Source: Desulfovibrionales bacterium (GTDB lineage: Bacteria; Desulfobacterota; Desulfovibrionia; Desulfovibrionales; Desulfonatronaceae). From it: 37,543 nucleotides of DNA. A program made the position numbers and the translations under genes. Every line of letters starts with the position of its first letter. Positions within the stretch are counted from its first letter, which is position 1. The stretch covers positions 1-37,543 of the forward strand of contig REDL01000031.1 in NCBI GenBank assembly GCA_007693505.1. Reading direction: 5' to 3'. Shown one piece after another: positions 1 to 37,543 of this stretch. The notes under the pieces are model-generated. The model was given only the letters and a program-made list of their open reading frames with translations, had not been told where the DNA came from and made no database searches.

Positions 1-53
1 GCTTTCGCCGGAATGACGAATTTCAAGGTTTTGCGACTTTCTGCAGTAACATC
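1..53 (-). repeat. Inverted copy of DUF4160-tail/dispersed repeat (left copy)
   Basis: Read on the minus strand, these 53 bases match 37359-37411 on the plus strand at 51 of 53 positions, so the window is bounded by two inverted copies. The segment covers the last codons and stop of the adjacent DUF4160 gene plus an intergenic motif (cgtcattccgg.gaaag). That motif resembles the dispersed 'VIPEKAGIQ' repeat found in many proteobacterial genomes (from memory). Identity stops abruptly about nine codons before the stop codon. Confidence 0.85.
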
Positions 54-268
54 TTTCCATTCACGGCCAGCTGCCAATTTGCAAGCGGGTCATCCTTGTA
101 AATTTCCAGCCAGGCAACAAGGAGTTTGTGCTTTTTAAGTGGCAGCTCCCCAGCCAGCACAGAACCGTCATCTATGGCGCAAACTGCGATATTCCCCTGG
201 TATTCCGAATGGAAGCGACATCTGATACTTGTCGACATCCCGAAAAAACATTTGGATGGTGATCCCAT
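23..268 (-). pseudogene. DUF4160-family protein with apparent internal deletion
   Basis: The 81-residue reading frame carries the C-terminal two thirds of a DUF4160 domain: an EYQG segment, then IDDGSVLAGELP, a helix ending in AWLEIYKDD, and ANWQLAVNGK. DUF4160 proteins are small proteins of unknown function, often found beside DUF2442 in toxin-antitoxin-like pairs. The N-terminus is odd. After FFGMSTSIR the usual stretch of roughly 12-15 residues leading to the PHFH motif is missing, and the frame jumps to RFHSEYQG without a frameshift. I infer an in-frame deletion, so the product is probably non-functional. A DUF2442 partner, if present, would lie left of the window. The last codons and stop are duplicated in inverted orientation at the other end of the window. 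The assignment rests on motif memory. Confidence 0.6.
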
Positions 269-299
269 AAAACAGCGAGATGGTTGGCATGTTGAATGA

Positions 300-2510
300 T
301 CACTTCTTCGACTTGATCACCGCTCGCGGCTTGCTGCCTTCCTGGGCGCCCAGCAGTCCGTCCTTTTCCATTTGCTCGATGAACCGGGCCGAGCGGTTGA
401 AGCCGATCCGGAAGCGGCGCTGGAGCAGGGAGATGGAAGCCCGGCCCTGTTCCAAAACAAATTCGACGGCCTGGTTGTAGATGGGATCGTCCACCACGTC
501 TGACCCTTCGGGACCAAAGCCGTTGCTACCGCCGGCCTCCTCCTTGGCCCATTCGTTGAAATCCAGTTCAAAGCTGGGCTGCTGCTGATCGTGCCAAGCC
601 TGGACCACCGCGGCGATTTCATCATCACCGACAAAGGCGCCATGCATGCGCTGCAGTTTCCCCGCACTGGGTTTGAAAAGCATGTCGCCCTGGCCAAGAA
701 GATGTTCCGCTCCCACGGAATCCAGAATTGTCCGGGAGTCGTGTTTGGAGGTGACCTGAAAGCTGATACGGCAGGGGAAGTTGGCCTTGATCAATCCGGT
801 GACCACATCCACCGAAGGACGCTGGGTGGCCAGGATCATGTGAATACCAGCGGCTCGAGCCAACTGGGCCAGGCGGACGATGCTCACCTCCACTTCCTTG
901 CCCGCGGTCAGCATCAGGTCGGCCAGTTCGTCGATGATGATCACCAGATACGGCATAGACCGGTGCTGTTCGGCCTCCTCCGGCTCCATCGCGGCAATCT
1001 TTTGCTGGTACGACGAAATATGCCGAACACCCAGCGCGGCCATGGACTCATAGCGGGCGTCCATTTCGGCCATGGCCCACTCCAGAGCACTTTTGGCCAA
1101 AGCCATTTCAGTAACCACCGGATGAACAAGATGGGGCAGTTTGGCATACACGGCCAGCTCGATCCGCTTGGGATCCACCAGCAGAAACTTGACCTCGTCG
1201 GGTCGGGCCTTGAACAGTATGCTGACTATCATCGCGTTCAGACCCACGCTTTTCCCGGCCCCCGTGGCTCCAGCCACCAGCAGGTGCGGCATCCGGGCCA
1301 GGTCCGCAACCACGGGCTTGCCCTCAATATCCTTGCCAATAGCAATGGTCAGTTTGGATTTGGATGCCTGAAAGGCCCCGGATTCCAGGATTTCCCGCAG
1401 CCAGACGGACTGGCGCTGTTCGTTGGGAATCTCAACGCCCACCGTGTCTTTGCCTTGCAACGGAGCAACGACACGCACCGAGGCCGCCTTGAGCCCCAGG
1501 GACAGATCGTCGCTCAGTCCGGCTATCCGACTGATTTTCACCCCTGGCGCCGGTTTGTATTCGAACATGGTCACCACCGGCCCGGGCTGAATGTCCTGCA
1601 CCTCACCCTGAACACCGAAGTCGGCCAGGCACGCTCCCAAAGACGAAGCCAGCTCTTGCAGACGTTGCGGCGAAGCCCGCGGCTGTTTCCGGTCCGGGGT
1701 GGTCAGCAGGTTCAGATTCGGAAAAAACGCGCTATCCTTCGACCCAAGAGCGAAATCCAGCTGTTCGGTGACCGCGGCCAGTGGGTCCCGCTCTTTTTTG
1801 ACCTCCTTGGCTTTGGGAGGCTGTTTTTTCGTACCGGAGACCTTGAACTCTTCCAGGAGAGAGACCGGCATCTCACTGTTCTTCTGCTTGGCCCCCTTGC
1901 CCTCGGTTTTACTCTTTGCCGATCGCGGTCGCGGCGGGCGGCTGGCCCACTGCCCCAAGGTCCGACCCAAGATGGTCCAGTACACCCCAAAAAGCAACTG
2001 GGAAGCCAAAAAGATCATGAACAGCCACAAAAGCAGCGCACCACGCTCGTGGAACAACCTGATGCTCAAACCGTGCAGCTGGTCACCAAAATAGCCCCCG
2101 CCCTGAATACTGCCCAGGGCGGCGCGCTCCATGGCCCAGGGGTGATGGGATCCGGCCAACAGCGCCAGGAAAAGCAGCATTAGCCCCAACCACCGCCACC
2201 AGGGAATCCGGAATATCCTCCAGACACAGGCCAGAGCCAGCCAGATGAGCACGACCGGAAACACCACAGCCAGCAACCCGAAGAGATCCACGAACAGCCC
2301 GGCAATGTACGCGCCGACAATCCCGGCTTGGTTGTGGATGGTCTGGATACTGGTGGCTTGCTGGTTGAAGGACGGATCTTGGGGATGATAGCTGAGCAGA
2401 CTCAGGGTGAGGAACGCAGCGACAAACAACAGCGTCAGTGCGCAAATTTCCCTGATCAGTCTGACTTCGGTGCTTTCCGGAGCATCGGTGTTCACGGCGG
2501 CGGGACACAT
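300..2510 (-). CDS. ftsK: DNA translocase FtsK/SpoIIIE
   Basis: Septum-located motor that pumps chromosomal DNA during division and delivers the terminus for dimer resolution. The 736-residue protein has an N-terminal membrane domain (hydrophobic segments between about residues 20 and 185), a short basic linker (about 190-280) and the RecA-like motor. The Walker A motif GATGAGKS is at 414-421 and the Walker B region LVIIIDELADLM lies downstream. The characteristic RPSVDVVTGLIKANFP segment follows, and a C-terminal winged-helix gamma domain (about 670-730, with SISLLQRRFRIGFNRSARF) would read orienting sequences. The linker is much shorter than in E. coli FtsK, as in many non-enteric bacteria. 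It lies 34 bp downstream of efp on the same strand, so aroQ-efp-ftsK may be one transcript. I see no strong ribosome binding site for the ATG at 2510. Confidence 0.97.
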   Translation of the reverse strand: MCPAAVNTDAPESTEVRLIREICALTLLFVAAFLTLSLLSYHPQDPSFNQQATSIQTIHNQAGIVGAYIAGLFVDLFGLLAVVFPVVLIWLALACVWRIFRIPWWRWLGLMLLFLALLAGSHHPWAMERAALGSIQGGGYFGDQLHGLSIRLFHERGALLLWLFMIFLASQLLFGVYWTILGRTLGQWASRPPRPRSAKSKTEGKGAKQKNSEMPVSLLEEFKVSGTKKQPPKAKEVKKERDPLAAVTEQLDFALGSKDSAFFPNLNLLTTPDRKQPRASPQRLQELASSLGACLADFGVQGEVQDIQPGPVVTMFEYKPAPGVKISRIAGLSDDLSLGLKAASVRVVAPLQGKDTVGVEIPNEQRQSVWLREILESGAFQASKSKLTIAIGKDIEGKPVVADLARMPHLLVAGATGAGKSVGLNAMIVSILFKARPDEVKFLLVDPKRIELAVYAKLPHLVHPVVTEMALAKSALEWAMAEMDARYESMAALGVRHISSYQQKIAAMEPEEAEQHRSMPYLVIIIDELADLMLTAGKEVEVSIVRLAQLARAAGIHMILATQRPSVDVVTGLIKANFPCRISFQVTSKHDSRTILDSVGAEHLLGQGDMLFKPSAGKLQRMHGAFVGDDEIAAVVQAWHDQQQPSFELDFNEWAKEEAGGSNGFGPEGSDVVDDPIYNQAVEFVLEQGRASISLLQRRFRIGFNRSARFIEQMEKDGLLGAQEGSKPRAVIKSKK

Positions 2511-2544
2511 GGAAAAATCGGGCGAACCACGAGTGCGGTTGCTG

Positions 2545-3102
2545 CTACTCGCGGCTGATGTAGGTTCCGGTGCGGGTGTCGACCTTGATCATGTCGCCCT
2601 GGTTGATGAAAAGTGGGACGTTGAGCGTCAGGCCGGTCTGCACCGTCGCCGGTTTGGTGGCTCCGCTGACCGTGTCCCCTTTCAAACCCGGATCGGTCTC
2701 GGTGACTTCCAGGACAACGGAGGCCGGAAGATCCATGTCTATGGCCTGACCACGGTAAAGCAGCACCTTGACCTGCTGGCCGTCCAGCAGATAGCGACCC
2801 TTGTCGCCGGCTTGTTCCTCGGTCACGCTGAGCTGCTCATACGTGGTCATATCCATGAACACGTAGCCATCGCCATCGTGATACAAAAACTGCATTTCCC
2901 GCGATTCCAGGTCCGGTTTGGCGAATTTTTCTCCGGATCGATAGGTCTGATCAAGAACCCGGCCCGTAAGAATGTTACGCAACTTGGTGCGCACGAACGC
3001 CCCGCCCTTGCCGGGCTTGACGTGCAAAAATTCCACGATCTCGTACGGGGTGTCGTCGATCTCGATTTTCAATCCGCGCTTGAAGTCGGTGGTTGAAGGC
3101 AT
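2545..3102 (-). CDS. efp: Translation elongation factor P
   Basis: EF-P binds between the ribosomal P and E sites and relieves stalling at polyproline stretches. The 185-residue length is normal for the family. Domain I carries the loop VKPGKGGAF, in which Lys32 occupies the position of E. coli Lys34, the residue that EpmA beta-lysylates. The conserved C-terminal region with [14 protein letters not shown] and [11 protein letters not shown] is present. No EpmA or EpmB gene lies in the window, so the modification state is unknown. The gene sits between aroQ (38 bp upstream) and ftsK (34 bp downstream), all on the minus strand. Confidence 0.97.
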
Positions 3103-3140
3103 GGCGGTGATCCCATCGGGTTATGGTGAAGATGTTTCAG

Positions 3141-3617
3141 TCAAGAAGTTGGTGTGTCGGCAATGGACACGGTCCAGCGCAACCAAAGGGTCTGCACGGC
3201 CAGGGCGTAGCTGAGTAAACCGAAGCCGGAAATCACCCCGATGCAGTTTGGGGCGATCAGGCTGGCGTGCCGGATGGCCTCGGGTCTGGCCAGAATGTTG
3301 CTCAGATGCACCTCGACGCAGGGCAGGCCGATCCAGGCCAGACAATCGGCCAGGGCCAGGCTGGTGTGCGTGTACGCGCCAGCGTTCAGGGCCACGCCGA
3401 ACACATCCTCCTTGCGGGCCTGTTCCAGCCGGTCGATAATCTGGCCCTCGCCATTGCCCTGAAAAAAGAGCAACTCGAGTGCATCCGCCTCCGGCCCCAT
3501 TAGGGTCTCCAGCAAATCGGGCAGATCGCGCATGCCCTGGGTACCGTAAATGTCCGGTTGACGCTGACCGAGATGGCCGAGATTGGGGCCGTTGAGAACG
3601 AGAATGCGGCAAGTCAT
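3141..3617 (-). CDS. aroQ: Type II 3-dehydroquinate dehydratase
   Basis: Catalyses trans-dehydration of 3-dehydroquinate to 3-dehydroshikimate, the third step of the shikimate pathway. The 158-residue protein has the N-terminal signature LNGPNL. Arg19 and Tyr24 in GQRQPDIYG are the expected catalytic pair, the substrate-binding motif is LNAGAYTHTS, and EVHLSNI carries the catalytic histidine. The more usual NPGAYTHTS has a proline where this protein has alanine, a mild deviation. It heads the aroQ-efp-ftsK block. A 540-bp gene-free gap lies upstream, so the promoter probably falls there. Confidence 0.95.
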   Translation of the reverse strand: MTCRILVLNGPNLGHLGQRQPDIYGTQGMRDLPDLLETLMGPEADALELLFFQGNGEGQIIDRLEQARKEDVFGVALNAGAYTHTSLALADCLAWIGLPCVEVHLSNILARPEAIRHASLIAPNCIGVISGFGLLSYALAVQTLWLRWTVSIADTPTS

Positions 3618-4157
3618 GGACCGTAGGTTATCAGGGTATCAGGTCGGTTTAGAAATGGTCGGTTCAGAAATTTCTGAGGGACTGCCCTCGACCGGATGCA
3701 ACGATCCTGGCCTGGGAAAGAAACAAGCACCGTCAAAGAATAGAACTATCTAGCTGGATGTCCAGAAAATCGCAACCCGATGAGCACTCCCGAACAGGGC
3801 ATTTTTGTTCTCATCATTTTTTTCTTGCAAAGTCGGCTGGCTTGCCCTGTTTGGTACGGCTCGAACCTCCTTCACCGGTCTCGTAACATCAAGCCATTGC
3901 GCCACAAAAACAGGAACTTGTACTCTTGGTGCCCGGCAACGGCCTGATGAATGATTCCTGGTTCAGTCAAACAGGCGAAGCCGGTTGATCTGTCCCAAAC
4001 AGGGCAAGCCAGCCTCAAAAATTTCAAATAGTTACGTGAGAACAAAATTGCCCTGCACTCCCGATACGCATTCCCGAAAAGGGCCCCCGGTAAGCTTTCA
4101 TGGGCGTACAAAATTCAGAATTCCCGGCAGCAAAACGGTCCTTCATGCTGCATCGAC
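3618..4157. other. Gene-free gap holding a MITE-like element
   Basis: This interval separates aroQ from the end of the trmI-type gene. I see no convincing coding region: the 79-residue frame at 3872-4111 (minus) has no recognisable domain and overlaps the inverted repeats. The gap contains the element at 3794-4055, described separately. The aroQ promoter must lie here or within the element, but I could not identify a clear -35/-10 pair. Confidence 0.7.
3794..4055. mobile_element. Non-autonomous MITE-like element with TIRs and 9-bp TSD
   Basis: The two ends are long imperfect inverted repeats. Block 3795-3813 pairs with 4037-4055 with one mismatch over 19 bases. Block 3835-3854 pairs perfectly with 3995-4014 over 20 bases. 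Weaker pairing continues inward for about 15 more bases. Immediately outside, CACTCCCGA occurs at 3785-3793 and again in the same orientation at 4056-4064, the pattern of a target-site duplication. No transposase is encoded in the 262 bp, so the element would need one in trans. The family is not assigned. Confidence 0.75.
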
Positions 4158-5003
4158 TTATGCTGCATCGACTGGGTTCGCCGGATCGAGTTCCGGATCC
4201 GCCGTCGCCGTTAGTGCCGGAGACGGACATGCCGGGGTTTTGCGCCCCTCATGCCGGGCGAAAACCAGGAAACCGGTGTGGGCGACCATCCGATCGTCCG
4301 GCCGCAGTCGTTCGGCCACCGGCTTGTAGCGACGCAGAAAGATCTCCAGCACCTCCACGTCCTCGAAAGGAGCCCGTTCCAGACCGGCCAGCAGGTCACT
4401 GACCTGGTTGGTCGTGGGCAGCAGAAACCCCACCGGTGCGCCTGGCATGATTGCCGCGGCCACCTGATCCAGAAAGTCCCAGGGAGTACGTACGTCCAGA
4501 AACAGGGCGTCCACGTCGGTCTGCAAGAAGCCCTCGGCAATGTTCCGGTTGAACTGCTCCACCCGTTCATCCAGCCCGGACCAGCGCAGGTTCTCCCCGC
4601 ACAAACGGAAGAATTCCTCGCGCTGCTCATAGGTGTAGACCCGGCCATGATCACCCACGTACCAGGACAGGGCCGTGGTCAAGGCGCCTGAGCCACTGCC
4701 GGCCTCAATCACCCGGCTTCCCGGAGCAATGGCCAGCTTGAGCAGGATGTACCCGATCTCCTTGGGATAGATAATCTGGGTGCGCCGCTTGAGCATCTTA
4801 ACCATGTCATAGAGACTGGGCTTGAGGAGCCGAAAAGGATGGCCAAGGTGGGTGTGCACCTCCTCGCCGTACCCGACCCGGAGCAAGGCGGCATGCTCAA
4901 GAACCCCGAAATGGGTCTGCATGGTTTCGCCCTCGCGAACTTTGCGGACATATCGCTTGCCTTGCGGACAGACCAGCATTACCAGATCATCTTGTTTGAG
5001 CAT
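4158..5003 (-). CDS. trmI: tRNA (adenine-58-N1)-methyltransferase, TrmI family
   Basis: Predicted SAM-dependent enzyme making m1A58 in the T-loop of tRNA. I start at the ATG at 5003, which follows a strong AGGAGG, giving 281 residues; the 73 codons upstream in frame are not credible. A small N-terminal beta domain (about 1-65) precedes the Rossmann methyltransferase domain. Motif I EAGSGSG is at 100-106 and the motif IV-like DALFLDVRTPW is at 165-175. The YPKEIGYILLKL segment before motif I is typical of the family. The last 25 residues are a low-complexity Ala/Pro/Asp tail. The gene is divergent from the radical SAM gene at 5259, with a 255-bp shared upstream region. Confidence 0.9.
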   Translation of the reverse strand: MLKQDDLVMLVCPQGKRYVRKVREGETMQTHFGVLEHAALLRVGYGEEVHTHLGHPFRLLKPSLYDMVKMLKRRTQIIYPKEIGYILLKLAIAPGSRVIEAGSGSGALTTALSWYVGDHGRVYTYEQREEFFRLCGENLRWSGLDERVEQFNRNIAEGFLQTDVDALFLDVRTPWDFLDQVAAAIMPGAPVGFLLPTTNQVSDLLAGLERAPFEDVEVLEIFLRRYKPVAERLRPDDRMVAHTGFLVFARHEGRKTPACPSPALTATADPELDPANPVDAA

Positions 5004-5113
5004 ATTGCCTCCTGAACGAAAAGAAGTGTGCTGGTATGTGCAGACTCCCCGGCTGTCAAGGCTGGACGTCCACCACGACACGGCCAGTCGGTTCACGCCG
5101 GCATCTTGGTTGC

Positions 5114-5149
5114 CCGTCCACGTGTCCGTCCACGTGCCCGTCCACGTCA
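5114..5149. repeat. Three tandem 12-bp units in a divergent promoter region
   Basis: The unit ccgtccacgtgt recurs three times with single-base changes at its end (gt, gc, ca). Each unit contains the half-palindrome CCACGTG or a near variant. It lies between the trmI-type gene and the radical SAM gene. It could be a regulator-binding array or a slippage product; nothing else in the sequence decides between these. Confidence 0.7.
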
Positions 5150-5258
5150 ACCACCGCCCAGGTATTGCCCTTTCGATTTGACAATCGCTTATTATGACCC
5201 GGTACCGCAGATGGTGCTTCACTACGTTTTTTCATCCATATCAACATCACAATATTTC

Positions 5259-6311
5259 ATGCAATTCAAAACTCTTTACGGTCCGGTCCGGTCCGGACGC
5301 CTCGGCCTCTCCCTGGGTGTGGACCTGTTGGGCAAACGCATATGCTCCCTGGACTGCATCTACTGCGAGGTCGGACCCACCCGCGTCCATACCCTGGAAC
5401 GCCGCCCCTACATGCCGGCCCGGACCATCCTGGACGAACTCCAGGCCTGGAAGGATACCCGGATGCCCGAACCGGAAGTCATCACCCTGGGCGGCCTGGG
5501 CGAACCCTGCCTGAACACGGAACTGGAGACGATCATCAACGGCAGCCGGGCCATCTATCCGGATATTCCCGTGGCCGTGCTGACCAACTCCACCCTGTTA
5601 CATGAGCCGGAGGTACGCCGGGAGTTGGGTGCGGCGCAAGTGGTTCTGCCTTCCCTGGACACCCTTGTGCCCGATGAGTTTCTCAGGGTAAACGCCCCTT
5701 GCAAGGGCGTCAGCCTGGAACGCATCACATCCGGACTCCTGGCTTTCCGGACCGCCTTTTCCGGGCTATTGTTTCTGGAAATTCTCCTGATCCAGGGCAC
5801 CAACGACTCCCAGGAGAACCTGGAGCGACTTCGGGACTTTCTCCCCAGGCTCGCCCCGGATCGGGTGGACGTGGTCACCATGACCAGACCGGGCGCTTCG
5901 CCACTGGCAAAGGCCGTGGACCGACAAACTCTCGATGCATGGCGCGCGGCCCTGGTCCGCTCATCCAAGGGATCGACGAAAACAGCGCCAAAGACCTTGC
6001 CTCGGGAATTGCCAGGCGTGCTTTCCGGCAAGATTTCCGACGATTTTTCCGACAGGGCATCGACGCAAGCGAATTCAGCCGCTACGACGTCCTGGGAAAA
6101 GCATCCGGACACCCAGGAAATGCACGCGGAAACCCAACGGGAACTGGTCCTCAATTCCCTGCGTCGCCGGCCACAGACCATTGAGCAAGTCTGTGCGGCC
6201 TTGCGCCTGGATCCGGTGCAGATGCGCGCGGTGTTCGCCGAGTTGACCGCCGAGGGAGCGATTCACCGTGCCCGAGAGCTTGGCGAAGATTTTTTTCAGG
6301 CCTCGCCCTGA
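5259..6311 (+). CDS. Radical SAM protein, COG0731-like, with C-terminal winged helix
   Basis: A 350-residue radical SAM enzyme. The 4Fe-4S/SAM motif is C29-x3-C33-x2-C36 (CSLDCIYC), preceded by the YGPVRSGRLGLSLGVDLL segment typical of this family, which includes enzymes annotated as 'Fe-S oxidoreductase'. The GGLGEPCLN segment is the family's glycine-rich SAM-binding motif. After a variable Ser/Thr-rich linker (about 245-300), the C-terminal 50 residues (SLRRRPQTIEQVCAALRL...) look like a winged helix. I chose ATG 5259 because homologous proteins begin just before YGP; ATG 5211 in the same frame is possible, and neither has a clear ribosome binding site. The substrate is unknown. Confidence 0.85.
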   Translation: MQFKTLYGPVRSGRLGLSLGVDLLGKRICSLDCIYCEVGPTRVHTLERRPYMPARTILDELQAWKDTRMPEPEVITLGGLGEPCLNTELETIINGSRAIYPDIPVAVLTNSTLLHEPEVRRELGAAQVVLPSLDTLVPDEFLRVNAPCKGVSLERITSGLLAFRTAFSGLLFLEILLIQGTNDSQENLERLRDFLPRLAPDRVDVVTMTRPGASPLAKAVDRQTLDAWRAALVRSSKGSTKTAPKTLPRELPGVLSGKISDDFSDRASTQANSAATTSWEKHPDTQEMHAETQRELVLNSLRRRPQTIEQVCAALRLDPVQMRAVFAELTAEGAIHRARELGEDFFQASP

Positions 6312-6336
6312 GAGACATTACGACCAACTTTCGTTG

Positions 6337-6418
6337 CGCAAACGGACACATTCATCGTTTGCGACTGCTCAAAAAATTGGGACAAACATAAGGCGGATGT
6401 CCGCCTTCGCGGACATCC
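6337..6418. promoter_or_regulatory. Two hairpins in the leader of the RNase E/G-type gene
   Basis: Two perfect dyads lie between the radical SAM stop and the ribonuclease start at 6497. The first has arms 6337-6344 and 6356-6363 (CGCAAACG/CGTTTGCG, 11-base loop). The second has arms 6395-6404 and 6409-6418 (10 bp with a CTTC loop). Neither is followed by a T-run, so they are not classic intrinsic terminators. As leader structures of an RNase E/G-type gene they could affect transcript stability or feedback; this is inference only. Confidence 0.45.
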
Positions 6419-6496
6419 AGTTGCACGGTAAATTCGCCGACCATACCCGACATCTTTGCGCAGTTAAACAATTTTCATTTTTCTAAAGGATAAATC

Positions 6497-7963
6497 ATGG
6501 CAACAACCAAAAAACGCAAAAAAATGTTCATCAGCGTGCTGCCTGGCGAACAGGTCGAGCTGATTTTGGCCGAAGATGGTAAAATCACTGACTATTTTAT
6601 TGAAATGCTGCACCAGGCCAAAACCAAGGGCAACATCTACAAGGGCACGGTGAACAATATCGACACCGCCCTGCAGGCCGCGTTCATCAACTACGGCGAA
6701 AACCGCAACGGATTCCTGCAGATAGACGAAGTCCACCCCGAGTACTATCTCAAGGAGCACAACCCGGAAAACGGCCGCAAATACCCGCCCATCCAGAAGG
6801 TCCTCAAAAACGGTCAGGAACTGCTGGTTCAAGTGGTCAAGGAACCGACGGTGAACAAGGGCGCCTTTTTGACCACCTATCTTTCCTTGGCCGGGCGCTT
6901 TCTGGTGCTCACCCCCGGCCAGGACCAGTTCGGCGTGTCCCGCAAGATCGAGGACGACGAGGAACGCACTCGGCTCAAGGACATCCTTCGCGAGCAGGAA
7001 ATCGGGGAGGGCATCGGCCTGATTGCCCGGACCAACAGCCTTGGTCAAAGCAAGACCAACCTGCTCAAGGACCTGCAGTTCCTGAAGCGACTCTGGAAGG
7101 ACGTGCGCAAGAAAGGGATGACCGAGCAGCCCCCGGTGCTGATCTACCAGGAAAAGGAACTGGCCTTCCGGGCCGTGCGCGACTACCTGACCACGGACGT
7201 GGCCGAGATATGGATCGACCACCCGGAAACCATGGACCTGGTCAAGGAATTCGTCACCCTGACCTTTCCCCGCCGCCAGAACATGGTCAAATTGCACGGG
7301 GACACGGACCGCAGCCTCTGGGAGCGCTTCAACCTGGAAAAACAGCTGGAGCAGATCTTCGGGCGGGAAGTGCTGCTGCCCAGCGGCGGGCGGCTGGTTT
7401 TTGACCAGACCGAGGCCCTGATGGCCGTAGACGTCAATTCCGGCAAGATCAGCGGCAGCAACTTCAACGAAATGGTCTTCAAGACAAACATGGAGGCGGC
7501 CCAGGAAATCGGGCAGCAGTTGAGGATGCGCGACGTGGGCGGGCAGATCGTCATCGACTTCATCGAGATGCGCGACCCCAAGCACCGCCGGGAAGTGGAA
7601 AAGGAACTCAAGGCCTCGCTCAAGGTGGACCGCGCCCGAGTGGATGTTGGCCGGCTGTCCAAGTTCGGCCTGCTGGAAATGGTCCGCCAGCGTCTGGGGT
7701 CCTCGGCCCTGTCCATCAGCACCGAACCCTGTCCACATTGCCAGGGCTGGGGCTTGCAGCGCAACATTGAATGGCGCTCCCTGCAGGCCCTGAAGGAGAT
7801 CTACCGCAGGTTGCGATCAAAAAACTGCCCATCCCCGCTGGAATACAGCACCGACGCTGAACTGGCGCTGTACCTGCTGAACCAAAAGCGAATCATGATC
7901 AAGGACCTGGAAGAGCGTTTCCAGAACTCCATCTTGATTATCAGCGGGAAATGTCCGGGATAG
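6497..7963 (+). CDS. rng: Ribonuclease E/G family endoribonuclease
   Basis: Single-strand-specific, 5'-end-sensing endoribonuclease of mRNA decay and rRNA maturation. The 488-residue length matches RNase G and the RNase E catalytic half, without a degradosome scaffold tail. The S1 domain spans about residues 35-125 (GNIYKGTVNNID...AAFINYGENRNGFL). The catalytic DNase I-like subdomain contains the acidic motifs ALMAVDVNSG and GQIVIDFIEMRD, which bind the metal. The CPHC zinc-link pair near residues 411-414 is the dimerisation motif. A good ribosome binding site (AAGGA) precedes ATG 6497. The 3' end overlaps queH by 13 bp, suggesting translational coupling. The symbol rng is by length; rne would be equally defensible. 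Confidence 0.93.
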   Translation: MATTKKRKKMFISVLPGEQVELILAEDGKITDYFIEMLHQAKTKGNIYKGTVNNIDTALQAAFINYGENRNGFLQIDEVHPEYYLKEHNPENGRKYPPIQKVLKNGQELLVQVVKEPTVNKGAFLTTYLSLAGRFLVLTPGQDQFGVSRKIEDDEERTRLKDILREQEIGEGIGLIARTNSLGQSKTNLLKDLQFLKRLWKDVRKKGMTEQPPVLIYQEKELAFRAVRDYLTTDVAEIWIDHPETMDLVKEFVTLTFPRRQNMVKLHGDTDRSLWERFNLEKQLEQIFGREVLLPSGGRLVFDQTEALMAVDVNSGKISGSNFNEMVFKTNMEAAQEIGQQLRMRDVGGQIVIDFIEMRDPKHRREVEKELKASLKVDRARVDVGRLSKFGLLEMVRQRLGSSALSISTEPCPHCQGWGLQRNIEWRSLQALKEIYRRLRSKNCPSPLEYSTDAELALYLLNQKRIMIKDLEERFQNSILIISGKCPG

Positions 7964-8583
7964 CTCAGCCCACCACCCTTTTGCACATCTGTTGTGGCCC
8001 CTGCGCGCTGGAGCCGGTGCAACGGCTGCGGGAACAGGGTCACCAGGTAGCGGGACTTTTCTTCAACCCGAACATTCACGGTGTGCAGGAATATTTCCTG
8101 CGACGGGATGCCGCCTTGCGGGCCGCCGATGAACTGGACTTTCCATTGGTCTGCCTGGATACGGAATATGCCCCCCGGCGCTTCTTTCAGGTCATACATG
8201 GTCAGGAAGACCGCCGCTGTCCGGCCTGCTATCGACTCCGTCTGGAACGGACCTTTGCCTACGCCCGTGAGCATGGCCTGCAAAACGTGAGCACCACCCT
8301 GCTCTACAGCATCTATCAAGACCGAGACACCCTGCTGGCTCTCGGCCGGGAACTGGAAGAGCAGACCGGAATCCCCTTTCCAGACCATGATTTTCGCCCC
8401 GGCTGGCAGGCCGGTATTGACCTGTCCAAACGCTTGGGTCTGTACCGCCAGAGCTATTGCGGCTGCCTTTACAGTGAAGTGGATCGGCAGCTCAGAAAAT
8501 TGAACCGGTTGACCTCCCCCAGCCTGCCACCCAACCTGACTCGCCCCGGCGCGGCGGGGGCCGTCGTCCCCGGGGCAGGCTGA
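7951..8583 (+). CDS. queH: Epoxyqueuosine reductase QueH (DUF208)
   Basis: Catalyses the last step of queuosine tRNA modification, reduction of epoxyqueuosine to queuosine, as the non-orthologous replacement of QueG. In this 210-residue protein the diagnostic metal-binding cysteines are all present: CCGPC (C14, C15, C18), CPAC (C90, C93) and YCGC (C170, C172). The surrounding signatures NPNIHGVQEYFLRRDA, YRLRLERTF and YRQSYCGC also fit. The start overlaps the end of the RNase E/G-type gene by 13 bp. The last 25 residues are Pro/Gly/Ala-rich and not part of the fold. A short gap of 32 bp leads to hemW. Confidence 0.93.
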   Translation: MSGIAQPTTLLHICCGPCALEPVQRLREQGHQVAGLFFNPNIHGVQEYFLRRDAALRAADELDFPLVCLDTEYAPRRFFQVIHGQEDRRCPACYRLRLERTFAYAREHGLQNVSTTLLYSIYQDRDTLLALGRELEEQTGIPFPDHDFRPGWQAGIDLSKRLGLYRQSYCGCLYSEVDRQLRKLNRLTSPSLPPNLTRPGAAGAVVPGAG

Positions 8584-8615
8584 CTCCTGCCAAGCCCCTC
8601 CAGGCCCCCTGCCAG

Positions 8616-9821
8616 ATGCTCTTGTATCTTCACATCCCGTTTTGTCGGAGCAAGTGCGGCTACTGCTCGTTTTTTTCCATTCCCAACCCCGCGGCGGCCG
8701 ACCTGGACGCCTACCTGGGCGCCCTTGAGGCCGAAATCGCTCTCTGGGGGACACGGCTGGACCGGACCGGGGTTCAGCGGCCCATATCCTCCGTGTACAT
8801 CGGCGGCGGCACGCCAAGCCTTCTTTCCCTGGCCCAGGTGGAACGCGTGGCCACGACCTTGTCCCGGAGCTTCAAGCTGAATCCCTCCCTGGAATGGAGC
8901 ATGGAAGCCAATCCGGATTCCGCGGCGGATCTGGAATTTCTGCGCGGGCTGCTCACCCTGGGCGTGAACCGGCTCAGTCTGGGATTGCAAAGCCTGGACA
9001 ACGCCAAGCTGGAGGTGCTCGGACGCCGACATCAGGCCTCCCAGGGCGTCCGGATGGTGGAGACGGCCCGCAAGGCCGGTTTTGGAAACATCAGCGTGGA
9101 CCTGATCTGGGGACTACCCGGACAACGAGCCCTGGAATGGCTGCGCGAGCTGGAAACCGTTGTCAAGCTCCAGCCCCAACACATCTCCTGCTACGGCCTG
9201 ACTCTGGAAGAACAAACACCCCTGGCCCAGGCTGAAGCCGCTGGCCGGGTTCTCCTGCCACCCGAGTCCGAGCAGGCCAAGATGTTCCTGCACGGTGCCG
9301 AGCTGCTGGAGGCAAACGGATATCTGCAGTACGAAATCTCCAATTTCAGTCGGATGGGCTTCACCTGCCGCCACAACCAGGGCTACTGGCAATCCCAAAG
9401 CTACCTTGGGCTGGGAGCCGGAGCGGTCTCCACCCTGGGCGGTATGCGTTGGGAAAATCCCAAGAACCTCCAAGTGTATGCCAAGCAGGTCCGCAAGGGG
9501 GATATCGGTGGATCGCCCAGAGCCCTCTCACCCGCGGACAAGGCCAAAGAGCTGGTCATGCTCTCCCTGCGCACCACACAAGGGCTGGACCTGCAGGTCT
9601 ATCAGCAGCATACCGGCCAAAACTTCCTGAGACAGCACCGCAGCCTGGTCCAGGTGCTGCGCCAGAACGATCTGATCCGGATCCATTCCGGCCTGCTGCG
9701 CCTGACCAGATCCGGGATGCTGGTCAGCAATACCATTCTGGAACGATTTCTCCAGGAAATTCCCGACAACCTCCCGGACAACGAAAATCATCCAACCACC
9801 ACAACGGCGTCCAAATCGTAA
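8616..9821 (+). CDS. hemW: Radical SAM heme chaperone HemW
   Basis: HemW-type radical SAM protein, related to HemN but thought to deliver heme rather than act as coproporphyrinogen dehydrogenase. The 401-residue protein begins MLLYLHIPFC; its cluster motif is C10-x3-C14-x2-C17 followed by SFF. Conserved HemW signatures include SVYIGGGTPSLL, EANPDS, GVNRLSLGLQSLDN and NISVDLIWGLPGQ. The C-terminal part (about 260-375), with RHNQGYW and LGLGAGAVSTLGG, is the HemN_C-type region. It lies 32 bp after queH on the same strand. No strong ribosome binding site precedes the ATG, so coupling to queH is possible. Confidence 0.9.
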   Translation: MLLYLHIPFCRSKCGYCSFFSIPNPAAADLDAYLGALEAEIALWGTRLDRTGVQRPISSVYIGGGTPSLLSLAQVERVATTLSRSFKLNPSLEWSMEANPDSAADLEFLRGLLTLGVNRLSLGLQSLDNAKLEVLGRRHQASQGVRMVETARKAGFGNISVDLIWGLPGQRALEWLRELETVVKLQPQHISCYGLTLEEQTPLAQAEAAGRVLLPPESEQAKMFLHGAELLEANGYLQYEISNFSRMGFTCRHNQGYWQSQSYLGLGAGAVSTLGGMRWENPKNLQVYAKQVRKGDIGGSPRALSPADKAKELVMLSLRTTQGLDLQVYQQHTGQNFLRQHRSLVQVLRQNDLIRIHSGLLRLTRSGMLVSNTILERFLQEIPDNLPDNENHPTTTTASKS

Positions 9822-9964
9822 GCGAAATCGATGCAATCCAACATAATCATGGCATGATGGAAATAACGGCTTCAATGTCGATGGTGATTTCGAAGGCGAT
9901 GTTGATTGGGATGTCGCCTGCGCACATTTTTATTCATCCTGCCTTTTGAACACGGATCATTCCC

Positions 9965-10906
9965 ATGCAAACCTGGTATCTCTTTTCCCTTACGGCCTTG
10001 TTGCTCCTGGGCGGGCAGCGTTTTTTGTACAAGGTTGCGGCAGCCAAGAACTGCCCCACCTTCCTGACCACCTTCTGCTTCATGGTCACCGTGGCCGTGC
10101 TCAGCTCAGGCCTGCTGATCCTGCGCCCGCCGGTCATTCCCAGCATGCTTTTCCTGGTCCTGATCTCCTTGGCCAACAGCCTGACCTTTGTCATCGCCAC
10201 CCTGGCCCATATCCAGGCCCTGAAGCACATGCCAGCCACCGTGGCCTATCCCCTGATCCGGATGAACATCGTGCTGGTGGTCTGCTTTGCCGTGCTCTTT
10301 CTCCAGGAGCGGCTGGCCCCCATGCAGACCCTGGGCATCCTGCTTTCCTTCGCCACCATCTGGGTGCTGGCCCGGGACAGCGCTCCGGACAGCGAGGTCC
10401 GGGCCAAGATCAAGGGGCTGCCGTTGGTTTTCCTGGCCATGCTGGCCGGGGCCCTCTCGGCCATCAGCTCCAAATACGCAGCCGAGCACACGGACCTCCT
10501 GGCCTTCATCGCCCTGTCCTACATTTTCTCCACCCTGTTTACCCTGGCCCCGAAACTGGGTGCCATGGCCAGGAGCCTGATGGGGGGGCAAAGCCCGGGT
10601 CAGGCCCAGGGCGCCTCCGGCCAGGCCATCCCCGGAGAGGAAATCCAGACGACAATCCAGGACCAAACCCCGCGCAGACAGGCCGTGATCATCGGCCTGG
10701 CCATGGGCTTGCTCAACCTGGCGGGTTTCTACCTGTTTCTGAAAGCCTTGGCCCTGGGGCCCCTGTCCATCGTTGCCTCGGTCAACGGCATGCACTTCCT
10801 GGTGGCCGTGGTCCTGTCCGTAATCATTTTCCGGGAAAAACTGACCCCGAATCGGCTGCTGGGGCTGTTCCTGGCGATTCTGGCCATCGTGTTGCTGCAT
10901 GGGTAA
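9965..10906 (+). CDS. EamA/DMT-superfamily transporter
   Basis: An integral membrane protein of 313 residues with nine or ten hydrophobic helices in two repeated halves, as in drug/metabolite transporters of the EamA type. The first half has the ATVAYPLIRMNIVLV motif near the domain boundary and the second half has GPLSIVASVNGMHFLVAVVLS at the matching position, showing the internal duplication. A hydrophilic loop of about 40 residues (about 200-240) separates helices in the middle, longer than usual. The substrate cannot be inferred. It converges on a second EamA gene 58 bp away. The 142 bp upstream contain no identifiable promoter. Confidence 0.85.
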   Translation: MQTWYLFSLTALLLLGGQRFLYKVAAAKNCPTFLTTFCFMVTVAVLSSGLLILRPPVIPSMLFLVLISLANSLTFVIATLAHIQALKHMPATVAYPLIRMNIVLVVCFAVLFLQERLAPMQTLGILLSFATIWVLARDSAPDSEVRAKIKGLPLVFLAMLAGALSAISSKYAAEHTDLLAFIALSYIFSTLFTLAPKLGAMARSLMGGQSPGQAQGASGQAIPGEEIQTTIQDQTPRRQAVIIGLAMGLLNLAGFYLFLKALALGPLSIVASVNGMHFLVAVVLSVIIFREKLTPNRLLGLFLAILAIVLLHG

Positions 10907-10964
10907 GCGGGGCCATGCTTTTTCCGGTACCAGACTAAAGGCACCCAACGGGCCACCACGCAAC

Positions 10965-11936
10965 TTACCCCTCGTCGGACTCTCCTTCGGCAAGCGGCTG
11001 GGGCGGAATCGAATCCTTTTGCATGCTCGAAGCGATGCTCAGGGCGGTCACCGTGCACACGATCAGGGCCATACCCAAGATCTGGATTGCACCCAGGCTT
11101 TCATTCAGAACCACGACGCCGAAGAGCGACGCAGTCACCGGTTCGACCATGGCCACGATCGAGGCAACGGCCGGAGCCGTGTGGTTCAGGCCGACGATAT
11201 AGAAAATGAATGACAGCCCCGCCCCAAACACCCCCAAGAAAATAAACAGAGGCCAGCTTGGCGTGTTCAGTACGGCCAGAGCCTGGTCGGCATCGCTGAG
11301 CGTGAAAAGGATGATGGCCAGGACCGCGAAGGCGATCACGAGAATGGCCTGCGGGCTGCCGTTGGGCGCCGCGAACTTGAAGCCAAAAATGAATACCGCA
11401 TAGGACAGCCCGGCCAGGAGGCCGGCACCGGCGGCGATGGGCGTAACGTCACCGGCTCCGATTTCGTAGATCCCGGTCAGTAGCACCACGCCCAGCATGA
11501 CGATCGCGATGGCGACCAATTTGAACAGGGAGGGTTTTTCCAGCTTCAATGCAAAGGACACAAGATAGACGAATACCGGCGCACAGTACATCAAGGTTGC
11601 CGCCACCGCGACACTGCCCTCGGCAATGCTCAAGAAATAGAAGGAAAAGTTTCCGGCGACCCCCACACCGGCAATCACCGACCAGAACCAAAGCCGGCCG
11701 CTGGCCAACCCACTGCCTTGCGGACGCACCACAAGCCAGCCCAGCACGAAAAGCAACCCGATAGCACCACGGTAGAACGACACGACAACCGGATCCCAGC
11801 CCTGGCCCGTGAGAATTCCGCCTATCCCGCCTGACAACCCCCAGAAAAACGCCGCAAGGGCGACGAACAGGGTGCTCAACCCCGCCAGTTTCAGGGGTGA
11901 AACCGACCCGGTCCGGTTCGGCGATCTCTCGGCCAT
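10965..11936 (-). CDS. EamA/DMT-superfamily transporter
   Basis: A 323-residue membrane protein with ten predicted helices in two EamA repeats. Markers include FFWGLSGGIGGIL in helix 1, VSFYRGAIGLLFVLGW in helix 2, LMYCAPVFVYLVSFALKLEKP in the first half and VASIVAMVEPVTASLFGVVVLNESL in the second half. The pattern is that of inner-membrane exporters of amino acids or metabolites; the substrate is unknown. It is convergent with, and not closely similar to, the DMT gene at 9965-10906. The hydrophilic ends (about 12 residues N-terminal, 22 residues C-terminal) carry no motif. A 259-bp gap, without recognisable genes, separates it from the next gene upstream. Confidence 0.88.
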   Translation of the reverse strand: MAERSPNRTGSVSPLKLAGLSTLFVALAAFFWGLSGGIGGILTGQGWDPVVVSFYRGAIGLLFVLGWLVVRPQGSGLASGRLWFWSVIAGVGVAGNFSFYFLSIAEGSVAVAATLMYCAPVFVYLVSFALKLEKPSLFKLVAIAIVMLGVVLLTGIYEIGAGDVTPIAAGAGLLAGLSYAVFIFGFKFAAPNGSPQAILVIAFAVLAIILFTLSDADQALAVLNTPSWPLFIFLGVFGAGLSFIFYIVGLNHTAPAVASIVAMVEPVTASLFGVVVLNESLGAIQILGMALIVCTVTALSIASSMQKDSIPPQPLAEGESDEG

Positions 11937-12195
11937 CCACTATCCCCCTTCGATGCAATTCAATCCGAATTCCAGTCCAAATCGAAATCGAAAAAAGCCT
12001 TCTCAATTTGCCCACAATAACGGACGGGCCTCCCACTTCCACGGACATGAGTGACATCGCGCCCGTATTGAAAAACAGGCCACTCCAGCACGACATGACC
12101 GTCATGCAGACCGGGCACGGAAATCCAGGGAATAACTGCGATCTTGATTTCGATCTCGCGCTGGATATCCGCGCCCTATTCGCTGCACGTCGAAA

Positions 12196-12759
12196 TTACA
12201 ACCCGGCCAGTTCAAGCCCGATCAGCAGCAGCACCAGCAGAACAGCCACGGGAACCACCACCAGCCAGTCATTGACCTTGAACAATCGGGGCAGAGTCAG
12301 ATCGCCAAAATCGCCCTTGGCCAGAATGCCGCCCCTGAGTTTCGGGTAAAGCGCGGCAAACAGGCCGCTGCCGATGATGATCCCGGCCAGCCCACCCACC
12401 AGGGCGTCCAGGTAGCCGTTGCCGATGGCCCCGGCAATTGTGCCTGGGCAATAACCCAGCACGGCAAAACCTACGCCAAAGATCAGCCCGCCGATCACGT
12501 TCATACCCAGCGACCCGGATTTGATGGACAGCGTGACCCACCCCCGGGCCTTCATGAAATAGATACCCAGCATGCCGGTCACCACCGCCGAAAGCATGAT
12601 CTTCACCACTGTGAAATCCGTGAGCAGCAGCTGGCCAAGAATCACGTCATATTTGGTGGCCCCGCCTTTGTGCAGCAAAAACCCGAAAATGATCCCGAAC
12701 AACAGACCCCAGCCCAGGGGCGCTCTTTTTGCATTTTGCTCCGCCCGCATCACCGTCAC
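12196..12759 (-). CDS. YeeE/YedE-family sulfur transporter half (pair A, C-terminal type)
   Basis: A 187-residue membrane protein with about five helices, homologous to one half of YeeE/YedE (TsuA-type) thiosulfate transporters. It carries the half-site motif LGYCPGT with Cys104, matching a cysteine that in TsuA lines the sulfur path. The start codon is GTG at 12759, overlapping the stop of the upstream half gene in a GTGA tetramer, so the two halves are probably translationally coupled and assemble together. An in-frame ATG at 12750 is an alternative start. With the upstream gene it makes a complete two-gene transporter. It is the last gene of the minus-strand sulfur module. Substrate (thiosulfate, polysulfide or another sulfur species) is inferred from family and context. 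Confidence 0.85.
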   Translation of the reverse strand: MTVMRAEQNAKRAPLGWGLLFGIIFGFLLHKGGATKYDVILGQLLLTDFTVVKIMLSAVVTGMLGIYFMKARGWVTLSIKSGSLGMNVIGGLIFGVGFAVLGYCPGTIAGAIGNGYLDALVGGLAGIIIGSGLFAALYPKLRGGILAKGDFGDLTLPRLFKVNDWLVVVPVAVLLVLLLIGLELAGL

Positions 12760-13280
12760 CCCCCGCCGATGACATTAAAGATGAACTTGGCGGTCAGAAT
12801 CCCGCCGACAAAAAAGCACAGCGCGGAAATCCAGCTGGACACGGCCAACTGAAGGGAACCGCTGATGCCGTGGCCACTGGTGCAACCGTTGGCCCAGCGC
12901 GCGCCAAAGCCCATGGCAATGCCGCCCAAAAGCGCCACCAGCAGGCGTGGCAGAACATTATCGCCAAACGTTGCCGCCCAGCGATCCGGCACCCATTGTC
13001 CCTGAAAATCACCGGACAACAGCGCCGACAGCAGCGCTCCGCAGACGATGCCCAGCACCAGCATGCCCTGCCAGCCCCAGGTCAGCTTGATTTCCTGATA
13101 ATAGCGCATGTTTTCGACCCGCGCTCCCCGCACCAGCCGCTCCAGCAGACCGCTGGTGCGGGCAAATGTGGTGGAGCAGGCCAAAGGCTGCCTGGAAATG
13201 AGAAAAGTCAGCCAGCTCAACACGCCGATCCCGACCCCCACGATGTAGGGCGACCAGCGCACTTCGGTCAAAAATTCCAT
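12756..13280 (-). CDS. YeeE/YedE-family sulfur transporter half (pair A, N-terminal type)
   Basis: N-terminal-type half of a split YeeE/YedE transporter, 174 residues. I start at ATG 13280, preceded by AGAGGA; the 29 upstream in-frame codons overlap the preceding gene and look spurious. Two conserved cysteines are visible. Cys35 lies in PLACSTTFAR, at the position of the first pore cysteine of TsuA-type proteins. Cys133 lies in the motif ANGCTSGHGISG. The partner half with LGYCPGT overlaps its 3' end. It starts 58 bp after the persulfide dioxygenase-rhodanese gene, consistent with one operon linking sulfur import with persulfide handling. Confidence 0.87.
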   Translation of the reverse strand: MEFLTEVRWSPYIVGVGIGVLSWLTFLISRQPLACSTTFARTSGLLERLVRGARVENMRYYQEIKLTWGWQGMLVLGIVCGALLSALLSGDFQGQWVPDRWAATFGDNVLPRLLVALLGGIAMGFGARWANGCTSGHGISGSLQLAVSSWISALCFFVGGILTAKFIFNVIGGG

Positions 13281-13338
13281 AAAATCCTCTCCATGGTTCC
13301 CGTCACTGTGTTTCCTGGTCCCGCTCCTCTGTCGACCA

Positions 13339-14742
13339 TCACAAACCCTGCGAATTTTCGCAGGCACGGCACTGTTTGGCGTAGCCGGCGGCGCTGTAGC
13401 CCGTCATGCCGCCCGCCACATTGGTGACGTCCTCAAAGCCCTGCCGCAGCAGGATGCTTGCCGCAAGGCTGGAGCGAATGCCGGAGCTGCAGATCACCAC
13501 CGTCGGAAGGTCCTTGCGCAGTTCCGACCAGCGATCGCGCAGGTCAGCCACCGGGATGTTCACCGCTCCCTGGATGTGGCTGTTGGCAAATTCGTTCGGG
13601 GCGCGCACATCCACCAATTGCAGGGCTGGTGCCGTACACATCCGGCCATGCAAAACCTCTTCGGAGATCTGCGGCACGCTCCGCGAGGCCAGTCCGGTCA
13701 CTGCCCAGCCCGGCATGCCGCCCTTGAGATACCCGACAACCCGGTCCACCCCCACTCGCCGGACCCAAAGGTTGGCCTCCACGGCTTGCTGATACCCCTC
13801 GGCCACCAGCAGAATGTCCTTGTCCGTGGGCAGCACCCATCCGGCAAAGGTGGGGAAATTGCCGTTGAGATCCAGGTGCCAGGCATTGGGGATATGCTGC
13901 CCGCCAAACGCATGATAGCCGCGCACATCCAGCACCAACACTCCGGGGTCGGCCACCCGCTCCCTGAACTGTCGGGCATCCAGTTCCACAAGACCAGGCA
14001 ACTCGGCAACCCGGCGTGGCCCTTTGCGGTTGATGTCGCTGCAGCGGCTGAAGTGATCCGGCGCCTCCGGCATGTTTTCCGTCAGGGACTTGATGAACGC
14101 GGCCTTGTCCGTATGCTGCAACGCGGCATTGAAGGCGCGCTCGTAGCCGATGGTACTTGTCTGCTTCGCGCCCATGGACCGGCCGCACAGCGATCCCGCG
14201 CCATGCGCCGGATAGACCTCGCAATAGTCCGGCAGCGTGAGCAGCTTGTCGTGCAGGCTGTGGTACAGCTTTGAAGCCAGTTCCTGGGCCGTATTCGGAA
14301 ACAGATCCGGCCGCCCGACATCGCCGACGAACAGGGTATCGCCGACAAAAACGCCGACAGGGCTCTCGGAGCGCGAGGTGTCCTTCACCACATAGCTCAG
14401 ATGCTCGGGCGTATGTCCCGGCGTTTCCAGCACCTCCAGGCGCATGTCCTCCAGCTCGATCACGTCACCCTCCACAAGCGGCTCATGGGCAAAGGTGCAC
14501 TGCGCCGATTTGGCCACATAAATTTTCGCGCCAGTTTGGGCCGCCAGATCCATGTGCCCGGAAATGAAGTCCGCGTGCAGATGGGTTTGCAGAATATGGG
14601 TGATCGTCACGCCCATCGCCCGCGCGGCCTGGATGTAGACCTCCACGTCGCGCTGCGGATCAATAACCGCGCAGCTCTTGCTGCCGGCCAGAATGTAGGA
14701 GCTGTGGGCGATCTTTTCGACAAAAAAATGTTTCAACAGCAT
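13339..14742 (-). CDS. CstB-like persulfide dioxygenase/double rhodanese
   Basis: A 467-residue three-domain protein. Residues 1-240 form a metallo-beta-lactamase fold of the ETHE1 type with THLHADFISGH (His54, His56, Asp58), His110, Asp135 and His180; His110 and Asp135 with His54 are the expected iron ligands. Residues 250-350 are a rhodanese-like domain lacking the active-site cysteine (VAEGYQQA in the loop). Residues 360-455 are a second rhodanese with Cys418 in the loop CSSGIRS. The same order occurs in staphylococcal CstB, which oxidises persulfide to thiosulfate. A good ribosome binding site (AAGGAAGG) precedes ATG 14742. Lying between two YeeE/YedE pairs, it probably processes imported or endogenous persulfide. 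The dioxygenase needs O2, notable in a presumed anaerobe. Confidence 0.9.
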   Translation of the reverse strand: MLLKHFFVEKIAHSSYILAGSKSCAVIDPQRDVEVYIQAARAMGVTITHILQTHLHADFISGHMDLAAQTGAKIYVAKSAQCTFAHEPLVEGDVIELEDMRLEVLETPGHTPEHLSYVVKDTSRSESPVGVFVGDTLFVGDVGRPDLFPNTAQELASKLYHSLHDKLLTLPDYCEVYPAHGAGSLCGRSMGAKQTSTIGYERAFNAALQHTDKAAFIKSLTENMPEAPDHFSRCSDINRKGPRRVAELPGLVELDARQFRERVADPGVLVLDVRGYHAFGGQHIPNAWHLDLNGNFPTFAGWVLPTDKDILLVAEGYQQAVEANLWVRRVGVDRVVGYLKGGMPGWAVTGLASRSVPQISEEVLHGRMCTAPALQLVDVRAPNEFANSHIQGAVNIPVADLRDRWSELRKDLPTVVICSSGIRSSLAASILLRQGFEDVTNVAGGMTGYSAAGYAKQCRACENSQGL

Positions 14743-15104
14743 ACGTTCCTTCCTTGAAATTGGGATGATGATTTACTGAAAGAAGACACAGACGGTGAGA
14801 CCACCAGCAGAACGAGCTGCCTCATGCCCCTGCCGGCGCGATGTTGGCCAATGAGGCAACGGGGCCGGCCAACAAAAAGCGCATCACGGAGATCCGGCAG
14901 GGCGGCAGGGCGATGGGACTGGGGGTGCGGACCGCTTGTGTTGTTTTCAGGGTCGGTGTGTGTTGAGAATTTTGGGGTGGGACCGGGGCACCAAACAGTG
15001 ATATAATCCAAAACAGACGGTTGTCGAGACGGAGCAGCTTAACTTCACGCTGACTCTTGTAGCTGCTCAAGAATTTCGGGCAAACTCCCCTGAGCACCCG
15101 TCAT

Positions 15105-15131
15105 GCCGGATGCGGCTATCGCCTTATCCGG
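15105..15131 (+). repeat. REP-like hairpin
   Basis: The stem CCGGAT/ATCCGG (15106-15111 with 15126-15131) is followed, after a two-base mismatch, by GGC/GCC around a TATC loop. The order of stem, bulge and inner stem is that of enterobacterial REP/PU elements, and the outer sequence is nearly that of the E. coli type. Its presence in a non-enteric genome is notable. Confidence 0.6.
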
Positions 15132-15175
15132 TCTGTCAGGAGTCCCGAAACCACGGCAGCAACGGTTTTGTGTAG

Positions 15176-15198
15176 CCGGACAAACGAAGCGTATCCGG
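15176..15198 (-). repeat. Second, divergent REP-like hairpin in opposite orientation
   Basis: CCGGA (15176-15180) pairs with TCCGG (15194-15198). On the minus strand it starts CCGGATACG and resembles the element 45 bp to the left with a degenerate inner stem. Two head-to-head copies would be a BIME-like arrangement. The match is weaker than for the first copy. Confidence 0.4.
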
Positions 15199-15298
15199 TG
15201 CCTGCCTGCCCTGGGTGATTAAGCAGTTACCAGGATTACTGTCTTCCGCCTTCTTTCCATGCGTCTTTTTGCTTCTGCACCGTTTTTTTTCTGGAGCA

Positions 15299-15826
15299 TC
15301 AGAGATTGTGTTTCTCAAAAAAACGAAAGAGAAAGCCCGCACCCACCGCAAGAGCAAGAATCACGAACCAGTGATTGACCCCCAGCATGTCGGCCACGGA
15401 AATCGGGCCATAATTCCCCATTGGCTGGATATGCTCTTGAACCATCGGATAGAGGAAGGCAAAAACAAGACCGCCGATCAGCATCCCCAGAATGGGCCAA
15501 ATAACATGGTAACGGCCTTCGGCCAGCGCGCCCAAGCTGGTTCCTGGGCAGTAGCCGATCAAGGCCCAGCCAACTCCAAAAAGCAAGCCCCCGATGATCT
15601 GCAACCCAAGGCTCAACGGCCGCGGATCAAAGCTGACCAGACCCAGATCCTTCAACAGGAAAATACCGATGGAGCCGACGACGATGGTCGTCAGCATAAA
15701 TTTGACAATGGTCATGTCCATCAGCCGCATGGCACCAACCTGCTTCTCATAGCGCAGTACTTCGGCCTGTTGCAAAAGCGCCCCAAAAAGTATTCCGGTA
15801 ATCAGACCAAATGCTAACGTCGTCAT
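15299..15826 (-). CDS. YeeE/YedE-family transporter half (pair B, C-terminal type)
   Basis: A 175-residue membrane protein, paralogous to the gene at 12196-12759. Start chosen at ATG 15826 behind AGGAGG; the longer frame to 16045 merely overlaps the upstream gene. Helices are continuous through the protein and the key motif IGYCPGT places Cys93 at the pore position. The start overlaps the upstream half gene in ATGA, so the two halves are likely made in equal amounts. C-terminal helix ends FRFFEKHNL. The 556-bp gap that follows separates it from the CstB-like gene, so it may or may not share that transcript. Confidence 0.87.
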   Translation of the reverse strand: MTTLAFGLITGILFGALLQQAEVLRYEKQVGAMRLMDMTIVKFMLTTIVVGSIGIFLLKDLGLVSFDPRPLSLGLQIIGGLLFGVGWALIGYCPGTSLGALAEGRYHVIWPILGMLIGGLVFAFLYPMVQEHIQPMGNYGPISVADMLGVNHWFVILALAVGAGFLFRFFEKHNL

Positions 15827-16353
15827 GACGACCTCCTGCCATAAAGAAAACGTGCCATGAAAATACCCCCGACAAAAAACATGACCAGAGCCAGAAAGCT
15901 GCTGACACCCAGTTGACTCACCCCACTTACACCGTGTCCGCTGGGGCACCCTCCAGCCATGCGCGCACCCACCATCAGCAGGATACCGCCGATAATGGAG
16001 TGACCGATCCGCAAACCGAGGCGATTGCCGAAGCGTTCGGCCCACATTGGTGGGAGCGGTTCGAGTTGAAAGGTTTTCGTGGCAATCGACGCCAGGAAGG
16101 CCCCAAGCGCAATGCCAATGACAAAAAGCAGTTGCCAGTCAGGAAAGGCCGCGCCAGTGAGAGAACCACCGCTTGCCTGGAAAAAAGCCAGGTGACTCAG
16201 ATCTATCCCTATCGAATTCGTGAGCCATGTCACCATGCGTGGAAAAGTTGTCGAGGTCCCGAAAAACTGTCCCGCAATGGCCACGCTGGCCACGAGCAAG
16301 AGGCCTGCCAGCCCCCCACAAATGTAAGGTTTCATCCATGCTCGACTTTTCAT
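15823..16353 (-). CDS. YeeE/YedE-family transporter half (pair B, N-terminal type)
   Basis: N-terminal-type half of the second split YeeE/YedE transporter, 176 residues, preceded by a strong AGGAGG. Cys136 in AGGCPSGHGVSG is conserved. The first pore cysteine seen in pair A (PLACSTTFAR) is replaced by threonine here: the matching segment is FFGTSTTFPR with Thr33. Loss of that cysteine suggests a different substrate or relay mechanism, an inference based on the known role of three cysteines in TsuA. It is the first gene of the minus-strand module, with a 448-bp gap upstream that must hold the promoter. Confidence 0.87.
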   Translation of the reverse strand: MKSRAWMKPYICGGLAGLLLVASVAIAGQFFGTSTTFPRMVTWLTNSIGIDLSHLAFFQASGGSLTGAAFPDWQLLFVIGIALGAFLASIATKTFQLEPLPPMWAERFGNRLGLRIGHSIIGGILLMVGARMAGGCPSGHGVSGVSQLGVSSFLALVMFFVGGIFMARFLYGRRSS

Positions 16354-16801
16354 TTCCGTTCCTCCTTGGCATGAGATTTACGTTTTACACATTTGGACAA
16401 TAGCCAATTATTTTCAACGACTCGTTGGCCAAAGTCGCCATTGACCCGCAAAAATTCCAATATCAACGAATGCTTTCCTATCCGCAGTGCACCGGCCCAT
16501 CTGCTTGAAGATCTGCAAGAAGGAGAAAAAAAGCTTTTGAATGTCTGAAGGCAGTTTCCTCAAGCCCTTTCGACCTTTCTCTCGACCAGGATTTTGTATT
16601 GCCTTTTGGTAATATTATAACTTTAACAGGGCAGGTATGCATGGTATCCTGCATTAAAAAAAAGATGAAGGGGCCACGACAAAGAGTAGACTATAAAAAA
16701 GGTGGATGTAAACGAAAGAGCTAAATTCCAATCCTGGCGAATATCCTTCGGTGGAATGCCGTCAGGATCTTTACCACTTGCACCGCATCGCGAAGCAGAT
16801 G
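16354..16801. other. Gene-free gap between RecQ fusion and sulfur module
   Basis: No supported gene. The region is more AT-rich than its surroundings. It must hold the promoter of the pair B transporter (minus strand). A small dyad, ATTTGG-acaatag-CCAAT, at 16391-16408 lies about 40 bp upstream of that start and could be an operator. The 3' end of the RecQ fusion (stop at 16802) has no clear intrinsic terminator; GCAGG/CCTGC around 16631-16652 lacks a T-run in the right direction. Confidence 0.55.
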
Positions 16802-19690
16802 TTATCCGCCCTGCTTCTGCGAAACCGCATACAGCCGGACCATGTGCAGGTCGTCGTAGGTGACGTTGCCGTCCAGAGCGTCAAATACCGGACGAAGTCG
16901 CTCGGTGCCGTGTGCGGCAAAGACGTCCAGGACCTGCAGGAGTTGCTCCGAGGGCAATGGGATCTGGCCCGCCAGGGTATCTCCGCGCACGTGATGGCCG
17001 GCCTGGGAGGCCTGCCAGAGATGGTGGACAACGGTGCCGGGCTTGACCGCGAAAATTTGGCTGATCTGGGCGATGGTCCGGCCCTGATGGTGCAGGGCCA
17101 GGACTTCCAGGGTTCGACCGCCAGGGCCTTCCGGCTGTTTGCGGGGTGCGGGCACATGGCCTGTTGGAGACTGCTCCGCGATGCCCCATTCCGCGCAATA
17201 GTCGCGCAGAACGGGCAGGAATTCCTCGGCATAGCGGGCCAGCTTGGTCTCGCCGACACCGTGCACTTTGGCCAGGGCCTCCGGCGTCTGGGGAAACATT
17301 GTGGCCATTTCCACCAGGGTCCGGTCCGAAAAAACCACGTAGGGTGGGACGTTGGCCGCCTCGGCCAGGGCCTTGCGCCTGGCGCGCAGCAGGGCAAAAA
17401 GCTTGGAGTCGTACTGCTCGCCCTCCGGACCGCTGGTGGGGGCCACCGGGGTGGGACGATCGTGAGCGGGCTGAATGCCCAGGACCTGGCGGCCGCGAAA
17501 GACCGCCAAGGCACCCTGGCCAAGTCGCAGACCACCATGCTCCATGTCCTGGATCAGCAGCCCCTGCTGGATGAACTGACGGGCCAGATGCTGCCACTGC
17601 TTTCGGGAATACTCCTGGCCGATGTTATACGTGGACAGTGCATCGTGACCGCGCCCCAGCACTTTTTCCGACCGGGAGCCGCGCAGCACGTCGATGATAT
17701 GGCTGGCACCGAACAGCTCTCCGGTGCGCTTGACGCAGGACAGGAACTTCTGGGCAGCCACGGTCATGTCCGCAAGCTCCTGTCGCGGCGTGCAGCAATT
17801 GTCGCACATTTCGCAGGATCCGCTCGGATAGGACTCGTTGAAATACCCCAGCAGGGGAATCCGACGGCAGACCGCGGACTCGGCGTAGCCGACCATGGCC
17901 TCCAGCTGCATCCGGGCCGATTTTTGCTGTGCCGGGTCCATTTTTTTGATGAACGAGACAGCGGTCTGCACAGCCCCGTAGGAAAACAGCAACAGACAGT
18001 CCGCGCGCAGTCCATCCCTTCCGGCCCGGCCCACCTGCTGATAGTAGCTCTCCAGATTCTTGGGCAGATCGTAATGCACCACGTAGCGGATGTCGGATTT
18101 GTTGATGCCCATGCCAAAGGCTACGGTGGCCACCATGATCCGGGCCTGGTCCCGGATGAATCGACGCTGGTGGCGCATCCGGGTCGGCGCGTCCAGGCCG
18201 GCGTGGTAAGGCAGCACGGAAAGCCCCTGAGCGCGCAACGCCTCGGAGAGCACGTCCACCTGCCTGCGGGTGGCGCAGTAGATGATCCCGGACTGGTCGG
18301 CCCGCTCCCGGACAAAAGCCAAAAGCTGACCCATGGCCTTGGACTTGGCCTGGGTTTTAGGCACGACCTCCAGGTAGAGATTATCCCGGTTGAAACTGGC
18401 CAGGTGGGTCTGGGCCTCGCTGATGCCCAGGGTATGCTTGATGTCCTGCCGGACCCGCTCCGTGGCCGTGGCCGTGACGGCCAGGCAGACCGCGCCGGGT
18501 AGCCGACGGCGAACATCCAGAAGCTGGCGGTACTCCGGGCGAAAATCATGGCCCCATTCGGAAATGCAGTGGGCCTCGTCAATGGTCAGACAGTCCACGG
18601 CCACGCTTTCCAGGAGCTGCAGAATTCCCGGCTGAAGCAGTGTCTCCGGTGCCGCGTACAACAGCTTGACCCGCCCGGCCCGCACCTCGGCCATCACGGC
18701 CTGGTACTCCTTGCTGGACAACGTGCTGTTCAGAAATGCCGCGGGCAGGCCCAGCTCCCGGGCCTGCATCACCTGATCCTCCATCAGGGCGATGAGCGGA
18801 GAAACCACCACGCTCACCCCTGGGAAGAGCAGGGCTGGAAGTTGATAGCACAGCGACTTGCCACTGCCGGTGGGCATGATGGCCAGGGTGTCCTGCCGGA
18901 CCAGGACATCGGCAACCACCTCGGCCTGCAGGGGCCGAAAAGCGTCATATCCAAAGACCTGCTTCAAGACGCTTGCCGGATCGGCACCGATGAACCGGCT
19001 CAAATCCGGAACAGCTCCAGATGCCAAAACGGGCTCGGGCCAGCAGGAGGCCTCAGCGGGACAACCACCTGGAAGATCACAAGGCATGTCCGCGTCCGTA
19101 GGCGGAGGGACATCGTCCCCCGGCGGCCCACTTGACCCGTCCGCCACCGATTCTCCCTCTTCCTCAGGGGGTGGCGGTTCCATATGGATCAGCCTCTCCG
19201 TCACGTGTTCCCGGCGCGCCAACACGGCTTCCTGCGAGAGCAACTCGCCGTGTTCGTCAATGTGGGTCACGGGCACGCCTACGGCGGCAAGGCCGGCACC
19301 GATCAGCGTTGCTCGGTGGCAATCTTCTGGCCTGGCCTCGCAACAGAGCAAGGCCACGCGACGTTGCTGCGCATATGCCGTGCGTAGCCGGTCAAGACCC
19401 CGGCGAAATGCCGGTGAGCGCGCAAGAGCGGCCATGTCCGCCCCGGATTCAGCGCCTCCCGCAACGCCATTTGGCAAGCCGCCCAAATCATCCCCCATGA
19501 AGACATAGCGCATACCGCCGCCTTTCAGGCGCTGTTCCAGGGCCTGCTTGGCATACTCCGGGCGGTTTTTGGAATAAGGTCGAGAGCGGACATCCAGGAG
19601 ATACTCGATCGCATGCCTTTGCAGCAGATCCAGTAGGTCCTCGATGGAGCGCGAGCCGTAGCCAATGGTAAAAACAGGGATCAAAGACAT
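16802..19690 (-). CDS. recQ: DUF488-RecQ helicase fusion
   Basis: A 962-residue ATP-dependent 3'-5' DNA helicase with an extra N-terminal domain. Residues 1-165 are a DUF488 domain (FTIGYGSRSIEDLLDLL, then LDVRSRPYSKNRPEY, then CCEARPEDCHR). A Pro/Asp/Glu-rich linker follows (170-225). The RecQ core has Walker A PTGSGKS at 273-279, DEAH at 371-374 followed by CISEWGHDFRPEY, and motif VI QQVGRAGRDG near 551-560. The RecQ zinc site is C608, C626, C629, C632. HRDC (about 760-830) and a C-terminal helix-turn-helix (about 858-945, TIAQISQIFAVKPGTVVHHL) complete it. Ordinary RecQ proteins of about 600 residues lack the DUF488 part. No frameshift is visible at the junction, so the fusion looks genuine. 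Role: recombination and replication-fork repair; the DUF488 function is unknown. Confidence 0.93.
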   Translation of the reverse strand: MSLIPVFTIGYGSRSIEDLLDLLQRHAIEYLLDVRSRPYSKNRPEYAKQALEQRLKGGGMRYVFMGDDLGGLPNGVAGGAESGADMAALARSPAFRRGLDRLRTAYAQQRRVALLCCEARPEDCHRATLIGAGLAAVGVPVTHIDEHGELLSQEAVLARREHVTERLIHMEPPPPEEEGESVADGSSGPPGDDVPPPTDADMPCDLPGGCPAEASCWPEPVLASGAVPDLSRFIGADPASVLKQVFGYDAFRPLQAEVVADVLVRQDTLAIMPTGSGKSLCYQLPALLFPGVSVVVSPLIALMEDQVMQARELGLPAAFLNSTLSSKEYQAVMAEVRAGRVKLLYAAPETLLQPGILQLLESVAVDCLTIDEAHCISEWGHDFRPEYRQLLDVRRRLPGAVCLAVTATATERVRQDIKHTLGISEAQTHLASFNRDNLYLEVVPKTQAKSKAMGQLLAFVRERADQSGIIYCATRRQVDVLSEALRAQGLSVLPYHAGLDAPTRMRHQRRFIRDQARIMVATVAFGMGINKSDIRYVVHYDLPKNLESYYQQVGRAGRDGLRADCLLLFSYGAVQTAVSFIKKMDPAQQKSARMQLEAMVGYAESAVCRRIPLLGYFNESYPSGSCEMCDNCCTPRQELADMTVAAQKFLSCVKRTGELFGASHIIDVLRGSRSEKVLGRGHDALSTYNIGQEYSRKQWQHLARQFIQQGLLIQDMEHGGLRLGQGALAVFRGRQVLGIQPAHDRPTPVAPTSGPEGEQYDSKLFALLRARRKALAEAANVPPYVVFSDRTLVEMATMFPQTPEALAKVHGVGETKLARYAEEFLPVLRDYCAEWGIAEQSPTGHVPAPRKQPEGPGGRTLEVLALHHQGRTIAQISQIFAVKPGTVVHHLWQASQAGHHVRGDTLAGQIPLPSEQLLQVLDVFAAHGTERLRPVFDALDGNVTYDDLHMVRLYAVSQKQGG

Positions 19691-19783
19691 GCAGACGGGG
19701 GAAGCCGTGGGCTTCAGGACATGGTGTAGTGCGCCAATGGAATTCAGGAGAATTCCATGGACTTCACGGGAATTTGGGAAACT

Positions 19784-20215
19784 TCAGGGAGCGCTCTCGA
19801 TGTCGTCCTGGGGAAACGATCCCTTGTCGATAAGGCCGTGGTTGCGCAGGATCTCCAGCAGCATTTCCGGTTCAAACGGTTTAGTCAGGTACGCGTCGGC
19901 GCGCTCCTCAAACTGGGCTTTGAGGATATTTTCGTAATCCGTCAGACTGGAAACCATCACCACCTTGGTCCGGATGCCGCCCAGACGCTGTTCTTCCAGG
20001 CGACGGATCATGCTCAGGGCCTGGTGGCCGTCCAGAACGGGCATTTCAATGTCCATCAGGATCAGGTCAAAGAGTTTCTTGTCTTCCAGAGAACGCACAA
20101 AGGCGCTTACGGCCTGTCTCCCATCCGCCACCTGAACAACATGGCCGTAGGGCACCACGATTTCCTGGAGGTGCTCCCGCATGCTTCGGCTGTCCTCGAC
20201 AATCAGGGTGCGCAT
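19784..20215 (-). CDS. CheY-like single-domain response regulator
   Basis: Receiver-domain protein of 143 residues without an output domain. The acidic pocket is E7/D8, the phospho-acceptor is D55 in LILMDIEMP, the switch residue is S89 or S90 in VVMVSS, and K112 lies in YLTKPF. Such proteins act by protein contact, as CheY does, or in phosphorelays. No histidine kinase is encoded in the window, so its partner is elsewhere. A good ribosome binding site (AAGGAGAG) precedes ATG 20215. It lies between the Rsm22-like gene (37 bp upstream) and the RecQ fusion (93 bp downstream), all on the minus strand. A 20-residue tail after the receiver fold ends DDIESAP. Confidence 0.92.
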   Translation of the reverse strand: MRTLIVEDSRSMREHLQEIVVPYGHVVQVADGRQAVSAFVRSLEDKKLFDLILMDIEMPVLDGHQALSMIRRLEEQRLGGIRTKVVMVSSLTDYENILKAQFEERADAYLTKPFEPEMLLEILRNHGLIDKGSFPQDDIESAP

Positions 20216-20252
20216 CGTGCTCTCCTTTGTTCAGAGGTGAAATGGAATGGGG

Positions 20253-21704
20253 TTATGACTGGGAACGCTTTGGGCGACGGTTGTGACCATTGGACGTTGC
20301 CTTGGGATTTGTCCGCGGTTTACGATCCTCGCGATGACCCCTTGCCGGCGGAGAACTTGTTGCGGACTGACCTGACTGACCTGGCCTCGTGGTGGGGCTC
20401 GCCGCCTTTTTTTTCGGCCCGTCCATGGCCGGGAGCAGCTCCGCCACCAAGGCCCGACTTTTGGAATCACGTTTGGGTGGATCGTCCAGGCGGAAGCGGA
20501 CACAATCTCCTGAGCGGGTGGCGGAATGACCCGGCGGGGAAAGAATCAGCAGTTTGCCCTGGGCTGCGCAGCCATAACGCCCGACCATGGCCTCCCGGCC
20601 TTCCCGCATCCGGTCCGGCACGGAAAACTCGCCGCTGACGATGCGCGCCCATCCCTGGGGAAGAGGTCCCTCCCGCATCTGCTCTGAAGATGCATTGCGA
20701 TCCGGGTTCTGTTCGGCCTTCCGGTCCAAAAGCCGGTCTGGACTCCCGGGTCCGGCCAAATGCACGTAGCTCAAGCTGATATCCCGTTTGGGCAGATCGG
20801 CCTCCCGGGATAATTCCCTCAGCCACGGCGGACAACCCCGGGTGGACAGGGTGAAATGGCACCAGGAGGTCTCCCGGTGTTCAAGCATTGGGCAGGCTTG
20901 GTGATGGGTGCAAGGCCCAAGGACCTTCCACCCGCCGGCCACGGCCTCTTCCCGGGCCAGACTGACCAGCTTGCCGCCAAATCGATTGCCGGGCTCCACA
21001 AAAAGACAATGCCCTTCAGGACGGACATGCCCGGCCACGGTTTGGAAAAAACCGGCAACCTGCTCACTGAGAGGGTCCCGGCGATTCCACGGCAGTTCAT
21101 TCAAAAAATTGCCCGCGGTCAACAGGTCGGCTTGGGGCACGCTCTTGATGCCCACCTGCCATGGAGCATGAACAAGGTGAATCTTCCAGCGGCCGCGGCC
21201 CGCAACCAGGCCATTCTCGAGAATATCCACCAGACCATGATACAGTTTCCGGCCCTCGCGCATTGGCCTTGGCGTGGTGTCCAGGCAATGGAAGTGCAGC
21301 TCCCTGGCCAGCAGGTCCGGTCTGGCCAGGGCCAGAGCCTGGACCAGGGTCAGGGGGCCGGCTCCCAGATCCACCACTGTCCCCCCTTCAGGCGGGTCCA
21401 GGTTCAGCCCGCCCAACAGGCGGGTCATTCGCAACAGGTTCCAGGGCAGAAAGTACCAGAGATAGGCCCCCAGGGCGGCCGGTGCGTGCAGATAATCCCG
21501 GCCCAGGACCTCGGCGCGATCCTCAACCAGAAATGTGGATAGTTCCTGGATATTATCCGCCAGCTTGCGCCGATGCGCGGCCTTCATGGGCAGCACCGCG
21601 CGCAGCAGGTCGGCATAGCCTGCCAGGGCCCGCTCGGTTGCACCGCTGAGATCGGGAAACGGCGAGCGGGAACAGCCCGTGGCGCGTTGTAGGGCATCAG
21701 ACAT
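20253..21704 (-). CDS. Rsm22/METTL17-like small-ribosomal-subunit methyltransferase family protein
   Basis: A 483-residue Rossmann-fold protein of the Rsm22 family, whose mitochondrial members act in small-subunit assembly. Motif I is VVDLGAGPLTL (110-120). The four-cysteine signature PCTHHQACP...WCHF (C265, C271, C282, with C291 nearby) corresponds to the proposed 4Fe-4S site of METTL17. The N-terminal region (about 30-95) has the helical segment YLWYFLPWNLLRM. From about residue 415 the chain becomes a low-complexity Lys/Arg/Ser/Pro tail, probably RNA-binding or disordered. The start overlaps the ASKHA gene's stop by 8 bp, implying coupled translation. Catalytic activity in bacteria is unproven; the assignment is by motif. 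Confidence 0.8.
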   Translation of the reverse strand: MSDALQRATGCSRSPFPDLSGATERALAGYADLLRAVLPMKAAHRRKLADNIQELSTFLVEDRAEVLGRDYLHAPAALGAYLWYFLPWNLLRMTRLLGGLNLDPPEGGTVVDLGAGPLTLVQALALARPDLLARELHFHCLDTTPRPMREGRKLYHGLVDILENGLVAGRGRWKIHLVHAPWQVGIKSVPQADLLTAGNFLNELPWNRRDPLSEQVAGFFQTVAGHVRPEGHCLFVEPGNRFGGKLVSLAREEAVAGGWKVLGPCTHHQACPMLEHRETSWCHFTLSTRGCPPWLRELSREADLPKRDISLSYVHLAGPGSPDRLLDRKAEQNPDRNASSEQMREGPLPQGWARIVSGEFSVPDRMREGREAMVGRYGCAAQGKLLILSPPGHSATRSGDCVRFRLDDPPKRDSKSRALVAELLPAMDGPKKKAASPTTRPGQSGQSATSSPPARGHREDRKPRTNPKATSNGHNRRPKRSQS

Positions 21705-23403
21705 AATGAAAGACCAACCTTTGCGTGTAGTGTGCGAAAAAATCCGGCTCCTGGCCGACGGGCAAGGTCATGATCCGTGGGGCCATCTCTTCGATCCAGT
21801 CCCTGGCCTGGGAACTGGCCACCAGCAGGGCGGCCCCGGCCAGCGAGGTATTGCCCACGGGACGCATCCGCTCCCGGCTTCCCGGCGGGACAAAGCCCAG
21901 TTCCTCCAGCGCGGACAGGTCGACATGCTCGCCCAGGGCACCGGCCAAATAAAAGGCGCGTATCACACCCGGCGTCAGACCGGCCTCGGCCAGCAACCGA
22001 CTCATCGCCAGGTTGAACGCCGCCTTGACCTTGAGCACCTCCTCCACGTCGCGCCCGGTCAGAAAAACATCCGCACCCAGCACCAGGCGTCTCTCGCCGT
22101 GGACATCGGTCACATTCGCGCCGATGTTCCGAGCCAGCGGGCTTTGTCCGTCCGCAAAGCCCCCGGATCGTTTGAGAACCCCCAGACGCAGTAAGCCGGC
22201 CAAAAGGGCCAGATACCCCGTGCCGGATATACGCTGCCGATCCGGGGACGGAGACAGAGTGTGGGGTGCGTCGCGTTCCGGCATGGGCAGGGACCGGGCT
22301 CGCAACCCCAGCGGGGTCACGGCCACGTCCACCCAGACACCGGGCAGAGCCGCTGAACCGCAGGACATGCCGATACCCTCCAGGGCCGGGCCCATGGGCA
22401 CGCTGGCGGCCAGATAGTGCTCCGGCCCCAGGGCCAGAATGAATTCCCCGTTGGTGCCCAGATCCGCCAGAAGAAACGGGTAAGCGGGTCGGCCAGCATG
22501 GCCGAAGTGGATCGCGGCCAATCCGGCGCTCACATCGCCGCCAATGAACGGGGCCGGTTGCGGCGGAATGTAGGTTCGCCCGCCACAGTTACTGCTTCCG
22601 TCACGGCTTCCGGCCTTCTCCCATGTATACCCCTTTTGAAAAGGCAGCGATGTCCAGAACCCGCCGGGATGCGGTCTGCGGTAGGGCGCGACGGCCAGCC
22701 CTTGCAACGGCCAATCCAACAGCAGGGCGGTCATCACTGTGTTCCCGGCCACGCAGATCAAGTCCACCGTCGTCGGTATGGACCTGGTCAGGTCGTGCAG
22801 CCGGCGCACCACGACGTCCCTGAGCATCCGAGCATTTGTCTCCAACATCAAGGCAAAACCCAGCCGGGACATCACCTCGCTGCCCGCGGCCAGTTGCGGG
22901 TTCAGCTCGCGTCCCTGGGCCAGCACCCCGACATCGTCTCGCACCAGCCAGTCCAGCCCGGTGGTCCCCAGATCCACGGCCAGAGATAAGGAGCCGACGG
23001 CAGGTCGGCTCAGGGCGATCGCCCGATCCACTGCGTCAGATGATGGAAAAGCAAAGGGCAGGTGAACCGTCATCCCGCCCACAGCAGGACATCGGCAGGC
23101 CAGCCGCCCTCCCTGCTCCAGTTCTTCCGGAGACAAGGCCGCCAACTCGTCCGGTGTCGGTGTTTCGCCTGCACGATCCTTTGGCGATGCCGCGCCGGCA
23201 TCCGGACCGTTGGCCACATAAACCAGGCACAAACCGCATTTTCCCAAACCGCTGCAGAACGGCCGCGTCGGCCAGACCCGCTCCAGAAACAGCATCTGGG
23301 AGAGGGTTTGTCCGGGAATTGCCTGGATCAACCGCACCCGGCCCATCGTATCCTGGATCGTCAGCAATGCGTGGCCATCGGCCATCCCGGACAGACCGGG
23401 CAT
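21697..23403 (-). CDS. ASKHA-domain protein with N-terminal 2Fe-2S ferredoxin (corrinoid-activation type, DUF4445)
   Basis: Redox protein of the RamA-like family, which uses ATP to reductively reactivate corrinoid methyltransferases. I start at ATG 23403, just after GGGAGGTGAT, giving 568 residues; the TTG at 23460 has no such site. The ferredoxin domain holds C50, C56, C59 and C103 (FCSGLGKCGLC...ACRC). The ASKHA ATPase fold follows, with phosphate-binding loops AVDLGTTGLDW and LLADLGTNGEF and the segment FIGGDVSAGLAA. The C-terminal part contains the YLAGALGEHVDL segment usual in the family. No corrinoid protein or methyltransferase gene lies nearby, so the client is unknown. The stop overlaps the Rsm22-like gene by 8 bp. 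Confidence 0.85.
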   Translation of the reverse strand: MPGLSGMADGHALLTIQDTMGRVRLIQAIPGQTLSQMLFLERVWPTRPFCSGLGKCGLCLVYVANGPDAGAASPKDRAGETPTPDELAALSPEELEQGGRLACRCPAVGGMTVHLPFAFPSSDAVDRAIALSRPAVGSLSLAVDLGTTGLDWLVRDDVGVLAQGRELNPQLAAGSEVMSRLGFALMLETNARMLRDVVVRRLHDLTRSIPTTVDLICVAGNTVMTALLLDWPLQGLAVAPYRRPHPGGFWTSLPFQKGYTWEKAGSRDGSSNCGGRTYIPPQPAPFIGGDVSAGLAAIHFGHAGRPAYPFLLADLGTNGEFILALGPEHYLAASVPMGPALEGIGMSCGSAALPGVWVDVAVTPLGLRARSLPMPERDAPHTLSPSPDRQRISGTGYLALLAGLLRLGVLKRSGGFADGQSPLARNIGANVTDVHGERRLVLGADVFLTGRDVEEVLKVKAAFNLAMSRLLAEAGLTPGVIRAFYLAGALGEHVDLSALEELGFVPPGSRERMRPVGNTSLAGAALLVASSQARDWIEEMAPRIMTLPVGQEPDFFAHYTQRLVFHYV

Positions 23404-23463
23404 CCCATCACCTCCCGGCCCTCGGATTAGGGCGGAGTTTCCACCCTGGTTGTCGGCCAAGGG

Positions 23464-23577
23464 TTACTTCTGCTCTTGCTTGGCCATGGTCCCCTTTTCA
23501 CCACACTTCGGGCATTTTTGTGGTTTGCACCGCCCTTCCTTTTTTTCGCCACACTTGGAACAGACAAATTCCGCCAT
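23464..23577 (-). CDS. RCKP-type rubredoxin-like small protein
   Basis: A 37-residue protein. The sequence has two CxxC pairs, CSKC (C6, C9) and CPKC (C22, C25), around the diagnostic RCKP motif (residues 16-19: RCKP, with C17). That is the pattern of the RCKP-type rubredoxin-like family of small metal-binding proteins. A GGAG ribosome binding site lies eight bases before ATG 23577. It ends 60 bp upstream of the ASKHA start, on the same strand. A role as a small electron carrier or zinc ribbon is possible, perhaps feeding the neighbouring Fe-S protein, but that is inference. Confidence 0.85.
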   Translation of the reverse strand: MAEFVCSKCGEKKEGRCKPQKCPKCGEKGTMAKQEQK

Positions 23578-23649
23578 GATGATGCTCCTTCATTAACGTG
23601 ACCAATGATGCCTCAAAAAATGACACCCAATAAAGATGTGGAAAGGAAA

Positions 23650-23670
23650 CCGGGTTCAATGTTTACCCGG
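23650..23670 (-). terminator. Possible intrinsic terminator after the exported-protein gene
   Basis: CCGGGT (23650-23655) pairs with ACCCGG (23665-23670) around a 9-base loop. Read on the minus strand it begins 8 bp after the stop codon at 23679 and is followed by TTTCCTTTCC. The T-run is short and interrupted, so efficiency is uncertain. Confidence 0.5.
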
Positions 23671-23678
23671 ACTCGGAC

Positions 23679-24638
23679 TCATTCCATGCTGAATGTCGCG
23701 GCCTCTTCCTCGAAAAATTGCCGGAGTTGTTGCTCCACCACCCCCCGATCCGCTGCCTGGATTTGCCATGTGGCCTCATAGCTGTCGCCTTGCATGGAAA
23801 AACCGCGCAGGACGATCCTGTCCATGGAGAGGCCCAGCCCGCGCAAATGTCGGTCAAAATCCTGGATGTCCCCGGCCGATTGCCACCCTGTGGTCACCAG
23901 GGTCAATCTGTCCGCGGCACCCTGGCGTAGCTGGTCCAGTCGAAAATAATTGCCCCACAGTTCGGCCCAGACATCCAGCATGTCCGAGCCTGAGGCAGTC
24001 CAAATCCGGCCTGCATGGTCCAGGGCCCCCTGCCAGGAACCGTCTCCAGATGCGGCCAAACGCAGGGTCAGCTCCTCGGTCCCGTCCCGGTGCAGCCCGG
24101 ACAACACCTCCAAATCCTGAAGGGAGGCCATGTGTTCCGCGCCCAGCCCCTGGGCCGCCAGGTGGTAGCCGATCTCTCTGCTCTGGGGAGAGGTTAGCCC
24201 AAGGGACTGGATAAATGCCCGCACTGCGTCCCGATTAACGTCCACGTTCAGGTGCAAGACCGCTCCCCACTCCGTACGCTGATACTCCTTTTCCTCCCAG
24301 CCCAAAACAAATTCCTGGGCCCGCGCCTTCAGTATCGTATTCAGGATTGAGCGTCGTTGCTCGCTTAATCCCTCCCGAAGCAGGGGCTGCGCCTCCTGGA
24401 CAACTCCTTGGGCCAGGGCCTGTCGGACAGCCGCAAGGCGAGGTTCCGATGCGCCGACATCGTCGGCTTCCACGAAGATGCGCACATCCTGACCGGCCAG
24501 GCAGATGGTCGCCGGGCCCAGCAACAAAGCTAGCGCCAGGATAAGCAGCGTATGCTGAAATCGATACGATACGTTATAGCATATTTTGTGAACTCGAGGC
24601 GGGACAAAACACCATTTTGGGGAAGTATTCTTTTGCAA
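23679..24638 (-). CDS. Exported protein of unknown function
   Basis: A 319-residue protein that I do not recognise. Start is TTG 24638, supported by AGGAGA eight bases upstream; no in-frame ATG precedes the hydrophobic segment. Residues 28-48 (LLILALALLLGPATICLAG) form a signal peptide or anchor, likely cleaved after the AxG-type site near residue 49. The mature part begins with DVRIFVEADD, contains a central VLHLNVDVNRDAVRAFIQSLGL region, and ends in a repeated alpha/beta pattern (SMDRIVLRGFSMQGDSYEATWQI). It has few cysteines and no enzyme motif. It lies between the miaA operon (upstream, 39 bp) and the RCKP gene, same strand; a possible terminator follows it. Periplasmic location is inferred. 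Confidence 0.7.
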   Translation of the reverse strand: MQKNTSPKWCFVPPRVHKICYNVSYRFQHTLLILALALLLGPATICLAGQDVRIFVEADDVGASEPRLAAVRQALAQGVVQEAQPLLREGLSEQRRSILNTILKARAQEFVLGWEEKEYQRTEWGAVLHLNVDVNRDAVRAFIQSLGLTSPQSREIGYHLAAQGLGAEHMASLQDLEVLSGLHRDGTEELTLRLAASGDGSWQGALDHAGRIWTASGSDMLDVWAELWGNYFRLDQLRQGAADRLTLVTTGWQSAGDIQDFDRHLRGLGLSMDRIVLRGFSMQGDSYEATWQIQAADRGVVEQQLRQFFEEEAATFSME

Positions 24639-24677
24639 ACGTGTCTCTCCTGTCGATATAAAACCATGCTTTCAGAT

Positions 24678-25658
24678 TCACTCGATATCGTCGCTCCCAG
24701 GGCGGTTGGCCACAAGGCTGTCCACCAGCCGGAGCACAGCCGAGGGTTCTCCGGCCGGAATCCAGTGCACTCCGGCGATGTTGTTGAACCAGGTCTCCTG
24801 CCGCTTGGCATATGCCCTGGTCCGAAAAAGCCAAAGGTCCTTGGCTTCCTCGAGTGTTTTTTGGCCTTGCAGATGGGCCAGCAATTCCCGACAGCCAATG
24901 CCGGAAAAGCCCGGAGCCTCCGGATCCGGGCAGCCATCCCAGGCTCGTTGGATTTCCTGAAGCGCACCCAGTTCCAGCATCAGGTCAATCCGCCGAGCCA
25001 GGCGATCGTGCAGTTCCGGTCGGGGCAGACGCAGACCGATGACGCACAGATCCAAACCCTGGGTGGAGCGGGCCTGGGTATGCCACCAGCTCAGCGGCCG
25101 GCCCGAGGCCTGGAAGACCTCCAGTGCCCGGCAGACCCGCTGCCGGTCCCGAGGGTGAATCCGGGACGCGTACGCCGGGTCGACAGCCGTCAATCTGGCG
25201 TGCAATGCCTCAGAGCCCTGCGTCGTACACGCATCAAGCACCGCACTGCGCACCTCTGCGGGTACCTGTGGGATATCCGCCAACCCCCCTGCCAAGGCGC
25301 GCAGATAAAGACCCGTGCCTCCCACGAGAATGGGCATTCGCCCGCTTTCCCGGCAGGCGATCAACCCTTGCCGGGCCTCGTCCATGAACCTGCCTGCGGA
25401 AATGGTCTCGTTCATGGCCAAAAAGCCATACAGCAGGTGCGGGCACTGGGATTGCTCCCCATCGCCGGGCTGGGCGGTGATGATAGGCACGTCCCGGTAG
25501 ACCTGGCGAGAGTCCGCGTTGACCACGCTCACGGGATAATGCCGGGCCAAGGTCAGGGCCGCGGCGGTCTTGCCGGTCCCAGTGGCGCCCACGAGACAGA
25601 TGATCCGGGTTGGCTGCCCATCGGCAAACCCTCCGCATTCAGGCTGCTCGCGCTCCAT
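24678..25658 (-). CDS. miaA: tRNA dimethylallyltransferase MiaA
   Basis: Transfers the dimethylallyl group from DMAPP to N6 of A37 in tRNAs that read UNN codons. Start chosen at ATG 25658 behind AGGAGA, giving 326 residues; 19 further in-frame codons upstream are inside coaD and look spurious. Features visible: P-loop GATGTGKT, NADSRQVYRDVPIITAQP (the DSxQ tRNA-recognition motif), LVGGTGLYLRALAGG, and the C-terminal FRTRAYAKRQETWF, which binds tRNA and DMAPP. The 5' end overlaps the 3' end of coaD by 20 bp, so the two are probably co-translated. Products of MiaA are usually thiomethylated by MiaB, not encoded here. Confidence 0.96.
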   Translation of the reverse strand: MEREQPECGGFADGQPTRIICLVGATGTGKTAAALTLARHYPVSVVNADSRQVYRDVPIITAQPGDGEQSQCPHLLYGFLAMNETISAGRFMDEARQGLIACRESGRMPILVGGTGLYLRALAGGLADIPQVPAEVRSAVLDACTTQGSEALHARLTAVDPAYASRIHPRDRQRVCRALEVFQASGRPLSWWHTQARSTQGLDLCVIGLRLPRPELHDRLARRIDLMLELGALQEIQRAWDGCPDPEAPGFSGIGCRELLAHLQGQKTLEEAKDLWLFRTRAYAKRQETWFNNIAGVHWIPAGEPSAVLRLVDSLVANRPGSDDIE

Positions 25659-26148
25659 ACTTCTCCTGCAACCGTTTGAGCACCACCTCCGGCACCAGCC
25701 CCTGCACCTCACCATGCAGCTTGGCGGCTTCCTTGATGATGGTGGAACTGATGTACAACCACTTGTAATCGGTCATTAAAAACATGGTCTGCAGACCGCG
25801 GTTCAGGCGACGATTCATCAGGGCCATCTGGAATTCGTACTCGAAGTCCGACGTTGCCCGCAAACCGCGCAGGATCACGCTGCCTCCGCGATTGCGCACA
25901 TATTCAACCAACAGTCCGGCAAACCCCTCGGCTATCACCCGCGGCTCCGGGGCGAAAACCTCGTTGACCATCTCCAGACGTTCCTCCAGAGTGAAAAGCG
26001 GGGTTTTGGGTGTGTCCCAGGCCACGGCCACGATGATCTGATCAAAAACCTCCAGCCCGCGTCGGATCAGACTGACATGACCGTTGGTCAACGGGTCGAA
26101 CGTGCCGGGGTAGACGGCGATGCGTTTCTTGCAAAAATTTTTGTCCAT
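25639..26148 (-). CDS. coaD: Phosphopantetheine adenylyltransferase
   Basis: Fourth step of coenzyme A biosynthesis: forms dephospho-CoA from 4'-phosphopantetheine and ATP. The 169-residue length is normal. The nucleotidyltransferase motif GTFDPLTNGH (TxGH) lies near residues 15-24. Other family marks are ILRGLRATSDFEYEFQMALMNRRL and the C-terminal YISSTIIKEAA with the ISS motif. It follows rsmD by 37 bp and overlaps miaA by 20 bp, so rsmD-coaD-miaA is probably one operon; rsmD-coaD neighbours are common in bacteria. Confidence 0.97.
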   Translation of the reverse strand: MDKNFCKKRIAVYPGTFDPLTNGHVSLIRRGLEVFDQIIVAVAWDTPKTPLFTLEERLEMVNEVFAPEPRVIAEGFAGLLVEYVRNRGGSVILRGLRATSDFEYEFQMALMNRRLNRGLQTMFLMTDYKWLYISSTIIKEAAKLHGEVQGLVPEVVLKRLQEKYGARAA

Positions 26149-26185
26149 TTTCGATTTACTCTGCTATGAATACAACGGTCACGGT

Positions 26186-26764
26186 TCAGGTGGCTCCATG
26201 CTCGAAGGTCCAGATGCAAATTCTCGTTTGACCGTAGGTGCGGTCGGTTTGCAAGGCAAGTTCGGGATGGGTCAAGCTGGATGGTGTCCATTGTTTTTCC
26301 ACCTCCGCGCAGATCAGGGCATCCGGGGCCATCCAGCCGTGTCTGGTTGCCAGAGTGATGGCTTTGACCAGAATGTCGCGGCCATAGGGCGGATCAAAAA
26401 ACAAGACCTCGTATCCCGGCTGCCTGGGGGATTTGTCCAGGGTGCGCAGTGCGTCTCCAGCCAGAACCCGGATGGTTTGCCCGGGGCGTTCGAAGACCAG
26501 GGCCTGCTCCCGCAATAACCGCAAAGCCTTGGCATCGCTTTCCAGAAAACAGACCTCCGATGCTCCGCGACTCAGTGCTTCCCAGCCCAGGCTGCCGCTC
26601 CCGGCAAAGACGTCCAGCACCCGCGCCGACTCCCAGCACACCCCGCGCGAGGCCAGCATGGAAAACACGGCTTCGCGAGTCCGCCCCATGGCCGGGCGAT
26701 AGCCCTCGCCCTCGGTCGTCTTGATCCGCCGGCCCTTCCAGTGTCCGGCGATGATTTTGACCAC
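26186..26764 (-). CDS. rsmD: 16S rRNA (guanine-966-N2)-methyltransferase RsmD
   Basis: SAM-dependent methyltransferase acting on G966 of assembled small subunits. I place the start at GTG 26764, with GGAGG seven bases upstream; an ATG 35 codons further up gives no homologous sequence. The 192-residue product begins with IIAGHWKGRRI, typical of RsmD. SAM motif I is VLDVFAGSGSLG (49-60) and the catalytic motif DPPYG is at 124-128. RPAMGRTREAVFSML is the family hallmark. It heads the probable rsmD-coaD-miaA operon and is divergent from the Smr gene at 26966, with about 200 bp between the two starts. Confidence 0.95.
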   Translation of the reverse strand: MVKIIAGHWKGRRIKTTEGEGYRPAMGRTREAVFSMLASRGVCWESARVLDVFAGSGSLGWEALSRGASEVCFLESDAKALRLLREQALVFERPGQTIRVLAGDALRTLDKSPRQPGYEVLFFDPPYGRDILVKAITLATRHGWMAPDALICAEVEKQWTPSSLTHPELALQTDRTYGQTRICIWTFEHGAT

Positions 26765-26965
26765 GCCTTGCCTCCATCTTGCCTTTCCATACTCGCCAGG
26801 ATACGTTTTCAAATACGCCTTGTGCAAAGCCCTTCCTGGCACAACGTCGCACCTTCCTACCCACTCCACTACACCGAATCAAGCCGTCCTTTGGCCTGCA
26901 AACCCATCCCTCACCATACCAGAACGCCCATGGACAGGACAGCCCAAGGACAGGACGCCACGATC

Positions 26966-27700
26966 ATGAAGTTCACCTCCCTCGAAGACCTCTCAGCGCA
27001 TAAAAAAAAATTTCCCAAGAAAGAGAAATTCAAACGCCCCGCTCTCAAACCCCAGCAGGTGCCGGAACCGCAAGCGCCGCCCAAGAACGATGCCGAACTG
27101 TTCATCCAGGCAATGTCCGAGGTCGCCCCGATATCCGGCGGAGCCAAGGGTCGGCAGGTTCCCGGAGAGTCTGCGCTATCACGGTCCGCGACAACGCCTG
27201 GCTCGAAGCGGTCCTCCTCGGAAAACAGCGATGACCTGTGGGTCACGGATTACCTACGCAACCTGGTCCAGGGCACGGTGGATTTTGAACTCTCCTACTC
27301 CGAAGAGTACATGCACGGCTATATTCAGGATCTGGACAGGAAGGTGCTGGGCAAGCTCAAGGCAGGACAGTTCAGCGTGGAGGCGCACCTGGACATGCAT
27401 GGGTTGAATGCCCTCCAGGCCAGGGACGCCACGTACGATTTTCTGCGCAACCAGTATCAACTGGGACGACGCTGCGTGTTACTCATTCCAGGGCGCGGCA
27501 AGAACTCCCCGGGCGGACAGGCTCTGATCCGCGAGGAACTGCCCCTGTGGCTCACCCGCGATCCATTGCGCCGGGTGGTCCTGGCCTTTTGCACGGCCCT
27601 GCCCCAGCACGGAGGAGCAGGCGCGCTGTACATACTGCTGCGCAAGCGCAAGAAGACCCAGGGAAAGGTGCTCTGGGACCTCCCGGCGTCCGGGGGATGA
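26966..27700 (+). CDS. Smr/MutS2 C-terminal-domain protein
   Basis: A 244-residue protein with an Smr domain, a nuclease-type fold found alone or at the C-terminus of MutS2. I start at ATG 26966; the in-frame ATG at 26930 has no ribosome binding site and 26741 lies within the shared upstream region. Residues 1-95 are charged and low in complexity, with a lysine-rich start. The Smr domain occupies about 138-235. It shows LDMHG (142-146) in place of the usual LDLHG, GRGKNSPGG (176-184), and ends in LPQHGGAGALYILLRKRK. Stand-alone Smr proteins can nick branched DNA or cleave RNA. No mutS partner lies nearby. Same strand as crcB, 88 bp downstream. Confidence 0.9.
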   Translation: MKFTSLEDLSAHKKKFPKKEKFKRPALKPQQVPEPQAPPKNDAELFIQAMSEVAPISGGAKGRQVPGESALSRSATTPGSKRSSSENSDDLWVTDYLRNLVQGTVDFELSYSEEYMHGYIQDLDRKVLGKLKAGQFSVEAHLDMHGLNALQARDATYDFLRNQYQLGRRCVLLIPGRGKNSPGGQALIREELPLWLTRDPLRRVVLAFCTALPQHGGAGALYILLRKRKKTQGKVLWDLPASGG

Positions 27701-27788
27701 GCACCCATGAAGTGAGAGCCCATGAAACGATCATCGAGAAACAGCAACGCCGCGTAACGCACCAGCACGGGGCCACGACTTATTGCTG

Positions 27789-28160
27789 ATGTACGAACTG
27801 CTCTTGTTTTGTCTCGCCGCCGCCTTCGGAGCCATGGCCCGCTATGGGTTATCCGTGTTCGTGTACGGGCTGTTGGGGCGTAATTTTCCCTGGGGCACCG
27901 CCGTGGTCAACGTCCTGGGCAGCTTTCTTTTTGGCCTGATCTGGATGCTCACGGACGGAATTGAGATGTCCGCGCAGGTGCGTGTGATCCTGCTCGTCGG
28001 TTTTTTAGGATCGTTCACCACGTTTTCCACGTACATCTTTGAAAGTCATCTGCTTCTGCAGCAGGGAAAACGGCTCTATGTGCTCTTGAATGTGATCGGT
28101 CAGACCCTGATCGGTCTTGCGGCACTTTCCTGCGGCTTCCTGCTCGGCAGTATCTGGTAA
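27789..28160 (+). CDS. crcB: Fluoride channel CrcB/Fluc
   Basis: Small dual-topology fluoride exporter, active as an antiparallel dimer. The 123-residue protein has four helices and all the hallmarks: GAMARYGL (residues 14-21), the pore motif VVNVLGSFLFG with Asn41, and GFLGSFTTFSTYIFE (71-85) with the sodium-site loop and pore-facing aromatic. I use ATG 27789; the TTG at 27783 in frame adds two residues. Neither has a clear ribosome binding site. I looked for a fluoride riboswitch in the 88 bp upstream and saw none. Confidence 0.93.
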   Translation: MYELLLFCLAAAFGAMARYGLSVFVYGLLGRNFPWGTAVVNVLGSFLFGLIWMLTDGIEMSAQVRVILLVGFLGSFTTFSTYIFESHLLLQQGKRLYVLLNVIGQTLIGLAALSCGFLLGSIW

Positions 28161-28520
28161 AACAGTTATGCACCCGCTGAGCCGGGAGAAAAGTTACCGA
28201 CGAACCGTATCTTAGCTGAGTGTTGAAAAAGTCTTTATCCGGCAGTCCGTTCAAAAACCCCAAGTGCAAGGAACAAAAAAAGCTACCGGACACGTCCTGT
28301 GTCCGGCCCTCCCGGGCTGTGGCTTCGCCACATTTTCGATTTGCCGTCCTGGCAATCGAATCAAGGTCGAAGCGTATTTATTCATACGTGAGAGTTTGAA
28401 CTTTTTGCAGCGACGCAGCAATTGGGAGTTTTTCAACTGACTGTTAGGCTCTGCGTGGCCACGGCGGCTTGACAGCTCACCGGACGACCAAGGCCCTCCT
28501 GTCGCCTTACGTTCCTGATG
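28161..28520. other. Gap between convergent crcB and RelE-like genes
   Basis: No gene is supported in these 360 bp. They contain a 218-bp dispersed-type repeat (28221-28438, separate entry) with three strong hairpins. The two flanking genes point towards each other, so the hairpins could act as a bidirectional barrier to transcription. The first 60 bp after crcB and the last 80 bp before the RelE-like stop show nothing notable. Confidence 0.6.
28221..28438. repeat. Palindromic dispersed-type repeat with internal hairpins
   Basis: The ends are inverted: TGTTGAAAAAGTC at 28221-28233 and, on the other strand, AGTTGAAAAACTC ending near 28438. Between them are hairpins at 28286-28306 (8-bp stem CCGGACAC), 28319-28331 (GTGGC/GCCAC) and 28335-28360 (TTCGAT..TGCC with GGCA..ATCGAA). 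The outer parts resemble a repeat seen between genes in Desulfovibrionales and related genomes (from memory). The central 70 bp with the hairpins look inserted. No coding capacity. Confidence 0.6.
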
Positions 28521-29051
28521 TTAGTACTGGGCTGCCCTGCCCGACTGGCTACAAAGGCCGTGAAAAATATCCCTGAGAGTCTGCTGGTCAATGGTTTCAT
28601 GAAGCGGCCTGTCGTAAAAATCGTCCTCCTGGCACTCTCGTCTCTCAATTGACCCTTTCTCAATTGATCCTTTGGGTATGTTTTCGACAGAACGGCACGG
28701 ATCAGGGACAACTTCCCCCCTGGAAAGGTCCAGCTTGGCACCAACATTGTTCTTGATCCAATTATCCGTTTCGTCGTGCGTGCCCAAAAACAGGAAAACA
28801 AAATACCCATCCTTCCTGACCATGACCAGCCGATGGCCGCTGACCAGATGGAACTTGCAGCAGTTCTCCATCCTGACCTCGCCGTTCTTGGTCAGCTTGC
28901 TGCTCAATTTCTGATCCAGATGGTCACTGCCAGCGAGTTCTTGGATCAGCTCCTTGGCCTGCCGCGCGGCAACGCCCGCTTTCCCACCGGCCAAATGCAT
29001 CTTTTCCAGCTTCTTGTTGAACTGAACTGGGTCGTAAATGATCGCGGCCAT
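28521..29051 (-). CDS. RelE/ParE-superfamily toxin-like protein with C-terminal extension
   Basis: A 176-residue protein. Residues 1-101 resemble RelE-type mRNA interferase or ParE-type toxins: SKLTKNGEVRMENCCKFHL, then SGHRLVMVRK, then YFVFLFLGTHDETDNWIKNN, a segment common in 'cytotoxic translational repressor' annotations. The last 75 residues are an unusual extension containing the duplicated KGSIEKGSIE, encoded by a 15-bp tandem repeat, and ending PLHETIDQQTLRDIFHGLC. It starts 20 bp after the reductase stop, on the same strand, so it may be co-transcribed. No antitoxin gene is visible on either side. The extension might act as a built-in regulator, but I have no direct evidence. Whether it is an active toxin is unknown. 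Confidence 0.65.
   Translation of the reverse strand: MAAIIYDPVQFNKKLEKMHLAGGKAGVAARQAKELIQELAGSDHLDQKLSSKLTKNGEVRMENCCKFHLVSGHRLVMVRKDGYFVFLFLGTHDETDNWIKNNVGAKLDLSRGEVVPDPCRSVENIPKGSIEKGSIERRECQEDDFYDRPLHETIDQQTLRDIFHGLCSQSGRAAQY
28643..28672. repeat. Two tandem 15-bp repeats inside the RelE-like gene
   Basis: The units tctcaattgaccctt (28643-28657) and tctcaattgatcctt (28658-28672) differ at one base. The repeat length is a multiple of three, so the reading frame is kept and the protein gains a duplicated five-residue unit (KGSIE). This looks like a recent slippage duplication. Confidence 0.85.
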
Positions 29052-29071
29052 GACTCCTCCTTTCAGAAATT

Positions 29072-30241
29072 CTATCGTGGTCGGCCCATGGCCACCACTT
29101 CCAAAAACGCCTCAATGCGTGTCCGGAGCTGTTCCGTATCCGACTCCGAGTAGTCGGTTTCAATGTGCAGGAACGGGACGTTCAGGGTTTGTTCCGCCAG
29201 GGTCTTTATTCCATGGGCTTCGACATTGTAGGTGTGGCAGCATTGCCAGGTCTGGTCGACGATGCCCTGGACCTTGTAGTTCCTGGTCAGCCTGGAGATC
29301 AGTTCGAAACGGCCCTGGTTGGGAGTCATGCAGGAGCAGGGGATGCGCTGGTAGCGGCGGGCCAGGGCCTCGAAGGGGTCGCCGGTCTCCTCCACCAGGA
29401 GATCGAAGTTCTTGAATCCGGTGCAGTTCTCCAGGCAGACCACCACGGCCCCGCTGTCCTCGATCAGCTTCAGTACCTTGTCCGAGCCTTTGCCCACCGG
29501 GCACCCGGTGAGCAGGATGCGCGGCGCGTCTGCCGTGCGGACGGATACTCCCAAGGCTTTCATCTCGGTCAGTTCCAGGGCCAGGGTCTCCAGGAGTTCG
29601 GCGTATTCGGGCAGATCCACGACAAACGAGGAACTCTCGAAGACGCGCATGGCATCCAGGCCGGAAAGCGGAATTGGGTGGTTGCTTGCCATGAACGCGA
29701 TGCCCGCCAGGAGCCGTCGAACCCTGTTGGCGACGCTGATTTCCTTCTGGAGCCGGTCCCGGGTGACACGCTGCCCGGTGGTCTGTTCGAGAAAGGTTTG
29801 CATGCGCTGGATCTGGTCCATCCAAAAGGCCAGGGCCGTGGCGTCTTCCTGCAGATAGGGCAGGTGGAGCAGGTGCAGCGGCTTGATGTCCTGGAGCAGC
29901 TCGAACATCTTCTTCTTGCCGTCACAGGTGGTCTCCCCGAGGATGAAGTCGCTGGCCGCGAAGAACGGGCAGGCATCCGTGATCGCATAGCCGTAGCTGG
30001 ATTTGATCAGCGGGCAGAGGTTGGCCGGCAGGTGCTTTTCCGCCGCGGGGATGGGATCCTGCTTCTTCCCGCAAAGGGAAACGGGCACGGCCCCGGCGGC
30101 CCGGACCAGCTCCAGGGGCGCATACGTACAGAATGCACCGGCGATTTTCACGCCTTCCCGGCGGGCCGTGTCCAGATCCAGCAGGCTTTTTTCCGCCCAG
30201 TTCTCGAACCTGGGGAAAGAGCGGGGCTTGGGTTTTGTCAT
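29072..30241 (-). CDS. Double-cubane-type anaerobic reductase (YjiM/HgdB family)
   Basis: A 389-residue member of the 2-hydroxyacyl-CoA dehydratase D-subunit family, closest in length to YjiM and the double-cubane cluster protein, which reduces small molecules such as acetylene or azide. I start at ATG 30241 (AAGGAA upstream); the frame continues upstream only as a shadow of the permease. Cysteines at C38, C57, C76, C91 and C106 (AFCTYAP, NLCPLIKSSYGYA, DACPFF, ETTCDGKKKMFELL) and a second set in TGCPVG, VCLENCTG, IPCSCMTPN and QTWQCCHTYNVE provide ample ligands. ETTCDGKKKM is a family hallmark. Such enzymes need an ATP-dependent activator (HgdC/YjiL type), and none lies next to this gene. 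It follows the permease by 23 bp; the physiological substrate is unknown. Confidence 0.85.
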   Translation of the reverse strand: MTKPKPRSFPRFENWAEKSLLDLDTARREGVKIAGAFCTYAPLELVRAAGAVPVSLCGKKQDPIPAAEKHLPANLCPLIKSSYGYAITDACPFFAASDFILGETTCDGKKKMFELLQDIKPLHLLHLPYLQEDATALAFWMDQIQRMQTFLEQTTGQRVTRDRLQKEISVANRVRRLLAGIAFMASNHPIPLSGLDAMRVFESSSFVVDLPEYAELLETLALELTEMKALGVSVRTADAPRILLTGCPVGKGSDKVLKLIEDSGAVVVCLENCTGFKNFDLLVEETGDPFEALARRYQRIPCSCMTPNQGRFELISRLTRNYKVQGIVDQTWQCCHTYNVEAHGIKTLAEQTLNVPFLHIETDYSESDTEQLRTRIEAFLEVVAMGRPR

Positions 30242-30264
30242 GGAATGATTTCCTTGGCTGAAGG

Positions 30265-31221
30265 TTACGGCTGCATTTTCGCCCGGCTCCGATCCATCCA
30301 GGCATAGATGGAAACCGAGCCCACGACGATTAATCCGTAGGCCATCCGGGTCCAGAATCCGGAGAAGCCCGCGCTGATGATGCCCGCCTCGAGCATCCCG
30401 ATGACCATCGCCCCGACGAGCGTCCCCACGATGGTCCCCGTACCGCCGAACACGGAAGTCCCGCCGACAAACACCGCGGCGAAGACCGGCAGCAGATAGC
30501 CTTCGCCCTGGGTGGGCCACCAGTTGGCCATTTCCATGCAGACCATGGACCCGCTCAGGGCGGTCAAGGCTCCCAGGAGCATGAACGCCCCGATCTTCGT
30601 CCTCCCCACGTCGATACCCATTGCCCGGGCCGTCTGGGCGCTGTCCCCGGTGAACTTGATGTTCTCGCCGAAGACATGGCGGTTCAGGAGCAGCCACAAC
30701 ACGGCGACCAATCCCAGGCACCAGAGAGCCTGGGCCGGGATTCCCCAGAACAGGCGGCCCACGAAGAACGTATGGGTCACGGTGTCCCGAATGGCCACGA
30801 TATTGATGGCCAGGCCGGAACTGACGACCATGGTGAAGCCGCTCCAGAAGAACTGGGTGCCGATGGTGGCGATGATCGAGGGCACCCCGATCTTGACCAC
30901 GATCAGGCCGTTGATCAGCCCGATCAGGGCCCCGACGGTCAGCGCGGCCAGCAGGCCCAGCAAAGGATGCCCCCCGCTTGCGAATATCAGGGAAAAGACA
31001 AACCCGGACAGGGCCATCGTCGAGGGAAAGCTCAGGTCGATTTCCCCGCTGATGATCACGAAGGTCGCCCCCAGGGCCACGATGGCCGGAAAGGGAATGA
31101 TGGACATGTAGGAGAGGTAGATGCGGGGGGAGAGAAAGGTCTGCGGGCTGAGCAGGATGAAGACGCCCAGGACCATGCCCAGGATCAGGAATATGGTGCA
31201 GTTGACGTTGCCGATCCTCAT
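30265..31221 (-). CDS. ABC transporter permease, RbsC/BPD_transp_2 family
   Basis: Inner-membrane permease of a sugar-type ABC importer, 318 residues with eight to ten helices. Family marks are FVIISGEIDLSF (the ISGGIDLS motif), GLINGLIVVKIGVPSIIATIGT, ENIKFTGDSAQTARAMGIDVGRTKI (the ATPase-coupling region) and VFGGTGTIVGTLVGA. The start overlaps the ATPase stop by four bases (ATGA), so it works with that ATPase, forming a homodimeric channel. Its likely binding protein is the RbsB-type protein at 36004-36999, now separated by three unrelated transport genes. Typical substrates of the family are pentoses, autoinducer-2, purine nucleosides or other small polar compounds; the one used here cannot be told. 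Confidence 0.93.
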   Translation of the reverse strand: MRIGNVNCTIFLILGMVLGVFILLSPQTFLSPRIYLSYMSIIPFPAIVALGATFVIISGEIDLSFPSTMALSGFVFSLIFASGGHPLLGLLAALTVGALIGLINGLIVVKIGVPSIIATIGTQFFWSGFTMVVSSGLAINIVAIRDTVTHTFFVGRLFWGIPAQALWCLGLVAVLWLLLNRHVFGENIKFTGDSAQTARAMGIDVGRTKIGAFMLLGALTALSGSMVCMEMANWWPTQGEGYLLPVFAAVFVGGTSVFGGTGTIVGTLVGAMVIGMLEAGIISAGFSGFWTRMAYGLIVVGSVSIYAWMDRSRAKMQP

Positions 31222-31997
31222 GGATGGGTACCTGCACGGGCCTGGTCCCCTCCCCCGGCTATGTCGACCATGATTCCGATCAACTCTTCCAGGCTTGTCC
31301 CGTTCTTGGGAATATCCAGGGCGATCCGGCCCTTGTCCACGATCACGAACCGGTCCACCACGGCATGCACGTGGCTGATGTTGTGCGATATGTAGATGCA
31401 GGCTTTTCCGTCCCGCTTGATGCGCCTGACAAAAGCCAGGACGTTGTCCACCTCGCGCAGGGACAAAGCCGTGGTCGGCTCGTCCAGCACGACGATGCGC
31501 GAGTTGAAGTGCATGGCCCGGCCGATGGCCACGCCTTGCCGCTCCCCGCCGGAAAGGGTCCCGGCAATGGTCTCCGGCTGGAGATTGCTCCCCTGCAGTC
31601 CGAGAATGTTCCCCAAAATTTCCCGGGTCACGCGCATCTCTGCGGCCACGTCAATGAACCCCCAACGGTTGGTCAGGTGCCTGCCCGCGAAGAAATTGCT
31701 CCACAGCGGCTGTTTCTCGCCCAGGGACTTGTCCTGAAAGACCGTCTCGATGCCCAGCCTGCGCGCCCTGGCCACGGTATGCCCGCGAGGGTCGATTGCC
31801 TGTCCGTTGATGTTCATGGTCCCGGCATCCGCCCGTGTCACGCCGGCCAGGATCTTGATCAGGGTGGACTTGCCAGCGCCGTTGTCCCCCAGGAGGCCGA
31901 CCACCTCGTTGGAACCAAGGTCAAAGCTCACGTCGTCCAGCGCTTTGACCTCGCCGTAGGACTTGAAGATGTTGGTCATGCTGACAGCGGATGTCAT
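31218..31997 (-). CDS. ABC transporter ATPase, single-domain sugar type
   Basis: Cytoplasmic ATPase of the sugar-type importer. The 259-residue chain is a single nucleotide-binding domain, whereas RbsA-type proteins carry two in tandem. Walker A is GDNGAGKST (37-45), the Q-loop region is IETVFQDKSL, the signature is LSGGERQ (148-154), Walker B is IVVLDEPT (168-175) and the switch histidine lies in YISHNISH. With one domain, two copies must pair on the permease dimer. Ribosome binding site GGAG lies before ATG 31997. The 120-bp gap upstream, unlike the tight coupling on the other side, suggests a separate promoter or an insertion boundary. Confidence 0.94.
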   Translation of the reverse strand: MTSAVSMTNIFKSYGEVKALDDVSFDLGSNEVVGLLGDNGAGKSTLIKILAGVTRADAGTMNINGQAIDPRGHTVARARRLGIETVFQDKSLGEKQPLWSNFFAGRHLTNRWGFIDVAAEMRVTREILGNILGLQGSNLQPETIAGTLSGGERQGVAIGRAMHFNSRIVVLDEPTTALSLREVDNVLAFVRRIKRDGKACIYISHNISHVHAVVDRFVIVDKGRIALDIPKNGTSLEELIGIMVDIAGGGDQARAGTHP

Positions 31998-32117
31998 GGA
32001 TCTTCTCCGGACCTTTTCTTTGCGTAAACGTTGACGAACATGACTCGAATTGTCAGGAACACGCCAACCAGATTTGTTACCTTGATCACAATGATTTTCC
32101 GATAAAACTAAAATCTT

Positions 32118-34025
32118 TCAACAACTGATCCTGGAAAGATTCATCATCCGTGAGATGCGGTCGATGATGATGGTCAGGGCGATGATCATCAGCAGATAGG
32201 TACCCGCAAGTTCGAAGCGGAACCACTCGAAATTGAATGTAAAGAAAAATCCCAGCCCCCCGACGCCGACGATCCCGAAAACCACTGCCGTGCGGACATT
32301 GCTTTCAAACTGGAAGAAGCTGTAGGTCATCCAGTCACGCCAGGACATGGCCCCCGCGGTATAGGCAAAACAGTTCAGGCGAGATCCGATAAAGGACTGT
32401 TCAAATCGCCTGTATGGGATGTTGTCCACGGATTCGCTGAAAACCCGCACCAGGACCCCCATGCTGTGAATCGCTATGGCAATGGTTCCGGCCACGAGCC
32501 CTGGGCCAAAAAAGGCGATGAAGAGAAAGGCCCACATCACGTCGGGTACTCCGCGCGAAATCAGTCCCGTGCCTTTGGCTGCGATCAACAGCAACACTCG
32601 CTGGACGCGAACCCACCACGGCGGGGATTCACCGGAAAAATGGGACGATTCAACCATGAAGGCGAGGGAATGGGGGTAAGTCAGAACCATGGCCGCAAGC
32701 ACTCCGAGCAATGTCCCGACAATTGCCATGGCCAGGGGGACCGTGGACGATTTGATCACCCGCCAGACAAACCATTTGCGCAATTCCAGTTCCCAGGCCA
32801 CCCACGCCGAAGGCTTCCAGAATTCGCCCGGCCCGTATTCCGCGAACAGTTGCACCGTCTTTCCTTCTGCTTGCAGGGCGCGGACCTTTTCCGGGTCTCC
32901 AATGCCGACAGCTTCCAGGTTGAATTCCGGATTGAGCATTCGCTCGAAAAATTTCAGGTTTTGCCATGACTCGGCAGTCACAAGCTTGAAAGCCGGTTCC
33001 AGATAATTGCGACTTTGCTGGCCCGGAGGAGCATTGTCGCCCCAGCCCATGAACCAGACCGACCAGCAGCACACGATGAAGGCAAAACCCACGCCGACAT
33101 AGGCGCGGGATACTTGCGCAAACGTGGATCTGGAACGCACCGTGCGTGGGTGATTTGGGTCGCACCGCAGCTGACGCCGAATGAAGTTGCTGGCCAGATC
33201 GGCCGTCAAGGTCAGTGCCAGGGTGAACAAGAGCAGTGTCGTGACCTTGGACCAGGCGCCGAACTGGATCTGGTACCAGATGTCGGCCCCGAGCCCTCCC
33301 CCACCGACCGCTCCGATGACCGCGGCGTTTCGGATGGCGCATTCGGCGCGCATCAGGGTGAAACTTTGCACGCTGCGCGCAGCCAGGGGGCCGATGCCGT
33401 AAAAAAGGGTGGCGAGACGCCCTCCGCCGAGAATGCGAACTTGCTCGTAAGAACTCTCCTCGACGCTGTCCCATAACTCGCTGTAGACCTTGGCCAGAAT
33501 GCCCGTGATGTTCAGGGCCAGGGCCAGTGCTCCGGTCAGGGGGCCGAGTCCGATGACAGCAACCAGGATGACCGCCCAGACAAAGTCCGGAACGGCACGT
33601 AAAATGTCCTGGATCAGACGGCACAGGGAACAAATGAATGCCGCCGGACTGCGAAAGGGGAAGTGTCGAAGCCATCCGCGAGCTTTTTCTTCCCCGACCA
33701 TCACGCTTCGGGCGGATCCGATGGCCAACAACGAGGCCAGGATGACGGCCAGGGAGATGCCCAGCACCGCCGCGGAGAGCGTTTGCAGGGTCAAAGCCCA
33801 GCTGTGCCGCAGAAACTCCGGACTCAGATCCGGAGAGGCGAAGGTCTTGATCCAGGCCAGCATTCGCGAAAAGGCCCGGCTGCGCTGCTCGGCGTCCGCA
33901 AGCGAGGAGAAGTCCCACTCCGCTGTTGTGAATGCTCCGGCCACCAGCACCAGAATGACGACCATGCCCGCCCAATGCTTCCAGGGCCGTTTTGCGGCAT
34001 ACCGGTCCAGGGAACTCGGTTTCAT
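32118..34025 (-). CDS. phnE: PhnE-type ABC permease, tandem fusion
   Basis: A 635-residue membrane protein made of two PhnE-like permease domains in tandem (about 70-290 and 425-630). Each has the coupling region: LALNITGILAKVYSELWDSVEESSYEQVR in the first and IAIHSMGVLVRVFSESVDNIPYRRFEQ in the second. Each is followed by the family's NAAVIGAVGGGGLG or TAVVFGIVGVGGLG segment. Between them is a hydrophilic stretch (about 345-420) with a probable extracytoplasmic portion. A single chain thus supplies both halves of the channel. It overlaps the ATPase gene by four bases (ATGA). Substrate: phosphonate, phosphite, selenate or another small oxyanion; the binding protein argues for the selenate-like branch. 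Confidence 0.92.
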   Translation of the reverse strand: MKPSSLDRYAAKRPWKHWAGMVVILVLVAGAFTTAEWDFSSLADAEQRSRAFSRMLAWIKTFASPDLSPEFLRHSWALTLQTLSAAVLGISLAVILASLLAIGSARSVMVGEEKARGWLRHFPFRSPAAFICSLCRLIQDILRAVPDFVWAVILVAVIGLGPLTGALALALNITGILAKVYSELWDSVEESSYEQVRILGGGRLATLFYGIGPLAARSVQSFTLMRAECAIRNAAVIGAVGGGGLGADIWYQIQFGAWSKVTTLLLFTLALTLTADLASNFIRRQLRCDPNHPRTVRSRSTFAQVSRAYVGVGFAFIVCCWSVWFMGWGDNAPPGQQSRNYLEPAFKLVTAESWQNLKFFERMLNPEFNLEAVGIGDPEKVRALQAEGKTVQLFAEYGPGEFWKPSAWVAWELELRKWFVWRVIKSSTVPLAMAIVGTLLGVLAAMVLTYPHSLAFMVESSHFSGESPPWWVRVQRVLLLIAAKGTGLISRGVPDVMWAFLFIAFFGPGLVAGTIAIAIHSMGVLVRVFSESVDNIPYRRFEQSFIGSRLNCFAYTAGAMSWRDWMTYSFFQFESNVRTAVVFGIVGVGGLGFFFTFNFEWFRFELAGTYLLMIIALTIIIDRISRMMNLSRISC

Positions 34026-34861
34026 GGACAGGTTGCGGTACCGGGACAGGTACCTGGTTCGCTTTGCTGCTCGTGCAGATGCATTTGACGGTATTCCGCT
34101 CCGTAGAGTTCGAGCAGCAGGTCGCGGGAGATTTGTTCAGGGACCCCGGTCCAGAAGACGCGCCCGTCTTTCAGGGCGATGACCCGTTCGAAATGACCAT
34201 GGAGCAGTTCAAGGGTGTGCAGGTTGACCAGAAGCGTGTTCCCGAGGGATGCGGCAATCCTGTTCAACAGTTCGATGATCTCCTGTCCCAGGCGGATGTC
34301 CAGTTGGCTGACCGGTTCGTCCGCGAGCATCACCCTGGGCTGTTGCACCAGCAGGCGAGCCATGGCCACGCGCTGCTGTTGGCCTCCGGACAGCTCTCCG
34401 GGCATGGCCCAAAGCTTGTCCCGCAATTCGACCCTGGCCAAGGCTTCCTTGGCCAGTTGCAGGTTCTGCGGCCAGATCAGCGAAAGCAAGGCGCGCGGCG
34501 GAGACCAACGGCCGAGCCTGCCCATCAGCACGTTATGGACGACGCGCAAATGAGGGATCAGATTTTCCGTCTGGTAAAGAATACCAATCTCTCTGCGCAG
34601 ATTGCGCAGGGATCTGCCCCGCAACTCTCGCGTATCCCGGCCGAGAGCGATGATCCGGCCCTGGGTGGGCTTGAGAACGGCGCTGAGCAGGCGGAACAGC
34701 GTGGTCTTGCCGGCCCCGGAAGGGCCGATCACGGCCAGACGCTCCCCCTTGTGGATATCAATGGAGATGTCCCGCAAGACAACGGCATTTCCGAAAGTCA
34801 TGCCCACGTTTTCGAGGCGAAAATCGGGTATCCCGGTGGGGCTGGGAATTTGATCAGGCAT
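34022..34861 (-). CDS. phnC: PhnC-type ABC transporter ATPase
   Basis: A 279-residue ATPase of the phosphonate/oxyanion importer. Walker A is GPSGAGKT (46-53), signature LSGGQQQR (157-164), Walker B VMLADEPVSQLD (178-189), and the switch histidine lies in LLVNLHTLEL. The N-terminal MTFGNAVVLRDISIDI is the usual PhnC opening. It lies 71 bp after the binding-protein gene and overlaps the permease in ATGA, making a three-gene PhnDCE-like operon. The C-terminal 15 residues (QQSEPGTCPGTATCP) are Cys/Thr/Pro-rich, an odd tail with no obvious role. No carbon-phosphorus lyase genes are in the window, so the symbol reflects family rather than substrate. Confidence 0.93.
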   Translation of the reverse strand: MPDQIPSPTGIPDFRLENVGMTFGNAVVLRDISIDIHKGERLAVIGPSGAGKTTLFRLLSAVLKPTQGRIIALGRDTRELRGRSLRNLRREIGILYQTENLIPHLRVVHNVLMGRLGRWSPPRALLSLIWPQNLQLAKEALARVELRDKLWAMPGELSGGQQQRVAMARLLVQQPRVMLADEPVSQLDIRLGQEIIELLNRIAASLGNTLLVNLHTLELLHGHFERVIALKDGRVFWTGVPEQISRDLLLELYGAEYRQMHLHEQQSEPGTCPGTATCP

Positions 34862-34890
34862 TGTTCGTCATGATGTTCAGCAGGCAACTG

Positions 34891-34919
34891 TGCCGGGATG
34901 CCCGTCACGCATCCCGGCA
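34891..34919. promoter_or_regulatory. Intercistronic hairpin after the PhnD-like gene
   Basis: TGCCGGGATGC (34891-34901) and GCATCCCGGCA (34909-34919) form a perfect 11-bp stem with a 7-base loop. There is no T-run on the minus strand, so it is not a full terminator. Placed between a binding-protein gene and its ATPase, it would protect the upstream message and raise binding-protein yield, as similar stem-loops do in other ABC operons. Confidence 0.75.
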
Positions 34920-34932
34920 TGAAAGATTTGAA

Positions 34933-35835
34933 TCAGCCGCCGATGTCCACTCCGGACTTGATCAAGTCCACGTAGCCCATCCACTCGCTCATGTCCGCAT
35001 CCACGAATCGTTCGGATTTCAAATAATTGAGAGCCTTTTTACCCTCGGGGGATTCATGCAGGGACAGCAGTGCGGCGTGGATTTCCCCTATGAGTTCGGC
35101 CCCCAAAGCCTTGCGGGTGGAGAAGTTGTAGTTGGTGAACCTGGGCGTGGTGTAGATGATGGGCGCCATGCGCTTCAGTTCGTCGGAGGCCCGGTCATAC
35201 GGCGGCTGGCCCAGGGCGCCGACATGAAACTCCCCATTGGCCACCTTTTGCAGGACAACGTCGTGGCTGCCGCTGTAGGCGACGGTTCTAAACACCTCTT
35301 CCGGATTCTTTCCGGTTTCCTCAACAAAAAAACTGCGCGGCATCATGTGACTGGAAGTGCTGCTTTTGCTGCCAAAGGTAAATGTCCAGTTTTTGCCTTG
35401 CGCCAACTCCGCCAACTCCTTCAGATTGGCTACGGCAGGGATTCCGGCGTCCGCATTGGCGATGAAGTAGCTGATGAATTCCTTGTCGATGTCGCGGGCC
35501 GCGATCACCTCCAGCTCGTCGCCCATCACCATGTAGGCCTGCGCGGTGGTTACCGCCCCGAACCAGGCCAAGTGCGCCTGGCCGGTGGCAAGGGCAGTCA
35601 CCGTGGCGGCATAGTTGGCCACATGGACATATTCAGTGGGAATGCCGACCTGGTTTTCAATATGCCGGGCGATCAGCCCGAAAAACTCGCGCATGTTCTC
35701 CGCGCTGTCGTCCGGAATAGCCGTCATGATCAACTTTTGGGGCCGTTCCGCGGCAGCGGCTGAAAGCATGCTTCCTGTGACAATCAACCCGAAGATGCAG
35801 CACGTCATCAATGCTATCGTTATGATTCGTTTCAC
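34933..35835 (-). CDS. PhnD-family ABC transporter binding protein (selenate-like branch)
   Basis: A 300-residue periplasmic binding protein with GTG start 35835 and a strong GGGAGG six bases upstream. The signal peptide is residues 1 to about 28 (MKRIITIALMTCCIFGLIV, then AAAAERP). Features such as ANYAATVTALATGQAHLAWFG, IAARDIDKEFISYFIANADAGI, FTFGSKSSTSSHMMPRSF and AYSGSHDVVLQKVANGEFHVGAL match, from memory, the putative selenate-transporter branch of PhnD-like proteins better than classical phosphonate binders. It begins the PhnDCE-like operon and is separated from the upstream sugar-type binding protein by 168 bp. Alternative substrates are phosphonates, phosphite or another oxyanion. 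A binding assay would be decisive. Confidence 0.85.
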   Translation of the reverse strand: MKRIITIALMTCCIFGLIVTGSMLSAAAAERPQKLIMTAIPDDSAENMREFFGLIARHIENQVGIPTEYVHVANYAATVTALATGQAHLAWFGAVTTAQAYMVMGDELEVIAARDIDKEFISYFIANADAGIPAVANLKELAELAQGKNWTFTFGSKSSTSSHMMPRSFFVEETGKNPEEVFRTVAYSGSHDVVLQKVANGEFHVGALGQPPYDRASDELKRMAPIIYTTPRFTNYNFSTRKALGAELIGEIHAALLSLHESPEGKKALNYLKSERFVDADMSEWMGYVDLIKSGVDIGG

Positions 35836-36003
35836 ATTTTCCTCCCATTTTGGGTTTAAGGGTAAAATATAGAGATCAAGTGGTTACGCCACGTATGTGG
35901 TGCAGCGGGTCGGGTGCCTGTGGAGTGTTGATCCAAAATTATCGCTGAGTAATCGGGGCGACGGTAAATGATTTTCCATTGGGGACGGCAGGGACGGTAA
36001 TGA

Positions 36004-36999
36004 TCATCTCACTCCCTTCTTCGCCAGAGGAGCGATCTGGGCGATGTTGTCCTCGTCGATCATTCCGCCGCCGGTGTCGATGACAAGACCGGTGAAGCCG
36101 TATTTCTTGGTCAGGACGATCTGGAGTACTCCGAGATAGCCCATGAGGTAGGGCTGGGCCTCGGAGACGAGGCTGACGTAGCCGTTTTCGATGGCCGAAG
36201 CCGTGGCCGGGGACAGGGAGAAGCCGGCCACGAAGATCTCGCCCGGTCCCACGCCGGCGGCGCGCAGAAAGTTTTCCATCTGAGAGGTCAATGCGCCGTG
36301 GTCCACGATCATCATCTTGCAGTTCGGATTGCTGGAGAGGTAGCCGGTGACCAGGGGCACGCCCATGGAGGTGTCCTTGTCCACTTCCGGGGAGATTTCA
36401 AAGTAGTCGACCTTCATGCCCGCGGCCTCCATGACGTCCAGAATGGCCTGGGCCCGTCGCCCCCGTTCCTGCAAACGCTTCAGGCCCCAGACGAAGACCT
36501 GATCCCCGGGTTCGAGCTGAGCCCGCTTCAGCGCCTCTTCGGCCAAGGCCTTGCCCTGGGCGTAGTTGTCCGTGCCGACGTAGCCGAAGCCCCTGGTCTT
36601 GTGAGCTTCAACCATCCTGGGCAGCTTGGTGTCTACGCTGGTCACGATAATCCCTTCGGCCACCGCCTCGTTGATGAAGGGCTCGTAGGCGTCATCCCCG
36701 GGATGGCCCATGACCACGATGCCGTCGGGCTTGGCGGCTATGGCCTGCTTGAAGTTGGAAATCATTTTTTCCGGGCTCCAGTCGGAGTAGAGGAGGCGTA
36801 GCGTGACGCCCAGATCATCGGCAGCGGCCTGGGCGCCGTTCTGGACAATGGTATTGTACGGCCCGCCCACCGCGCCGCCGGTATCAAACCAGATCGTGAC
36901 ACCATCGCCACTGAGTGATTTCTGAGCCGTTGCGAGGTTGGTGGCGATCATTACCAGAAAAAACGTCGCAACGAACAACAAGATACACTTGGTTTTCAT
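36004..36999 (-). CDS. Sugar-type ABC transporter binding protein (RbsB/Peripla_BP_4)
   Basis: A 331-residue periplasmic binding protein. I start at ATG 36999 (GGAG seven bases upstream); an ATG four codons earlier is less likely. The signal peptide runs to about residue 25 (LATAQK). The type I periplasmic-binding fold is clear: IVQNGAQAAADDLGVTLRLLYSDWSPEKMISNFKQAI, KPDGIVVMGHPGDD, GIIVTSVDTKLP, GYVGTDNYAQGKALAEEAL. It is the best candidate for the binding protein of the ATPase and permease at 30265-31997. Its ligand is unknown; members of this group bind sugars, autoinducer-2, nucleosides or polyols. It is the first gene of the block. Confidence 0.92.
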   Translation of the reverse strand: MKTKCILLFVATFFLVMIATNLATAQKSLSGDGVTIWFDTGGAVGGPYNTIVQNGAQAAADDLGVTLRLLYSDWSPEKMISNFKQAIAAKPDGIVVMGHPGDDAYEPFINEAVAEGIIVTSVDTKLPRMVEAHKTRGFGYVGTDNYAQGKALAEEALKRAQLEPGDQVFVWGLKRLQERGRRAQAILDVMEAAGMKVDYFEISPEVDKDTSMGVPLVTGYLSSNPNCKMMIVDHGALTSQMENFLRAAGVGPGEIFVAGFSLSPATASAIENGYVSLVSEAQPYLMGYLGVLQIVLTKKYGFTGLVIDTGGGMIDEDNIAQIAPLAKKGVR

Positions 37000-37543
37000 G
37001 ATTAGCTCCATTGATTTCAGATGATAAAAGATCAGTTGTGCATACTATCTCTTATTCTTTACCGCATTTCATGGCTTGATGTCTAATTGAAAAAAATGAT
37101 GTGTATTGTATTTTGCTATTACTTTTTTCGATAGATGGTCAGCGTTTTTCCTTTGTGTCTTGCCTGCCCTCATCTTGGTACCCTTAAGAATACGCGGTAT
37201 TTTGTTTAACGATATTTTTTCTGTTTAATATGCCATCCGGCCATCCTCAGTCTCGCTCTGCAAGACATCTGTCGTATGACAGACGCTCGCAATTCTCTGG
37301 CACGGCGACATCATACAAGCCGCTCCTCACTTTTTCCGACCCGGCAGGAAGAATCTCAGATGTTACTGCAGAAAGTCGCAAAACATTGAAATTCGTCATT
37401 CCGGAGAAAGCCGGAATCCAGTCTTTCCAAGGTGTTGAGCAAAATCACATCACACGTTTTCGCAGGAAAAGAGACTTTTTGCAGTGACCTCATGGCGTAG
37501 CTGTTTTCAGCTTCAAACTCCGTCAGCCCCAGTGCTCCGCTGT
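37000..37543. other. Gene-free right end with repeat and dyad
   Basis: No supported coding region. The block's promoter should lie just upstream of 36999; the sequence there is AT-rich but I could not pick a -35/-10 pair. A small dyad CTGTC-gtat-GACAG is at 37269-37282. From 37359 the sequence repeats the window's left end (separate entry), and a motif ACTTTTTGCAG near 37474 recurs at 28400, suggesting further dispersed-repeat remnants. The apparent 85-residue frame at 37230-37487 is repeat-derived. Confidence 0.6.
37359..37411 (+). repeat. Inverted copy of DUF4160-tail/dispersed repeat (right copy)
   Basis: Matches the reverse complement of 1-53 at 51 of 53 bases. It carries the last nine codons and stop of a DUF4160 gene (reading MLLQKVAKH, stop at 37387-37389) and then the dispersed-repeat motif. 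No upstream part of the gene is present. The copy is an isolated 3' remnant. Confidence 0.85.

What the first reader, a model, noticed from the sequence alone, without database searches (positions are those of the whole stretch)
16802..19690. DUF488 domain fused to a complete RecQ helicase
The first 165 residues form an intact DUF488 domain with its LDVRSRPYS and CCEARPEDCHR motifs, joined by an acidic, proline-rich linker to a full RecQ with zinc site, HRDC and HTH. DUF488 has no established function; its fusion to RecQ points to a role on DNA, for instance in processing damaged or modified bases ahead of the helicase.
Basis: partly seen in the sequence, partly recalled or inferred. Interest (0 to 1): 0.6.

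Follow-up and report, generated by a model that had tools for sequence, protein, structure and literature searches.

The report
DUF488 enzyme domain fused to RecQ
A bacterial DNA-unwinding enzyme (RecQ) carries, on the same chain, an uncharacterised cysteine-containing domain whose separate-gene relatives sometimes sit beside RecQ in a candidate virus-defence operon, which gives a concrete lead on what that unknown domain does.

Summary
Window 16802-19690 (-) is one open 962-residue gene: DUF488 (PF04343), acidic proline-rich linker, complete RecQ and HTH_40. It is no assembly error: 6 of 8 genomes of the genus (Desulfonatronum, inferred) carry it, at one locus in the 5 with enough flank, with dN/dS below 1 in each domain. 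Outside the genus I found no other DUF488-RecQ fusion, but surveyed one phylum only.

In 6 of 121 examined loci a RecQ belongs to it, each time fused to DuOB, in two opposite domain orders. The fused RecQ groups with four of these six, not with its order's RecQs. The DUF488 model resembles tetrapyrrole methylases and dual-specificity phosphatases; its Cys/Asp/Arg/His residues are near-invariant.

Best reading: a single-chain, DuOB-less derivative of that module, in which RecQ presents DNA to a cysteine enzyme acting probably on strand ends. Coupling is well supported, chemistry inferred, base repair unsupported. New variant of a known kind.

The parts
16802..19690 (-). DUF488-RecQ fusion gene, 962 aa
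   Evidence: open frame; Pfam and NCBIfam domains; same architecture in 6 of 8 genus genomes
19226..19690 (-). DUF488 domain, residues 1-155 (Pfam core 15-129 = 19304-19648); in the model a last helix runs on to residue 169
   Evidence: Pfam; AlphaFold2 model pLDDT 84.7, pTM 0.81
19583..19597 (-). LDVRS motif, residues 32-36; D33 and R35 invariant
   Evidence: 124 of 124 DUF488a rows have D33 and R35
19313..19345 (-). CCEARPEDCHR motif, residues 116-126, putative active site (C116, E118, C124, H125, R126)
   Evidence: C116, C124 and R126 each in 123 of 124 rows, the other row gapped; strand 112-116 then helix 125-136 in the model
18995..19225 (-). acidic, proline-rich linker, residues 156-232
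   Evidence: composition; highest dN/dS of the six regions, 0.44-0.60 in five pairs
19082..19117 (-). conserved short stretch DDVPPPTDADMP in the linker, residues 192-203 (DADMP in all fusion rows)
   Evidence: alignment of the fusions; function unknown
17972..18973 (-). RecQ helicase core, residues 240-573
   Evidence: Pfam DEAD, Helicase_C; motifs at 273, 371, 551
17792..17971 (-). RecQ zinc-binding domain, residues 574-633
   Evidence: Pfam; C608, C626, C629, C632
17462..17779 (-). RQC domain, residues 638-743
   Evidence: Pfam
17210..17404 (-). HRDC domain, residues 763-827
   Evidence: Pfam
16835..17107 (-). HTH_40 domain, residues 862-952
   Evidence: Pfam
19784..20215 (-). response regulator receiver protein, upstream neighbour, syntenic in the genus
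   Evidence: Pfam; directly beside the fusion in G001, G003, G006 and 2.2 kb away in G007
20253..21704 (-). Rsm22-like methyltransferase, syntenic flank
   Evidence: Pfam
21697..23460 (-). RACo-type ASKHA protein, syntenic flank
   Evidence: Pfam

Best explanation
The gene makes one protein in which a cysteine-dependent DUF488 enzyme domain is tethered by a flexible acidic linker to a full RecQ helicase. It is most likely a single-chain derivative of a multi-gene module (RecQ joined to DuOB, plus DUF488a and DUF488b; DuOB, DUF488a and DUF488b are PADLOC candidate PDC-M45) that has lost DuOB and DUF488b and is now kept at one chromosomal locus in Desulfonatronum. Proposed working: RecQ/RQC/HRDC/HTH load on DNA and unwind it; the exposed strand or its end is handed to DUF488, whose C116/C124 with D33, R35, R126 and H143 do phosphate- or sugar-type chemistry on the end (phosphoryl removal or transfer). 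SHOWN: the fusion, its conservation, dN/dS below 1, retention of the family's near-invariant residues, recurrent RecQ-DUF488 operon linkage, RecQ phylogeny, phosphatase/methylase-like fold of the model. INFERRED: descent and losses, that the domain is catalytic, that the substrate is DNA, that the chemistry is at strand ends, and whether the present role is defence or repair.
For: Fusion in 6 of 8 genus genomes, at one locus in G001, G003, G006, G007 and the window, dN/dS of the DUF488 part 0.13-0.37 in five pairs. In 121 loci (100 phylum stretches order/class stretches, L003): 97 DUF488a alone, 11 a+b, 7 a+b+DuOB, 6 a+b+(DuOB fused to RecQ). RecQ-DuOB occurs in two domain orders in two places of the RecQ tree, so DuOB and RecQ were joined at least twice, and the DUF488-RecQ chain is a further joining. 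Fused RecQ lies in a 14-row clade (SH-aLRT 100 in a quick tree of 62 rows; bootstrap/SH-aLRT 100/100 in a careful tree of 32 of them) with 4 of the 6 DuOB-RecQs and one RecQ followed by DUF488b alone; grouping it with its order's RecQs is rejected (p-AU 1.8e-44). Fused DUF488 groups with the DUF488a of the L003 triad (SH-aLRT 99). PADLOC names L128's DuOB, DUF488a and DUF488b PDC-M45A, B, C. Of four plasmid triads opened, two lie within 5 kb of Csm6/Csx16/Cas1 or CBASS genes. Model: KAP phosphatase Z 9.3 over 125 residues, laforin 8.8, PRL1 8.7. Putative active-site residues near-invariant in 124 rows.
Against: No catalysis is shown. Cysteine spacing C116-X9-R126 is not the CX5R loop of classical phosphatases/rhodaneses. 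The best fold matches are SAM methylases (Z 9.8), tied with phosphatases; Foldseek alone gives no match with E <= 0.001, and its weak list mixes methylases and phosphatases with SRP GTPases, Csa3, recombinases and toxins. Of the 121 loci, 97 have DUF488a with no RecQ or DuOB found in reach and 7 have the triad without RecQ, so DUF488 often does without RecQ. The PDC-M45B model also hits lone DUF488 (L226, 3e-56, better than the fusion's 1.5e-39), so it is no proof of system membership; the DuOB of L003 hits no PADLOC model. 3 of the 14 RecQs of the clade have no DUF488 in the stretches fetched. Two of four plasmid triads opened have no defence gene that I recognised nearby. The locus does not look like a defence island: ten neighbours gave three PADLOC hits, to generic-looking response-regulator and methylase models. 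2 of 8 genus genomes lack the gene.
Confidence: 0.45

Rival explanations
1. DUF488 is a sensor or regulator: it binds a nucleotide-type ligand (for example an ADP-ribose product or alarmone) and gates RecQ, without chemistry on DNA.
For: The related DUF4326 clade is proposed in print to act on ribose phosphates of ADP-ribose products (PMC9503650, passages). L003's triad lies next to a TIR gene. A ParB-CTPase-fold protein with a DUF488-HTH part binds CTP (PMC12704722, passage), though the ParB fold may be the binder. A flexible linker suits a regulatory head.
Against: The putative catalytic residues are near-invariant over 124 rows, which a binding-only role would not obviously require.
Confidence: 0.25
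2. One reading: the domain removes or processes damaged or modified bases ahead of the helicase.
For: Fusion to RecQ; recurrent operon linkage.
Against: The 50 fold matches shown are phosphatases and methylases, no glycosylase, nuclease or deaminase.
Confidence: 0.1
3. Bystander fusion: two operon neighbours were joined by chance and the DUF488 part adds nothing to RecQ.
For: Only one genus was found with this exact fusion; the linker evolves fast.
Against: DUF488 dN/dS 0.13-0.37 in five pairs; D33/R35/C116/E118/C124/H125/R126 kept in all fusion rows; six further RecQs joined to the same module through another domain.
Confidence: 0.12
4. Rhodanese-type sulphur transfer, for example onto or off phosphorothioate DNA.
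For: Two conserved cysteines; sulphate-reducing host (recalled); rhodanese and sulphur-transport genes lie next door at 13339-16353.
Against: That neighbourhood is not kept in the genus: the rhodanese gene is found in none of five genus stretches, the two sulphur-transport genes in one, L092 (L096 is short); the gene tables name no sulphur gene.
Confidence: 0.08

Closest known systems
PADLOC candidate system PDC-M45 (DuOB PF22557 + two DUF488)
   Same: The fused domain hits PDC-M45B (E 1.5e-39); its RecQ belongs to the clade that holds four of the six RecQs built into that module.
   Different: DuOB and DUF488b were not found here and the helicase is on the same chain as DUF488 instead of DuOB.
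DNA helicase RecQ (TIGR01389)
   Same: Helicase, zinc, RQC and HRDC domains complete; 707 bits vs cut-off 640.
   Different: N-terminal DUF488 plus linker, C-terminal HTH_40; not the RecQ lineage of its own order.
[quoted passage not shown] content recalled, only its title seen in a reference list)
   Same: DUF488 family, phosphatase/diphthine-synthase-like model; as recalled, that paper predicts DNA-end processing and roles in conflict systems.
   Different: I could not read it, so whether it already lists a DUF488-RecQ chain or the RecQ-DuOB operon is unknown.

Membership tests
RecQ DNA helicase | TIGR01389 equivalog score over cut-off; DEAH helicase core | tested here: met
   707.3 bits vs 640.2; DEAH at 371
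RecQ DNA helicase | zinc site with four cysteines, RQC, HRDC | tested here: met
   C608, C626, C629, C632
DUF488 (PF04343) | Pfam gathering score | tested here: met
   65.2 bits vs 22.2
DUF488 (PF04343) | conserved DxR and CxE...CHR residues kept | tested here: met
   kept in all fusion rows; each in 122-124 of 124 DUF488a rows
PDC-M45 (PADLOC) | M45B component | tested here: met
   1.5e-39 over residues 1-160, but the model is not specific: lone DUF488 L226 scores 3e-56
PDC-M45 (PADLOC) | M45A component (DuOB) in the genome | tested here: not met
   0 of 8 genus genomes; positive control: 3 of 3 triad genomes match in the same kind of search
PDC-M45 (PADLOC) | M45C component (second DUF488) | tested here: not met
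   one PF04343 match in the own genome, while DUF488b of L159 and L164 match PF04343 at about 1e-22; N3a model 0 of 1
rhodanese-phosphatase superfamily | fold | tested here: inconclusive
   KAP Z 9.3, laforin 8.8, PRL1 8.7, but methylases 9.8 and diphthine synthase 9.2 tie; Foldseek E > 0.001
rhodanese-phosphatase superfamily | conserved cysteine at a strand end before the next helix | tested here: met
   C116 ends strand 112-116, helix begins at 125; 123 of 124 rows, one gapped; catalysis not tested
rhodanese-phosphatase superfamily | classical CX5R loop | tested here: not met
   C116 to R126 is CX9R by the sequence; so classical phosphatase/rhodanese membership is not claimed
DpdF (PADLOC label for RecQ-like helicases) | score beyond that of ordinary RecQ | tested here: not met
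   two RecQs without DUF488, L253 and L104, score higher (905 and 800 bits) than the fusion (699)

The most novel reading that the evidence does not exclude
The fusion is a minimal one-protein version of a RecQ-driven anti-phage module: RecQ unwinds DNA and feeds strand ends into a cysteine enzyme of a new catalytic kind (DUF488) that strips or transfers the terminal phosphate/sugar, so DUF488, which matches both bacterial and archaeal control genomes, is a DNA-end-processing enzyme.
Probability: 0.25. Interest if true: 0.8.

Novelty: new variant of a known kind. Interest (0 to 1): 0.52.

Why it matters
DUF488 occurs in bacteria and archaea (6 of 14 control genomes) and I saw no tested function for it. 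A single polypeptide that joins it to a helicase with standard assays makes its substrate directly testable, and the repeated joining of RecQ to the DUF488/DuOB operon gives a candidate defence system a mechanistic handle.

Tried and rejected
Assembly or frameshift artefact: rejected. Other long DUF488 frames in the phylum (G364 715, G399 604, G685 434): read by eye as chance frame extensions in GC-rich DNA; G468 (469 aa) left open. DpdF label for the helicase: rejected by control. RecQ linkage of lone DUF488: no RecQ in reach in any of the 97 DUF488a-only loci. Fused RecQ as a vertical copy of the order's RecQ: rejected (the grouping was named after the tree had been seen). Long-branch worry in the quick RecQ tree: a careful mixture-model tree of 32 of the 62 rows gave the same 14-row clade. 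Viral contigs: none of 68 candidate stretches encodes a relative. Phages: 1 record of 50,697, 25% identity. Plasmids: 87 records with DUF488, 40 listed, none annotated as RecQ under the match. PDB by sequence: nothing better than E 0.014 (single sequence) or 0.11 (profile). Full-length AlphaFold2 model from two sequences: pLDDT 36, not used. Defence-island reading of the window's neighbours: not supported.

Survey limits: outside the phylum only a close-relative scan of genome contigs, plasmids, phages and viral contigs were looked at; other phyla may hold the fusion. Not fetched for the count: 17 of 117 non-own phylum rows (near the bottom of the list or partial; one lies inside a fetched stretch), 6 of 28 standalone order rows, 19 of 41 non-genus class rows. 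Stretches cut by contig ends can hide neighbours, so the RecQ/DuOB counts are lower bounds. The chance estimate treats loci as independent; the six come from 4 families (P of at least 4 is 0.0007 at one RecQ per genome). The ORF comparison missed genes (the fusion itself in L094) and was redone with tblastn.
Full report
Observation. The gene at 16802-19690 (-) is a single open frame of 962 residues. Pfam finds DUF488 at 15-129, DEAD, Helicase_C, RecQ_Zn_bind, RQC, HRDC and HTH_40 in order, and NCBIfam calls the rest RecQ above its cut-off. The quoted motifs, the four zinc cysteines and the helicase motifs are present. The own genome has one PF04343 match only, this one.

Reality of the fusion. 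A scan of genome contigs gave one named genome with the same chain, a Desulfonatronum MAG (L002), and a planctomycete with the DUF488 part alone (L003). L002 is the reverse complement of the contig of G004, a member of the window's genus, so the window is taken as Desulfonatronum; this is an inference. Six of eight genomes of the genus, the window's included, carry the full chain; in the other two assemblies (G002, G005) no DUF488 and no RecQ of this type was found. The gene follows RACo, Rsm22-like and response-regulator genes in G001, G003, G006 and the window, with about 2.2 kb more in between in G007; G004's contig is too short to tell. G002 and G005 keep RACo and Rsm22, but no response regulator or fusion was found in the stretches fetched. 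Identity of five other fusions to the window is 63-93% for DUF488, 32-71% for the linker and 81-91% for the helicase core; pairwise dN/dS is 0.13-0.37, 0.44-0.60 and 0.10-0.18. Within the fast linker, DADMP is kept in all fusion rows.

How widespread. In the order 34 of 199 genomes have a DUF488 match, six of them this fusion, the other 28 in frames of 167-281 aa. In the class 46 of 297 (5 fused), in the phylum sample 114 of 395, the window's own the only fusion recognised. Long frames in G364, G399 and G685 look, by eye, like chance read-through in GC-rich DNA; G468 is undecided. Plasmids: 87 of 72,556 records, phages: 1 of 50,697.

The module. I fetched wider stretches for 100 of 117 non-own phylum rows and for 20 further rows of the order and class, and with L003 searched 121 loci for DUF488a, DUF488b, DuOB and RecQ, using small home-made profiles for the first three and one RecQ sequence. 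97 had DUF488a alone, 11 a+b, 7 a+b+DuOB, and 6 a+b plus DuOB fused to RecQ (L128, L132, L136, L159 as RecQ-DuOB; L153, L164 as DuOB-RecQ). Pfam confirms the DuOB and RecQ domains for L128, L159 and L164, HTH_40 included, and DuOB for L003. In all 13 DuOB loci the genes run the same way, overlapping or at most 27 bases apart except in L191 (94 and 101). About 0.39 RecQ-bearing loci were expected by chance at one RecQ per genome, 0.78 at two. RecQ was seen only where DuOB was (6 of 6; Fisher p 4e-7 on non-independent loci). PADLOC names the three parts in L128 PDC-M45A, B and C, a candidate defence system; L003's DuOB hits no PADLOC model. No held paper names PDC-M45, and none holds both DUF488 and RecQ. 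DuOB occurs in 20 plasmid records. I opened four: in Allochromatium the triad is next to Csm6 and within 5 kb of Csx16 and Cas1; in Agrobacterium it is about 4 kb from a CBASS cyclase; in Rhodovastum an SNF2 gene follows but no defence gene that I recognised; in a Citrobacter plasmid the neighbours are plasmid genes, and DUF4326 stands where a second DUF488 would.

Origin. In a 62-row quick RecQ tree the six fused rows are one clade inside a 14-row clade (SH-aLRT 100) with four DuOB-RecQs, L246 (RecQ followed by DUF488b, no DUF488a or DuOB found) and three RecQs with no module in the stretches fetched; none of the 24 order RecQs is in it, and 23 of them lie on the far side of the tree. A careful mixture-model tree of 32 of these rows gives the same clade at 100/100. 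Holding fused and order RecQs together is rejected (p-AU 1.8e-44; 1.8e-68 without L105). In a 124-row quick DUF488a tree the fused rows group with L003's triad DUF488a (SH-aLRT 99), within a 42-row group (90) that holds 12 of the 13 triad rows. DuOB was found in 0 of 8 genus genomes, while 3 of 3 triad genomes match in the same kind of search. So the gene most likely descends from the RecQ-DUF488 module, gained from outside the order, with loss of DuOB and DUF488b; the direction is inferred, the trees are not rooted.

Fold and active site. A model of residues 1-170 from four sequences has pLDDT 84.7 and pTM 0.81. Foldseek gives no PDB match with E <= 0.001. VIA-align ranks tetrapyrrole methylases (Z 9.8), KAP phosphatase (9.3, 125 residues, rmsd 3.3), diphthine synthase (9.2), laforin (8.8) and PRL1 (8.7); rows within 1 of each other are tied. 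Such a mix fits what I recall of Burroughs and Aravind 2023, who unite phosphatases, rhodaneses and diphthine-synthase-like methylases and predict DNA-end processing for this clade; I saw only its title. PMC9503650 (passages) puts DUF4326 in the same superfamily with a proposed action on ribose phosphates. Of 124 DUF488a rows, D33 and R35 occur in 124; C116, C124 and R126 in 123 (one gapped); E118 and H125 in 122; H143 in 120. C116 ends a strand and R126 opens the next helix, as in cysteine phosphatases, but the spacing is CX9R, not CX5R.

Neighbourhood. Ten neighbours of the fusion were scanned against PADLOC: seven gave nothing, the response regulator a weak PDC-M60B hit and two methylases mad2 hits, which I read as generic family matches. 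The rhodanese gene at 13339-14742 was found in none of five genus stretches and the sulphur-transport pair in one.

Judgement. My own odds: coupling of DUF488 to RecQ near 0.85; descent from the PDC-M45-type module near 0.7; an active cysteine enzyme near 0.7; DNA-end phosphate or sugar chemistry near 0.35; present role in defence or repair open, the conserved locus speaking for a domesticated function. Base repair has no specific support. The finding is a new single-chain variant of a known, untested kind.

Noticed in passing
L281:908-6001 (own genome, G000:C65): A 1697-aa protein joins a RecQ-like DEAD helicase to a UvrD helicase on one chain (Pfam); open frames of 1705-1712 aa with a RecQ-like match in 5 of 8 genus genomes.
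   Followed up: partly
window 19082-19117: Linker stretch DDVPPPTDADMP is conserved in an otherwise fast linker; faintly like the acidic SSB tail that RecQ binds (recalled), but internal, so only a hint.
   Followed up: no
L003:311-5573: Planctomycete triad DUF488a-DUF488b-DuOB followed by a TIR protein (Pfam) and what looks like a type I methylase (HsdM, by eye), a defence-like set.
   Followed up: partly
L294 (Citrobacter freundii plasmid): DuOB-like gene, DUF488 and DUF4326 in a row: DUF4326 seems to replace one DUF488.
   Followed up: no
L090:2-1411: 469-aa open frame with a roughly 330-residue N-terminal part of unknown kind before DUF488 in G468; fusion or chance frame not decided.
   Followed up: no
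window 13339-16353: Metallo-beta-lactamase with rhodanese domains and two sulphur-transport genes next to the fusion; not conserved there in the genus.
   Followed up: partly
window 23679-24638 and 24552-25679: Two overlapping opposite-strand frames conserved in four genus genomes (44-85% identity) without a Pfam match.
   Followed up: no
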